Position numbers and translations under genes: made by a program. Shown piece after piece: positions 1-64,000 of a stretch of DNA of 64,000 nucleotides (within the stretch, counting starts at the first letter, position 1; each line of letters opens with the position of its first letter). This DNA comes from Bacteroidota bacterium (GTDB taxonomy: Bacteria; Bacteroidota; Ignavibacteria; Ignavibacteriales; Ignavibacteriaceae), in contig JAKBMG010000175.1 of the NCBI GenBank assembly GCA_021831685.1, forward strand, positions 1 through 64,000, in the 5' to 3' direction. Under the pieces are notes generated by a model that searched no databases, had not been told where the DNA came from, and worked only from the letters and a program-made list of their open reading frames with translations.

Positions 1-7
1 AATTTAT

Positions 8-1537
8 ATGAATATTAAATTGTTATTAACAATAGTACTTTTATCCACGACCATAGGCTTAAGCCAAAGTTGGATGCACAGTGGCAACCTTAATCCCGAT
101 TCTCTAAAGTCAATTACTGTTTCCGGGAAGGTTACTGCCGACTCTTCAATGATGAATGGTATGTATTATCTTGATGTTAACAATGACAACAAACCTGATT
201 ATATGTTGAACTTTGGTCCTTATTGGTATAAACCGGATAGTAGTTCCGCCGTTAGACCAAAAGTTGGCGATACTATTACAATAACCGGCGGGCTTTACAA
301 TGGTATGTTAAACTTTTTACCTATGGTTGTTGTGTATTCTATTAACGGAAATTTTTGGCGCTCTCCTTATGATGCTCTTTGGAATGAAATGGGTCATAAT
401 TCTATGATGGGCGGAAGCGGGCACATGGGAATGGGCTACGCTTTCGGATGGAATCATGATTCTCTTCAAAGTGTTACTCTTAACGGAACCGTTCGTGTCG
501 ACTCAACTTTTATGTACAACCATTATTACCTCGATACAAACAACGACGGCACGCCGGATTACTTTCTGAATTTCGGTCCGCCCTGGTACACATCTTCCTC
601 AGGCGCAAAGCTTCCGGTTAGCGGCGATAATATTACAGTCTCCGGCTGGAAAATGGGAACAAATTATATGAACATGGTTGTTGTTTATAAACTTAACGGA
701 CAAGTTTGGCGCGACTCTACTCAAATGGGCAGCAGCATGGGCGGCGGTTGGATTCATAAGAACATGAGCCAGGCTCAGCGTTTCTTTAATCCATTTGATT
801 CAACAGATTGGATGGAAGTTAATCCTGGATGGAACAACGGCGGTATGATGGGCGGCGGTGGCATGATGCCCGATTCACTGTATTGCCAAATTTTGGAAGT
901 CTTCCCACATGACGTTCCTAACGATTCAAATCAAAACGCAATGGCTGCTTTTGAAGTTGCAACGTTTTTACCAAACGGCATGAACGCCATGACTCAATCC
1001 GGTCAAATGGGCGGTCACATGAATTTCAATTCTATGGCAAAATTTCAATTTCATTATGATAGTATTCAAACTACCGGATTTAATATTAATGCGGGTAATA
1101 TGAAAGTTAAATATTGGGATGATCAAAGTAGTCAATGGGTTGAAGCTACTAATACAGTTGTAAATACTACAACTAATACTGTCTCAATTTCTCAAAGCGA
1201 AATAAGTAATTTTTATATCGTTACAGCAGATAAAGTAACGACAGGAATAACTGATTATAAGAATTCGGTACCTTATAATTTCAGTCTTAAACAAAATTAC
1301 CCTAATCCCTTCAATCCAAGTACTACCATTGGGTTTTCAATTAATGAAACTTCAATTGTAAAATTATCCATTTATAATCTTCTTGGCCAAAAAATAGCAA
1401 CATTAATTAATCAATCTATGAACGCCGGCTTTCACAGTGTTCAATTTAATGCCTCTAACTTACCTTCCGGTATTTATTTCTATAGATTGACAAGCGGCTC
1501 AAAAAACAGTGTTATGAAGATGGAATTGCTAAAGTAA
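8..1537 (+). CDS. Met-rich secreted protein with two repeated ~100-aa domains and a T9SS C-terminal sorting domain
   Basis: Signal peptide; internal repeat 'SLKSITVSGKVTADSSMMNGMYYLDVNNDNKPDYMLNFGPYWY' / 'SLQSVTLNGTVRVDSTFMYNHYYLDTNNDGTPDYFLNFGPPWY'; C-terminal 'FSLKQNYPNPFNPSTTIGFSI...GIYFYRLTSG'. Confidence 0.8.
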   Translation: MNIKLLLTIVLLSTTIGLSQSWMHSGNLNPDSLKSITVSGKVTADSSMMNGMYYLDVNNDNKPDYMLNFGPYWYKPDSSSAVRPKVGDTITITGGLYNGMLNFLPMVVVYSINGNFWRSPYDALWNEMGHNSMMGGSGHMGMGYAFGWNHDSLQSVTLNGTVRVDSTFMYNHYYLDTNNDGTPDYFLNFGPPWYTSSSGAKLPVSGDNITVSGWKMGTNYMNMVVVYKLNGQVWRDSTQMGSSMGGGWIHKNMSQAQRFFNPFDSTDWMEVNPGWNNGGMMGGGGMMPDSLYCQILEVFPHDVPNDSNQNAMAAFEVATFLPNGMNAMTQSGQMGGHMNFNSMAKFQFHYDSIQTTGFNINAGNMKVKYWDDQSSQWVEATNTVVNTTTNTVSISQSEISNFYIVTADKVTTGITDYKNSVPYNFSLKQNYPNPFNPSTTIGFSINETSIVKLSIYNLLGQKIATLINQSMNAGFHSVQFNASNLPSGIYFYRLTSGSKNSVMKMELLK

Positions 1538-1587
1538 ATAAAACGCATTTTTAAGGAATGATTGTATTTATAATTATTTAAATAGGA

Positions 1588-1618
1588 AGCCTGCTAAAGT
1601 ATATATCTTTAGCAGGCT
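1588..1618 (+). terminator. Rho-independent-type hairpin after the T9SS protein
   Basis: Perfect 12-bp stem AGCCTGCTAAAG-tatatat-CTTTAGCAGGCT followed by ctcttatt. Confidence 0.7.
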
Positions 1619-1834
1619 CTTATTCAAACCAATAACGACTGAACCAATTATTATTGAATTTCATTCCCAAAATCATATTGCTAAGCTCCGCTTCGTAAGT
1701 CTTTCCATTACATCAAAAGTTATCTATAGAATATTACAAGCAAATTTAAAATAAGAAAGCCAGGTGATTGAGATGGCACCAAGTTTAACTTTGTTTCTTC
1801 ATTAATCTGATACTTCAATTTTGTGCACTAAAAT

Positions 1835-2212
1835 TTATTGAACAATTAATTTCCCTCTAATCATTCCCATGCCGCATCTAAATTCATATTCACCGGACTT
1901 GTCAATAGTTAATTCTAGCGGTATTGTTTTAAATGGAGTAAGTAAAGCTCTTTTATTAAAATCCGAAAAAATAACTTCTTCTGTGCAAGCTGCTGTTTCT
2001 TCGCGAAGGAAATTAAGCTTGATTGGTTTGCCTGCCTCGAAAATCAGGACATCCGGAGTGTAACCTCCTTTAACTTTAATAAAAGCTTCCTGAACACCGG
2101 AAGCTGCTTCTTGTATTTTAACTCCTTTTTTCTCAGAGAACCAAAAATACCATGCTACCAATGCCGATAAACCTAACCCTCCAATTATGACTAAAATTTG
2201 ATCGATTGTCAT
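1835..2212 (-). CDS. Membrane-anchored cupredoxin-like protein
   Basis: N-terminal TM; 'GGYTPDVLIFEAGKPIKLNFLREETAACTEEVIFSDF...GEYEFRCGMGMIRGKLIV' resembles cupredoxin_1 copper-site motifs. Confidence 0.75.
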   Translation of the reverse strand: MTIDQILVIIGGLGLSALVAWYFWFSEKKGVKIQEAASGVQEAFIKVKGGYTPDVLIFEAGKPIKLNFLREETAACTEEVIFSDFNKRALLTPFKTIPLELTIDKSGEYEFRCGMGMIRGKLIVQ

Positions 2213-2225
2213 TTTATAAACTCCT

Positions 2226-4967
2226 TTATTTTATTTTCGGTTTGAAATTTCTTAATCTATTTGCATTTGTTACAACTGTTACAGAACTGAATGCCATAGC
2301 GGCTGCGGCAATCAAAGGAGAGAGCAATATTCCGAAAAATGGAAATAACAACCCAGCAGCAATTGGCAAACCTAATCCATTATAAAAGAATGCACCGAAT
2401 AAATTCTCTTTAATATTTTTCATTGTAGCTTTAGAAAGTTGAATAGCAAGTACTACGCCTTTCAAGCTTCCCTTGATAAGCGTAATGTCGGAAGCTTCAA
2501 TTGCTACGTCTGTACCAGTGCCGATTGCAAGCCCTATATCTGCTTGCGCTAATGCAGGCGCATCGTTTATCCCATCGCCAACCATTGCTACTATTTTACC
2601 TTCGTTCTGAAGCTTCTGAACATTTAGCGCTTTATCTTCTGGAAGAACCTCCGATAATGTCCTTTCAATACCAACCTGCTTTGCAATTGCATTTGCTGTT
2701 CTTGCATTATCACCGGTAATCATTACAACTTCCAAACCTAATTTCTTTAGATGTGCAATTGCTTCTTTTGAATCCTGTTTGACAGTATCAGCAACCGCAA
2801 TTATTCCGGCAGACTTTCCATCCACTGCTACAAACATTGGAGTTTTACCTTCATCTGCTAATTGAGCGCTTTTTTCTTCTAAGCCATTAAGTGTAATATT
2901 AAATTTTATCATCATCTTTTTATTGCCGAGAAGTAGCTTCTTATTATTTACTATTGCTTCAACTCCAAGCCCCGGAATTGCATTAAAGTTTTTCGGCTCA
3001 AATAATTCGAGTGATCTTTCTTCCGCTCCTTTAACAATTGCTTCCGCTAAAGGATGCTCTGAAGATTTTTCAATGCTCGCGCTTAAAATTAAAATTGTTT
3101 TTTCATCAAAACCATTTATGACTATTAAATCAGTAAGTGAGGGTTTTCCTTCTGTTATTGTGCCGGTTTTATCTAATACAATTGTGTCAAGCTTTTGAGC
3201 TGTTTCAAGTGCCTCGCCGCTACGTATTAATATTCCGTTCTCCGCACCTTTGCCTATCCCAACCATTAGAGATATTGGGGTTGCTAAACCAAGCGCGCAT
3301 GGGCACGCAATTACAAGCACAGTTACCGATACAATTAATGCATAAATAAGCTGTGGAGCAGGTCCGAAAACATACCAGGTAATAAATGAAAGTATGGCAA
3401 TTATTATAACAGCAGGAACAAAGTAACCCGAAACTTTATCTACAATTTTTTGAATCGGCGCTTTGGAGCTTTGTGCCTGACCCACCATCTGAATAATTTG
3501 TGCAAGCGCAGTATCCTTTCCAACTTTTGTAGCTTTAAATTTAAATGAGCCTGTCTTATTTATAGCAGCGCCGATTACTTCATCGCCAATTCGCTTTTCA
3601 ACAGGAATAGACTCACCGGTAATCATTGATTCATCAACTGTTGAATCGCCGTCTACAACTTCTCCGTCTACCGGAATCTTTTCTCCCGGTCTTACAATTA
3701 TTAATTCGTCAAGAACAACTTCTTCTATAGGAATATCAATTTCTTTTCCATCTCTTAAAACGCGTGCAGTTTTAGCCTGCAATCCTATAAGCTTTTTTAT
3801 TGCTTCGGAGCTTTTCCCTTTTGCCCGGATTTCAAGCGCCATTCCGAACACTACTAAAGCCACAACAACAAAAACCACATCGTAAAAAACATCCGCTAAT
3901 GCTGCAGATGGAAAAATTCCGGGAAATAAAGCTGCAACTGTTGAATATAGCCAAGCCGCTGTTATACCGGTTGCAATTAATGTGTGCATATTTGCCGAGC
4001 GGTTCTTAAAGGCAGCCCAGGCTCCCGTATAAAACTGTGAACCCGACCAGAACATAACAGGCAATGCAAGCGCCCCCATTCCGAACCAAATGAAGCGAAG
4101 TAATTCTGTGCCTTTTTGAAATTCTGCAGGCAATCCCCATAGTTTTGGATAACTAAATAGAATAACAGGGAGCGAAAGAACCGCTGCGAAAATGAATTTG
4201 TGAAGTAGCGTCTTATACTCTTTCTCCCGTGCTAATTCATTTTCATCAACTGGCTCTTCTTCGCTTTTAGCCACTGTATGTCCCACTTGGACGAGTGTTT
4301 TTTCGCCAACTTTTACCTTCGAGTCAAAAGTCTTATAGCCGAGACTTTCGATTACACTTTTTATTTCTCCAATATTTATAGAACCCGGAATATAATCTAT
4401 AAATACAGACTCGGTTCCTAAATCAACGCTTGCAGATAAAATTCCCAGTAATTTTTTTAATTCATTTTCAATTTTTGTTACACAGCTTCCACAGTGCATA
4501 CCGCCTATGCCCAATTGTAAAGATGCTTTTTTTGCATCGTAGCCGACTTTATTAATTGATTCAATTATTTCTTTAGCATTAACCTTATCATTTTTGAATT
4601 CGACATGAGCGGTTGACGTTGTATAGTTTATATGTGCGGCTTTTACACCAGGTAAATTTTTAATTTCATTTTCAATTATGTTAATGCCGGCAGCATATTG
4701 AAGCCCTACAATCGGAATTGTTATTTTCTCAATCCCGTTTGAAGAGATCTTGTATGTCGGTGCTGTTTTTTTATGAGCGGAATCAGCGCCTTCCGGTAAA
4801 TGTGTTTCACCTGTCGTCGTCTGTACATCTTTATTATACTTGTCTGGTTCGGCAATAAATTTGTCCTTGCAGTCTTCAGAACAAAATTCATAATGTTTAC
4901 CTTCATAGTGTACAAAATATTTTGATGGAGATTTGACTTCCATTCTGCAAACAATATCCCTTGCCAT
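2226..4967 (-). CDS. copA: Copper-translocating P1B-type ATPase with N-terminal YHS domain and two HMA domains
   Basis: YHS '[31 protein letters not shown]', 'GGMHCGSC', '[13 protein letters not shown]', 'DKTGTITEG', '[12 protein letters not shown]'. The ORF track opens at 5018 but [11 protein letters not shown] at 4967 is the likely start. Confidence 0.95.
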
Positions 4968-5024
4968 TTTATTACTCCAATTCTTTTTGATATTAAAAAT
5001 GTGGCTAAGAAAGCCCAATTGAAT

Positions 5025-5357
5025 TTACTTATATTGCTTAATCGCGTTATCCTTTTGTCTTTTATATTGGAAATAGCCATAACTTCCTTTTTTAGTGCCT
5101 GGGTCTACTATGGAATTATCTCTCTTAACTTTACCTATTTTGTAGCACGTGCTCTGGCATTTCTGCATCATTGTCATCATTTCACCTTGATTCATCATAG
5201 TGGAATTGTCATGATTGTGATTGCTCATAGAAGAATCAGCGGACATATTTCTTGTATCTCTTTTAGCCGGTTGTGCATTTACAATATAAGATGCCGTAAA
5301 CAAAACAACAACAATTGTTGCCGCAAATATATTTTTAGTTTTCATATTTATCTCCAA
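5025..5357 (-). CDS. Small secreted His/Met-rich hypothetical protein in the copper operon
   Basis: Signal peptide then 'SADSSMSNHNHDNSTMMNQGEMMTMMQKCQSTC'; same strand and adjacent to copA. Confidence 0.55.
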   Translation of the reverse strand: MEINMKTKNIFAATIVVVLFTASYIVNAQPAKRDTRNMSADSSMSNHNHDNSTMMNQGEMMTMMQKCQSTCYKIGKVKRDNSIVDPGTKKGSYGYFQYKRQKDNAIKQYK

Positions 5358-5396
5358 TCTTTTTATAAGCCTTAGGCTTAATAATTATTTAATAAT

Positions 5397-5603
5397 TTAG
5401 CAGCAGCCGTGTCCTTTGTGCTGCTTTTGCGTGTTATGTGAAGTGTCAGGAATATGTGTATTGCCTGGCGTCGGCTGGTCTATTTGACCTGTCAAACGAG
5501 CCTGCCTACCGGTTAGGTTGGGTTGATTTGAATTCTTTTTAGTACCTAAAACAAAAGCAGCATACACTACGGCAAAACCAATAAGAATATATATTAACGT
5601 CAT
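5397..5603 (-). CDS. Small single-TM protein ending in His-rich ...HKGHGCC
   Basis: 68 aa, N-terminal TM, C-terminal HGCC; upstream member of the copA gene run. Confidence 0.55.
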   Translation of the reverse strand: MTLIYILIGFAVVYAAFVLGTKKNSNQPNLTGRQARLTGQIDQPTPGNTHIPDTSHNTQKQHKGHGCC

Positions 5604-5684
5604 TTTAATTTCCCTTTCCTTTTTTTACCGTCTATTTTAATGATTAAATCATTATTTTATGTCGTACTTATTTTTTATTAATGG

Positions 5685-5701
5685 CTCAATTGATATGCCA
5701 A
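5685..5701 (-). promoter_or_regulatory. Candidate sigma54 (-24/-12) promoter for the copA cluster
   Basis: Minus strand TTGGCAT-atcaa-TTGA versus consensus TTGGCAC-N5-TTGC; an NtrC-type regulator is encoded at 7642. Confidence 0.4.
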
Positions 5702-5839
5702 GCAATTTGTTTGTTTACAATGGAAATTATAATGCTTGGCTATTTTGTAGATTTAAAGAAATTAAAAATCTTTAACTTATTTAAAAAATAAATCGAATAA
5801 TCAAATCAAAATGAAGTAATTCTTATAGGTATAGAATTT

Positions 5840-7597
5840 GTGATGAAATCAATTATGACATTAGATATTTTCCAAATGTTGTTTCTTATCGTTACCTTTT
5901 TAAGTGCGGTAGGTTTAATTCTCATAATTTATTCCAGATCGGGCAGGGATAAAAAGAGCCAGTTATTTATTCTAATTCTAATATTAATTATCGGATACTT
6001 AATCTCGCATAGCGTTCATTTTTTGTTAATGGCTTCCGAAGATGTTACTATTCTCGATATTTCATGTCATTCTTTTTTGCTGCTTATAATTGTAAGTATA
6101 ACATTCTTTACGTGGAATTTCCCTCATGCACAAAAGATGGGAATAATTAAAAGCCTCTCTATCTTAATTCCATCGATTATTCTTTTTATCCTTTTATGGA
6201 GCGATAAACTTATTCATCAATCCCACATTCACGGAAATATGTTTGAAGCTCATTTCGGTTCGCTTTATTCTTTGTATTTAATTTTTTATGTATTACTTAT
6301 CGCTCTAAATTTTTACTGGCTAATAAAAAAATACTATCATGAAAATGACGAGCTGCTTCGTAAGCAAATTTTAATGTTAACTCTTGGTTTAATTATTACT
6401 AATCTAATTTCATTTATCTTCGGTTTATTCTTACCCTGGTATTTAGGGTTTTATTTCCTTGTTGAAATGAGTCCGGTCGCATTCTTAATCGGCGTTATTC
6501 TTTTTACTACTTTGTCTGTCAGCAAATATGATATGTTCCCTTCGTTTGGCAGGTTGAATAATCTCAGCATAAAAAAGAAAATTATTTTAAGCTCGCTTAT
6601 TCTTGTGCCAATAATAATTCTACTAGTTCAAATCCCGCTTATAAAAATTATTTTCGATATAAGATCCAATACGGAACTTATGCGCTACTTTTTGCTTAGC
6701 GTTTTGGGCGGTTTGATTGTAAGCGTAAGTATTGCGTTTGTAATTATTAAGATGATATCGAACCCGCTTAACAAGCTGAAAACCAAAGCGCATGAGATTG
6801 AAAAGGGCAATTACGGCATTAAACTAGAAATAAGAACTAATGATGAAATCGGCGAGCTTACAGAAGCCTTTAATAATATGTCCGATACTTTAAAAAATAA
6901 TACTGCGGAATTGATTAAAAAAGAAAAACTTGCTGCGCTTGGTAAAATGGCAGCCGTTCTTGCACACGAAATTAAAACTCCGTTAACATCAATTAAAATG
7001 AATGCCGATATTATTGCCGAAACTTTGGACTCAAACGATGAGAATAAAGAAAATTTTGAGATTATGAAGACGGAAATAAATCGCTTAAACAATCTTGTGA
7101 AAGATGTTCTTCAATTTTCTCGTCAAATGGAATTGAATTATTCTGAAGTCAAATTAAAAGATCTGATTGAATTTATAAATATTCAATTAAATAAAAAGCT
7201 GGAAGAAAAGAATATTATTTTCTTAAATAATGTAGAATATGTTTCCTTGCAAATTGATGAAGATAAATTAAAACAGGTATTGATAAATCTCATTGACAAT
7301 TCAATCGAAGCTGTAAACCAAAACGGTCTTATTGAAATTTCTTCCCGGAGAAATAATGAAGATAATTCAATTTCCATTTTTGTAAAAGATAACGGAAGCG
7401 GCATCGATCCGGAGCTTAAAATATTCGATCCTTTCTTTACTACAAAAACATCCGGCACCGGTTTAGGGCTTTCCATATCGCAAAAAATTATTGAACAGCA
7501 TAACGGCGCTTTTAATCTTTTAGTGTCAAAAAAAGGTGAAACTATTTTTGAAATAAAACTGCCAATTGGGCAGAAGTATGAAAAAGAAAAAACGTAA
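5840..7597 (+). CDS. Membrane sensor histidine kinase with HAMP
   Basis: Multi-TM N-terminus, HAMP region, H-box 'LAHEIKTPLTSIK', 'DNGSGIDPELKIFDPFFTTK.SGTGLGLSIS'. Confidence 0.92.
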   Translation: MMKSIMTLDIFQMLFLIVTFLSAVGLILIIYSRSGRDKKSQLFILILILIIGYLISHSVHFLLMASEDVTILDISCHSFLLLIIVSITFFTWNFPHAQKMGIIKSLSILIPSIILFILLWSDKLIHQSHIHGNMFEAHFGSLYSLYLIFYVLLIALNFYWLIKKYYHENDELLRKQILMLTLGLIITNLISFIFGLFLPWYLGFYFLVEMSPVAFLIGVILFTTLSVSKYDMFPSFGRLNNLSIKKKIILSSLILVPIIILLVQIPLIKIIFDIRSNTELMRYFLLSVLGGLIVSVSIAFVIIKMISNPLNKLKTKAHEIEKGNYGIKLEIRTNDEIGELTEAFNNMSDTLKNNTAELIKKEKLAALGKMAAVLAHEIKTPLTSIKMNADIIAETLDSNDENKENFEIMKTEINRLNNLVKDVLQFSRQMELNYSEVKLKDLIEFINIQLNKKLEEKNIIFLNNVEYVSLQIDEDKLKQVLINLIDNSIEAVNQNGLIEISSRRNNEDNSISIFVKDNGSGIDPELKIFDPFFTTKTSGTGLGLSISQKIIEQHNGAFNLLVSKKGETIFEIKLPIGQKYEKEKT

Positions 7598-7641
7598 GCT
7601 TGTGGCTTTTCAGCCTTTGGCTAACTAAAAAGAAAGTTAAA

Positions 7642-9021
7642 ATGGATAAAATATTAGTTATTGACGACGATCAATCAATACGTAAGACTTTAACAAGCTA
7701 TCTAAAGAAACAGAACTATGAAGTGCTGTCTGCTGAAAATGGTCTCAACGGAATTGAAATTATAAAAAATGAATTGCCGGATATTGTAATTACAGATATT
7801 AGAATGCCCGGTGCTGACGGTTTTGAAGTGCTTAAGAAAGTTAAAGAAATTGACCCGCACATACATGTAATAATTATTACTGCTTTCGATGACATGAATA
7901 GTACGGTTAAAGCAATGCAGCAAGGCGCTTATGATTATATTGAAAAACCTCTGGAAATTGATAATCTAAAAATTACAATTCAAAGAGCTCTTGAAAATAA
8001 AAAACTTAGTGATCAGCTTAATACCTATGTTAACGAAAAAAAAGAAGAGTATTTGCTCGAAAATACTTTGATAGGTAAAACGCCTCAGATGAGGCAGGTA
8101 TATAAAAAGATTGGTCAGGTATCATCGAGCCGTGTTACTGTGCTAATTGAAGGTGAAAGCGGAACAGGGAAAGAATTGGTTGCACGGGCAATTCATTACA
8201 GCGGCATTACTAAAGTTCATCCTTTTGTCGCTGTTAATTGTACTGCCCTTACCGAGTCACTTTTAGAAAGCGAGCTTTTCGGTCATGTGAAAGGAGCTTT
8301 CACCGGATCTATTAAAGATAAAAAAGGTAAATTTGAGCTTGCCGGCGAAGGAACTATTTTCTTGGATGAGATTTCGGAAATCTCTTCCAATCTGCAAGTA
8401 AAGCTTTTAAGAGTTCTTCAGCAAAAAGAATTTGAGAAGGTCGGAGGCGAGACTTTAATGCCGATGAAAGCACGAATAATCGCTGCCACAAATAAAAATT
8501 TAGTTGAGCTTGTAAAAACAGGCAAGTTTCGCGAGGATTTATTTTACAGATTGAAAGTTTTTTCAATCTTCATTTCTCCCCTTAGGGAAAGAAACGAAGA
8601 TATTCCTGTTTTGGTTAGTCACTTCTTAAATAAAATTAATTTAGAACTCCATAAAAACGTTAATAAAATTCCCGAAGATGTAATGGAAATGCTTAAAAAG
8701 CATTTTTGGGTTGGCAATGTAAGGGAATTGGAAAATACTCTAATGCAGGCGGTAGTTCTTTCATCCGATGATGTTTTGCTTAAAGAAAATATCCTTCTTA
8801 GAAATTCTGAACAGCTTTCTTTAATTGCCAAGGACACTGAACAATCTAAAGTTGAATTTATCTCTCTTGAAGAATTAGAAAAAAAACATATTAATAATAT
8901 TTTGAACGCATTAAAATGGGACAAAAATAAAGCGCATAAAATCCTTGGCATTTCTTTGCCAACTTTGTACAGTAAAATTCAGCACTATAAGCTTTCACCA
9001 TTTGAAGAGAAAATTAATTGA
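7642..9021 (+). CDS. NtrC-family sigma54-dependent response regulator
   Basis: Receiver 'ILVIDDDQSIR...DIVITDIRMPG', AAA+ 'GESGTGKELVARAIH' and 'GAFTGS' (sigma54 contact), C-terminal Fis-type HTH. ORF track opens at 7600; MDKILVIDDD at 7642 is the likely start. Confidence 0.93.
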   Translation: MDKILVIDDDQSIRKTLTSYLKKQNYEVLSAENGLNGIEIIKNELPDIVITDIRMPGADGFEVLKKVKEIDPHIHVIIITAFDDMNSTVKAMQQGAYDYIEKPLEIDNLKITIQRALENKKLSDQLNTYVNEKKEEYLLENTLIGKTPQMRQVYKKIGQVSSSRVTVLIEGESGTGKELVARAIHYSGITKVHPFVAVNCTALTESLLESELFGHVKGAFTGSIKDKKGKFELAGEGTIFLDEISEISSNLQVKLLRVLQQKEFEKVGGETLMPMKARIIAATNKNLVELVKTGKFREDLFYRLKVFSIFISPLRERNEDIPVLVSHFLNKINLELHKNVNKIPEDVMEMLKKHFWVGNVRELENTLMQAVVLSSDDVLLKENILLRNSEQLSLIAKDTEQSKVEFISLEELEKKHINNILNALKWDKNKAHKILGISLPTLYSKIQHYKLSPFEEKIN

Positions 9022-9131
9022 ATCCCTGCTGACTAATTGTTTCCGGATACTACCTCGTCACATCACCTTTATCAAATTTTATATAACTTTTTATTTAGGT
9101 TAAGACTTTCAAAAATCTTATAGGCAGTACA

Positions 9132-9236
9132 ATGAGACATTTAATTATTTCTGTAATATTAACTTGTTCTATTAATGCTTCGATAAGTGCGATGCCTAAT
9201 CATTTTGCATTTATTAAGACGAAAACTTTGAAATAA
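9132..9236 (+). CDS. 34-aa possible leader/secreted peptide overlapping the multicopper oxidase start
   Basis: MRHLIISVILTCSINASISAMPNHFAFIKTKTLK*; its TAA overlaps the downstream ATG (TAATG). Confidence 0.35.
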   Translation: MRHLIISVILTCSINASISAMPNHFAFIKTKTLK

Positions 9237-11434
9237 TGAATAGAATTTTATTCGTTTATCTTATCGTCGTTTCATATTCAATTTCATTTGCACAGCCGAC
9301 GTATAATGTAAAGAAATTATATACAACAATTGTAAATGATACAGCTGTTAATTCTTACGTTATCGATACTAACCCTAAAGCCGTCCGCTACGATTTATAC
9401 GTTAGAGATACCACTGTAAACTTTACGGGCGAAAAAGCGAAAGCCATCGACATAAATGGCTCTATTCCGGGACCTACTTTATATTTTACCGAAGGAGATA
9501 CTGCGGAAATATATGTCCACAATGAAATGGAAATCGAGACCTCTATTCATTGGCATGGTTTAATTATACCCAACCAATACGACGGCGTTCCTTACTTAAC
9601 TACGCCGCCCATCAAACCCGGACAAACTTATTTGTACAAGTTCCCTTTGGTTCAAAGCGGAACTTACTGGTATCATTCACACTCCGGACTGCAAGAGCAG
9701 AGCGGGTTGAATGGTGCATTGATTATTTATAAAAGACCAGAACCGCCGATGAAGGAATATACCTTGCTGCTCAGTGATTGGACAAATGAAAATCCTTATG
9801 AAATAGAGCGCTCTTTGCACATGGCATCCGATTGGTATGCTATTCAGAAAGGCAGCGTACAAAGCTACGGCGAAGCCCTCACACAAGGATATTTTATGAC
9901 CAAGCTAACCAATGAGTGGAAGCGAATGCTCGCTATGGATGTAAGTGATGTTTACTATAACGCTTTCCTTACTAATGGAAAAATACAACAAGCTTTGCCC
10001 GGTCTCAAACCGGGTGATAAAATAAAACTTCGTGTCATTAACGGATCTTCATCAACTTATTTTTGGCTGCAATTTGCCGGGGGTAAGCTTACGGTAATAG
10101 CAAGTGACGGCAGTGATGTTGTTCCTGTAGATGTTGACAGAATGATTGTTGGAGTTGCCGAAACTTATGATATAATTGTAACAATTCCCGATAATAAAAG
10201 TTATGAATTCCGCGCAACTTCTGAAGACAGAACTCACCACACTTCGCTATGGCTCGGAAACGGCGCAAAAGTTTCTGCGCCAACTCTTCCAACCTTAGAA
10301 TATTTTGAGGGGATGAAGATGATGAATGATATGATGAATATGGACGGTACTATGAAAAATATGGGCATGCAGATGAGCTTGCAGCAAATGGATATGAATA
10401 CTGTTATGTATCCTGAAAATACGGACACTATTACTACTCTCAATTATGCGATGCTTAAGGCCCCTTTCAAAACTACTTTGCCTAAAGGACCAACTAAAGT
10501 TCTTCATTTCAATCTTACCGGCAATATGAATCGTTATGTCTGGAGTATAAATAACAAAACTCTTTCTGAATCCGATAAAATATTAATTAAAAAAGGTGAG
10601 AACGTAAAAATTATTTTATACAACGGTACGATGATGCGGCATCCAATGCATCTTCATGGACATTATTTTAGAGTGTTGAACGGACATGGAGATTATGACC
10701 CCTTGAAAAATGTGATTGACATAATGCCAATGGAAATCGATACCATCGAGTTTGCGGCGCGATATTACGGCGATTGGTTTTTTCATTGCCACATTCTCTA
10801 TCACATGATGAGCGGTATGGGAAGAATCTTTAGCTATGAAGATTCTCCACAAAATCCCGAAATACCTGACCCAAAAGAAGCATTACAACATTTCTATTCT
10901 GACGATAGGATGTTTCACCCGATGGTTAGAGTAGGTCTGGAAAGCAGCGGCAGCGACGGCGAAGCTATGCTTGCTAATACGCGTTTTCAATTCCAGACCG
11001 AATGGCATGTCGGCATAAATAAAATGAAAGGATATGAGGATGAAACTGAATTTGGTAAATACTTAGACCCTATGCAATGGTGGTTTCCCTACATTGGCTG
11101 GGATGTCCGTAATTGGAATACATCAGGACATGATAAAAATTTGTTCGGACAATCTAACACTGCCGATAAGCGAAAAGTATTGGTTGCAGGTGTTCAATAT
11201 ACTTTACCTATGCTCGTTATAGCCGATGGAAGAATTGACACGCAGGGGAAATTAAGATTTCAATTAATGAGAGATGATATACCCATTACTGCACGTCTGC
11301 GGTTAAACTTAATGGTCAATACCGATAGAGAAAGTATGGTTGGATTCAGATATATCATTACTAAATACTTTGGCATCTCAACTCATTACGACAGCGATAT
11401 GGGATACGGCGCTGGAATAACTTTGAATTATTGA
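9236..11434 (+). CDS. Multicopper oxidase (CopA/PcoA-type) with additional C-terminal barrel-like domain
   Basis: Copper motifs 'IHWHGLIIP', 'GTYWYHSHSGLQ', 'HPMHLHGHYFRV', 'WFFHCHILYHMMSGM'; Met-rich insert; ~180-aa C-terminal tail with alternating strand character. Confidence 0.92.
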   Translation: MNRILFVYLIVVSYSISFAQPTYNVKKLYTTIVNDTAVNSYVIDTNPKAVRYDLYVRDTTVNFTGEKAKAIDINGSIPGPTLYFTEGDTAEIYVHNEMEIETSIHWHGLIIPNQYDGVPYLTTPPIKPGQTYLYKFPLVQSGTYWYHSHSGLQEQSGLNGALIIYKRPEPPMKEYTLLLSDWTNENPYEIERSLHMASDWYAIQKGSVQSYGEALTQGYFMTKLTNEWKRMLAMDVSDVYYNAFLTNGKIQQALPGLKPGDKIKLRVINGSSSTYFWLQFAGGKLTVIASDGSDVVPVDVDRMIVGVAETYDIIVTIPDNKSYEFRATSEDRTHHTSLWLGNGAKVSAPTLPTLEYFEGMKMMNDMMNMDGTMKNMGMQMSLQQMDMNTVMYPENTDTITTLNYAMLKAPFKTTLPKGPTKVLHFNLTGNMNRYVWSINNKTLSESDKILIKKGENVKIILYNGTMMRHPMHLHGHYFRVLNGHGDYDPLKNVIDIMPMEIDTIEFAARYYGDWFFHCHILYHMMSGMGRIFSYEDSPQNPEIPDPKEALQHFYSDDRMFHPMVRVGLESSGSDGEAMLANTRFQFQTEWHVGINKMKGYEDETEFGKYLDPMQWWFPYIGWDVRNWNTSGHDKNLFGQSNTADKRKVLVAGVQYTLPMLVIADGRIDTQGKLRFQLMRDDIPITARLRLNLMVNTDRESMVGFRYIITKYFGISTHYDSDMGYGAGITLNY

Positions 11435-11577
11435 ACATATTCCCAAGCTTCCGTATATGTTGTCCTTTCTAAGCTAATTTAGTTTTAAATATCTTAAAAA
11501 TATTTAAACTTTTTTAATTAGCCCAACTACTTTCCACCAAAAAATTCCATATATAAGCCGTAATTAAACTTTTCTCA

Positions 11578-11594
11578 CTGGCATAAATTTTTCT
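11578..11594 (+). promoter_or_regulatory. Candidate sigma54 promoter upstream of the RND efflux operon
   Basis: CTGGCAT-aaatt-TTTCT resembles CTGGCAC-N5-TTGCW, ~140 nt upstream of the efflux outer-membrane gene. Confidence 0.35.
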
Positions 11595-11733
11595 ATAGTA
11601 CTGCTGTCTGTCCGCAATGGAGGAATATCTCCTTTGCTTTTTTCTTGGACTTGAACCCCAAAGTAAGTAAATTATTGTTATTAAGGATATAGACATAATA
11701 GCAATTCTAAAAATTTCATAGGAAATTAAACTA

Positions 11734-13017
11734 ATGATTAAAATAACAGCATTAATTCTTTTTTTATATTTATTTTTGCCGGTTTCAATTTATTCACAAA
11801 CCCCGAACGGTAATGATAGCTTAAATAATCTGGTCAATGTAGCAATTCAAAACAATCCCCAACTTAAAGCAGCCAGAGATCAGACGCTTGCTGAAAAAAC
11901 AAAAGTAAACCAGGTAACAGCTTGGGATCCGCCGCAAGTCGGAATTTCCTTCTATCAGACACCAATTCAATCCTTTCCGAACCCCCTGAGAAATAACATG
12001 GAGACCGACTACTACGTTCAACAGACGTTCCCATTTCCCGGTAAACTTGGAAATATGGGAGACGCAGCTTCGAGCAGCGCACTAATGTACAAGGAACAAT
12101 ACAGCGCTTTGAAGAATAAAATCATATCAGATTTGAAATCTTCTTACTACGAACTTTATTTTGTAGAAAAGAAAATTCAGATTAATAAAGAAAACCAGGA
12201 ACTTTTAAAACAACTCAATGCTATTGCATTAAAACAGTATGAGGTCGGCATCGGTAAACAGGCAGATGTTCTAAGAGCACAAACTGAATTATCAACATTG
12301 ATCAACGACAGTGTTAATCTTCTCAAAGAAAAAAGAGACGTCGAAACAATGATTAATACAATCCTAAGCAGACCTGTGAATGCGCCCCTGCCGGAGATTG
12401 AAAATATTCAAGATACAATTCCGGAATGGACTTACGAACAGCTTGCGGAACTGGCTTATCAAAACAGACCCGAAGTAAAAGCTATGCAATATAATATTGA
12501 GATGAACAAATCGGAGTTAAAAGCCTCGAAGCTTCAATACTACCCTGATTTTATGGTTCAACTGATGTACAAAAATATGTCTAACACTGCAAATGATTTT
12601 TGGTCTGCAATGGTCGGTGTAAATGTTCCGCTGGCTTTCTGGTCAAAAGATAAGTTTACCGGAAAAGTTCAGGAAAATGAAATTAATGTAAGCACAGCTC
12701 AAGAACAGTTAAATGCAGTAAAAAATATGGTTGCAAGCGATGTGCAAAGTGCAATAATAAAAATTGAGACCAATAAAAATTTAATAGATCTTTATAAAAA
12801 CACTGTGATTCCACAGTCAGAACAAACGCTTCAATCTACCCTATCTGCTTACCAAACCGGAAAGACAGAATTCCTGATGTTTATTGACGCATATAAAATG
12901 GTATTATCTTCTAAATTGAACTACTACATGGCAGAAATGAATTACATGCAAAGCCAGGCGCTGCTTGAACAGGCTGTAGGCTTGAACATCAATAAAATAG
13001 AAGAAAGAATTAAATAA
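11734..13017 (+). CDS. TolC/CusC-like outer membrane efflux protein
   Basis: Signal peptide, OEP repeats; operon with RND adaptor and pump. Confidence 0.9.
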   Translation: MIKITALILFLYLFLPVSIYSQTPNGNDSLNNLVNVAIQNNPQLKAARDQTLAEKTKVNQVTAWDPPQVGISFYQTPIQSFPNPLRNNMETDYYVQQTFPFPGKLGNMGDAASSSALMYKEQYSALKNKIISDLKSSYYELYFVEKKIQINKENQELLKQLNAIALKQYEVGIGKQADVLRAQTELSTLINDSVNLLKEKRDVETMINTILSRPVNAPLPEIENIQDTIPEWTYEQLAELAYQNRPEVKAMQYNIEMNKSELKASKLQYYPDFMVQLMYKNMSNTANDFWSAMVGVNVPLAFWSKDKFTGKVQENEINVSTAQEQLNAVKNMVASDVQSAIIKIETNKNLIDLYKNTVIPQSEQTLQSTLSAYQTGKTEFLMFIDAYKMVLSSKLNYYMAEMNYMQSQALLEQAVGLNINKIEERIK

Positions 13018-13037
13018 AAGTTTAAGGAAAATTAGAA

Positions 13038-14513
13038 ATGAAAAAAATAATCATAACCGGCATTATAAGTTTAATTATCGGAGTTGGCGGAGGATGGCTG
13101 ATATTTCACAATCATACTTCCTCAAATTCTCCGGGAACAACAAGCGAAAGAAAAATTCTTTATTACAGATCGCCGATGAATCCTACCGTAACTTCCAAAG
13201 TCCCGATGAAAGATGAAATGGGAATGGATTACGTTCCTGTTTATGCAGATCAAAGCAGTTCAAGAGGGGAAAGAAAAATTGCATATTATAAATCCCCTAT
13301 GGATTCAACTTTAACCTCGCCAGTTCCGAAGAAAGATGAAATGGGAATGGATTATGTGCCGGTTTACACAGATAACGTCGGGTCTAATGAAATACATATT
13401 GATCCGGCAACCCAACAGAATACCGGAGTAACAACCGAAACAGTTGAAAAGATGAGATTATCCCGAACGATTAGAACGACTGCTAATATCACTTACGACG
13501 AAACGAAGCTCTATACAATCTCAACAAAAATTATGGGTTATATTGAAAAACTTTATGTTGATTACACCGGTCAGCTAGTTAGAAAAGGTCAACCGCTTCT
13601 GGAAATCTACAGCCCTGATCTTGTAAGCACACAAGAAGAATATTTGCAAGCAATAAAATATAGAAATGAAATCTCTAAGAACGGTTCTTTAATTAGCCAA
13701 AAAGGAGCTGATCAATTAGTTGAAAGCGCAAAGCGAAGACTTCTTTACTGGGACATCCCGCTAAGCGGGATTCAAGCCCTTGAGAAAAGAGGCACACCGC
13801 AAAAGACTATGACGATCTATTCTCCGGCAAATGGAATTGTTACAGACAAGATGATTATTAACGGGCAGAATATCGAGCCGGGAATGGCGCTTTATAAAAT
13901 TGCCGACCTTTCAACTGTTTGGGGGCTTGCCCAAATTTATCAATATGAACTGCCGTGGATTAAAGTTGGCGATAAAGTTGATTTGCAGTTATCTTATATG
14001 CCCGGGAAAACTTTTCAAGGACGAATAACATACATTTATCCTTATCTTGATTCGGATTCTAAAACAGTTCAGGTAAGGATTGAAATTCATAACACAAACA
14101 ATTATGAATTTAAGCCCGGAATGTTTGCAGACGCCGCTATAAAGTCGCCTCTCATTCTTGAAACAGTGGCTGTACCAAATCAAGCAATAATTCATACCGG
14201 GACAAGAGACGTTGCTATAATTGCATTGGGCAACGGCTACTTTAGACCTGTAAACGTTATACTCGGAGCGCGAGGAGACGGAGGTTATGTCCAAATCCTT
14301 AAAGGCATTCATGAAGGAGAAAATATTGTTACATCTTCAGAGTTCTTAATTGATTCGGAAAGCAACTTGAATGCAGCGCTAAATAATATGCAGCAGCCGG
14401 GCAGCGTGGGTAACTCCGATACAACAAGTCAAAATAACTCCATACAAAATCAGCCTTCGAATAACGATATGAAAGGTATGGATATGTCTAAAGATAACAG
14501 CAAGAAAAAATAA
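13038..14513 (+). CDS. cusB: CusB-like RND periplasmic adaptor with two N-terminal heavy-metal-binding domains
   Basis: Tandem 'YYRSPMNPTVTSKVPMKDEMGMDYVPVYAD' / 'YYKSPMDSTLTSPVPKKDEMGMDYVPVYTD', then an MFP adaptor core. Confidence 0.9.
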   Translation: MKKIIITGIISLIIGVGGGWLIFHNHTSSNSPGTTSERKILYYRSPMNPTVTSKVPMKDEMGMDYVPVYADQSSSRGERKIAYYKSPMDSTLTSPVPKKDEMGMDYVPVYTDNVGSNEIHIDPATQQNTGVTTETVEKMRLSRTIRTTANITYDETKLYTISTKIMGYIEKLYVDYTGQLVRKGQPLLEIYSPDLVSTQEEYLQAIKYRNEISKNGSLISQKGADQLVESAKRRLLYWDIPLSGIQALEKRGTPQKTMTIYSPANGIVTDKMIINGQNIEPGMALYKIADLSTVWGLAQIYQYELPWIKVGDKVDLQLSYMPGKTFQGRITYIYPYLDSDSKTVQVRIEIHNTNNYEFKPGMFADAAIKSPLILETVAVPNQAIIHTGTRDVAIIALGNGYFRPVNVILGARGDGGYVQILKGIHEGENIVTSSEFLIDSESNLNAALNNMQQPGSVGNSDTTSQNNSIQNQPSNNDMKGMDMSKDNSKKK

Positions 14514-14555
14514 AAAATCAGAAAACAGAATTAAGAATTTTTATCGGAGTTTTAG

Positions 14556-17500
14556 ATGTTAGAAAAAATAATAGAGTATTCAGTTAAGAACAGATTTCTT
14601 GTAATACTTGCAGTAGTTTTCTTGATGGGCTGGGGAATTTATTCCTTGTACAATATACCCGTGGATGCAATACCGGATTTAAGTGATGTTCAAGTAATTA
14701 TCTACACAAAATATGAAGGGCAATCACCGCAAATAGTTGAAGACCAGGTAACTTATCCGCTTACAACAGCTCTGGTATCGGTACCGGGGGCAAAGGTAGT
14801 AAGAGGATATTCCTTCTTCGGGTATTCACTAGTTTATGTAATATTCAAAGACGGTACAGATATTTATTGGGCACGAAGCAGAGTGTTAGAATATCTTAAC
14901 TACGCAGCAAAAAGATTACCTAATAATGTCGTACCTACATTAGGGCCCGATGCAACCGGCGTGGGTTGGGTGTTTGAATATTCTCTTTCCTCAAAAAAAC
15001 GGTCGCTTGCTGATCTTCGTACAATACAAGATTGGTACTTAAAATATCAGCTTAGTTCCGTTCCCGGTGTTGCCGAAGTTGCAAGCATAGGCGGGTTTGT
15101 AAAGCAATATCAAGTTACAGTCGATCCTGCAAAATTATTAGCTTATAATATCCCTCTAAGCGATGTTGAAATGGCAATAAAGAAATCCAACAATGATGTC
15201 GGCGGCGAAACTATTGAAATGGGCGAATCGGAATTTATGATAAGAGGATTGGGATATATAAAATCAATTCAAGATGTGGAAAATATCCCTGTAAAGATTG
15301 ATAAGAAAACGAACACACCCGTTTACATAAAAGATATTGCTAACGTAGCCTACGGACCTGAAATGCGACGGGGTATTGCAGAATCTGACGGTAAGGGAGA
15401 GACCGTAGGCGGAATAATCGTAATGCGATACGGAGAAAATGCACTTTCGGTAATTGAAGGAGTTAAAAAGAAACTCGCCGAATTAAAGCAAGGGCTTCCT
15501 CCGGATGTAAAGATTACACCGGTTTATGACCGTTCCGGCTTAATTGAAAGAGCAATTGATACATTAAAAGATAAACTAATTGAAGAAATATTAATCGTTG
15601 CGCTTGTTTGTATTTTGTTTTTAATGCATTTCCGCAGTGCTTTTGTAGCAATTTTTACGCTGCCTACGGCTATTTTAATGGCTTTTATTGTAATGAGATT
15701 GCAAGGAATAAATGCAAACATAATGTCTCTTGGCGGAATTGCAATTGCCATTGGGGCTATGGTTGACGCTGCAATAATAATGATAGAAAATGCTCACAAG
15801 CATATTGAACACGATATGCTTCAACCTCCGGAGCATAGGCGGGACCGGTGGCAGTTAATTATTGAAGCTTCAAAGGAAGTTGGTCCGTCTTTATTCTATT
15901 CGCTTTTAGTAATAACGGTTTCTTTCATTCCGATATTCACTATGCAAGCACAGGAAGGAAAATTATTCAAGCCGCTTGCTTTTACAAAGACATATTCAAT
16001 GGCGGCCGCCGCAATCTTATCAATCACTCTTGTACCTGTGCTGATGGGTTATTGGATTCGCGGAAATATTAAGCCGGAAGAAAAAAACCCTATCAATAAA
16101 TTCTTAATTAAGATTTATCATCCTGTAGTAAACTTCGTAATAAAGCATTGGAAGTATGTCATCCTAACCTCGCTAGTTTTGATGGCACTAACATATATTC
16201 CGTATTCACAACTCGGCAGCGAGTTCATGCCGCCGCTATACGAAGGCGATTTGCTTTATATGCCGACAACATTACCGGGAATATCTATCACTAAAGCAAA
16301 AGAATTGCTACAGCAGACAGATAAGATAATAGCTTCCTTCCCGGAAGTGCATCATGTCTTTGGTAAAATCGGCAGAGCTGAAACTGCAACCGACCCGGCT
16401 GGTCTCGATATGATGGAGACAACTATTATGCTTAAGCCGGAAAATCAGTGGCCTAAAGGAATGACTGTAAAAAAGCTTATCGATCAAATGAACCAGGCAA
16501 TAAATTTCCCAGGGGTGACAAATGCATGGACTATGCCGATTAAAACAAGAACAGATATGCTAAGCACCGGGATTAAAACACCGGTCGGAATTAAAATCTC
16601 AGGTCCTAACCTAGATTCTTTGCAGGCAATCGGAGAGCGCGTTGAAGCTGTTATGAGAACTGTTCCCGGCACTCTTAGCGCTTTTGCGGAAAGAACAGTC
16701 GGTGGAAATTACGTCGATATAAATATTAACCGCCAGGAAGCAGCAAGATACGGTCTTACAATACAAGATGTTGAAGATGTAATTCAATCAGCAATGGGCG
16801 GAATGAACATAACCACCACTGTAGAAGGTCTGGAAAGATTTCCGGTTAATTTAAGATACGGACGCGAACAAAGAGATAATATTGAGGACTTGAAAAGAGT
16901 ACTTGTTCCAACTCCAACGGGAGCGCAAGTTCCGATGGGACAGCTTGCAGATTTCACAGTACACAAAGGACCTATGGTTATTAAAACTGAAGGTACAATA
17001 CCGAATGCATGGGTTTATGTGGATCTCAAAACTTCAGATATTGGTACTTATGTAAAAAATGCTCAAAGAATTATAGCACAAAAGATAAAACTACCTACCG
17101 GTTACAACCTTGTTTGGAGCGGCGAGTTTGAATATATGCAGCATGCCGATAAACGTTTGATGGTCGTAATCCCGATGACTTTATTTATCATTTTTCTTAT
17201 TATTTATCTAAATACAAAATCGTTAAAGAAGGTCGCTATCATTTTCCTGGCAGTTCCGTTTTCTCTTGTCGGCACTTTCTGGCTGCTATTTATATTGGGA
17301 TACAACCTAAGTATTGCTGTATGGGTTGGTATTATCGCACTTGCCGGGCTTGATGCCGAGACCGGTGTGGTTATGCTTCTCTATCTTGATGTTGCCTACA
17401 AAGAATGGCACGACAAAGGGATGATGAGAGGTATTAAAGACTTGATTGAGGCGATTCATCACGGAGCGGTAAAAAGAGTTAGACCGAAGATAATGACTGC

Positions 17501-17708
17501 TTCCGTAATAATTGCGGGCTTAATTCCTATTATGTGGAGCAATGGTGCGGGCGCGGATGTAATGAAAAGAATCGCAGCGCCTATGCTTGGCGGTGTTGTT
17601 ACTTCGGTGTTGATGGAACTTGCGGTTTACCCGGTTATCTATTACCTGTGGAAATCTTATGAACTTAAAAAAGAAGCTAAACAAAAAGGATTAGTTTTAG
17701 AAAATTAA
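14556..17708 (+). CDS. cusA: CusA/CzcA family heavy-metal RND pump
   Basis: 1050 aa; 'NIPVDAIPDLSDVQVIIYTKYEGQSPQIVEDQVTYPL', 'GAMVDAAIIMIENAHKH', 'GLDAETGVVMLLYLD'. Confidence 0.95.
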   Translation: MLEKIIEYSVKNRFLVILAVVFLMGWGIYSLYNIPVDAIPDLSDVQVIIYTKYEGQSPQIVEDQVTYPLTTALVSVPGAKVVRGYSFFGYSLVYVIFKDGTDIYWARSRVLEYLNYAAKRLPNNVVPTLGPDATGVGWVFEYSLSSKKRSLADLRTIQDWYLKYQLSSVPGVAEVASIGGFVKQYQVTVDPAKLLAYNIPLSDVEMAIKKSNNDVGGETIEMGESEFMIRGLGYIKSIQDVENIPVKIDKKTNTPVYIKDIANVAYGPEMRRGIAESDGKGETVGGIIVMRYGENALSVIEGVKKKLAELKQGLPPDVKITPVYDRSGLIERAIDTLKDKLIEEILIVALVCILFLMHFRSAFVAIFTLPTAILMAFIVMRLQGINANIMSLGGIAIAIGAMVDAAIIMIENAHKHIEHDMLQPPEHRRDRWQLIIEASKEVGPSLFYSLLVITVSFIPIFTMQAQEGKLFKPLAFTKTYSMAAAAILSITLVPVLMGYWIRGNIKPEEKNPINKFLIKIYHPVVNFVIKHWKYVILTSLVLMALTYIPYSQLGSEFMPPLYEGDLLYMPTTLPGISITKAKELLQQTDKIIASFPEVHHVFGKIGRAETATDPAGLDMMETTIMLKPENQWPKGMTVKKLIDQMNQAINFPGVTNAWTMPIKTRTDMLSTGIKTPVGIKISGPNLDSLQAIGERVEAVMRTVPGTLSAFAERTVGGNYVDININRQEAARYGLTIQDVEDVIQSAMGGMNITTTVEGLERFPVNLRYGREQRDNIEDLKRVLVPTPTGAQVPMGQLADFTVHKGPMVIKTEGTIPNAWVYVDLKTSDIGTYVKNAQRIIAQKIKLPTGYNLVWSGEFEYMQHADKRLMVVIPMTLFIIFLIIYLNTKSLKKVAIIFLAVPFSLVGTFWLLFILGYNLSIAVWVGIIALAGLDAETGVVMLLYLDVAYKEWHDKGMMRGIKDLIEAIHHGAVKRVRPKIMTASVIIAGLIPIMWSNGAGADVMKRIAAPMLGGVVTSVLMELAVYPVIYYLWKSYELKKEAKQKGLVLEN

Positions 17709-17790
17709 TTTCCCGTAGCACAGTTCGCCGTGGCGAATCAGTCTGTGCTGCCATAATTAAAAAAGTTTCAAAAATATTGAGGTTATAAAT

Positions 17791-17889
17791 ATGAAATACA
17801 TAGTCCTAATAGCTGCTGTAGCATTATTTGTTTTTTTCCTATGGAGAAAATTTAAGAAAGCTTCCAATGGAAAAGACTGCTGTAGATAA
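17791..17889 (+). CDS. 32-aa single-TM peptide ending DCCR
   Basis: Read directly: MKYIVLIAAVALFVFFLWRKFKKASNGKDCCR*; absent from the ORF track because of length. Confidence 0.45.
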   Translation: MKYIVLIAAVALFVFFLWRKFKKASNGKDCCR

Positions 17890-17944
17890 AAAATAAGATT
17901 ACTTTAATCAACAACTAATAAAAAATATATAAGGAGTACTTAAA

Positions 17945-18376
17945 ATGTCAAACAAAATGCAATCGCGTTTTACGGTGAAAACCAATACAGTAAAAATCCT
18001 GTTTCTTTCTTTTATCGTGTTTTTCACTGCGGCTTCTTTGTCGTATGCACAGGATGCTGCAAAAGGCAAAACCACACAACACGAAATGAAAATGGATAAG
18101 AGTATGAAGATGGACACCAGTATGAAGATGGGTAAGAAAGGAAATATCAAAGAAATGATGAAAGGAAATCATTCCTCCCCTATAGCATACAAAGGAGTGA
18201 TTAATCTGAAGTCCATTGACGATAATAAAGACGGTAAGATATACCAATGCCCGATGGATTTTAATGTTTTATCCGATAAGCCTGGAGTCGATCCAAAATG
18301 CGGTATGAAGCTAAAAGAAGTTACGCTGAAACAAGCAAAAAATAATCTTACTAAATACGGATTTAAAGTCAAGTAA
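17945..18376 (+). CDS. Secreted Met/Lys-rich protein with heavy-metal-binding domain
   Basis: Signal peptide; 'KIYQCPMDFNVLSDKPGVDPKCGMKLKEV'. Confidence 0.75.
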   Translation: MSNKMQSRFTVKTNTVKILFLSFIVFFTAASLSYAQDAAKGKTTQHEMKMDKSMKMDTSMKMGKKGNIKEMMKGNHSSPIAYKGVINLKSIDDNKDGKIYQCPMDFNVLSDKPGVDPKCGMKLKEVTLKQAKNNLTKYGFKVK

Positions 18377-18415
18377 GCTCGCCAATTACTAAAGAAGATC
18401 GGAATAAAGAATTTC

Positions 18416-18538
18416 TGAGTCCACTCTAAAAAGGTCATTCTCATGGAAATGGGAATCCAAAAACCGTTAGGTATAGAATAGATTCCCGCTTTCGCGGGAA
18501 TGGTATTTAGAGTGTTTCGGCTTTTTAGAGTGGACTTA
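18416..18538. repeat. MITE-like element copy 1, ~18-bp terminal inverted repeats
   Basis: tgagtccactctaaaaag ... ctttttagagtggactta; internal gattcccgctttcgcgggaat hairpin; related copy at 43122-43278. Confidence 0.75.
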
Positions 18539-18575
18539 TTTATATAAAGTCTTTAAAAATAATTGAGGTAAGTTC

Positions 18576-19100
18576 ATGAAATACTTAATAGGCGCGGGTT
18601 CCGTTATAGTGGCATTTATTATTGGGTATCTTGTTTTTATTTATTCCGGCGTTTATAATATAAGCGCGTTGGTTCCTCACGAGAAACTAACTTTATGGAT
18701 GATGAATACAGTACGAGATAATTCAATTATGCATAATGCGGATAATAATATTAAAACTCCCAACCTTAACGATTCATCTCTTGTAAAAATGGGATTTGTC
18801 CACTACCGTGAAATGTGCGTAGGGTGCCATGGCGCTCCGGGTATTGAGCGTAGTGAAATTGGGCAAGGTCTTTATCCAAAGGCTCCGACGCTTGCGCGAG
18901 TTGCAAATGATTGGACTCCACAGCAGCTTTTTTGGATAACCAAAAACGGTTTAAAGATGACGGGTATGCCGGCATTCGGTCCAACGCACTCTGACGAGAT
19001 GATTTGGGCTATCGTTGCTTTTACTAAAAAGCTTCCAACATTGACTAAAGAACAATATCAAACTCTTGATAATGAAACTAAAGGCGAAAGCGATGAATAA
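18576..19100 (+). CDS. Membrane-anchored c-type cytochrome
   Basis: N-terminal TM, heme motif 'CVGCH', distal 'MTGMPAFGPTHSD'. Confidence 0.88.
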   Translation: MKYLIGAGSVIVAFIIGYLVFIYSGVYNISALVPHEKLTLWMMNTVRDNSIMHNADNNIKTPNLNDSSLVKMGFVHYREMCVGCHGAPGIERSEIGQGLYPKAPTLARVANDWTPQQLFWITKNGLKMTGMPAFGPTHSDEMIWAIVAFTKKLPTLTKEQYQTLDNETKGESDE

Positions 19101-19131
19101 CCTTGAAGTTGGCTCTAAATAATAAGTAGCT

Positions 19132-19281
19132 TTAATATAAACAAACTAATAACAATTCTATATCTTCTTTCAATTGCTGTTTTATTATTCCTTCCAATAC
19201 TCTGAAATGATATTTGGGTGTCCATACTATGTGATAATCATATCTATATATTACATGGCTTAATTTCTTAAATTTATTCAT
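19132..19281 (-). pseudogene. N-terminal remnant of an IS200/IS605 TnpA transposase
   Basis: Minus strand MNKFKKLSHVIYRYDYHIVWTPKYHFRVLEGIIKQQLKEDIELLLVCLY*; matches the TnpA N-terminus, lacks HUH and Tyr motifs. Confidence 0.75.
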
Positions 19282-19578
19282 AACTTAATTTTAGTATTTT
19301 CACGGCATAGCCAAAAGAACATCACATCCTTCGAAGAAGGTGGATTTCTGAGTTACATTAAAGAAACTTCATACGTAAAAAGTAATTGATCAGTGGTAAA
19401 TCAATATTCTTACTTGATATAAATACCTGCCGCCCTTAATTTCATTTCAAATTAGAGAACTATGCTTTTCATTATAGAGAATAATCTAAATAAAATGCTT
19501 AGAATTATTTAGTAATCAGATAGTTATTCTTGGCAAGAAAGTTGACAGTGACTACTATGAACTTTAATAAAGTATATA

Positions 19579-20019
19579 ATGTCAACATTAGATAAGTCAA
19601 ATACACCGCTTTATACAATAAGCATGGCAGCCAAATTAGTAGGCATCTCTGTTCATACTATGAGAATGTATGAAAACGAAGGATTAATAATTCCCTTTAA
19701 GAAAGAAAGCAAACAAAGGCTTTATTCAGAACTGGATGTTGAGAGATTGAGATGCCTTCGAAAAGTAATAAATGAAGAACGAATTGGAATTGAAGGCATC
19801 CGCAGACTCCTTGCTCTAATTCCCTGCTGGGGCATTATAAAGTGTTCTTTAAAGGACAGGAAAAAATGCGAAGCATACAACATTGCTACAAAACCATGCT
19901 GGATGATAAATCATAAAAACAATTATTGTACCGGAAGAGATTGTAGAGTATGCGAGGTGTATCAAAGTTTTAGTAATTGTGAAAGCATAAAAAACAAGTT
20001 AAAAGAATTAATAGCATAG
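19579..20019 (+). CDS. MerR-family regulator with Cys-rich C-terminal domain
   Basis: 'YTISMAAKLVGISVHTMRMYENEGLI' HTH; C-terminal half has 8 cysteines. Confidence 0.88.
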   Translation: MSTLDKSNTPLYTISMAAKLVGISVHTMRMYENEGLIIPFKKESKQRLYSELDVERLRCLRKVINEERIGIEGIRRLLALIPCWGIIKCSLKDRKKCEAYNIATKPCWMINHKNNYCTGRDCRVCEVYQSFSNCESIKNKLKELIA

Positions 20020-20051
20020 AAAAACTAATAGTTAAAGGAAGAGTTAATAAA

Positions 20052-21281
20052 ATGAAAAAACTTCTTATTCTTGGTGCGGGAACCGCCGGGACAATGATGT
20101 TAAATAAATTATATAATGCGCTTGATAAAAATGAGTGGCAGATTACGATAGTTGATCAACACGAAACTCATTATTATCAGCCTGGATTTTTATTCATACC
20201 TTTCGGGATTTATTCAAGAAATGACGTTATTAAACCCAAGCGTGATTTTTTCCCTTCAGGCGTAAATGCAATAATTGCTCAAATCGATAAGGTTGAACCT
20301 GAAAATAACCGTGTATTATTAAATAATAATCAGGTACTTTCCTACGATTTGTTATTGATTGCTACGGGTTCAAGAATAAGTCCAGAAGAAACAGAAGGGA
20401 TGAAAGATAAATTATGGCATAAAAACATTTTTGATTTTTATACAATCGAGGGTGCGTGTGCACTTAAAAACTTTTTTAAGCATTGGGAAGGAGGCAAGCT
20501 GGTTCTGAATATAACTGAAATGCCTATTAAATGCCCGGTGGCTCCGTTAGAATTTGTATTCCTGGCGGATTCATATTTTACAGGAAAAGGAATACGCGAT
20601 AAAGTCGACATTCACTTTGTTACCCCGCTTCCGGGCGCTTTTACAAAGCCTAAAGCATCGGCTATACTTGGTGATTTTCTGGACAAAAAAAATATTAAAT
20701 TGACAACAGACTTTAGTATAGGAAAAGTTGATAACGACGCTAAGAAAATTATTTCGTGGGATGAACAAGAAGTTCCCTTTGATGTATTAGTAACAATCCC
20801 TACAAATAAGGGAGACGACTATATAAAAAGAAGCGGCATGGGAGATGAATTAAATTTTATTCCCACCGATAAGCATTCGCTTAGATCCGAAAAATATGAA
20901 AATATATTTGTTATAGGAGATACGACAAATCTCCCAAGTTCAAAAGCCGGTTCAGTGGCTCATTTTCAATCGGAGATTTTATTTGAAAACATGCTAAGCT
21001 TCATGGAAGGCAGAGAACCGAAAGAAAAATTTGATGGACACGCTAACTGCTTTATTGAATCAGGTTTTGGTAAAGGTATTCTAATCGATTTCAATTACGA
21101 GACGGAACCATTGCCGGGTAAATTTCCGCTTCCGGGTATTGGACCCTTTTCTCTGCTTGAAGAAACAAAAATGAATCACTACGGCAAAGTAATGTTTAGA
21201 TGGATGTACTGGAATTTTCTTGTAAAAGGTTTGGAATTACCGATTGAATCGAATATGTCAATGGCTGGAAAGCGAGTGTGA
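20052..21281 (+). CDS. Sulfide:quinone oxidoreductase-like FAD/NAD(P) oxidoreductase
   Basis: 'LLILGAGTAGTMMLNKL', 'IKCPVAPLEFVFLAD', 'IFVIGDTTNLPSSKAG'. Confidence 0.85.
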   Translation: MKKLLILGAGTAGTMMLNKLYNALDKNEWQITIVDQHETHYYQPGFLFIPFGIYSRNDVIKPKRDFFPSGVNAIIAQIDKVEPENNRVLLNNNQVLSYDLLLIATGSRISPEETEGMKDKLWHKNIFDFYTIEGACALKNFFKHWEGGKLVLNITEMPIKCPVAPLEFVFLADSYFTGKGIRDKVDIHFVTPLPGAFTKPKASAILGDFLDKKNIKLTTDFSIGKVDNDAKKIISWDEQEVPFDVLVTIPTNKGDDYIKRSGMGDELNFIPTDKHSLRSEKYENIFVIGDTTNLPSSKAGSVAHFQSEILFENMLSFMEGREPKEKFDGHANCFIESGFGKGILIDFNYETEPLPGKFPLPGIGPFSLLEETKMNHYGKVMFRWMYWNFLVKGLELPIESNMSMAGKRV

Positions 21282-21987
21282 AATGGAATCTAACAATATT
21301 CAAGAACAGATGGATAAAATTAACAACAAACTCGATGTAATTCTTGAAGAGATTGAACTTCAGAAAAAGCACAGACGAGAAATAGAAGACTTGAAAGATG
21401 ATTTAATGAGAGTCGGAAACGACCTTTACCGTTCTACTGTAATTGAACTAGATCAAGTGCACGATTATCTAAATACCGGTGATATTTTCCACCTTGGGAA
21501 AAAACTGCTTCGAAACGTAAATATAATCACCAAAAGCATTGAACAGATGGAAAGCATTAAAGATTTTCTTAAGGATGTTTCTCCGCTTTCCCGCGAATCA
21601 TTTATTGATCTGATGAACAAACTTGATGAATTTGACCGCAAAGGATATTTCCAGTTTATCAAAGAACTCGGGAAAGTTGCAGATAAAATTGTTACTTCAT
21701 TCGGTCCTGATGATGTAAATAATCTCGGTGAAAACATTGTTACAATAATTAATACGGTAAAAAATCTTACTCAACCGGATATGCTGCATAGTATCAACAA
21801 TGCGATATCTGTTTACAAAAAATTAGATATTGAAGTTTCAGACAAAATTTCTTTTATATCATTAATTAAAGAATTAAATACTCCTGAAACGAAAAGAGGA
21901 TTAGCCTTTGCAATTCAATTCTTAAAGAATTTGGCTGCAAATGGCTCTAAAGATTTAACAAACGTAAAATCATTACAAACAAATTAA
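21244..21987 (+). CDS. DUF1641-like coiled-coil protein
   Basis: C-terminal 'TPETKRGLAFAIQFLKNLA'; located between SQR and DsrC-like genes. Confidence 0.6.
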   Translation: MNRICQWLESECEMESNNIQEQMDKINNKLDVILEEIELQKKHRREIEDLKDDLMRVGNDLYRSTVIELDQVHDYLNTGDIFHLGKKLLRNVNIITKSIEQMESIKDFLKDVSPLSRESFIDLMNKLDEFDRKGYFQFIKELGKVADKIVTSFGPDDVNNLGENIVTIINTVKNLTQPDMLHSINNAISVYKKLDIEVSDKISFISLIKELNTPETKRGLAFAIQFLKNLAANGSKDLTNVKSLQTN

Positions 21988-22000
21988 TAAAGGAAAAACA

Positions 22001-22318
22001 ATGGAAACGGTAGAACAAAAGAGCATAATTTTGGAGCGGGATGCCGACAGTAATCTTAAAAATTTATCCGATTGGAATAAAGAAGTTGCTGTTGAGCTTG
22101 CAAAAGAAGAAGATATTACTGAGCTAACCGAAAGGCATTGGCTGGTAATAAATTTTATGAGAAAAGAATTTAAGGAAAAAGGAGACGCTCCTTCAATTCG
22201 CAGATTAACAAAAGAAAGCGGAGTGGAAACTAAAGAATTATATAATTTATTTCCCAAAGGTCCGGCAAAGAAAGCCGCTAAAATCGCCGGTTTACCTAAA
22301 CCAAAAGGCTGCATTTAA
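22001..22318 (+). CDS. DsrC/TusE-family sulfur carrier
   Basis: C-terminal arm 'LFPKGPAKKAAKIAGLPKPKGCI' with conserved penultimate Cys. Confidence 0.88.
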   Translation: METVEQKSIILERDADSNLKNLSDWNKEVAVELAKEEDITELTERHWLVINFMRKEFKEKGDAPSIRRLTKESGVETKELYNLFPKGPAKKAAKIAGLPKPKGCI

Positions 22319-22335
22319 TTAAAGGAAAATAAAAA

Positions 22336-22827
22336 ATGGAAGAGTCAATTAAAAAAATTTCGATCGTAGTTTCGAGAGGTTCTTTAGAGGGAGTTTATCC
22401 GGGATTGATAATGGCTAACGGTGCAAGAATGGAAGGTATAGAAGCAACATTGTTTTTTACTTTCTTCGGACTGCACGCAGTCATCGAAAAAAAGATGGAT
22501 AAGCTGAAAGTTGCTACTGTTGGTAACCCTGCAATGTGTGTTCCATCTGCTATGGGACCGGGTTTACCAACATGGCTGGGCACGTTACCGGGAATGTCTT
22601 GGTTTGCTACCGGAATGATGAAAAAAGAAATCGAGAAATTAGACATCCCCCCGGTACGTGAATTTATTGAGATGATTCACGATACCGGCTGCGAAATTTA
22701 CGGCTGTAAAGCTACTGTGGAAATGTTTCATCTAACAAAAAAAGATTTCTGTCCTCAAGTAGATGATATTATTTCTGTAGGGCAATTTTACGAAAAGTCC
22801 GCCGGCGCTCAGATAATTTTTACTTAG
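22336..22827 (+). CDS. DsrE2-like DsrE/DsrF family sulfur transfer protein
   Basis: 'SLEGVYPGLIMANGARMEGIEATLFFTFFGLHAV' and conserved Cys residues. Confidence 0.85.
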   Translation: MEESIKKISIVVSRGSLEGVYPGLIMANGARMEGIEATLFFTFFGLHAVIEKKMDKLKVATVGNPAMCVPSAMGPGLPTWLGTLPGMSWFATGMMKKEIEKLDIPPVREFIEMIHDTGCEIYGCKATVEMFHLTKKDFCPQVDDIISVGQFYEKSAGAQIIFT

Positions 22828-23020
22828 AAATGCATACTTGATTCTTTTGAAATTAAAATCTAAGTGCTTTACCCGATTCGATTATAATACTTAATTATAA
22901 AAGATTCATTTTTTCAGAGCGTACTAATCTCGATTATTATCGGGAAGAGCACGCTTTAATTTTCTTTCCCTTCCTCAAAAATCCCTCTCTCAAATTTCAT
23001 TTCTTAAATAAACTTTCTTC

Positions 23021-23250
23021 ATGAATAACCTCCTTGTCTTTTTCCTCTTTTCACTAAACTCATCATTTGAGACGCTATCTTTATTCATGTTATTCTAACT
23101 AAATAAAATTTATTACGAGCCTTCCCATCAAATCGCATTAGGAATAACAAAGTTGGAGAGAATCTAATTCTAAACGGAATAAGCGCGGCAGGCTTAAGCA
23201 AGTTTTCTCCGGCGTATAATTTTTCTGCGGGTATTAAGTTTGGAATTTAG
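23021..23250 (+). pseudogene. Remnant of an outer-membrane/secreted protein gene
   Basis: Signal-peptide-like MNNLLVFFLFSLNSS... and a separate C-terminal barrel-like tail ...NKVGENLILNGISAAGLSKFSPAYNFSAGIKFGI*. Confidence 0.35.
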
Positions 23251-23605
23251 TAATTATATCTATCAAAATATTTCTTGATACAGGTTTTACTAAATACACA
23301 TCGGCTCCGGCATTTAAAACATTGGCTCTTTGATCAAGTGAATCGTATGAAGTAATACAAGCAATGGGTATCTTTAAAAAATCTTTATTAGCCTTTAGCT
23401 CTTTAATTAAAGATAAACCGTCTTTTGAACCCGGCAGCCCAATATCCATAATTATTAATTGAAAATTATTATTTGATAATTTATCGTACATTGATTTTTC
23501 CGAATCGCATAATGAAATATTATAATTCTTCAACCATAACCGGTATAAATTCCGGCTGATTTCTTCATCTTCAACTATTAAAATCTTGAGACTTTTTTCT
23601 TCCAT
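23234..23605 (-). CDS. Single-domain response regulator receiver
   Basis: 'KILIVEDEEISRNLY', 'LIIMDIGLPGSKDGLSL', 'DVYLVKPVS'. Confidence 0.88.
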   Translation of the reverse strand: MEEKSLKILIVEDEEISRNLYRLWLKNYNISLCDSEKSMYDKLSNNNFQLIIMDIGLPGSKDGLSLIKELKANKDFLKIPIACITSYDSLDQRANVLNAGADVYLVKPVSRNILIDIITKFQT

Positions 23606-23675
23606 TATAAATTACATGTAAATCTCTAATGTCCCTCTCGTATAAAATAAAAAAGGACGCAACTTCCATTACATC

Positions 23676-23789
23676 CTTACACAGGGCACTGGTATGCCCA
23701 CACACAAAGACATAAGAAAGCGCGTCCATTTCTGGACGCAGCCTCTTTGCATGTTCTTGTGTGTTTAAAATTACCAGTTTTAGTGTAAG
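23676..23789. repeat. Long nested imperfect palindrome / structured RNA candidate
   Basis: Four arms pair in order: CTTACAC/GTGTAAG, ACTGGTA/TACCAGT, ACACACAAAGACAT/ATGTTCTTGTGTGT (12/14), GCGTCCA/TGGACGC; minus-strand loop is GAAA. Confidence 0.65.
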
Positions 23790-23981
23790 AACATAGCAAA
23801 CGCTACGTTAATATTTTAAATTCAAAATTATACTGCTAAAAAATCCTTTAACTTTTTTGTTAGTGTAAACTATAAAGAAAAATAATCTTATACAACTTTT
23901 GTACTTCGATTGATTATTTGAAATAAATGAAGAATGAAACGAAAATATTTTCTTGCTATAATTCTTTTTCTACTCCCATGA

Positions 23982-26186
23982 TTAGTAATTCTTGGAGCTT
24001 CCGGATATATTTAATGATATACCTGCATAAATCATTCTCCCTATTGAAGGTATGATCCCGGGTCCCGGATATTCATCCGTTCTCATTGTGAAATACTTTT
24101 TATCCGTAAGATTATTAACTCCAAGCCTAAACTCATAATTTGAAATTCTATAAGCTGCCGATATATCAATTACGCTGTAAGACGGTATAACTCCAACCAA
24201 TCCATCAGGTGAAAATTTCGTATTTGCAGGGTCGCCGTAAGAAGAAGCAATGTATGAATGCTGTATGTTCGTCGAAAATGCACCGAAGCAATAGTCAATT
24301 CCGAAACGGTTTGTATACTTTGGAGCATAAGGGACATAATTTCCATTGTATTCGCCGGAGGCGTAGCGTGCATCTGTATAACCAAATGAATTATAAATGC
24401 CAAGCCTGCCAAACTTATTATCCGGTATCAAGCCTCCGAGAAGATTTAGCTCAGCATACATCTCTATTCCCTTATGTTCATCAGCGCCGGTATTTGTCTC
24501 GAACTGGTAGGTAAGCGTACCGGAAGTTTGCTCGATGATGCCGACATCATTCTTCACGTGCATGTAGAAGAAACTTACATCAAAGTTAAGGAAGCTTCCG
24601 ACCATACCTCTAAAACCTAAATCAATATCGTATGCGGAAACATCCTTAAGGTTTTGATCTATCTTTGCGATAGAGCCAAACGGAGTTAAATCGCTGTACG
24701 TTATAGGTCGGTATGACTGACTGAGATTTAAGTAAAAGTTGGCTTTATCAGACGTTTTAAACTCTGTGCCGATTGTGCCCAACAAAAAAGTTCGTGTGCT
24801 CTTTTTATTATTTGCATAAACATATTCATGGTCACTGTCGTCAGCTTCATTCGGTGCATAACCATCGGCGTTAGTACTCAAGTATTCTAAACGAAGCCCT
24901 GGTGTTATGCTCAAAGCATCGGTGACCCGGAAAATATTCTCGATATAAGGTGCAATGTTTGTCGTGTAAAAATTCATATCCTGTTCCCATGGCGAAAGCT
25001 GCGTTAGATCGAAGTCTGAGCCTGTCGTACCGTCAGCTCCTTCTTGTCTTTTAAGATGTGAATAAGCATATCGCAATCCAAAAGAGAATGACTGATTTTG
25101 CCCAAGAAGATTGTAGTTAGATAAAAACCTAAGCTCGTTTGTAAAAGTATTAAAATATTCACGTTCCAGCTCGCGAGGCGTGTAAGTTAAACTTGAAGTA
25201 ATAGCATCCGAAACTTCCGGCGGAATATCTTCATTTCGCCAAATCAAGTTACGTTGACTGAAAAGGTATGATGACACAAAACTAAAAGAAGTATTGTCAT
25301 TCATTTTATAGTTGATGTGCAAAGCTGTTATGTTCCATGGACTGTCGAGCCAATTTCTGCTTCGCAGCGATTGCTGAGGATCTTTGTAAAATAGTGAGTC
25401 ATTCAATCCGCCAGGCATTCGAATGAGGTTGCGAAGCATAGTGTACTCAATCCCGATCTGAAGTTTATCGGTTGGATTATAATTTAAGCTTGCAAAACCC
25501 GACCATTGAGTTTGCTGTGAATTTGCGCGCCACCCTTCGAGGCGCCTGTACTGAAGAAAACCGTAATACTTGAAATTTTTAATCGTCCCTCCAATCGAAT
25601 TGAAACTGTTAAAGAGTCCGTAGCTTCCGCCTGTTTGTGAAGATGTAATCGAAATCGGTTGCTGGCTGCCGTCTTTAAGTTTGTAATTCACCATGCCTCC
25701 TATTTGTGGTCCGAAGGCTAATGCAGCGCCGTCACGAAGAATGGTTATATCTTTCACTGCCTCCATAGGCGGCAGGTAGTAAGATTCATTATATCCATAA
25801 AGGTCTGCTGAAATATTGTAACCGTTTTGACGAGTGTTGGTCTCGATGCTCTGATATGGATTAAATCCGCGAAAGCCGATTCCGTTTGCAGTAAAGCCTC
25901 CCATTTCATTTTCTGTAATGTTGACTCCGGGTATTCTGCCAATAATCTGTCTCGTATTGTTTATTGCCTTATTGGCGTCAAGACTATCTATCTCAAGAAC
26001 TTCGTTCTTCATGCCGGAGTAAATCGTCTGACCCGAATAATCATTCAGCCATCCTATACCGTTCATATGATTGCCTGTAACAATAACTTCCTTTAATACA
26101 AAAGTTGAATCTGACGCTTGTGCCAGCAACAAATTGTTGAAGACAGAAACTATTAAACATAGACACGAAACAAAAAACAACTTCAA
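23982..26186 (-). CDS. TonB-dependent receptor, FecA-like
   Basis: Plug 'GIGFRGFNPYQSIETNTRQNGYNISADLYGYNESYYLPPMEAVKDITILRDGAALAFGPQIGGMVNY'. Confidence 0.88.
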   Translation of the reverse strand: MKLFFVSCLCLIVSVFNNLLLAQASDSTFVLKEVIVTGNHMNGIGWLNDYSGQTIYSGMKNEVLEIDSLDANKAINNTRQIIGRIPGVNITENEMGGFTANGIGFRGFNPYQSIETNTRQNGYNISADLYGYNESYYLPPMEAVKDITILRDGAALAFGPQIGGMVNYKLKDGSQQPISITSSQTGGSYGLFNSFNSIGGTIKNFKYYGFLQYRRLEGWRANSQQTQWSGFASLNYNPTDKLQIGIEYTMLRNLIRMPGGLNDSLFYKDPQQSLRSRNWLDSPWNITALHINYKMNDNTSFSFVSSYLFSQRNLIWRNEDIPPEVSDAITSSLTYTPRELEREYFNTFTNELRFLSNYNLLGQNQSFSFGLRYAYSHLKRQEGADGTTGSDFDLTQLSPWEQDMNFYTTNIAPYIENIFRVTDALSITPGLRLEYLSTNADGYAPNEADDSDHEYVYANNKKSTRTFLLGTIGTEFKTSDKANFYLNLSQSYRPITYSDLTPFGSIAKIDQNLKDVSAYDIDLGFRGMVGSFLNFDVSFFYMHVKNDVGIIEQTSGTLTYQFETNTGADEHKGIEMYAELNLLGGLIPDNKFGRLGIYNSFGYTDARYASGEYNGNYVPYAPKYTNRFGIDYCFGAFSTNIQHSYIASSYGDPANTKFSPDGLVGVIPSYSVIDISAAYRISNYEFRLGVNNLTDKKYFTMRTDEYPGPGIIPSIGRMIYAGISLNISGSSKNY

Positions 26187-26330
26187 GGTTACCTCACATC
26201 TAATTATTATTTTTATTACTTGTTATACTTATTAAGACTGAATCTTAATAGTAAAACTACCGTGTTTGTTTCTTCAACACAATACTCTGTTTTAGGTAAT
26301 CTTTTTAATGATCTTAGGTAGCCTCTATAC

Positions 26331-26969
26331 CTAATTTTGGTAAGGCAGAATTAGGCTCTTATCTATAGCATATAGAATTAATTCTACGGGCGATTTCAGT
26401 TTGAGTTTTTTCATTATGTTTTTGCGGTGAGTATATACGGTATGAATGCTAATGAATAATTTTTCGGCAATCTCCTGGTTTGAATATCTTTCGGCAATTA
26501 GTTTTATTACTTCAATCTCTCTATCGGTTAAATCGTTCTCAATGCTTATCTCATCATGTTTTTTTTCAAGGATAACATCGAGAATTTTATTACATATAAA
26601 TTTCTCTCCCCTTACAATTGATTCTAAAGTAGTCAGTATTTCATTTTTACCGCATTCTTTAGTCAAATACCCGAGTACGCCGCCATTTAAAAGCTTTTGG
26701 ACATTTTCTTTTTTAAGGAAATCTGAGATAACTAAAATTTTTGTTCCGGCAGACAGCTTGTTGAGTTCGCTTAATTCATCAGTGTCGATAAAATCTTTCG
26801 AATCATTATACACAACTAATATGCCCGGTTTGAGGGATTTAAGTTTTGTCCGGAATTCCGCCTTATTTATTATTTCTCCTATTAATGAAAAGCTTTCATT
26901 ATTCCCTAAGATTGTTTTAACTCCCTCTCGCACTAAATATATAGAGCATGCTATTACAACGCTTGTCAT
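26331..26969 (-). CDS. NarL/LuxR-type regulator with degenerate receiver domain
   Basis: C-terminal HTH 'LTDREIEVIKLIAERYSNQEIAEKLFISIHTVYTHRKNIMKKL'; receiver lacks the usual acidic pair. Confidence 0.85.
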   Translation of the reverse strand: MTSVVIACSIYLVREGVKTILGNNESFSLIGEIINKAEFRTKLKSLKPGILVVYNDSKDFIDTDELSELNKLSAGTKILVISDFLKKENVQKLLNGGVLGYLTKECGKNEILTTLESIVRGEKFICNKILDVILEKKHDEISIENDLTDREIEVIKLIAERYSNQEIAEKLFISIHTVYTHRKNIMKKLKLKSPVELILYAIDKSLILPYQN

Positions 26970-27188
26970 TTTTACTTATCATTTTCTCAATTATTATTAA
27001 GATTAAATATAAATAAGGAGGGCTTTAATAGCAAGAATTTTCTAAATGTTTAGGCACAACACGCAAGAATTGAAGAAGAGATTATTAAAACGGCTTTCAC
27101 ACTTGCAGAACCAAAACATGTCTGTTGTTAAAATTGATACAATTCTCAATCCTTTACCATCATCCTCAAAGGTCTTTTATCTTTCACC

Positions 27189-27219
27189 TTGACTCCGTAC
27201 TATACTCCGTTGTTTATAT
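27189..27219 (+). promoter_or_regulatory. Promoter of the MerR/mer-like locus
   Basis: TTGACT, 19-nt spacer (ccgtactatactccgttgt), TTATAT; also TATATTTG (Bacteroidota TAnnTTTG) at 27215. Confidence 0.5.
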
Positions 27220-27243
27220 TTGTATTACTGATTAGGAGGCTTT

Positions 27244-27645
27244 ATGAATTCTTTCACGGTCGGCGCTTTGGCAGCTAAAGCGGGCATCAATTTAGAAACT
27301 GTCCGGTATTATGAAAAGATTGGTTTGATGCCTAAACCTAAAAGGAGAGAATCGCATTATAGAATTTATGATTAAAATGATTTTGTAAGACTTAAATTTA
27401 TCATCCGTGCTAAAGAGCTCGGATTTACTTTAAGAGAAATTAAAGAGCTTCTTGATTTAAGAATTGAATCGAAAGCGACATGCGGCGATATAAAGAAAAT
27501 TGCCGGGCATAAAATAGAAGATATTGAACAAAAAATTAAAGATTTACAAAATATCAAGAAAGTTTTGACAAAATTAATTCACCAATGTGTAAACGAAGAG
27601 TTATCTTCCGAAGAGTGCCCTATTCTTGAGGCGATTGAACATTAA
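27244..27645 (+). pseudogene. MerR-family metal regulator interrupted by an in-frame TAA
   Basis: MNSFTVGALAAKAGINLETVRYYEKIGLMPKPKRRESHYRIYD*NDFVRLKFIIRAKELGFTLREIKELL...CPILEAIEH; TAA at 27373-27375, frame otherwise open. Confidence 0.8.
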
Positions 27646-27671
27646 TCTTAAATTTATAATGAGCTGTAACT

Positions 27672-28247
27672 ATGAAAAATAAATTTTTAACAAGCGGTTC
27701 CATTATTGCTGCTGTATTTGCTTCGTTATGTTGTATTGGGCCTCTTGTCCTTGTCGGTTTTGGTATTGGCAGCGTTGCATTCTTTTCAAGATTTGATGCC
27801 TTCAGACCTTATCTTATCTTAGCGTCTGTACTGCTGCTCGTGCCGGCATCTTATCTTGCCTACAGAAAGCGGGAAGTAAAATGCGAAGATGGCTCATGCA
27901 AAATTGAAAGCGCAGGTAAATGGAACAAGATCTCAGTTTGGTTTGCAATTTTAATAGTTGCCGGTTTTATAGCCGTTCCATATTTAGGCTTTGCTAAGTC
28001 CGGTCAGAATCAATTAACTGATAGTCATAAATTTCAAACAGTAAAGCTAAAGATTAATAATATGGATTGTGAAGCTTCCGCATTAGGTTTGCAAAGTCAA
28101 TTAAAAAAAGAAAAGGGAGTCAAAGCTGCATCAATCTTATATAAGGGAAGAAAAGGCATAGTCGAATACGATTCTAAAAAGATAACTTCTCAAAATATTG
28201 TAAATATTTTGAAAGATGAAGGATATCCTTCAAAAATTATTAAATAG
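27672..28247 (+). CDS. MerT-like mercuric/metal transporter fused to a C-terminal HMA-like domain (MerTP)
   Basis: 'SGSIIAAVFASLCCIGPLVLVGFGIGS' plus C-terminal 'VKLKINNMDCEASALGLQSQLKKEKGVKAASI'. Confidence 0.85.
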   Translation: MKNKFLTSGSIIAAVFASLCCIGPLVLVGFGIGSVAFFSRFDAFRPYLILASVLLLVPASYLAYRKREVKCEDGSCKIESAGKWNKISVWFAILIVAGFIAVPYLGFAKSGQNQLTDSHKFQTVKLKINNMDCEASALGLQSQLKKEKGVKAASILYKGRKGIVEYDSKKITSQNIVNILKDEGYPSKIIK

Positions 28248-28255
28248 GAATAATT

Positions 28256-28570
28256 ATGAAAAAGGAAAAACTTGTAATTGAAATTCAGCATTTTCACGGC
28301 TGCCCGAATTCCCCCAAGATGATTGAGGCCTTAAAGAAGCGATAAAAGAATTTAACGGACAAATTATTTATCAAGAAGTTCTTGTCGAATCAAACGAACA
28401 AGCAGCTAAAATAAATTTCCGCGGTTCACCTACTTTGCTTATCAACGGGAATGATTTTGAAAATTTGCCAGCTCCTGAAAAACCCGGCTTTAACATGCCG
28501 TTATTATCCCAAAGGATTACCTACAACCGAACAGATTAAGAATGCGTTGGTTGCTTTAAGTATTAAATAA
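28256..28570 (+). pseudogene. Frameshifted thioredoxin-like/DF-type small protein of the mer-like locus
   Basis: MKKEKLVIEIQHFHGCPNSPKMIE / GLKEAIKEFNGQIIYQEVLVESNEQAAKINFRGSPTLLINGNDFENLPAPEKPGF / KGLPTTEQIKNALVALSIK* in shifted frames. Confidence 0.7.
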
Positions 28571-28597
28571 ATTATTTCCCTCTCAAAACACAATCTG

Positions 28598-28649
28598 ATT
28601 TGCAATTATCACTGCAAATTGTTATTATTCAATTAATCAATTGAATAAT
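28598..28649. promoter_or_regulatory. Two inverted repeats upstream of the ArsR-rhodanese gene (candidate operator)
   Basis: ATTTGCA-attatcac-TGCAAAT (28598-28619) and ATTATTCAATT-aatc-AATTGAATAAT (28624-28649), both perfect. Confidence 0.6.
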
Positions 28650-28665
28650 TTATTGAGATGATTTT

Positions 28666-29328
28666 ATGACTGGCAGAGAATTTAAGGATTTTACTTTCCA
28701 GCAATTGGCTAACATAGCCACTGCTTTTGCAAGTCCAAAACGACTTGAAATATTAGACCTCCTTTCACAAGGTGAAAAAGACGTTGACTCTTTAACTAAA
28801 GAGACAAATATGAATTTTGCAAACACATCGCGACATCTGCAAATCCTAAAGAATGCAAAGATTGTTCAGAGCAGGAAAGAAGGAATTCGCGTTATCTATT
28901 TCCTTGCATCAGATGAAGTAATAAAATACTGGAAAAGCTTACAGACCCTTGCTGAACAAAGCGCTGCTGAATTACGGGAAGTTATAAAGTCATTTCTTGA
29001 AGAAAGAAGCGTATTAGAACCCATTTCTATGAAAGAATTACAGTCAAAAATTAAGAAAGATGAAATTACAATAATTGATGTAAGACCAAAAGAAGAATAC
29101 ATCAATGGTCATTTGCCCGGCGCAGTCTCTGTCCCAATGTCCGAGCTAAAAAGTAAAATAAAAAACTTGCCAGCCGGTAAAGAGATTATAGCTTACTGCC
29201 GTGGTAAATATTGTGTAATGGCTCCCGAAGCAGCAAAGATTTTAACCGGGAAAGGATTTAAGACAACAATCATGCAAGATGATGTTAACTCTTGGCGCTT
29301 TGCCGGATTAAAAATTGAAACTAATTAG
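28666..29328 (+). CDS. ArsR-family regulator fused to a rhodanese domain
   Basis: ArsR HTH 'LANIATAFASPKRLEILDLLSQGEKDVDSL'; rhodanese 'IIDVRPKEEYINGHLPGAVSVP' with loop 'YCRGKYCVMAPEAA'. Confidence 0.92.
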   Translation: MTGREFKDFTFQQLANIATAFASPKRLEILDLLSQGEKDVDSLTKETNMNFANTSRHLQILKNAKIVQSRKEGIRVIYFLASDEVIKYWKSLQTLAEQSAAELREVIKSFLEERSVLEPISMKELQSKIKKDEITIIDVRPKEEYINGHLPGAVSVPMSELKSKIKNLPAGKEIIAYCRGKYCVMAPEAAKILTGKGFKTTIMQDDVNSWRFAGLKIETN

Positions 29329-29336
29329 AGTTAAAC

Positions 29337-30620
29337 ATGCAAAACAAAAAGATAGTTATTCTTGGCGGAGGAATAGGAGGTATAGTAATTGCAAATCGTC
29401 TTGCAAAATTACTTCCGCAGGAAATAGAACTTGTCTTGATTGAAAAAAATAAACTGCATTCCTTTCCGGCATCTTATTTATGGTTAATGGTAAATAAAAG
29501 AAAGCCTCAGCAGATTACTTCGCAAGTGAGCGAACTCGTTAATAAACGGGTAAATATTTTATATGAAAAAGTAACTGAAATTAATGCAGCAAATAAAATT
29601 GTTGTTACTGAAAGCAATAAAATTGATTTCGATTACCTGGTTATTGCTCTTGGCGCCGAACTGGATAAAACGCATTTCGATAAACAACAATTCGGCATCC
29701 ATAATTTTTTTACAATGGAAGGCGCTGAAAAATTAAAAGATGCACTGAAAAATTTTGAAGGCGGAAATGTTTCAATTGTTGTTTCTTCACTTCCGTACAA
29801 ATGTCCGGGAGCTCCTTATGAAGGCGCGATGCTGATAGCTGATTTTCTAAACAAGCGTAAATTAAAAAAAACGGTAACAATAAATCTTTACACGCCTGAA
29901 CCGCAGCCGCTGCCCGTTGCCGGTCCCGAACTTGGAAATTCTGTTAAAGAGATTTTAGATATGAAAGGAGTTGGCTTCCATCCCCAAAATCAATTGGTCT
30001 CTATTAACTATAATGAAAGAAGGATTGAATTCAGTTCAGGCAACCCGGTTGATTATGATTTATTGGTTTTAATTCCATCGCATAAAGCGCCGGAAGTAAT
30101 TACTAAATCGGATCTTGTTGATGAATCAAGCTTGCCTGCTGGTCAGGTAGGCTTGCCTGCCGGACAAGCAGGCTGGATACCTGTTGATAAAGATACGCTT
30201 CAAACAAAGTTTCCTGACATATATGCAATTGGAGATGTTACTTCAATTGCAATTCCCGGCAGATGGCATCCCGACAAGCCAATGAAACTTCCGAAAGCCG
30301 GTGTGTTTGCACATTCACAAGCATTAACTGTCGCTGAAATCATTTCTTCAAAAATTATTGGTAGAGAAACAAAGGAATATTTCTGCGGCGATGGCTTTTG
30401 TATGCTCGAAGTGGGCGAAGATTTAGCCGGCTTTGCTTATGGTGATTTTTACGCTTCACCTCATCCTGATGTTAAGTTAAAACGCCTTGGTAAAATTTGG
30501 CATTGGGGCAAAGTTCTTTTTGAAAAGTGGTGGCTTTCTCCTTATGGTTTGAGAAAATCATTTTACAAAACTATGATAGAATTAGGCGCTAAAATTTTAA
30601 GAATACCTTTAAGTTTATGA
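29337..30620 (+). CDS. SQR-like FAD/NAD(P)-dependent oxidoreductase
   Basis: 'KIVILGGGIGGIVIANRL', 'YKCPGAPYEGAMLIADFL', 'IYAIGDVTSI', 'YFCGDGFCMLEVGEDLAGF'; contains insert SLPAGQVGLPAGQA. Confidence 0.88.
   Translation: MQNKKIVILGGGIGGIVIANRLAKLLPQEIELVLIEKNKLHSFPASYLWLMVNKRKPQQITSQVSELVNKRVNILYEKVTEINAANKIVVTESNKIDFDYLVIALGAELDKTHFDKQQFGIHNFFTMEGAEKLKDALKNFEGGNVSIVVSSLPYKCPGAPYEGAMLIADFLNKRKLKKTVTINLYTPEPQPLPVAGPELGNSVKEILDMKGVGFHPQNQLVSINYNERRIEFSSGNPVDYDLLVLIPSHKAPEVITKSDLVDESSLPAGQVGLPAGQAGWIPVDKDTLQTKFPDIYAIGDVTSIAIPGRWHPDKPMKLPKAGVFAHSQALTVAEIISSKIIGRETKEYFCGDGFCMLEVGEDLAGFAYGDFYASPHPDVKLKRLGKIWHWGKVLFEKWWLSPYGLRKSFYKTMIELGAKILRIPLSL
30130..30171 (+). repeat. In-frame tandem 21-nt palindromic-type insert in the SQR-like gene
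   Basis: GCTTGCCTGCTGGTCAGGTAG / GCTTGCCTGCCGGACAAGCAG (17/21 identical). Confidence 0.65.
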
Positions 30621-30748
30621 AGACTGCTGCTTTCAATAAATTTGCTTCGGAGTATGATAGTTGGTTTGACACGTATACTTTTGCATATCAATCAGTATTA
30701 TCCGCCTTGGCTCGCCAAGGGCGAGACAGGTCAGCAATTAAACAATAA
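30617..30748 (+). pseudogene. 5' fragment of a SAM methyltransferase terminated by a palindromic repeat
   Basis: MKTAAFNKFASEYDSWFDTYTFAYQSVLSALARQGRDRSAIKQ*; typical methyltransferase start, then cgccttggctcgccaagggcgagacagg. Confidence 0.6.
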
Positions 30749-30767
30749 TAATTAAGGAGATATAAAT

Positions 30768-31301
30768 ATGAGCAAAATAAATAACGTAAATATAGAAGGC
30801 GTTCAATCATTCGAAACCCAACTTAAGAGCAATCCTTCTGAGGCAAGAAGGACCCAGGGAATCGAGGGAGAATGGATCCTTGAAGAAGGCAGCGCCCAAT
30901 TCGTTTCTAAAATAAAATTTGAAAATGGAGAAACAGAATTCATTGTTGACAACCCAACATTTATGGGTGGAAGCGGTTCACATCCGGGACCAATGCACTA
31001 CTGCTTTTACGGATTAGCATCATGCTATACCGGAACATTTGCAACTATGGCTGCTATGCTCGGTATAAAATTAAAAAAGCTAACCACGAAGGTTGAAGCC
31101 GATCTGAATTTTTCAAAAGTATTCGGCATTGGTGAAGAGCCAATTATGGAAGAAGTTCGTGTTAAGTTGACTGTTGTAAGCGATGATCCTATCGAAAAAA
31201 TAAAGCAGGTTGAAGAACTTGCTTTGCAGCGATGCCCGGTGGTATTTACACTTAAGAATCCGGTTAAGTTGGTTCCGTCTTTAGAAGTAAATAATGAGTA
31301 G
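30768..31301 (+). CDS. OsmC-family protein
   Basis: 'HPGPMHYCFYGLASCYTGTFATMAAMLGIKLKKL' and 'ALQRCPVVFTLKNPV'. Confidence 0.88.
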   Translation: MSKINNVNIEGVQSFETQLKSNPSEARRTQGIEGEWILEEGSAQFVSKIKFENGETEFIVDNPTFMGGSGSHPGPMHYCFYGLASCYTGTFATMAAMLGIKLKKLTTKVEADLNFSKVFGIGEEPIMEEVRVKLTVVSDDPIEKIKQVEELALQRCPVVFTLKNPVKLVPSLEVNNE

Positions 31302-31307
31302 CATAGA

Positions 31308-31877
31308 ATGAAAGTTAGAGACAGCGGAATGCCGGAAGAATCTTACTGGGAAATTTTTTTTAATCCACCGTACATTCTTTCACAGCTTCAATTTGATGAG
31401 ACAATTAAAGATGCCGTTGAGTTCGGATCAGGCTATGGCACATTTACAATCCCTGCTGCTAAAATCATCAATGGAAATTTGCATGCTTTTGATATTGAAC
31501 CGGAGATGATTTCTATTCTTAAAGAAAAAGTTCTTAAAGGAAAAATATCCAACATAAAAATACATCAAATTGATTTTGTAAAAGAAGGAACAAAGTTTAA
31601 TGATGAGTCGGTTGATTACACAATGCTCTTCAACATTCTTCATGCAGAAGATCCCATTTCATTATTGAAAGAAACTCATCGCATTCTAAAACATGACGGC
31701 AAAGTTGGGGTAATTCATTGGATTTATTCTTCATCAACTCCAAGAGGTCCTTCTTTAGACATTAGACCAAAGCCAGACCAGTGTATTGCCTGGCTCAAAG
31801 AAGCCGGCTTCGCTTTGGGAAGCGGTGTTATATCTTTACCGCCGTATCATTACGGCATTATTGGAATTAAAAAATAA
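31308..31877 (+). CDS. Class I SAM-dependent methyltransferase
   Basis: 'AVEFGSGYGTFTIPAAKIINGNLHAFDIEPEMI', 'DYTMLFNILHAEDPISLLKETHRILKHDGKVGVIHW'. Confidence 0.9.
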   Translation: MKVRDSGMPEESYWEIFFNPPYILSQLQFDETIKDAVEFGSGYGTFTIPAAKIINGNLHAFDIEPEMISILKEKVLKGKISNIKIHQIDFVKEGTKFNDESVDYTMLFNILHAEDPISLLKETHRILKHDGKVGVIHWIYSSSTPRGPSLDIRPKPDQCIAWLKEAGFALGSGVISLPPYHYGIIGIKK

Positions 31878-31918
31878 ATACTTAAACAAAAATAATAAAT
31901 CAAAAACAGAGAACATTT

Positions 31919-32272
31919 ATGAAATATCTTATCATCATTAATGACGCGCCTTACGGAACAGAAAAAGCATATAACGCATTAAGGCTTGCTATGCAACTCA
32001 AAAGGGATAATGGAAACAACGAAATAAGAATTTTCCTTATGGCTGATGCTGCATTCTCTGCTTTACCAAATCAAAATACACCTACCGGATATTACAACAT
32101 AGAACGAATGTTGAAGTCAATATTAAACAAAGGCGGACACATAAGAATTTGCGGTACTTGCGCAGATGCACGCGGTATAAAAAATCTTGCTCTTATTGAA
32201 GGCGCTGAAATCAGTACTATGGCAGAGTTAGCTGTGTGGACGATGGATGCGGATAAGATTATAACATTTTGA
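31919..32272 (+). CDS. DsrE/DsrF-like family protein
   Basis: 'YLIIINDAPYGTEKAYNALRLAMQL', 'IRICGTCADARGI'. Confidence 0.88.
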   Translation: MKYLIIINDAPYGTEKAYNALRLAMQLKRDNGNNEIRIFLMADAAFSALPNQNTPTGYYNIERMLKSILNKGGHIRICGTCADARGIKNLALIEGAEISTMAELAVWTMDADKIITF

Positions 32273-32473
32273 AGAATTTCAATGTGGGTTGAAAATAAAT
32301 TTATAAAACAAATGAAAACAGCATTATAGGAAATCCATTTACTTAATGTTAAAAGATGAGCTTACCCATTTTTTTTATCAGATTAAAAATCTTTGATTCT
32401 AAAATCATTCCCGTCATATTGCATCAATTTAATTTTAATACTCTAAGGTATTTATTATGGTTTTTCTTATTGT

Positions 32474-35461
32474 TCACATATCAATACTTTTCAAAAGTTC
32501 ATTCGCAATATTGGAGCTCTCAAGCCGCATTATGCTTTCTTCAGCGCTTCCGAAGCTTAAAAGATTAATACTACCATACCAAACAATCTTTTGATCAATC
32601 ACTGCAAATTTCTGGTGAATATTTGATTTGAATAATAAGTTGATACCTTCCTTTTTTAATATATCAAGAGCATGCTTCAAAAGTAATCTATCCTTTTCTC
32701 TGTAATCTTCTAGTGGTCTCGTTAAAATAATTACCTTAACATTATTACTTACCGTTATTCTTAAATGTTGAAGTAATTGTTCAGACCGTCTTTTTGAAAC
32801 AAAAGGGCTGACAATGAAAATTTCTTTCTGTGCGCTCACAATATCGATGCTATAAACCGGCAAGAAGCTATCCTTGTTGAAAATAAAATTAATCAATTCC
32901 GCTGTCCCGCCTTGCAGAATTTCTCCTTTCGCTTTATAACCAAACGAAGCGTAACTGTTGAGCCGTTTGTTGTACATCTTCTCAAGCATTCTAACATAAA
33001 TATCGACATAATCATAAACTTGAACTTCATTTTTACTTTCATATAACCTATTAAGCCTGCCGGCATATTGCTGCAAAGTGCCTCTCCACGAAATAGGCAT
33101 CGTCAGAAATAAAGTATCAAGCCGCGGCTCGTCAAAACCTTCACCAATATATTTACCGGTTGCAACCAACGTTAACGGCTTTCCCGGCGGTGTCTCAGAA
33201 ATTCTTTTTAATGTTTCTCTTGTTTCTTTAACCCCGGTTTTCCCGGTGAGAGTTATTACATCCGGAATTTTCTCATTCAACATTTTTGAAAGAAGTTCAA
33301 CATGAGCGGTTCTTTCTGTTAAGACAAGAGAGCTTCTGCCTCTTTCATAATTTTTTATTACATCACCGGCAATAAGCTGGTTGCGCATTTCATTCACCGT
33401 TAATTCAGAATACAGTTCTTGTATTGTTGGTGTTTTCTCATCTTTATCTACCGGCACTCTGTAGCTTGTAAATCTTGGAATAACAAAGTGTTCAAAGGGT
33501 CTTTGTCCGGCTTGCGCTTTTGCCTCAACTTTGAATCTTACAGGTCCGCAATGCATAAAAATAATTGGATGATGCCCGTCCAATCTTACCGGTGTTGCGG
33601 TTAATCCATAAACATATTTTGCGTGGGCATTTTTTAGAATCAGTTCAAAGCTAAAAGCCGGAACATGATGGCACTCATCGACAATCACCATTCCGTAATT
33701 TTTAATAAAATCTTTTATTTCATTTCCTCTGTATAATGACTGTATTATAGCAACATCAATAATACCGGTTAAATTTTCTTTCCCGCCGCCGAGTTGTCCG
33801 ATTAAAGACTGCCGCTTCTGCCTTCCCCGCTTTTTCTCAAGCGCCGGTAATTCTTCCTTAATATTTAGAAACTCAGATAGCCTTGTAATCCATTGCGTCA
33901 GCAACTGCTGCCTGTGGACCAGCACAAGTGTATTGGTTTTCCTTTCTGCAATTAGATTAGCTGCTACTACCGTTTTCCCGAATGCTGTGGCAGCGGCTAA
34001 TACTCCGTTATCATATTTTATTAGCTCATTTATTGCTGTAAGCTGATCGTTCCTTAACTTCCCGTTAAACTCAACATTAATATTTCTACCATGATTAGTT
34101 TTATCCGTGATTTCTATATCCATATCAAATTCAGTAAATAAATTCTTTACATCTGCTTCGCAGCCTCTCGGCAGACAAAGATATTCTTCTGTCTCATCAG
34201 AGCAAGAAATAATTCTCGGCTTGTTATAAGTAGTCATTCGCAACGCTTGAGCTTTGTAAAACTCCGGGTTCTTAAATGCAGCTAACCGTTTCAAAACATT
34301 AAGCGCCTTTTGAGAAACGCCATTCTTCAATACATAAATCATATTTGCTTTTACAAGATTTATTTTATCCGGGAAGTCGTTTTTTGTCAAATGAACTGTC
34401 TGAGATTTCTCCCAAGGCTTAGGTGTTTCTTCATCGTCTTTTCTCAACGCTCCTAATTCGTTTCCATAACAGTCTGAGGAAAGTTTTGTTGTTAATGTTT
34501 CAATTGAATCTTTCGGTAATTTTTTTATTGAGCTTAAGAATTCCCACTGGTCTGTATACGGTATGAAATTCTCATCGATAAAAACGCTGTTGCCTTTTTT
34601 TCTTGCCGTCATTTGAAGCGGAAGCGCAATCAAATTTCCAAAGCCGCCTTTGGGCATTGTATCTTGATTAGGGAAAAATCTGTCGTAAGATTTGAATTTG
34701 ATTTCATGTCTTTTGTTCATTGAATAGGTAAGTAAAGAGGTCCCAAATTTCCTTGCTAAAGCGGCAGATATTGGCTCATCAAAGAAGAACCAAGCATGAG
34801 CACCGTTCCCGGAGCGGGAGCGTTCAACCGCAAAAGGAATATCAAACTCCTTGCATACATTTCTCAATAAGGAAATATCTTTTTCCCAACCATCATCATC
34901 AAAATCAATAGCTAAGAAGTAACAAGTTTCATCAAGCTGCATCGGATAAATGCCTGCAATTATGTTTCCCCTTAAATGTTCGTTAACAACTTTTTCATTT
35001 AGAATTTGAAATGATTTATTAGCGCATTCCGAGCATTTTATTTTCGGCTTGCTGCATATCCCGGGTTTCCATTCGTTAAGACAAACAGGCGAATAACCTG
35101 AAGCACCATTTTTATTTTGCCATCTTTTAGCGAAGACATCTTCTCTTCCCTTAAAGAGCGACATAAATAATCTTATCTTAGAATCGGGACTGCTGTTTTG
35201 ATTAATTGAAGAAATATTTTCATGATGTGTTTCTGCCTCTGATGAATTTATAAATCGATACGAAGCAGTTGGTGTCTCAGTTGCAATTATTGTTTCATCA
35301 AGATGAGAGGGGATTTGCCTATCCAGCAGGAAGCTGTCAAGCTGCTCTTTCAGCTTTTTATTTTCCGCTTCTAGTCTTTCGTTTTCGATAAGCAGAGACT
35401 GAATCTTATCAAGCAGAGACATATTCTTATTTTTGTCGTCAGTCATTGTTGTGCTTTTCAA
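32474..35461 (-). CDS. Archaeo-eukaryotic primase + SF2 DEAD/DEAH helicase + PLD nuclease (TOTE-conflict-type)
   Basis: Coiled-coil N-terminus; zinc cluster 'C..GICSKPKIKCSEC'; AEP motifs 'FLAIDFDDD' and 'RSRSGNGAHAWFFFD'; helicase 'AATAFGKTVVAANLI', 'VDECHH', 'YAGRLNR'; PLD 'HQKFAVIDQKIVWYGSINLL'. Confidence 0.85.
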   Translation of the reverse strand: MKSTTMTDDKNKNMSLLDKIQSLLIENERLEAENKKLKEQLDSFLLDRQIPSHLDETIIATETPTASYRFINSSEAETHHENISSINQNSSPDSKIRLFMSLFKGREDVFAKRWQNKNGASGYSPVCLNEWKPGICSKPKIKCSECANKSFQILNEKVVNEHLRGNIIAGIYPMQLDETCYFLAIDFDDDGWEKDISLLRNVCKEFDIPFAVERSRSGNGAHAWFFFDEPISAALARKFGTSLLTYSMNKRHEIKFKSYDRFFPNQDTMPKGGFGNLIALPLQMTARKKGNSVFIDENFIPYTDQWEFLSSIKKLPKDSIETLTTKLSSDCYGNELGALRKDDEETPKPWEKSQTVHLTKNDFPDKINLVKANMIYVLKNGVSQKALNVLKRLAAFKNPEFYKAQALRMTTYNKPRIISCSDETEEYLCLPRGCEADVKNLFTEFDMDIEITDKTNHGRNINVEFNGKLRNDQLTAINELIKYDNGVLAAATAFGKTVVAANLIAERKTNTLVLVHRQQLLTQWITRLSEFLNIKEELPALEKKRGRQKRQSLIGQLGGGKENLTGIIDVAIIQSLYRGNEIKDFIKNYGMVIVDECHHVPAFSFELILKNAHAKYVYGLTATPVRLDGHHPIIFMHCGPVRFKVEAKAQAGQRPFEHFVIPRFTSYRVPVDKDEKTPTIQELYSELTVNEMRNQLIAGDVIKNYERGRSSLVLTERTAHVELLSKMLNEKIPDVITLTGKTGVKETRETLKRISETPPGKPLTLVATGKYIGEGFDEPRLDTLFLTMPISWRGTLQQYAGRLNRLYESKNEVQVYDYVDIYVRMLEKMYNKRLNSYASFGYKAKGEILQGGTAELINFIFNKDSFLPVYSIDIVSAQKEIFIVSPFVSKRRSEQLLQHLRITVSNNVKVIILTRPLEDYREKDRLLLKHALDILKKEGINLLFKSNIHQKFAVIDQKIVWYGSINLLSFGSAEESIMRLESSNIANELLKSIDM

Positions 35462-35672
35462 TTCAATATGAAAATAGAAAGAAATAGGGTAAGAAGAAAT
35501 ATTAGGGGGTAAGGATTTTGTATTTTAAGTTATTGCGCCTTTCAACTCTTTTCGGTAAGTTAAATATTGAAAGTGCTAAGTTATTGTAAAAGAATATTGC
35601 TATTAAGGTGTCACTTAATCACGAAATTGATTGTTAGAGAAAGTGATAGTAATTAGGAAAGTAAGTGGTAAA

Positions 35673-35906
35673 ATGAAAAATTTGTTAAGCCGAATAACCA
35701 TTGACCCCGAAATATGTCATGGTAAACCTACTATCCGGGGACTAAGATATCCAGTTGAAAACATGCTTGAATTAATGGCATCGGGAATGAGTGTGGATGA
35801 ACTGCTTAAAGACTACCCGGATCTGGAAAAGGAAGATTTTTTAGCTTGTTTAGAATACGCAGCTAAACTTTCACATGTAAAAAGCATTTATAAAACAGCC
35901 TCGTGA
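35673..35906 (+). CDS. DUF433 family antitoxin-like protein
   Basis: 'RITIDPEICHGKPTIRGLRYPVENMLELMASGMSVDELLKDYPDLEKEDFLACLEYA'; ORF track opens at 35631. Confidence 0.8.
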   Translation: MKNLLSRITIDPEICHGKPTIRGLRYPVENMLELMASGMSVDELLKDYPDLEKEDFLACLEYAAKLSHVKSIYKTAS

Positions 35907-36115
35907 AATTTTTAATTGATGCGCAACTACCAAAATCATTATCAGAGTTTTTGAAGCACAAAGGCTTCAATTCAATCCACACTTTAGAACTTCCCGGTAA
36001 AAATAGAACTAAAGATATTCAAATTATCCAAGAAGCAATAAAAGAAAACCGAGTTGTCATTAGTAAGGACATAGAAGAGACATTGCTGAGCGAGATTAAA
36101 ATAAGTTTGTATTAG
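35903..36115 (+). CDS. DUF5615 PIN-like toxin, probably C-terminally truncated
   Basis: 'MKFLIDAQLPKSLSEFLKHKGFNSIHTLELP...RVVISKD' then the sequence diverges and ends early; ATGA-type overlap with DUF433. Confidence 0.65.
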   Translation: MKFLIDAQLPKSLSEFLKHKGFNSIHTLELPGKNRTKDIQIIQEAIKENRVVISKDIEETLLSEIKISLY

Positions 36116-36123
36116 GAAGACCA

Positions 36124-36330
36124 ATGAAACAAAAACGAAAACCAAAAATCCGGAAGGATCATAAAGGAGAATATATTCTCCGGATATATTTTGTAAGAGG
36201 GAAAATGAAAAAGGGAAAGATATATGTAATCGACGGAATTCCAGTGGAAGAATTCTACCTTCAAAACGCCGGCCCGATTACGCTTTTACAAAATGGAGAT
36301 TATGATGTATTAAATGAACAGGGGTATTGA
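36124..36330 (+). CDS. Hypothetical small basic protein
   Basis: 68-aa ORF directly downstream on the same strand; no recognised family. Confidence 0.35.
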   Translation: MKQKRKPKIRKDHKGEYILRIYFVRGKMKKGKIYVIDGIPVEEFYLQNAGPITLLQNGDYDVLNEQGY

Positions 36331-36488
36331 ATTTGCGTTATAATTTTTCAAGGTCATCTAAGTCTTTATAGCGCCCGGAAGCAGCTTTATTTTTTTAATT
36401 TAGCAAATCACTACTAACCGACAAAAGGGATAAAAAAAGGAGCTGCATAAAACAGCCCCCGATGTTGTAAATTTGGATTAGCAACAAT

Positions 36489-36704
36489 TCAAAGGATACG
36501 ACATGAGTATAGATACGGAAATAAATTAATTGAAATTTGGCATTTGACATTTATCCCGAATGAAGACCTTTGCAAAACTGTTTTAAACTCATGCCGGTTG
36601 GCCGTGCCTGTCTTCTGATAAATATTCCGGGTATGTGTCTTTATCGTGTTGAGCGAGACGAACAGCATGTCGCATATCTGCATGTTGCTGTATCCATCAA
36701 GCAA
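36489..36704 (-). pseudogene. Truncated LuxR-type HTH fragment
   Basis: 'MLDGYSNMQICDMLFVSLNTIKTHTRNIYQKTGTANRHE' without an N-terminal domain. Confidence 0.55.
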
Positions 36705-36739
36705 AAGAGCAGCGACTTACTACAAGATGAATGAAGGAA

Positions 36740-38998
36740 AGGGAGCGGCACAACCACTGATGACGGCAGCCCCAATTCTTATACAGGCACGCTAAATAAC
36801 TCCCCCACCTGGGTCAGCGGAGCCTTCATACCTGGCGGCGAAAGCTATGTCGGTGGTCTTGTTGGGTCAAGTCGTGGGATTGTAAACAACTGCTACAGCA
36901 CAGGAAATGTCAGTGGTGTTGGTGCCGCCGGACTTATGGGAGAAAATGCTGCGTGGACAGTAAGTAACTGCTATAGCACAGGAAGTGTAAGCGGCAGCAG
37001 TGTGGGAGGACTTTTAGCATTTACTATGCTACAGCCAGCAACTGCTTTTGGGATACACAAACTTCCGGTCAATCGAGAAGCGCAGCAGGCACAGGCGTGA
37101 GTGACTCTGCCATGAAGGCACAAGCTACTTTTACAAACGCCGGCTAGGACTTCACAAATGTTTGGTTCATGGCAGTTACTCACAACAGCGGCTATCCTGC
37201 TCTAATAGGTATGACACAATCCAACGCTTACGCCACCGTTTCTTCCCCAACAAACATCACCGGCATATCGGCAACATTGAGCGGGAGTGTGAGCCCGAGT
37301 AATGTAAGCACAACTGTGCGGTTCTTGTATGGAACAACTTCAGGTGTCTATACCAACAGTGTAAAAGCATCTCTAGCAACAGTGAGCGGAAGTAATACCA
37401 GCTCTGTCTCGGCTACGTTAACGGGTCTTGCCCAGACTACGACGTATTACTATTGCATATCAGGAGCGAGCGCTTCGGCAGGGTATTTTGTCAGCAATGA
37501 GAAGAGCTTTACGACTCCGTATGCCAATGCAGGAAACACGCTGAAGCTTAATCCTACAAATTCCACTTATCTTAGGACATCTCTCGTAACGACTGCAACT
37601 TCGAACTACACGATTGAAGGTTGGGTAAAATGGAATGGAGCAACCCCCGGCTCAAGTCAGCAGTTGTTTTACAATGGGAACTCAGCGTCATCCGGATATG
37701 GAGTAATTCTTCCTTACAATCACTCATACAAAGTCTCGTTCATCGCTGGCGGCAAGGGATATGATTACTCTAATTTCATATTGCCGCCCGGGCAGTGGAC
37801 TCATGTTGCACTAACATGTGACGCCAGCAATAATTTTAAAGTCTACGTAAACGGTGATAGCGTTGTGGGCGGAACAATCGCTGTTAACACGCCTGCCGGA
37901 AATTTCCATGTCGGAGGTTACGGTGGTGAATACTTTAACGGCTCAATGGAAGCGATGGATGGATTACTTCGACAGCTCCCGTTGGTGAGGCATCGTCTGC
38001 CGACACGATGAACTTTACAAGCGGAACAGCAAACTTAGGAACGGTATCGCTGACGATGGGCACACCGTTCAGCTTACCGCTACCGAGATCGAAGCTGAGC
38101 CGAATTCATCGCCTACCGGGGCTGGAGTTTTGCTGAGCAGTTGTTACTGGCAGATTACTCCCTTTGGCACACCGGGAACATTTTCGGCGAATCTGACATT
38201 TACCATTCCATCATGGTTCACCGACGCCGCAGCAGGAACGTACACTCTCTACCATAGGGAAGGCAATTCCGACGGAAGCTGGACGGCAACGGTTTCGGGT
38301 GCAGCTAACATTACCTCGACAACAATCACTTTCAACGGCGTTACGTCATTCAGCCAGTTTACGATTGGCTCGTCGGACAATGCGCTGCCTGTGGAGCTTG
38401 CATCATTCACGGCAACGGCAGAAAGGAATTCGGTGCAGTTGCAATGGAAGACAGCGACGGAGGTGAATTGCTACGGATTCGAGGTGAAGCGGTCAGCGAT
38501 CAGCAGTCAGCTTTCAGCCAATGCATCGGCTGACAGCCGAACGCTGATAGCTGGACAAAGATTAGATTTGTGAAGGGAAGCGGGAACAGCAACACACCGA
38601 AGAATTATTCCTTTGTTGATAACAATCCTTCAAGCGGCACAGTTGAATATAGACTAAAGCAGATTGACAATGATGGAAACTTTAAATACTCGCAGATAGT
38701 CACCGTGCACTCACTTCCAACAAAGTTTGAGTTGTACCAGAACTATCCCAATCCGTTTAATCCGGGTACCACGATACGGTTCGATTTGAAGGAGGCATCG
38801 AACGTAACGCTGGAGATTTACAATGTGCTTGGGCAAAGGGTGGAATATTGGAATTATGGGATGATGACTGGAGGAAGATACAACGAAATGTTTGACATGA
38901 GCAGGTTTGCGAGTGGAGTATACTTTTACCGGTTGACCACCGCCGGGAAAGACGGCGAGAAGTATGTTTCGATAAAGAAGCTGCTTTTTATGAAATAA
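36740..38998 (+). pseudogene. Decayed large T9SS-secreted protein with GLUG repeats, LamG-like domain and C-terminal sorting domain
   Basis: GLUG-like 'YVGGLVGSSRGIVNNCYSTGNVSG' and 'VSNCYSTGSVSGSSVGGLLA', frameshifts, TAG in 'NAG*DFTNVW', LamG 'YTIEGWVKWNG...WTHVALTCD', tail 'FELYQNYPNPFNPGTTIRFDL'. Confidence 0.75.
38493..38555. repeat. Palindromic insert in the T9SS pseudogene
   Basis: tcagcgatcagcagtcagctttcagcc-aatgcatc-ggctgacagccgaacgctgatagctgga, ~27-nt imperfect inverted arms. Confidence 0.65.
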
Positions 38999-39001
38999 GA
39001 C

Positions 39002-39324
39002 AAAGAATAAATATTAATCCCGAAATAATGGATGAACTCCAGTTTTCACGGGAACCCGTGTGCCTATCCAGGCATTATTTGATTATATCGAAACAGGTGA
39101 AACATTGGACGAGTTTTTAGAGAATTTTCTAACTGTAGAAAGACACCAGGTTGTTGAAGTCCTTGAGATGTCTCGTAAGACAGTCTCAACAGAAAAGTTT
39201 TTGAATGAAAATCCTGCTTGATGAAAATATTCCTACAAAAGTAACTATTCAACCTTATCTTGACAAAGTGAAGGAATTAATAATTGGTAAGACTTATGAG
39301 CAATTCAACGACGTATATTTATAA
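39002..39324 (+). pseudogene. Second, degenerate DUF433/DUF5615 pair
   Basis: Frameshifted 'NPEIM / TPVFTGTRVPIQALFDYIETGETLDEFLENFLTVERHQVVEVLE', then 39-aa 'MKILLDENIPTKV...LIIGKTYEQFNDVYL*' with internal deletion. Confidence 0.7.
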
Positions 39325-39330
39325 CCATCT

Positions 39331-42093
39331 TCAAAATCCCGGCAGCTTAAACTTCATAGTTACTTCGCCGGTTTCTTTATTTACTGTTATTCCTTTTCCT
39401 TCCGTAATTAATTCTTTGCCTGTAGCCATTTTAAATATGCCGCTTAAGAATTGCATCCCTTGATTTAAAGTCACTTCAATTTCCTGCGGTTCCGGTGTAT
39501 GCTGTTTTTCTGAATCATCTTTAGTCGAAATTATTTTCGAAGTAGCTGCGCCCTCATTGCCTGATTCAATTTTTTCATCAAGCAGTACAGTCTCCTCAAT
39601 CAACTCACCGGCATTCTCAGCTTCATTTACTATTTCTTCTTTTGTTTCTTCAAAGGACTCATCCTGCACAATTTCAGAAGCTTCGACAGGCTGAATCATT
39701 TTTTGAACTTGCTCAATAAATGTCGATCTTCCCTTAGCTGCAAAATCAACTTCCTCCGTTAAGTTTGCATTATTTAATACTGCATTGAACAAGGCTTCTT
39801 TAACAACAATACCGTTTGCGATATTATGTTCTATGCTGTTTTGTGCAACCATATTTATAGCGGTTAATTTTGGACTTACTTGCCCGATGCGGTTTATACG
39901 CCCGATCCTTTGGTTCTTTTTTGCGGGATTCCACGGCAAATCAAAATTGATAACCGTATCGGCGAACTGCAAATTTAATCCCGTGCCGCCTGCTTCGGTC
40001 GAAAGAAATACAAGCGTGTCCGGGTTATTTGCAAATTCGTCTATCAAAAAGCTTCTTTTATTTACCGGCACATCTCCCGATAGAGTAACGTATTGAATGC
40101 CGTTTGTCTTCAGCATCTTACCGATTAAATGAAGCATCGTTTTCCATTCGGAAAAGATTATTACTTTCCTTTTTCGATTTTTAATATTCAGCTTTTCTAA
40201 AAGTATAGTTTCCAATTCATCTAATTTGGGAGAGTAATTTGTTTCCTTGTCAATAAGAAAAGTTGAGTCGCATACCATCCTCATGCTGGTAAGGATTTGC
40301 TGGATACGCTGCATGTCGTAAAAGGTTTTGTGTTTCTTGTGCAGAATAGGAGCAAGTGATCTTGCAAGTCCGGCATGAATTTCTGCCTGCGCTGGATGAA
40401 GTACAACCGGTACCATCATTTCTTGAACGGCGGGCAGTTCTTTCAAAACATCTGCCTTCTCCCGCCTGATAACATAACCGGCTAATTTATTTTTTAGTTC
40501 TTGTAAATTAAAATAGCCGGTTACCATGTTCCTCTTGTCCTTATCGAAATAACAATGGTTCATTGAAAATTCCCACTGCGGCGCTAACACTTCGGGATCA
40601 ACAAAATTCATTATCGAATACAAGTCCAGCAAATTGTTTTCAAGCGGAGTTCCGGTAATTACTAAAGAATGTTTTTTGGGAATTGATTTTACAGCATGTG
40701 AAGTTTTCGTATCGTAGTTCTTTATTTTCTGCGCCTCATCAAGAATAATCATGTCTGGCGGATACTGATGAATGACGGTAATGTCCCTCATAACTGCTTC
40801 ATAATTTGCAATGATAAAAAACTCAGCGGCGCTTTTATAAATCTTCTGACGGTAGCTGCGGACGCCTTCAACTATAACTGCTTTTTCACCTGTAAACTTT
40901 TCTATTTCTTTTTTCCATTGATACTTTAATGATGCCGGACAAATTATCAACGCCTTGTTTAAGCCATAAATATCTTTTTTCAATAAAGCGACAGCAATTG
41001 CTTGAAGCGTTTTTCCAAGACCCATTTCATCTGCAATAATATTTCCTTTCTTAAATAAAGAAAACAAAATACTCTCCTTCTGGTAATCGAACAGCTTAGC
41101 TTTTATTTTTGAAAAGTCCGGTGTTATCTTTTCGCTAAGTTGTTTGAGCGATTGCGTATCAAAATATTTATCTATTTTTTCATTTACTTCCGGGCGGATT
41201 AAAATTGATTTAATCTCTCTCGCTTCATTTATAAACTTCAAGAATTCAGAATATCTTTCAGGCATGACGTACTGGCTGCCGTTTGGGAATCCTCCGAAGG
41301 AGTCCTTTGTGACATCCCGACTTTGTCGGGGAAAATATTTGTGAATTAAAGTGTCTACTTCCGGCTGAGGATTTCGTTCGTAAAAATATGTAATGTTATA
41401 ATCGTAATGAGGATCGCAATAGATTTCGACGAAAGGATAAACTTGATTAGTTAATGCTTTTGAGTTTTTATATTTCTTGTTCAAATAGTCCGACGCAAAA
41501 ATCAAATGCTTGCAGGTTCCAAGCTTGTTGGTCCTAAAATCGGGGCACGAGCAGTAGCCGCTGCCTTCTGCGAAATCTCTGATTGTAATTTCATAAGTTC
41601 TTCCTTCCTCTGTTTTGATTTTATGAAAGCCGTGAATATTTTCCGCAAGATGAATTTCAAATTTTTCCTTGGCGGCTTTTTCCTGTCTTTCTTTCAATAC
41701 CCGTTTTATCATTTCTTTTTTTGTGTACTTACTGCTTACAGATGACACTTTATTTTTTCCGTCGTCAAATTTAATTCTAAGCATAATAAGCGCAGCAGCA
41801 GAGTGCGGGCAGCAATCAAAATGTGAATCGCAATTACATTGAATTGACAGCTCGCCTCGCTTGAAATTAGATCTTTCGTTCGGCGAAGAAGTCTTCTTTT
41901 CAGACGGCGAAATTGTTACATGAAAATCATCAAACCGGTCTTCAACAATAAAATTAAATTTATTGCCTGACTCGCTTGTTAGAGTACACATTTCATTATC
42001 GATCAAACTTTGTCCTCTGCGAAAAACCGGTTCGGATTTAACATAATTTTCTTTGATTTCAAGTATATCTGGTACGGGAAAATCGAATTTCAT
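39331..42093 (-). CDS. SNF2/SWI2-family helicase with N-terminal SWIM zinc fingers
   Basis: SWIM-like 'CNCDSHFDCCPHSAAALIML' and 'CSCPDFRTNKLGTCKHLIFA'; 'IIADEMGLGKTLQAIAVA', 'ILDEAQKIKN', 'STEAGGTGLNLQFADTVINFDLPWNPAKKNQRIGRINRIGQ'. ORF track opens at 42141. Confidence 0.92.
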   Translation of the reverse strand: MKFDFPVPDILEIKENYVKSEPVFRRGQSLIDNEMCTLTSESGNKFNFIVEDRFDDFHVTISPSEKKTSSPNERSNFKRGELSIQCNCDSHFDCCPHSAAALIMLRIKFDDGKNKVSSVSSKYTKKEMIKRVLKERQEKAAKEKFEIHLAENIHGFHKIKTEEGRTYEITIRDFAEGSGYCSCPDFRTNKLGTCKHLIFASDYLNKKYKNSKALTNQVYPFVEIYCDPHYDYNITYFYERNPQPEVDTLIHKYFPRQSRDVTKDSFGGFPNGSQYVMPERYSEFLKFINEAREIKSILIRPEVNEKIDKYFDTQSLKQLSEKITPDFSKIKAKLFDYQKESILFSLFKKGNIIADEMGLGKTLQAIAVALLKKDIYGLNKALIICPASLKYQWKKEIEKFTGEKAVIVEGVRSYRQKIYKSAAEFFIIANYEAVMRDITVIHQYPPDMIILDEAQKIKNYDTKTSHAVKSIPKKHSLVITGTPLENNLLDLYSIMNFVDPEVLAPQWEFSMNHCYFDKDKRNMVTGYFNLQELKNKLAGYVIRREKADVLKELPAVQEMMVPVVLHPAQAEIHAGLARSLAPILHKKHKTFYDMQRIQQILTSMRMVCDSTFLIDKETNYSPKLDELETILLEKLNIKNRKRKVIIFSEWKTMLHLIGKMLKTNGIQYVTLSGDVPVNKRSFLIDEFANNPDTLVFLSTEAGGTGLNLQFADTVINFDLPWNPAKKNQRIGRINRIGQVSPKLTAINMVAQNSIEHNIANGIVVKEALFNAVLNNANLTEEVDFAAKGRSTFIEQVQKMIQPVEASEIVQDESFEETKEEIVNEAENAGELIEETVLLDEKIESGNEGAATSKIISTKDDSEKQHTPEPQEIEVTLNQGMQFLSGIFKMATGKELITEGKGITVNKETGEVTMKFKLPGF
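41286..41331. repeat. Palindromic insert within the SNF2 helicase coding sequence
   Basis: ggaatcctccgaaggagtcc (imperfect palindrome) then tcccgac-ttt-gtcggga; encodes RQSRDVTKDSFGGFPN. Confidence 0.6.
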
Positions 42094-42221
42094 ATTTGCG
42101 CCTTTGTTGAAAATAACTGATGTCTGCTTTCTGAAAGGCAAAATTAAGTCTTCAGTAATAAGTAATCAATAACGGTTGATAGAAATAATAATTACTGTTC
42201 CTCTCAAGAAATAAGGAATCA

Positions 42222-42643
42222 TTATGAAAACTCTAATTACAGATGATCATTCTGTTGCTATGGTTCCCTCGTCACCATATTTACTTACTGTATTCACGAA
42301 ATATCCATCACTCCAAGATTCTCCTCCCCACAATTGCTTCTTTACTTCTGGATGCTTTCTGAATATCTCTCTGGCTGTTATACTTTTCAATATTGTTACA
42401 TATTTGTGTCGGACTATATTTGGGAACTGAGTACAATAGAAAATGAACATGTGCTGTATCTGTACCTATTTCTAAAAAATATATCGGATAACGTTTTGTG
42501 ATTTCTAAACAAATTGCTTCTAATGTCTCATCTACTTCTTGACTAAATACTATCCTTCTATATTTTGCCGGTAGTACTATATGATATATCAAGACTGACA
42601 CATTATGTGATTTATGTATGTATTCACTTTTTGACATACACAA
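42222..42643 (-). pseudogene. Frameshifted IS200/IS605 TnpA transposase
   Basis: Frame 1 'YHIVLPAKYRRIVFS...GTDTAHVHFLLYSVPKYSPTQICNNIEK' and frame 2 'KSITAREIFRKHPEVKKQLWGGESWSDGYFVNTVSKYGDE'. Confidence 0.85.
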
Positions 42644-42654
42644 ATATACATCTT

Positions 42655-42668
42655 CGCCGCAAGCGGCG
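42655..42668. repeat. Terminal hairpin of the IS200-like element
   Basis: CGCCGC-AA-GCGGCG followed by ggggaattta, just upstream of the tnpA start. Confidence 0.6.
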
Positions 42669-43121
42669 GGGAATTTACCCTAAGAGATTAAAGCCGTTAA
42701 ACATCGAGCAGGTGGTAAAGGCTCAAGATGAAATTAGAAAAACACTCGCTTCGTTTGTTGGAGTTAGTTCAGGAGTAAATACTTTCTTAACCGAGCGAAT
42801 GGAAGAAACACTTTCCGGTAATTGTGTCTGCCAGGTTTCAAAAGATATGGACGACAGACCCTTATCAGTTCCTAAAAATTTAAAGCTGGTGGATTATTAC
42901 TTCTTTCATACTACTATAACTTTTCCCGCCGATCTTTTTTCAAAGCATTTATCTCCATCAAATTTAAGATCATCAACCGAAGATTACATTTTCTTAAAAG
43001 CGGCAAATTCAACGGTGTTGCTTGTTTAAAAATATTTTCTATAAATAATTAATTCCGATAGCCATAGGGATTATGAAATCCTAATCCCGTTAGGAATGAT
43101 ATATAAAATTCTTTTTATAAA

Positions 43122-43278
43122 TGAGTCCACTTCTAAAAAGCCGAAATACTCTAAATGTCATTCCCTCTGCAGAGGCAGAAAAGCGGGAATCTATTCCATA
43201 TTAAAAGGTTTTTGGATCCCCATTCCCCACTTTCGTGAGGACAAGTTTCATGGAAATTATTTTTTTAGAGTGGACTCA
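43122..43278. repeat. MITE-like element copy 2, inverted relative to copy 1
   Basis: tgagtccacttctaaaaag ... ttttttagagtggactca; the reverse complement shares atccaaaaacc, ggaatagattcccgctt and tttcggctttttaga with copy 1. Confidence 0.75.
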
Positions 43279-43404
43279 TTTATAGTATTTAGATTAATTA
43301 GCAAACAGTCATTTTGGCAAAGCAAATAATTTTAGCAGCTTGTCTTAGTTTACTTAATTTTTTATAAATTTGTTTTATATTAAATAAAGCATAAAAGTAA
43401 AGTT

Positions 43405-45402
43405 ATGAATAAAAAGACTTGCATTAATTTTCTCGTTATTTTTTTCCTATCAGGATTAGCTTCGGCTTTCGCTCAAGAGAAAGGTGGTTATGACCCCAGG
43501 AAAGTTTTCGATCCTTTATTCGACAGTTCTCCCGGGACTGTTTATAGAAGCGGAAGCGGTATACCGGGTCCAATGTATTGGCAAAATAGAGCGGATTACA
43601 AAATTCATGCACAACTTGATGAAAAGAATAATTCGCTATCCGGTAATGAAGAAATTATTTATACAAATAACAGCCCGGACAATTTGGATTTTCTTTGGTT
43701 GCAGCTCGATCAAAATCAATTAATAAAAAATTCACGCGGAGAATTGACTTCATCACCTCCCTCAAATATTCCCGACAGATTTTTCGGCGGCTACAATATT
43801 ACGTCTGTAGAAGTTCAATTACACGGGAAAAAATTCAAAGCCATTTATTTAATTACAGACACAAGGATGCAAATAAGATTACCGGATGCTGTTAAACCGC
43901 ACGGTGATAAAATCTTAATTTACATAGATTATTCATTCCCAATTCCCCCGCCTAATTATGGACGCTGCGGTTATTTAGAAACCAAAAATGGAAAAATATT
44001 TGAGCTTGCTCAGTGGTATCCCCGGATGGCTGTCTATGATGACATAAAAGGATGGAATAATCTTCCCTTTTTGGGATCTGGCGAGTTCTATCTTGATTAC
44101 GGAAATTATGATGTTTACCTAAATGTTCCCTGGAATGAAATAGTTGTTGCCCCCGGTGAACTTCAAAATCCGGATGATGTCTTGACTAAAGAAGAAATCA
44201 TGCGGTTAAAAGAAGCCAGGAATAGTAATAAAACTGTATTTGTTAGAACAGCAAATGAGATTACCAATCCTCGTACGCGCCCTGTCGATAAAGGCAGGTT
44301 AACATGGCACTTTAAGATGAATAATACTCGTGACTTTTCATGGGCTTCATCCAGAGCTTTTATATGGGATGCAGCAAGGATAAATCTTCCGAGCGGTAAA
44401 AAAATATTAGCTATGTCTGTGTATCCAATAGAAAGCAGTGGAATAGATGCATGGAGCCGTTCAACTGAATTTGCTAAAAACAGTATTGAAATTTTTTCAA
44501 AGGATTGGTTTGAATATCCATATCCTACCGCAATAAACGTTGCCGGACCTGTCGGGGGGATGGAATATCCCGGAATTGTTTTTTGTCATTGGAAGGCTAC
44601 CGGGAAAACTCTTTGGATCGTTACCAATCATGAACTTGGACACAATTGGTTTCCGATGATTGTCGGCTCAAATGAAAGAGAAAATGCTTGGATGGATGAA
44701 GGCTTTAATACGTTCATAGATATTTATGCTTCGAACGAATTTAACAATGGAGAATTTGCGCCAAAGCGCGACGGAGAATATGCCCCTAAAGGCGGAAACC
44801 CTGCCCGAGAGATTGTTCCTTATCTTTTAAGTAAAGATTCCCAACCAATCTTAACTTTTGCAGACGCAATTCCGGGAAGATTTGTTCATACGCTTGAATA
44901 TTATAAAACCGCACTTGGTCTTGTAATGCTAAGAGAATTTGTTTTAGGGAAGGAAAGATTTGACTATGCTTTTAGAAATTATATTAAAAACTGGGCATAC
45001 AAACATCCTTCGCCATTAGACTTTTTTAGAGCAATGAATAACGGTGCTGGTGAAAATTTAAATTGGTTTTGGAAAGAATGGTTCGTAAAGAAATGGACTC
45101 TTGACCAAACCGTAGACAGCGTTAAATATGTTGATAATGACCCTTCAAAAGGCAGTTTAATTACAATTGAGAATAAGAACGAAATGGTAATGCCTGTAGA
45201 AGTTGAAGTAAAAGAATCAAACGGAAACTCTGGCATGATGAAATTGCCCGTTGAGATTTGGGAACGTACAGGATTATCAACTTTCAAATATAATTCAACA
45301 AGTAAAATTGATTCCGTAATAATTGATCCGGATCAAAAGTTACCGGATGTAAACCCAGGAAATAATTTTTGGCCTTCAAAATCTAACGATGGTGGGAAAT
45401 AA
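43405..45402 (+). CDS. M1-family metallopeptidase
   Basis: '[37 protein letters not shown]'; upstream '[10 protein letters not shown]'. Confidence 0.92.
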
Positions 45403-45422
45403 GAAAACTATTGGATTAGTAT

Positions 45423-47732
45423 TCAATCAAAAAAATTAAGTTGAGTTGAGTTTACAATTTGGTCAAAGGATTGTCCTAGTAAAGTTAGTATTGAATCAGC
45501 AATTGGCTTTAATTGCTTTTCAATATAATGTTGATAATCTATGTCACTGACATCGAGTTCTATAGGAACCGGTCCGCGCTTTGTAATTATATATTCAATA
45601 TATCCGCTGCTAGTACCAATTAGCTTTGCTGCCTTTACTTGCGGCGGAATATTTTTCACATATTGTTCAACATCCTTTCTTAACCTTTTCCGGTAAACAA
45701 GTTTGTCATTGTAGAGACCTTCTAAAAGTTGATTAACAAATTTTCTTACCCATTCTATAATTTCCTCGTTGTTAAATATTTTTTTATAAAGTTCTACCTG
45801 AAAATCTTTTGCAAGACGGGTCCAATCCGAGCGGACAAACTCCATTCCAACAAATTCTAACTTTTCATTTCCATTTTCGGAAAGGAGACCAGCATATCTC
45901 TTTTTAGCGCCGCTGTCACCCCCCCGGGCTTGGGTCAAAATAAATTTGCGATAATATTTTTCATACTCAACTTCAAGATAAGATTTGACCTTGAAATCTT
46001 TCTGTAAAGTTGCAAACCAATACTTATTAAGATCGAGTGCCAAGCTTTTACCCAATGATTCAATATTTATTCCTTCGCTATGATTCAGTTTAACGAACAA
46101 AGAATCCGTGTCACCATAAAGGACTTCATAGCCAATACTTTCAATAAAACTTTTGCTACCAAGCAAAAGCCATTGACCCGTGCCTGTAATAGCTGAAGGT
46201 AAATCCGGATGATAAAATCTACACCCGTAAGAACCCATTACCCCATAAAAACTATTCATTAATATTTTTATTGCCTGAGATAGATGAACATCTTTATTTT
46301 TTTTTGCTTCAGCGCGCTTTGTCATAAGCGTTTCTATAAAGCCGGGAAGGAAATTTTTTGTAGAAGAAAATTTTAACCCTGTTGGAGTAATGATAGTGTC
46401 AGTATCTGATAATAATCGTGATAGCGGATCAATTCTAAAAGTTTGAATAATTGATGGGTACAAACTCTTAAAATCAAGGACAATAACATTATCATATAGA
46501 CCGGGTTTTGGTTCGATAACATAACCGCCTGCGGCGTGTTGTGCTTCTTCAATGTCTTCAACATTAGGAGCTACAAAACCGGCACGATGCATATTTGGAA
46601 GAAAAAAATGATCAAATGCTGCCGTCATCATTCCAAGATGGTCAATTAAAAGACCGGATAACTTAGCACGCTTTACAGAAAGGTCTATCAATCCTGTCTT
46701 TTGGAAAATATCAGTAACAAGCACAGTGTCTTGCAAATTATATTCGGCAAGCTTTTTCTTATCCTCTTTAAAAAGTCGCTCAATTTCTTTAATCTTATTT
46801 TGCTCCGGTTTTATAGTTTTGCCTATACCAAGCAATTCCTTAGCTACAGTATCGAGTTTGAAATCCTCAAAAGAATAGAAAGCGGAGCGTAACGCCGGAG
46901 GCCCATCTATAACAATTCGTCCTGGCAGATATGCAAAATATCCTCCAGAATTTCTTTTCCTTAAAGTTACTTTTGTCTTACCTCTTCCAAGATTAAAAGG
47001 AATTTCGTTTTCCTGAAATTTCTTTTCAAGGAACATTAAATCGAAACCAATTACATGCCAACCAATGATAATATCCGGATCGCATTCTTTGAACCATTCA
47101 AGAAAATTTTGGATAAGATCTTTTTCAGTAGGAAAAAGCTTAAGATAAGCTGGCCTTTTTTTTGTAGTATCACCTATCATGAATACAATTTTCTCATCAT
47201 CCTTACGCGAGGTAACGTGGCAAGCAATTGAATAGAGCGAATTATTTTGCGATCCGGTTTCTATATCTAAAGAAACAATTTTGAACTGAGGATTAGTTTC
47301 GGCTGGTTTAACTTTGGGATTAAGAAAAGAAATAATTTTCCCTCTAGTAATTGTTTCACCGCTCAGATTCACCTGAGCGTTTATAAAGCGTTCCATCAAA
47401 AATCTTCTAGCGGGATCAACATCCGTTTCAAAAGTTAAAATGTTTCTTGATTTGCAAAATTCAGCTGCATTTTTCAATTCTCTCATTGTATTAAAATAAA
47501 GGACATCCGCATCAACGCCGGAAAAGGATTTTAACTTGAGGTTTTTTCTGAAATATCGAACTGTGAGCTCTTCCAGAGATGCTTTGCGGTCGATAAAGAA
47601 AACCGGTTTAACAGTACTAATAATGAATTCCACCGGAATAGAATCATCAGAAATTCCATAGAATTGCAATATGTTTTTCCCCCGTACATCCTGCCATTCA
47701 CTAGTCAAAATAAAAACATTTATGCTTCCCAT
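45423..47732 (-). CDS. polB: Family B DNA polymerase (Pol II-like)
   Basis: Exo 'VSLDIETGS', 'IIIGWHVIGFDLMFL'; polymerase 'VLDFKSLYPSIIQTF', 'ILMNSFYGVMGS', 'VLYGDTDSLFV'. Start possibly 47732 rather than 47765. Confidence 0.92.
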   Translation of the reverse strand: MGSINVFILTSEWQDVRGKNILQFYGISDDSIPVEFIISTVKPVFFIDRKASLEELTVRYFRKNLKLKSFSGVDADVLYFNTMRELKNAAEFCKSRNILTFETDVDPARRFLMERFINAQVNLSGETITRGKIISFLNPKVKPAETNPQFKIVSLDIETGSQNNSLYSIACHVTSRKDDEKIVFMIGDTTKKRPAYLKLFPTEKDLIQNFLEWFKECDPDIIIGWHVIGFDLMFLEKKFQENEIPFNLGRGKTKVTLRKRNSGGYFAYLPGRIVIDGPPALRSAFYSFEDFKLDTVAKELLGIGKTIKPEQNKIKEIERLFKEDKKKLAEYNLQDTVLVTDIFQKTGLIDLSVKRAKLSGLLIDHLGMMTAAFDHFFLPNMHRAGFVAPNVEDIEEAQHAAGGYVIEPKPGLYDNVIVLDFKSLYPSIIQTFRIDPLSRLLSDTDTIITPTGLKFSSTKNFLPGFIETLMTKRAEAKKNKDVHLSQAIKILMNSFYGVMGSYGCRFYHPDLPSAITGTGQWLLLGSKSFIESIGYEVLYGDTDSLFVKLNHSEGINIESLGKSLALDLNKYWFATLQKDFKVKSYLEVEYEKYYRKFILTQARGGDSGAKKRYAGLLSENGNEKLEFVGMEFVRSDWTRLAKDFQVELYKKIFNNEEIIEWVRKFVNQLLEGLYNDKLVYRKRLRKDVEQYVKNIPPQVKAAKLIGTSSGYIEYIITKRGPVPIELDVSDIDYQHYIEKQLKPIADSILTLLGQSFDQIVNSTQLNFFD

Positions 47733-47736
47733 ATCA

Positions 47737-48606
47737 TTATTTATCTTTGACCATTTTTGTGCCATTAAAGTTTATCAGTTGCTCATTGGTTTTTAGTATT
47801 GAGCCGTTTATTAAATTATAAATTGCAAATAATTCTAATGAAAAAGGAAAGTACCCAAGGTATCCCAAGATAGGCATCTCAAAAATATGGATGATATTCA
47901 CACCCGGTAAAAAATAAATCCACTTAGGGTAGGAAAAATAATTCCACATTTCCCAAAAGAAGGCACAAATCAGTACGCCTATGATTAATGATAGCAACGG
48001 TTTCCAATTACCTGCAGATAAGTAATTAAACAAATTTTTGTTCCCGAGAAGTATGTTTACCGGTTCGATAATTAAATACAAGGAGACCCATATTAAGAAA
48101 TAGAAATAATGAGGCAGCAAAATAATTAAAGACAGCATAACCAAACCGAGTATTAAAAGTGAGTATGAATATTTTTTATCCGGCTTTATTTGTTTAGTAA
48201 TTTTAATTTTGTCAACCCAATCAAAAGTTGCAACTAATTCTGCCGATTCAAAAACAGCAGGCATTACCGTTGAGAAACATAAGGAGGCCAACAAAACAAA
48301 TTGGAAGTCTGAGAAATATTGTCTTCCTTCATAATACCAATTTTGGGTAAAATAATTGAGGGCTTCAAAGAGCCACCAAACAGGGATAGAAATAATAAAT
48401 AGTACAATAAATTTATTCTTATTTCTACTCAAAATTGAGCTTCCTTTGGCAGAATACACTAGAGCATCGACCAGAAGAATAAATCCAAGCCAAAGCGGGA
48501 AGAAAGCCCATTGCGTTCTTAAGCCCGGTACTGACCAGTTCAAAGTCCAAAACAATATCACTAAAAAGGCACCGGCAAAACCTCTGACAGGTAAAATCCT
48601 TTTCAT
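47737..48606 (-). CDS. Polytopic membrane protein of unknown function
   Basis: 289 aa, multiple TMs; overlaps the polB start region. Confidence 0.65.
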   Translation of the reverse strand: MKRILPVRGFAGAFLVILFWTLNWSVPGLRTQWAFFPLWLGFILLVDALVYSAKGSSILSRNKNKFIVLFIISIPVWWLFEALNYFTQNWYYEGRQYFSDFQFVLLASLCFSTVMPAVFESAELVATFDWVDKIKITKQIKPDKKYSYSLLILGLVMLSLIILLPHYFYFLIWVSLYLIIEPVNILLGNKNLFNYLSAGNWKPLLSLIIGVLICAFFWEMWNYFSYPKWIYFLPGVNIIHIFEMPILGYLGYFPFSLELFAIYNLINGSILKTNEQLINFNGTKMVKDK

Positions 48607-48746
48607 AATTTTTCTCTTAACAAAAAATATAATTTCTTTTGAAAAGATAATTAAAAATCAAAATAATAAAACTTCCATTTCTGTTCTAATAAAATCTTAT
48701 AAAATAAGGGGAGATAAAAGTTAAAAGCGGCAAAGCGATCTGATTG

Positions 48747-49298
48747 CTAATCCCCAAGTTTTTCTTTGAATGCTTTTTCAAATTTTTCAACTTTCGGAGC
48801 AATTACAAAAGCACAATAACCTTGGGAAGGATTTTTTTCAAAGTAATGGCGGTGATATTCTTCTGCAGGATAAAATTTATTGAAAGGAGTAATTTCCGTT
48901 ATAATGGGAGAATTGAACGCACCTGATTTAACAAGTTCATTTTTATAATGTTCTGCTAAATGTTTCTGTTCTTCATTGTGATAAAAAATTACCGAACGAT
49001 ATTGAGTCCCCACATCGGCGCCCTGCCTGTTTAACGTTGTTGGGTCATGAGTTTTCCAAAAAACTTTTAACAACTCAGCATAGGAAATCACATTCGGGTC
49101 GAAAATAATTTGGGATACTTCCGCATGCCCTGTTTTACCAGAGCAAACCTCTTCATAAGATGGATTTGGTACTGAGCCTCCCGAATACCCACTAATCACT
49201 GATTTGACGCCTTTTAATCTTTCATAAATTGCTTCTGAGCACCAAAAACAACCGCTACCAAGAGTAGCAGTTTCTAATTGGATATTTTTCTCGTTCAT
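48747..49298 (-). CDS. msrA: Peptide-methionine (S)-S-oxide reductase
   Basis: 'LGSGCFWCSEAIYERLKGVKSVISGYSGG', 'HAEVSQIIFDP'. Confidence 0.95.
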   Translation of the reverse strand: MNEKNIQLETATLGSGCFWCSEAIYERLKGVKSVISGYSGGSVPNPSYEEVCSGKTGHAEVSQIIFDPNVISYAELLKVFWKTHDPTTLNRQGADVGTQYRSVIFYHNEEQKHLAEHYKNELVKSGAFNSPIITEITPFNKFYPAEEYHRHYFEKNPSQGYCAFVIAPKVEKFEKAFKEKLGD

Positions 49299-49385
49299 AT
49301 AGACTTAAAAAATGTTTAATAAACAATAAAATTCACTCTTAAACAAAATTAAATAAATTTATTTTTGCGTCTAATTCTATTACTT

Positions 49386-50837
49386 TTATTCTTCTTTAAC
49401 AAAGTACCATAGAGTAGCGGAAATAGCAAGAGAGATTGTGCTTACTATAAATATTAAACTTTTATTTGAAGCATTACCAACAGCTTGTCCAACTCCAAAA
49501 CTTGCAACTAACTGAGGCAGAACAACAGCAAGATTAAATAAGCCCATATAAAGTCCCATTTTTGCTTGATCAACCTTTTGTGACATTATAGCAAAAGGCA
49601 GACTAATAGTTGATGCCCAGCCAATGCCAAGAAATGCCATTAACAGATAAATAATAATAGGACTAAATCCAAAGAACAATAATCCTAAATAACCAATCGC
49701 CATGGTTGATATACAAATTGCGTGTGTTTTCGTCCTTCCGATTTTTCTTGTTAAGGGTTCAAGAACAAATGCTGGAAGTATAGCGCCGACAGCATTCAAA
49801 ATTAGAAAACTTATCGAAACTACACGTCCCATTTCTAATTGAAGAGAAGCTGTAGGTGTGACTCCTACTGGAATATTATAGACTTTAAATTGAACATAAG
49901 CGAACATGTAAATGAACATAGTTTGAATTCCGATCCAGGTAAAAGAGTGCGCTGCAAGAATCTTTTTGAACCCAATTGTTCCTGATTCCTTTTCAGACTT
50001 TCCTTTTGAATTTTTCAACAAAACTTTTACAGTAAAGAAAATCGTAATTACAAAGCAGAAGATTTCTACGTAATAATTATTAAATTCAACATGCATTAAC
50101 CGGATAGTTATCGTGTAAACTGCATAAAGCAGAAACCCCCATAACGGTTGAATATTATTTAATATTTCTAAGAAAGAAGTATGGGAATTTTTCACTTCCG
50201 TTTTTTGTAAGTCCTGGCTTTTCAACTCGCGCGGTTCTTCAATAAAAAAAGTTGGGATTATCGACAAAGCAAGTACTAACACTACTCCGGCATAAATCAG
50301 AATATAATTATCCCAAACAGCACCGATAACATAAGCTAAAACGCCAAACGTGCCGGAAATGGTTTGCATCCAGGCATAACCTTTTGTGCGTTCAACACCT
50401 TCGGGAGTAACGTCTGCAATTATAGATCTTGTGGGGTTAAAACTTACATTTATTGCTAGGTCAAGAGTTAAAGCAATGGCAATAGCAACACCTAATATTC
50501 CGTCAAAGCCAAGTGTTTTTGTAATTATATCAATGTTTGGTAGTGCAAGAAGCATTACTGCAGCAAGAAAACCTCCGATTAAAATAAAGGGTCTTCTTCT
50601 GCCATTCCAGAGCCATACTTTATCACTGACTATCCCAATTATAACTTGCCCTAAAATTCCAGCTATCGGACCAGAAGCCCAAACAAGTCCAACGTCTTCA
50701 ATTTGCAAATGATATTTTGTTGTTAGTATCCAGCTTAATGCAGAAATTTGAATAGATAATGCAAAACCCATCGCAGTGGCAGGCAAGCTTAACAAAGAAT
50801 AAAAAGAATTTGTTAATTTTTTTTGAATATTAATCAT
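49386..50837 (-). CDS. MFS (SLC45/GPH-like) sugar transporter
   Basis: 12-TM pattern, 'GIVSDKVWLWNGRRRPFILIG'; downstream of an alpha-amylase family gene. Confidence 0.85.
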   Translation of the reverse strand: MINIQKKLTNSFYSLLSLPATAMGFALSIQISALSWILTTKYHLQIEDVGLVWASGPIAGILGQVIIGIVSDKVWLWNGRRRPFILIGGFLAAVMLLALPNIDIITKTLGFDGILGVAIAIALTLDLAINVSFNPTRSIIADVTPEGVERTKGYAWMQTISGTFGVLAYVIGAVWDNYILIYAGVVLVLALSIIPTFFIEEPRELKSQDLQKTEVKNSHTSFLEILNNIQPLWGFLLYAVYTITIRLMHVEFNNYYVEIFCFVITIFFTVKVLLKNSKGKSEKESGTIGFKKILAAHSFTWIGIQTMFIYMFAYVQFKVYNIPVGVTPTASLQLEMGRVVSISFLILNAVGAILPAFVLEPLTRKIGRTKTHAICISTMAIGYLGLLFFGFSPIIIYLLMAFLGIGWASTISLPFAIMSQKVDQAKMGLYMGLFNLAVVLPQLVASFGVGQAVGNASNKSLIFIVSTISLAISATLWYFVKEE

Positions 50838-50891
50838 AGCTCCTCTTTGTCTAATTATTTGAGTAAGAGAAAAAAATAGCAGCGTTTAAAA

Positions 50892-52739
50892 TCATTTTAT
50901 TAATTGATATATGCCTTCGGAAACGCTTTTGATATTTAATTCATTATATTTCTTCAACTCTAAAGTTTCTCCTGTCAACAAGTTTTTCAAAGTTTTAATA
51001 TTTTTTAATTGATCATTGTACATGGAGAGATTTATTATTTTATCTTTGGCATTATTATTTACTACCACCATTATTTTATCGTCATTAAAATATTTGAAAT
51101 AGACGAAAATATCATTGACAGGCGGAAATTGGGTCAGCTTTCCAAATGATAAAGCTTTATGCTCTGAGCGTAATAAAAGTAATTTATGGACAAAATTATA
51201 AATATCATTTTCATCTTTAGTCCTGCCTTCAGAAGTAAAAGCATCTCGTTTATCAGCAGGAAAACCGCCGGGGAAATCGGCGCGAGCCAAATCATTACTA
51301 TTCCCTCCTTCGATACCTATTTCTGTGCCGTACAATAGTGAAGGTATTCCTCTAGAAGTAAGAAGCAGTGTCAACGCCAATTTAACTTTATTTATATTGC
51401 CATTAGCCTGCAATAAAGCCCTGAGTAAATCGTGGTTATCGATAAATGTAACGAGATTGTCAGGGTTAGGGTAGATAAAATCCTTGGCAAAGTCTTCATA
51501 AACAGCAGAAAGCGAAGATTTACCCCGGAGAAAACTTGAATAAACATCATACGTAGCAAAATCAGTAATCGAGGGCAAATTAGTATCAAATTTTTTGGGA
51601 TAATAGTTGTGACGCTGAAAGGTTGATAGAAAAACGGCATCGCCGGTCCAGATTTCTCCCACAATATTCAACTTTGGATATTGGTCAAGAATTTCTTTAG
51701 CCCAGTTCGCGAGATATCTTTGATCACAATATGCATATGTATCCTCGCGAATTCCATCAACGCCGGAAGATTCAATCCACCAAATTGTATTTTCAATTAA
51801 ATAGTTCGCAAGATAAGGATTGGCTTGATTTAAGTCCGGTAAATAATTTGTAAACCATCCTTCGGTATTAATTTTTATAGTTGAAGAATCACTATGAATA
51901 TCTGAGAAAGCCAATTTATCGTTATTAGTCATCAAGTGATTTTTTACTGAGCCATTGATCCAATCCGGGAAAGGTAAATTTTCAATCCAGGGATGGCTTA
52001 TGCTGATGTGGTTGCTGACATGGTCTAAAATAATTTTCAACCCAAGTTGATGAGCTTCCGCAACAAGTTTAAAATAAAGATTATTTGTTCCGAAACGAGG
52101 ATCAATTTTATATAAATCAGTAGCTGAGTACCCGGCATATCCATAAAAATGTTTAGGCGAATTGTTTTCTATAAGTGGAGTAATCCAAAGAGTAGTAACT
52201 CCTAAATCTTTTAGATATTTAAGATGATTTAGTATACCTTGAATATCCCCACCATGACGGTCAATTGGATTTTTTATATTACATTCGTCACTCATTCCGG
52301 CAATATCATTGTTTAAAGTATCGCCGTCAGAAAACCGGTCCGGCATTATTAGATAAATTACGTCTCCCTGATTAAAGCCTTGATATTTTCCTATTGAAGA
52401 GTTTCTTTTAAGAAATGGATATTCAACGGTCTGAGTGGAATTGTTTTTCGTGAATTTTAATCTATAATTTCCTGGCGTAAGATTCTTTGGAATTTCAATA
52501 TCGACAAAACAATAGAAAGAGCTTTTTGCTTGATGTACTTTAAGGACTTTTACTAAACTATTCTCAAATTTAACGGAAACATCACTTAAATTTTCACCAT
52601 AAACCATCAATTGGATTTTATTTAATTTCATTCCTACCCACCAATTAGGCGGCTCAATTTTATTTATCTTAAGATTTTGTGCGCTAAGTGATCCAAAGCT
52701 AATTAGTAAGATAAAAAACAGTAAATATTTTTTCATCAA
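50892..52739 (-). CDS. Secreted alpha-amylase family glycosyl hydrolase (cyclomaltodextrinase/neopullulanase-like)
   Basis: 'GVTTLWITPLIEN', 'KIILDHVSNH', 'GVDGIREDTYAY', 'NIVGEIW', 'VTFIDNHD'. Confidence 0.92.
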   Translation of the reverse strand: MMKKYLLFFILLISFGSLSAQNLKINKIEPPNWWVGMKLNKIQLMVYGENLSDVSVKFENSLVKVLKVHQAKSSFYCFVDIEIPKNLTPGNYRLKFTKNNSTQTVEYPFLKRNSSIGKYQGFNQGDVIYLIMPDRFSDGDTLNNDIAGMSDECNIKNPIDRHGGDIQGILNHLKYLKDLGVTTLWITPLIENNSPKHFYGYAGYSATDLYKIDPRFGTNNLYFKLVAEAHQLGLKIILDHVSNHISISHPWIENLPFPDWINGSVKNHLMTNNDKLAFSDIHSDSSTIKINTEGWFTNYLPDLNQANPYLANYLIENTIWWIESSGVDGIREDTYAYCDQRYLANWAKEILDQYPKLNIVGEIWTGDAVFLSTFQRHNYYPKKFDTNLPSITDFATYDVYSSFLRGKSSLSAVYEDFAKDFIYPNPDNLVTFIDNHDLLRALLQANGNINKVKLALTLLLTSRGIPSLLYGTEIGIEGGNSNDLARADFPGGFPADKRDAFTSEGRTKDENDIYNFVHKLLLLRSEHKALSFGKLTQFPPVNDIFVYFKYFNDDKIMVVVNNNAKDKIINLSMYNDQLKNIKTLKNLLTGETLELKKYNELNIKSVSEGIYQLIK

Positions 52740-53194
52740 GGTTTTTTCTCCATTGAAAAGCTCATTTATTTAATTATCTTTTCACCTTTTTTAAGGAACA
52801 TAATTATGAAACTCACCCAAGAACAAAAACCACTCTATATGAGTAGGTCACGTACCCTAGAAATAAGCTTGACTGATGCACAATAATTTTATCAATCGAG
52901 TTAAAGAGCGCTTCAAATCAATTTAGAGCCTATTTAGGATATCCTCAAAATGGTATAGATTATTTATATTTACTGAGAAATAATATTAGTTTTTCATTAA
53001 ATTTAATTGAAAGAGGTTTTACAAGATACTACCCTAATAGAGTGATTTTTACCTTTTTCATTGCTCAAATAGATTGATTTTAAGAAAATAGAAAAAACTT
53101 TTTCATCAATAAAATAAAAAATGTAACTTTGTAGGAGCTTTCCTTGATTTTATTCGACAATAAAAATAATTTTTAGCCCTATTTTTTAGTTCTT

Positions 53195-53650
53195 ATGGAA
53201 AAAGATGAAGAGAAAAATATTACTGTAAATCGAAAGGCAAGATTTGAATACAGTATAATTGAAACGTATGAAGCAGGAATTGTTCTTACGGGCACCGAGG
53301 TTAAATCACTTCGTCAAGGGAAAGCTAATTTAGTTGATAGCTATGGCAATTTGAAAAATGGTGAGGCTTGGTTGGTTAGCGCTCATATAAGTGTATATGA
53401 GCAAGGTAACATAAACAACCACGAACCGACAAGAAGCAGAAAGTTATTATTAAATAGAAAAGAAATTAGAAAGCTTAGCGGTAAAATAAAGGAAAAGGGT
53501 TATACTTTAGTTCCGCTTAGGTTATATTTTAAGAACGGAAAAGTAAAAGTTGAAATGGCGCTTGCCAAAGGGAAAAAAGTTTACGATAAACGCGAAACAA
53601 TTGCGAAAAGAGATTATGAACGAGATAAAGCAAGAAATTTTAAAAATTAA
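53195..53650 (+). CDS. smpB: SsrA-binding protein
   Basis: '[40 protein letters not shown]', '[16 protein letters not shown]'. Confidence 0.95.
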
Positions 53651-53703
53651 AAGTAATTCATCAATTTACTTTTTTATAAATAATCATTGGAGATAAGTAC
53701 GAA

Positions 53704-54921
53704 TTGAAATTCCTCCCTCTCAACGAACAAATGGACCTCATAAAAAGGGGCGCACACGAAATCATACCCGAAGATGAGTTAGTAAAAAAAATAGAAAAAT
53801 CCATAAAAGAAGAAAAACCACTAAAAATTAAACTTGGGTGTGATCCAAGCAGGCCTGATTTACACCTGGGACACTCTGTTGTGCTTAGAAAATTAGGACA
53901 GTTCCAACAACTCGGTCATCAAGCCATATTAATTATCGGAGATTTTACGGGAATGATTGGAGATCCCTCCGGAAGAAATGTAACACGCCCTTCCCTTTCT
54001 CTTGAAGAAACAAGAAAAAACGGAGAATCGTATTTGGAACAAGCTTCTAAAATTTTGAACAAGGAAAAAACTAAGATTGTTTATAACTCAGAATGGCTTA
54101 GTAAAATGAGCTTTGAAGATGTTATAAAACTTTCGTCAAAATATACCGTTGCACGAATGATTGAACGTGATGATTTTACAAAAAGATTTAAGGCGGGAGA
54201 ACCAATTTCTCTTCACGAATTTTTATATCCGCTTGCTCAAGCGATGGATTCTGTTGCGATTTCAAGCGATGTTGAACTTGGGGGAACTGATCAAAAATTT
54301 AATCTTTTGGTCGGTAGAGATATTCAGCGAGAATTTGGAATGGAGCCGCAAGTAATCTTAACGATGCCTCTCATTGTCGGCACAGATGGAATTGAGAAAA
54401 TGAGTAAATCTTATAATAATTATATCGGTATTTCGGATTCTCCACAAGAAATTTTTGGCAAGACACTTTCAATTCCCGATTCTTTAATTTATAATTATTA
54501 TGAGCTTGCCACAGATATTTCGAACGAAGAACTTTTTGATCTCAGAAAGCAATTAAACGATCAGCAAGTTAATCCAAGAGACTTAAAAAGAAAGTTGGCA
54601 AAAACCATAGTTAAAATGTATCACAACGAAAATGCCGCAGTTGAAGCGGAAGCAGAGTTTGATAAAATTTTTATAAGAAAAGAAGTACCCGATGAAATAC
54701 CGGAGATAATCTTAGATAAAGGCGAAACGGAAATCGGAATTTTAGAATTATTAGTGAAAGTAAATTTTGCTTCGTCTAAAGGCGAAGCTCGGAGATTAGT
54801 GGTTCAAGGCGGCGTTACGATTGATGGCAATAAGGTTGACGATATATCGGCAAACATAACCTTGGACAAAGAGCTAATACTAAAAGTAGGGAAAAGAAAA
54901 TTCATTAAATTAAAAAAATAA
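53704..54921 (+). CDS. tyrS: Tyrosyl-tRNA synthetase
   Basis: 'GCDPSRPDLHLGHSVVLRKLGQFQQLGH', 'KMSKSYNNYIGI', C-terminal S4 domain. Confidence 0.93.
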   Translation: MKFLPLNEQMDLIKRGAHEIIPEDELVKKIEKSIKEEKPLKIKLGCDPSRPDLHLGHSVVLRKLGQFQQLGHQAILIIGDFTGMIGDPSGRNVTRPSLSLEETRKNGESYLEQASKILNKEKTKIVYNSEWLSKMSFEDVIKLSSKYTVARMIERDDFTKRFKAGEPISLHEFLYPLAQAMDSVAISSDVELGGTDQKFNLLVGRDIQREFGMEPQVILTMPLIVGTDGIEKMSKSYNNYIGISDSPQEIFGKTLSIPDSLIYNYYELATDISNEELFDLRKQLNDQQVNPRDLKRKLAKTIVKMYHNENAAVEAEAEFDKIFIRKEVPDEIPEIILDKGETEIGILELLVKVNFASSKGEARRLVVQGGVTIDGNKVDDISANITLDKELILKVGKRKFIKLKK

Positions 54922-54941
54922 CTTAGAAAGGAGATGAGAAT

Positions 54942-55487
54942 TTGTATGTTCCATCAAAAATATTTTTTACAAAAGGGGTAGGCAGGCATAAAGAGTATTT
55001 AACCTCTTTTGAACTTGCGCTGAGAAGTGCGGGAATAGAGATCTGCAACCTCGTAACTGTTAGCAGTATATTCCCGACAAATTGCAAGCGCATAACTAAG
55101 GAAGACGGGTTAAAAGAGCTAACTCCCGGACAAATTACTTTCGCGGTAATGGCAAGAAACTCTACAAACGAACCAAATCGCTTAATTGCAGCATCCATCG
55201 GTGTTGCGATTCCGGGAGACAATAATCAATATGGTTATTTATCTGAGCACCATCCGTTCGGAGAGACAGAAAAAGTTGCGGGCGAATATGCAGAAGATTT
55301 AGCTGCCACAATGCTTGCAACCACTCTGGGAGTAGAATTTAATCCCGATACTGATTGGAGCGAAAGAGAAAACATCTATAAAATGTCCGGCAAGATTGTC
55401 CGTTCATTTAATATTACTCAATCCGCGGAAGGCGATAAAAACGGCTTATGGACAACTGTAATAGCCGTTGGTATTTTACTTCCTTAA
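54942..55487 (+). CDS. Pyruvoyl-dependent arginine decarboxylase
   Basis: '[43 protein letters not shown]', 'ASIGVAIP'; TTG start after gaaaggagatg. Confidence 0.9.
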
Positions 55488-55500
55488 AAAGGAAATTAGA

Positions 55501-56427
55501 ATGGTCGATAATTTTTTTGCTTGGATTGTTTTTACAATCGTAATTTTAATTCTATTGTTTATCGACCTTTATTTTACAGATAAGCGGAAAGAGAGAATTT
55601 CTCTTAAAGGTAGTTTGATATGGAGCGGTGTTTGGATAAGCACTGCTCTTTTATTTTGTCTTTTTATTTATTTCTTTATTGAAGCGGGTCATACAAAGGC
55701 AATTGAATTTCTTACCGGTTTTTTAATCGAAAAATCTCTTTCTATTGACAACCTCTTTATCTTTCTGATGATTTTTAGGGTCATGAATGTTTCAAGTGCA
55801 AACCAGCCTCACGTTCTTAAATGGGGAATAATAAGCGCTATTATTTTTAGAATAATTTTTATTCTCATAGGTGTAGGTTTAATAGGATTATTTCAACCGG
55901 TAATTTATATTTTCGGAATAATTCTTCTTTATGCAGCATATAAAATGGCTTTCGCACCTGAATACAAAATTGACCTTGAAAAGAATTCAATTATCAGGTT
56001 TATTAAAAGATATTTTAACCTGAATTCAGAGTATCATGGCAGGAAGTTCTTCCTAAAAGAAAAGAAAAAAGTTTTTGTAACATCATTGTTTCTAACTTTT
56101 ATTTTGATAGAATCTTCCGATATTATTTTTGCAGTTGACTCTATTCCCGCCGTTATAGCAATTACGCGTGATTCATTTATAATTATCACATCAAACATTT
56201 TTGCTGTTCTTGGGTTGCGCGCTTTGTATTTTGCTATTGCTGGCATAGTAGACCTTTTTATTTATCTGAAATACGGTGTGGCACTAATCCTTTTTTACGT
56301 CGGAATAAAAATGATGATAAGTGAATTTTACAAAATTCCGACCCCGGTTTCTCTCGGAATCATTTTAATTCTTTTAAGTGGCTCCATAATTATTTCACTT
56401 TTGCATAAGAAAAAAATTTCTCATTGA
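55501..56427 (+). CDS. TerC family integral membrane protein
   Basis: 'FLTGFLIEKSLSIDNLFIFLMIF', 'FAVDSIPAVIAITRDSFIIITSNIFAVLGLRALYF'. Confidence 0.92.
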   Translation: MVDNFFAWIVFTIVILILLFIDLYFTDKRKERISLKGSLIWSGVWISTALLFCLFIYFFIEAGHTKAIEFLTGFLIEKSLSIDNLFIFLMIFRVMNVSSANQPHVLKWGIISAIIFRIIFILIGVGLIGLFQPVIYIFGIILLYAAYKMAFAPEYKIDLEKNSIIRFIKRYFNLNSEYHGRKFFLKEKKKVFVTSLFLTFILIESSDIIFAVDSIPAVIAITRDSFIIITSNIFAVLGLRALYFAIAGIVDLFIYLKYGVALILFYVGIKMMISEFYKIPTPVSLGIILILLSGSIIISLLHKKKISH

Positions 56428-57799
56428 CCATTCCGGCGGAATGAATTAAAATAGCTACAAACAAACCTGCGAGCATCGGTTCAATCTCACTTAAAATTTT
56501 ATTAGTCAAAAATTCATTTCTTATAAAATACCAAGCTAGGCTTGCAGCAGAAGCTGAAATCATTTCGGCGAATAATATTTTTTGATTTATCTTTATCTTC
56601 AAATAATATGAACTAATTACCGGCAGAATCATTCCCGGAATACAAATTGAGCCGACAATATACCAGATTTGAATCACCGAGGGGATATAATAAGCTAAAA
56701 CAACCGAAAGGATGCCGGAGATAATCAAACCATAAACCGTAAAATATTTTAATTTATTTTCATCTTTAACTTTTTTTAGTTTGAAGATAAAATCACGACC
56801 TATAGTAGTTCCGCTTAAAAAATAAAAGCTATTCAGGGTAGACATAATCGTAGCAAACATTGCAGCATAAAAAAAACCTTTCCAGCCTGGAGGCAAAATC
56901 TTTTCAGCTAATAATGGATAAGATAAAGTTGGCTGAGCAAGATTAGGCAAAATAGCTCTCGCATATAACCCTGTTGAGGTTGTTAAAAAATCAAAAAGTG
57001 CAAAAAAGAAAACCGAAATTATTATACCGTACATTGCCGTATTGCCTGTTTTAGCAGCGTATGCTCGCTGATGAAAACCCGGATCAGCAAAAGTCCAAAG
57101 CGCAATTAGATACCACACAATTATAAAAGCAGGAGAAGCTCCACCCGTAAATTTAAGATGGTTTGGCGGTAAAGTGTCTTTTAGATAAGTCATCCCTCCA
57201 TAAGAATGGTATGCAAATAAAAGTGCAATTATAAATCCTCCGAACATAACGAAGAACTGAATAACATCAGAGTAAATATTCGCCTTAAATCCCCCGTTAA
57301 TCAAATAAGAAATTGAAAGCACCAAACCTAAGATTAGGCTTACAATAGCTCCAGTTCCAAAAATTAAAGAAATAATATTTGCAGTCATTAATAGATAAGG
57401 CGCCGGAGATACAAGGATAAAAACAAAAAATGCGGAAAGTAGTCCGACATTTTTTCCGTATATCAACGTTAACTTATCCGGGATTGTATAGAGAGAAGCA
57501 GACCTAACTTTTTTTGATAAAAAGACTGCAAACAGCAAAGCAAAAATGTAATAAGGTATTCCTTGAGTGAACCAGCTTAACAAACCATATCGATAAGTGA
57601 ATTCCCCTACCCCAAGAATGCCGCCGTACCAGCTTGAGACAGTAGTAAGAACAAAAAGGAACAATCCGACTTTTCTTCCCGATAAAAGATAATCAGTTGC
57701 GTCCTTCGTGGTTCTTCTTCCAAAGTAAAATCCGAAGCTAAGTACTGCTATAAAGAAAACAATAATTACAAGATAATCGACCGTTTTAAAGGAGACCAT
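56390..57799 (-). CDS. Sodium:solute symporter family transporter (candidate thiamine/precursor transporter)
   Basis: SSS fold 'GRRTTKDATDYLLSGRKVGLFLFVLTTVSSWYGG'; between the thiN-like gene and TerC, in the TPP-riboswitch operon. Confidence 0.88.
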   Translation of the reverse strand: MVSFKTVDYLVIIVFFIAVLSFGFYFGRRTTKDATDYLLSGRKVGLFLFVLTTVSSWYGGILGVGEFTYRYGLLSWFTQGIPYYIFALLFAVFLSKKVRSASLYTIPDKLTLIYGKNVGLLSAFFVFILVSPAPYLLMTANIISLIFGTGAIVSLILGLVLSISYLINGGFKANIYSDVIQFFVMFGGFIIALLFAYHSYGGMTYLKDTLPPNHLKFTGGASPAFIIVWYLIALWTFADPGFHQRAYAAKTGNTAMYGIIISVFFFALFDFLTTSTGLYARAILPNLAQPTLSYPLLAEKILPPGWKGFFYAAMFATIMSTLNSFYFLSGTTIGRDFIFKLKKVKDENKLKYFTVYGLIISGILSVVLAYYIPSVIQIWYIVGSICIPGMILPVISSYYLKIKINQKILFAEMISASAASLAWYFIRNEFLTNKILSEIEPMLAGLFVAILIHSAGMVNEKFFSYAKVK

Positions 57800-58439
57800 T
57801 TTTCTTCATTAAATTATAATCACGAATTATAAAAATTATCCCCCCTTTAACAGTTAATTTTATTTCTTTTGATAAAGCTACGTTACTTGTGCTCTCCTTT
57901 TTGCCGAAAGGCAGAGAAATATTTTGAAGAGGATATTTCAAACCTTCCGATTTAATTTTTGTCTTTGAATCAAATCCATAAATAGAAATTGTTTCACGGG
58001 GGACAGTTTCTAGTACTACCTTCCCGGTATAGGCTTTTAAGTAGGAATTTTCTGCTATAATATTCAAGTTGATTTTTGTAAAATACTTCAGAACTATACC
58101 AAGATTGCAGAATGTATGATCCAGTCTATTCCCGGTAACTCCCGTTAAGGTAACCTCCTTATAATTATTTTTAATTAAGAAGTTTAAACATTTTTCAACA
58201 TCAGTACTGTTTTGATCTTTGAGACGGATTATCTTTGCTTTATTTTTATAAAACTTCAAAGTTGAGGGAAGCGCCGAATCAAAATCTCCTATAATATAAT
58301 CCGGCACAATTCCGATTTGTTTAGCACTATTTGCTCCGCCGTCTGCACATATCAAAGTAGAGTAACCATTATTTCTGAGATAATTAATTACACTTTTCCT
58401 TGGCGCTTTTCCGTTAGCAAGTATTATACTTTTTTTCAT
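57786..58439 (-). CDS. thiN: Thiamine pyrophosphokinase
   Basis: 'LICADGGANSAKQIGIVPDYIIGDFDS', 'DQNSTDVEKCLNFLI', 'GVTGNRLDHTFCNL'. Confidence 0.92.
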   Translation of the reverse strand: MKKSIILANGKAPRKSVINYLRNNGYSTLICADGGANSAKQIGIVPDYIIGDFDSALPSTLKFYKNKAKIIRLKDQNSTDVEKCLNFLIKNNYKEVTLTGVTGNRLDHTFCNLGIVLKYFTKINLNIIAENSYLKAYTGKVVLETVPRETISIYGFDSKTKIKSEGLKYPLQNISLPFGKKESTSNVALSKEIKLTVKGGIIFIIRDYNLMKKNGLL

Positions 58440-58445
58440 TTCTTG

Positions 58446-60914
58446 TTACATTCCGATTTCTATTCCGGTCAAAAAATTTCTTTCTGCACCAGGGAAAAAT
58501 TCAGCACCGATAGCATTGGCAGAATAAAGATCGTTAAAGATATTATTCACTTGAATAAATATTTTCGCCGGTGTTAACGAATTTAATATATTTATAGTAT
58601 AGCTTCCAAAAAAGTCTGCCGTAAAATAGGCATCGTTTTGATTGTCCTGGTATCCCACAAATCCAGGATGTTCATACAAATATTGAATAAGATTATTACC
58701 AAAATTATCGGAATAAAATGCACCGACATACTTGCCATTTAATTGCAAAAATATGCCGTCTTTTTTATAAGTCACTCCAATGTTAGCAAGAAAATCTGGA
58801 AATCCGCCGATCTTATTTCCCGAAAGATCAATAGCATTGGATGCATCAATAAAATAAATCCCACTTTGAATGACATTACTGCTATATGTTGCGTTCGCAT
58901 GTATATCGAAATTTTTGTTAAACTTGTAGATTCCGGAAAATTCAATCCCTCTGTGCAATGTATTTTTCATATTTCCTGTTATTGGCTGTCCGAATAAATC
59001 TAGTTTACCATTGTTAACAATTTCATCGTTAAAGATCATGTAATAAACATCGAGTGAAAGCAAAAAATTATTTTTGATGAAAGAAGTCCCTAACTCAAGA
59101 TCGTTCATAGTTTCAGGGAGTACATAAGGCTGACTAAAATTATAAGTTCCGTCTGGGTTTTGTTGAAATTGGGGAACGGCACCGAAGCTTGAACTTTCCC
59201 CGTCGTAGTATGCGGAAAGTATTGGTTCGCTTGAAACCCGTGCAAATGAAAAATATAAATTTTGAGAATGATTGAATTTATAGTTCACTCCAAACTTAGG
59301 ATTTAAAAAGGTGTTGCTGATGGAAAAATCGTTATGTAAAAATTTCTCGTTGGAAACACTGTATTTATGATAGGCTACCTGGATTTCGCCAAGAACATTT
59401 ATTTTATCTGTTACATCAAAAGTACCGTGAACGTATCCGTTGATAATATCCTTACCGCCGTTAAAATAATAGAATCGATAATCTTTTGTTAAGCCAACCG
59501 GCAATTCTTCTCCGAAAGCTATACTACCCCAATGGGTAGAGCGATGCTTCCTAAATTCTGCACCAAAAATTATTTCCGCATCCGGATATTTTAAGCTCAA
59601 TCTTGGAATCCACCCAAACTGGGTATTATCTACTTCAGCCTTGATCAATGTGTTTACGGGATTTTGTGTGGGGTAGAACCCGTATTGCGACGTTAAGCGA
59701 AGCATAGTTGTGTCCGCCCAAGAACCATCGTAATTAAAAAAACCATTTCCTATAACAAGAAATGCGGCAGAATTAAAGACAGTATTTTTATTTATCCTGT
59801 ATTCATTTAATAGTTCAAAATGAGGTTGGGAAAAATTTTCAATCTCAGACGGTCTTCTTAAGACAGTGTATGTGTAGGCATTACCACTTTCTCCCCAATC
59901 AGAATAATTTGCCTTTCGAAGGTTCACATCTTTAATAGCAAACTTTGGCAGACCGTTGTATGCTAAACCGTCGGCAATAGGACCTCCGTAAAAATTAATT
60001 TGAGTTGTTAAATTTTTATCATACCTAACCGCTGAAAGGTAATAAGCAGTTAAGTTTGTCCATGAACCGTTTCTATAACCGCTGCTTAAAATTTGGGAGA
60101 GCTTTGCGTAAATGGAATATTTTCTATCGATTAAACCACTTGAAAAAGATGCGCTGTACTTTCTCGTATTATAGCTTCCGGCAGCGGCAGAAAGGCTTAT
60201 TTGTGGCATATTGGAAAAAGTCGAAGTAATAATATTTATCGTTCCTCCGATTGCAGGATAGCCTACAATACCGGAGCCAGCGCCGCGCTGAACTTGGATC
60301 ACTTCCGTGCTTGAAAGCAAATCGGGAAAATCTAACCAATAAACATTATGATCTTCCGGATCGTTTTGAGGAATTCCGTTTACAGAAACGGAAATTCTCC
60401 GCTGGTCAAATCCTCTTATACTTAAATAATTATAGCCGATACCGTTTCCATTTTCCGAGTAAAATGTAGTCGACGGAAGCGAGCCCAAATATTCCGGAAT
60501 GTCCTGGATTGTATAATTTTCATTGATCTGCTTACGAGTTATTTTTTCGAAAGCCAATGGTGAAGTCCCCTGCTTTCCCAAACTTCCCTCTACAAGAATT
60601 GTCTGCGAAGGAATAATTTCCGGTATTAAATTGATGAAAAATTCTTTTTTAATATTCCCGGTGGTTAGTAAAATTTTTTGAGTCTCATAACCAACATAAC
60701 TTATAACCAAAAAGTCTTTTGGATATATATCACCCCTTATAAGAAATGCCCCGTCTGTCTGGGTCGTAGTGCCAAGTGATTTGCCTAAAACAATAACATT
60801 TGCATCAGGTAAAGGTTGTTGAGTTTGCGAATCATATACCTTCCCTTTTAGCGTAATCTGCTGCGCCAGTATGCAAGAATTAAATAAAATAAAAAGAGCA
60901 ACTAAGTATTTCAT
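58446..60914 (-). CDS. TonB-dependent receptor with carboxypeptidase-like N-terminal domain (thiamine-regulated)
   Basis: 'LKGKVYDSQTQQPLPDANVIVLGKSLGTTTQTDGAF', plug 'YNYLSIRGFDQRRISVSVNGIPQNDPEDHNVYWLDFPDL'. Confidence 0.92.
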   Translation of the reverse strand: MKYLVALFILFNSCILAQQITLKGKVYDSQTQQPLPDANVIVLGKSLGTTTQTDGAFLIRGDIYPKDFLVISYVGYETQKILLTTGNIKKEFFINLIPEIIPSQTILVEGSLGKQGTSPLAFEKITRKQINENYTIQDIPEYLGSLPSTTFYSENGNGIGYNYLSIRGFDQRRISVSVNGIPQNDPEDHNVYWLDFPDLLSSTEVIQVQRGAGSGIVGYPAIGGTINIITSTFSNMPQISLSAAAGSYNTRKYSASFSSGLIDRKYSIYAKLSQILSSGYRNGSWTNLTAYYLSAVRYDKNLTTQINFYGGPIADGLAYNGLPKFAIKDVNLRKANYSDWGESGNAYTYTVLRRPSEIENFSQPHFELLNEYRINKNTVFNSAAFLVIGNGFFNYDGSWADTTMLRLTSQYGFYPTQNPVNTLIKAEVDNTQFGWIPRLSLKYPDAEIIFGAEFRKHRSTHWGSIAFGEELPVGLTKDYRFYYFNGGKDIINGYVHGTFDVTDKINVLGEIQVAYHKYSVSNEKFLHNDFSISNTFLNPKFGVNYKFNHSQNLYFSFARVSSEPILSAYYDGESSSFGAVPQFQQNPDGTYNFSQPYVLPETMNDLELGTSFIKNNFLLSLDVYYMIFNDEIVNNGKLDLFGQPITGNMKNTLHRGIEFSGIYKFNKNFDIHANATYSSNVIQSGIYFIDASNAIDLSGNKIGGFPDFLANIGVTYKKDGIFLQLNGKYVGAFYSDNFGNNLIQYLYEHPGFVGYQDNQNDAYFTADFFGSYTINILNSLTPAKIFIQVNNIFNDLYSANAIGAEFFPGAERNFLTGIEIGM

Positions 60915-60925
60915 ATTTCCTCCTA

Positions 60926-60953
60926 GAAAAAAATAGCCGTTTAGAAACGGCTA
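60926..60953 (-). terminator. Intrinsic terminator between TPP riboswitch and receptor start
   Basis: Minus strand TAGCCGTTT-ct-AAACGGCTA then TTTTTTT, just upstream of the aggagg RBS. Confidence 0.8.
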
Positions 60954-60972
60954 AGTACTTAATCACTCTCTA

Positions 60973-61064
60973 GCCCGTTTCCCTACGCTGGTATTATCCA
61001 GATCAGGTTCTAGGGTTTGTTCTCAGTCATCACGATTAACTCGGGACAACACCCCTAACAGCTT
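60973..61064 (-). ncRNA. TPP riboswitch (THI element)
   Basis: Minus strand aggggtgttgtcccg...gactgagaacaaaccctagaacctgatccagataataccagcgtagggaa contains canonical CUGAGA, ACCC, GAACCUGAUCnnGnUAAUnCCAGCGUAGGGAA. Confidence 0.95.
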
Positions 61065-61133
61065 ATGGTTTATAATTGATTTGTTATTTAAATTTATCGG
61101 GTTTCAAACTCCGTTAATATTCGTTAATTAATG

Positions 61134-63999
61134 CTATTCAAGTCTTATTTTTTGTCCGATTCTTATTTCATTACCTGCAATTTTATTTAGCGATTTTAAT
61201 TCATTAACCGAAAGATCATAACTTTTCGCAATTGAATAAAGTGACTCACCGCGGGTTACTTTATGAAATTTCGGAGCTCTTTTTGAAACCTCCTTACGAT
61301 GGCTAAGTTCTCTCTTTGATGAAACTTTCGCAATTTTTAATGTTTCTCCGGCTGTGATGTCACTTCCTCTGATTCCATTCATTTTCTTAAGGTTTTTAAC
61401 AGGAACATGATACTTTTCCGCAATCCTTCCAATTGTATCGCCTTTTCTAATCTTATAACTTTCAATATTAGAAGTAACTCCGCTGTTATCTGATATATCA
61501 TTTACATCAGCATCAGAATAAATTTTCAATCGTTTGCCTGCGACAATTTTATTGCTTCTTAATCCGTTCCACTTTCTGATATTTGAAACCGGTACTTTAA
61601 ATTTATCAGCAATTTCACCGATAGCATCACCACGTTTTACAGTATAGTAGTTAATATTTGCTGAAGTTTTATATGTGTTATCACCAAGAGAAGAGACGTG
61701 GTTATTTGTATATATTTTAACGAATTGGCCAGCAGTCAATCTATTACCCACGATATGGTTCCATCTTTTTATAGCAACTGAAGGTACTCCAAATTTGACT
61801 GAAAGCTCACCTAAACTTTCGCCTCTTTTTACTTTGTATCGGAAAACTGAAGTTTTGTTAAAGGCAGCTTCTTCACTTTCCGCAACATAATTTAGTGAGT
61901 GGTCTGTGTAAATTTTTAATTTCTTACCGGCAACAATCTTATTGCCGGGAATATTATTCCAATCACGCAACGCATTAACGTCAACACCGAATCTTGCTGC
62001 GATTGAATTTAGACTTTCGCCTCTTCTAACTTTGTGATAAATCCATTCTTTATCAGCTTTAACAACCGCTGATTTCAGAGAAGATTTTTCAAGTGATGTT
62101 TGGTTATCTATACTTGCATAAAAATCTTTTTTATCTGAAGGTACATAGATTACTAAATTTTGCCCAACAACAATACTTTTTGTATAAGAGATGTTATTCC
62201 AGTTTCTTATATCGCTCACTCTTGTATTGAAAAGATCGGCAATACCAAGAAGATTATCGTTTTTCTTTACCTTATAATTCACGGGAGATAATCCCTCTGT
62301 CGTTACCGGTGCATTTTTAGCTACTTCAGTTTCGCTTGTGTTGTCAGTAGTATTTTCATCTTTTCCTGGTTGCGCAACCATAGTAGAGGCAACATTTTCA
62401 GAAGACGAATCAATTTTTTCGCTCTTATTCAAAGCAATATATGGAGAGACATATTCATCGCTTGAATTATCTTGCGCAGCTTCCACTGAATTATCGCTGC
62501 CGCTATTATTTGCAGCAACTTCAGTTGCACTATTAGAAGAATTGTCTTCTGCGTTTTGCGTGTTTGTATTATATGCAACGTCAGAATTTGAAAGACTTGT
62601 AATAGGAATTCTTAGTTTTACACCGCGATATAACCTCGTTCTTACAGAAATATTATTAGCATCCGCAAGTTCAAATTTAGAAACTCCGTAACGAACTGCT
62701 ATTCTTGCTAAAGTTTCACCTCTTCCAACAACATGTACAAGATAATTTCTCTTTGCGCTTTCAGGAATGCTAGTCATATTTGAAGCGAAAGATTCGGCAG
62801 AAAGTTTTGGAATGTTTAACGGATAACCACCCGGAAAATTCGCCGGTGTTGCCATCTGAGTTAGTTCAGGATTCATTTCCTGCAGTGTTTCCAAATCCAC
62901 ACCGGCAGATTTTGCAAGATAATTTAGATCAATAGCTCCCTTTACATTATAAGTAGTGCAATCAAAAGGTTTATCAAGCGAAATATTCGTGAATCCGTAT
63001 TTAGCAGGATTCATTGCAATTAGGCTTACAGCAATAAATTGGGGGACATAGCTTCTTGTTTCTTTCGGAAGATACTCTCTTGCCATCCAAAAATCATTTG
63101 CTCCAGCCCGGCTAACTGCTCTGGTTATTCTGCCTTCACCAGCATTATAAGCAGCTAAGACTAAATACCAGTCACCAAGATCATTATATAAATCTTTCAA
63201 ATGTTTCGCTGCAGCGATTGTTTCTTTTTGAGGGTCTCTTCTTTCGTCATAATAGAAGTCCGATTGAAGCCCGTATAAATGACCGGTAGATTTAATGAAC
63301 TGCCATAGTCCAACAGCATTTGCCCAGGAACGTGCCGTCGGGTTAAGACCGCTTTCAACCATACTTAAATAAATTAGTTCCTTTGGAAGACCTTCCTTTT
63401 GGAAAATTTCTTTCATCATCGGGAAATATCTGCCTGATCTTTCAAGCCATAGCTGCATGTGGTCTCTACCACGTCCGGTAAAATAGTCTATCCATTGTTC
63501 AACATAAGAATTCATAACTAATGGAAAATCTGATTTTACTTCAACTTTTTTTGTCTCTCCGGATTTTGCAACGGGGGTACCCTTTATTTCGGGTAAAGAT
63601 TTTCCCATCCATTCTTCCAAAGCAGCGAAGGATACATTGCTAGGAAGTTCCGGTAGGCTATCTACATATTTTTTATAGTCATCAATTATTGAGTTTTGAA
63701 GTTCAAGATAAGCTTCATTTTGTTCAATCCCAGGATAATAACTGAGGTTATTTATGATTCTTAGAGCCGACTCATAATTTGCAACAGTCTCTTTTGTACT
63801 GTTTTTTTCCTCTTTTGCCAAAGCAACCACGTAGTATTGGCGCGCTTGCTCTAACATTTCAGACACTATTCCAACTTTTTGAAGACTATTATTTTCAGTT
63901 TTTGACTTTTCATCTTTTGCTATTTCTTTATTCGCAGTGCATGAGAAAAAGAGCATTGAAAATAAAGAGATAGCAAGAAACGCTAGAAATTTTTGTTTC
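61134..63999 (-). CDS. MltD-like lytic transglycosylase lipoprotein with seven LysM repeats (5' end at window edge)
   Basis: SLT '[37 protein letters not shown]', '[11 protein letters not shown]'; seven LysM units; upstream [24 protein letters not shown] lipobox suggests the start codon is completed at window base 64001. Confidence 0.88.
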
Positions 64000-64000
64000 A

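Follow-up and report, generated by a model that had tools for sequence, protein, structure and literature searches.

Related systems

TOTE systems are named after their components, TPR, OB, TBP and Effector (PMC12458937, 2025), and TOTE conflict systems are credited to Aravind/Iyer 2022 as cited in that paper. A Pfam archaeo-eukaryotic primase (AEP) domain, AEP-TOTE (PF22548), takes its name from them. CAPP_A includes a helicase type, and CAPP homologues outside CRISPR most often combine a Prim-Pol with a helicase (Zabrady et al., 2021; PMC8211822). Z1568-like proteins are also listed among the AEP families (PMC5862659). No mechanism or phenotype for the AEP-TOTE helicase family was found in the literature searched.

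The gene described here lies in a 64,000-nucleotide stretch of Ignavibacteriaceae DNA, the whole of which is termed the window. The preliminary description of this DNA compared its product with TOTE-type proteins. The comparison stands in that the protein carries the TOTE-named domain, together with the SF2 helicase core found in other PF22548 proteins, and has the effector-type part of TOTE (AEP and nuclease domains, by Pfam). It fails at the level of the system. TBP is missing from the window's own genome (99.8% complete) and from all 346 phylum genomes sampled, with archaeal controls positive, which rules out a true TOTE system. Nor was a TPR or OB (cold-shock) gene found among the scanned window neighbours (Pfam) or near PLD-type relatives (best 25 of 158 families, 144 neighbours). 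The protein is thus a stand-alone AEP-helicase. PF22548 proteins bear the PGAP name "TOTE conflict system archaeo-eukaryotic primase domain-containing protein", and RefSeq labels E. coli copies in this way.

The best match in the literature is the non-CRISPR Prim-Pol plus helicase homologues of CAPP. As in CAPP_A-helicase, the Prim-Pol precedes the helicase, and the fold matches Marinitoga CAPP Prim-Pol 7nqd with a TM score of 0.78 by target (Foldseek, AlphaFold model). The window locus differs in having an added PLD tail and no nearby cas genes or array, and the protein scores 119.2 bits against the cut-off of 200 of the NCBIfam CAPP model NF040561; the PADLOC PrimPol model gives 314 bits. 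No CRISPR-like array occurs in 27-43 kb of the window and no cas1 was found on its contig (C53), the genome's Cas1 being confined to C154, C217 and C16. A CRISPR link of the locus is rejected on these grounds. Two reverse transcriptase-Cas1 fusion-type ORFs are present elsewhere in the genome, L148 (G000:C217) and L149 (G000:C16), and the latter adjoins an apparent group II intron-type reverse transcriptase on the opposite strand.

E. coli homologues, one of them located near ureD, share the AEP-helicase core and about 46% AEP identity with the window protein, Z1568 itself being outside the comparison. These E. coli copies (about 790 aa) have neither a PLD tail nor any other nuclease tail. Among known proteins, the closest counterparts of the window protein appear to be the CAPP_A-helicase proteins outside CRISPR and the Z1568-like proteins of E. 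coli.

DISARM, Dpd and Zorya offer comparable parts, namely an SNF2 motor, an SF2 helicase and a PLD nuclease. The window locus, however, has neither DrmA/B nor a DNA methyltransferase, and its SNF2 protein scores far under every cut-off (ZorD 160/1500, DrmD 132/950, DpdE 103/500), so it is rejected as any of the three. The ATP-dependent restriction endonuclease SauUSI (7clg) is a fold match to the helicase part. SauUSI joins PLD and SF2 in one chain, in which the PLD is N-terminal and a reader of modified bases is also present. It has no AEP, in contrast to the window protein.

Domain content and conservation

The gene is a single open frame on the minus strand; the plus strand of the same interval is stop-rich. 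The likelier start is the ATG at residue 6 of the longest frame, giving 990 aa. Residue numbers from the 44-sequence alignment of relatives are in ATG numbering, which is TTG numbering minus 5. Every motif quoted in the preliminary description, which gave no strand, was located in the minus-strand translation. Its domain order, with AEP-TOTE, SF2 and PLD domains in one chain, was borne out by Pfam, the alignment and Foldseek. Judged from sequence, the domain and motif content is far beyond chance.

Table 1. Features of the AEP-helicase-PLD gene and its surroundings in the window
Feature	Coordinates	Strand	Basis or remark
AEP-XPB-like helicase-PLD gene	32474..35461	minus	995 aa from TTG 35461; ATG 35446 likelier start
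N-terminal coiled-coil helix	35321..35443	minus	Lone long helix, residues 2-42 (ATG numbering), AlphaFold model
AEP-TOTE (Prim-Pol) domain	34496..35179	minus	PF22548 351.9 bits; fold match CAPP Prim-Pol 7nqd
Cys4 cluster CX8CX6CX2C within AEP domain	35024..35083	minus	Four Cys invariant 44/44
AEP motifs A (DFD) and B (SGNGAH)	34796..34906	minus	D181, D183, S212, G215, H217 invariant 44/44
Putative DRD-like segment ahead of helicase core	34022..34366	minus	phmmer XPBII match from residue 419; folded in model
SF2 helicase core, XPB/UvsW-like (GKT, DECHH, RxD, QYAGRLNR)	32945..34060	minus	ResIII/Helicase_C; Foldseek UvsW, XPB-Bax1
PLD nuclease domain, single HKD (HQKFAVID) + GSxN	32486..32842	minus	PF13091 46.1 bits
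SWIM-SNF2 ATPase, proposed partner	39331..42141	minus	SWIM match above Pfam cut-off; recurrent linkage
DUF433 antitoxin-like gene, divergent neighbour	35631..35906	plus	PF04255 90.7 bits; G021 copy 100% identical
Shortened DUF5615 (PIN-like toxin) ORF	35903..36115	plus	G021 copy 117 aa
IS200-type Y1 transposase ORF	42308-42643		111 aa

The search for the TOTE AEP domain that the preliminary description had proposed gave a match to PF22548 (residues 95-322, 2.1e-105) above its gathering cut-off of 27 bits. The cysteines of the cluster are residues 122, 131, 138 and 141, and D255 of the AEP domain is likewise invariant (44/44). Also invariant in all 44 sequences are the helicase GKT and DECHH motifs and Q793, R797 and R800. 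Pfam places ResIII at residues 468-626 and PLDc_2 at residues 874-992, and the PLD tail has both HxKx4D and GSxN (as GSIN). The HKD residues are less constant, with H in 33/36, K in 32/36 and D in 36/36.

The AlphaFold model (pLDDT 81.9, pTM 0.72) displays an N-terminal helix of ~40 residues, a disordered linker and then the folded domains. Foldseek matches were T4 UvsW, XPB-Bax1, TFIIH XPB, RadD, CAPP and SauUSI, with UvsW and XPB-Bax1 on top; TM scores normalised to the query are low, since any one target spans just part of the protein. Searches of PDB chains with phmmer pointed the same way, to XPBII (residues 419-654) and Marinitoga CAPP Prim-Pol. A six-sequence AEP profile matched CAPP only (1e-24), and the PLD tail alone had no significant match among PDB sequences.

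Tail types among relatives

A tree was built from the AEP and helicase columns only, omitting the truncated row L105. On this tree the PLD tail corresponds to one change, DUF559/Vsr-like tails form one clade (DUF559 confirmed in L125) and tail-less proteins require two changes. The AEP/helicase/PLD architecture is one of three tail types (PLD, DUF559, none) of a single family. Six PLD tails (L098, L103, L110, L111, L123, L128) have lost the HKD His and/or Lys, in about four changes on the tree, the long branch L110 being uncertain. Their C-termini read YQK, YNK, HQR or YQR in place of the HKD residues, and these tails are predicted to be catalytically dead. As the cutting part of relatives may be DUF559, absent or HKD-dead, the function that is conserved would reside in the AEP-motor core, and the nuclease would be an add-on, by sequence comparison an exchangeable or dispensable module on a constant core. 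HKD loss in several PLD-tailed relatives also implies that some family members work without cutting.

A divergent AEP-TOTE type of 1166-1190 aa, with no Pfam-recognised nuclease, is found at L019:4636-9311 and L020:1689-6325. In both loci it is followed by a related-looking gene of ~300 aa that has no Pfam match, and the two genes possibly form a unit.

Distribution and transfer

A gene kept as syntenic core in the clade had been named at the outset as the observation that would speak against defence. The window gene is instead accessory, not core: AEP-TOTE is found in 6/13 genomes of the genus, 10/80 of the family, 18/164 of the order and 27/346 sampled from the phylum. At least 576 confirmed relatives were detected in many phyla by genome scan. 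The phyla are intermixed on the core tree, which suggests that the AEP-helicase family has spread horizontally.

A scan of the same kind over the 2.9 million viral contigs of IMG/VR yielded 4 loci, and no phage genome has a match spanning at least 80% of the AEP domain; phage origin of the gene is thus unsupported. About 113 plasmids have an AEP match. Among complete E. coli genomes, 1723 of 5426 carry an AEP-TOTE gene or remnant; AEP coverage reaches 80% or more in 683 of these 1723, and many of the E. coli copies are partial.

Neighbours of relatives

The locus had also been read as part of a defence island. Accessory status and a defence-type setting in relatives support this reading, for which distribution and neighbours are the entire support. 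Within the family, BrxL and PglZ lie some 5-10 kb from the AEP-helicase gene in L014 (G068), AbiEii and HipA adjoin it in L018, and AbiGi in L012. Families seen repeatedly, though in low numbers, in a set of 144 genes close to PLD-type loci include PDC-S01, Fic, AbiEi/ii, Schlafen AlbA_2 and type III methylase, and HEPN/MNT also occurs near relatives. Neighbours are varied, with many ordinary genes, and no one conserved partner gene was found across all PLD-type loci. The defence association drawn from these neighbours is suggestive.

The evidence from E. coli is sharper than the neighbour counts. There, copies occupy the cargo slot of Int-AlpA-YfjI-Gp2 satellites. Behind this fixed backbone, the slot of strain M11 holds the AEP-helicase followed by ShosT/ShosA (170/343 bits); in strain W46 only a remnant of the AEP-helicase is left there, and Mokosh MkoA/MkoB (2206/503 bits) comes next. 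Both ShosTA and Mokosh have been described in the literature as systems that act against phages.

The window neighbourhood and linkage to SNF2

In the window, the SNF2 helicase gene was confirmed at 3.9 kb upstream of the primase gene in the direction of transcription. The term mobile debris, applied earlier to the surroundings, is a fair one in view of the Y1 transposase ORF, the shortened DUF5615 ORF and the broken surface-protein ORFs that lie between the SNF2 and primase genes (36720-38998; repeat-bearing, LamG-like, with a T9SS sorting tail). The nearest right-hand genes are metabolic (DsrE, methyltransferase, OsmC). A family B DNA polymerase II (45423-47765) adjoins an M1-like peptidase and SNF2, an order kept in G014 (L052) at 94-96%.

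The survey for co-occurring SNF2 that had been suggested shows that the linkage recurs. SNF2 orthologues are rare in the order (10/164 genomes), and five of the ten genomes with SNF2 also have AEP-TOTE on the same contig within about 4 kb: G000 (the window's genome), G021 and G020 of genus g1, G126 (g34) and G416 (g174). In G416, SNF2 comes after TOTE, separated from it by 326 bp; the order of the two genes varies across genomes. A sixth SNF2 genome, G454, retains two fragments of the TOTE C-terminus immediately upstream of SNF2. The probability of such overlap by chance, with kinship ignored, is p = 0.0016 by genome and 0.035 by genus. Toxin-antitoxin pairs (DUF433/DUF5615; HEPN/MNT) are found between the two genes. 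The G020 AEP-TOTE gene (L013:9210-12212) has a lone in-frame stop before DECHH in a frame that is otherwise intact.

With AroC as the marker, identities in G020 are 87% for the marker, 76% for SNF2 and 69% for TOTE, and in G021 83%, 92% and 93.5%, the last over the whole length of the protein. SNF2 and TOTE deviate from the marker in the same way, which fits joint transfer of the pair, judged from few genomes, mostly metagenome bins. SNF2 occurs without TOTE in G071, G433 and G435, at a contig end in the last two, so that, in place of a two-gene system, a hot spot for accessory genes used by both is a reasonable explanation. Outside Ignavibacteriales, among the loci examined, SNF2 linkage was seen only in L113 (32% identity, convergent). 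A ClpB-type AAA+ gene lies near SNF2 in three genomes that belong to a different family within the order (L163:5350-7968, L164:2819-5437, L165:5636-8254).

Possible functions

The window protein is read here, with slight preference over all other readings together, as a stand-alone, horizontally spread accessory AEP-helicase that is probably an enzyme acting against invading phage or plasmid DNA. Intact catalytic residues, the XPB/UvsW and CAPP folds, patchy spread, defence-type neighbours and near-absence from phages suggest such a role. Counted against it are the varied neighbours, the HKD losses and the metabolic right-hand genes in the window. AEPs often serve mobile-element replication, which also counts against it.

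A mechanism can be proposed, its order of events modelled on XPB/UvsW, CAPP and HKD-nuclease biology. The N-terminal coiled coil would oligomerise the protein, and the XPB/UvsW-like motor would engage and open forked or branched invader DNA (replication or recombination intermediates). The Cys4-AEP domain may then prime or copy the exposed single strand, and the PLD domain would cut the exposed DNA as a dimer, since each domain has a single HKD.

A helper in replication or repair, which would assist the host or a mobile element by repriming or fork processing and not attack invaders, is a possible but minority reading. An AEP joined to an XPB/UvsW/RadD-like motor is made of repair-type parts, and the plasmid copies and the integrase-bearing satellites of E. 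coli fit such a helper. Yet in other E. coli strains the Int-AlpA-YfjI-Gp2 backbone is kept although its slot contains Mokosh or a remnant, the gene is missing from most relatives, and no replication, partition or integrase gene adjoins it in the window. That the gene is decaying cargo without a present role in the host seems quite unlikely. The DUF5615 ORF next to a DUF433 gene identical to that of G021 is shortened, and TOTE is damaged or smaller elsewhere, with an in-frame stop in G020, 636 aa in G126 and fragments in G454; the window copy, however, is full-length, retains all catalytic residues and closely resembles that of G021. Highly improbable is a CAPP that helps CRISPR spacer acquisition. 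The nearest solved structure, the PADLOC score and the helicase type of CAPP_A would agree with it, but the NF040561 score, the missing array and Cas1, and the prevalence of the helicase type among non-CRISPR homologues (PMC8211822) do not, and with no cas genes on the contig the role is largely refuted for this locus.

The anti-invader reading may be extended, tentatively and with considerable doubt, to a two-gene system of Ignavibacteriales. The SWIM-SNF2 protein would remodel or strip protein-bound DNA and its putative AEP-XPB-PLD partner would prime and cut, a DISARM-like division of labour that lacks methylation and DrmA/B and is distinguished by the primase.

Significance

The family is very common, as its frequency in E. 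coli attests, and is named a conflict protein in RefSeq. The TOTE label does not match the actual context of the window gene. The pairing with SNF2 is potentially a new element of an otherwise known, mechanistically open family. The constant AEP-motor core, the add-on nuclease, the slot shared with ShosTA and Mokosh, and a candidate SNF2 partner in one order provide handles for testing what these proteins do.
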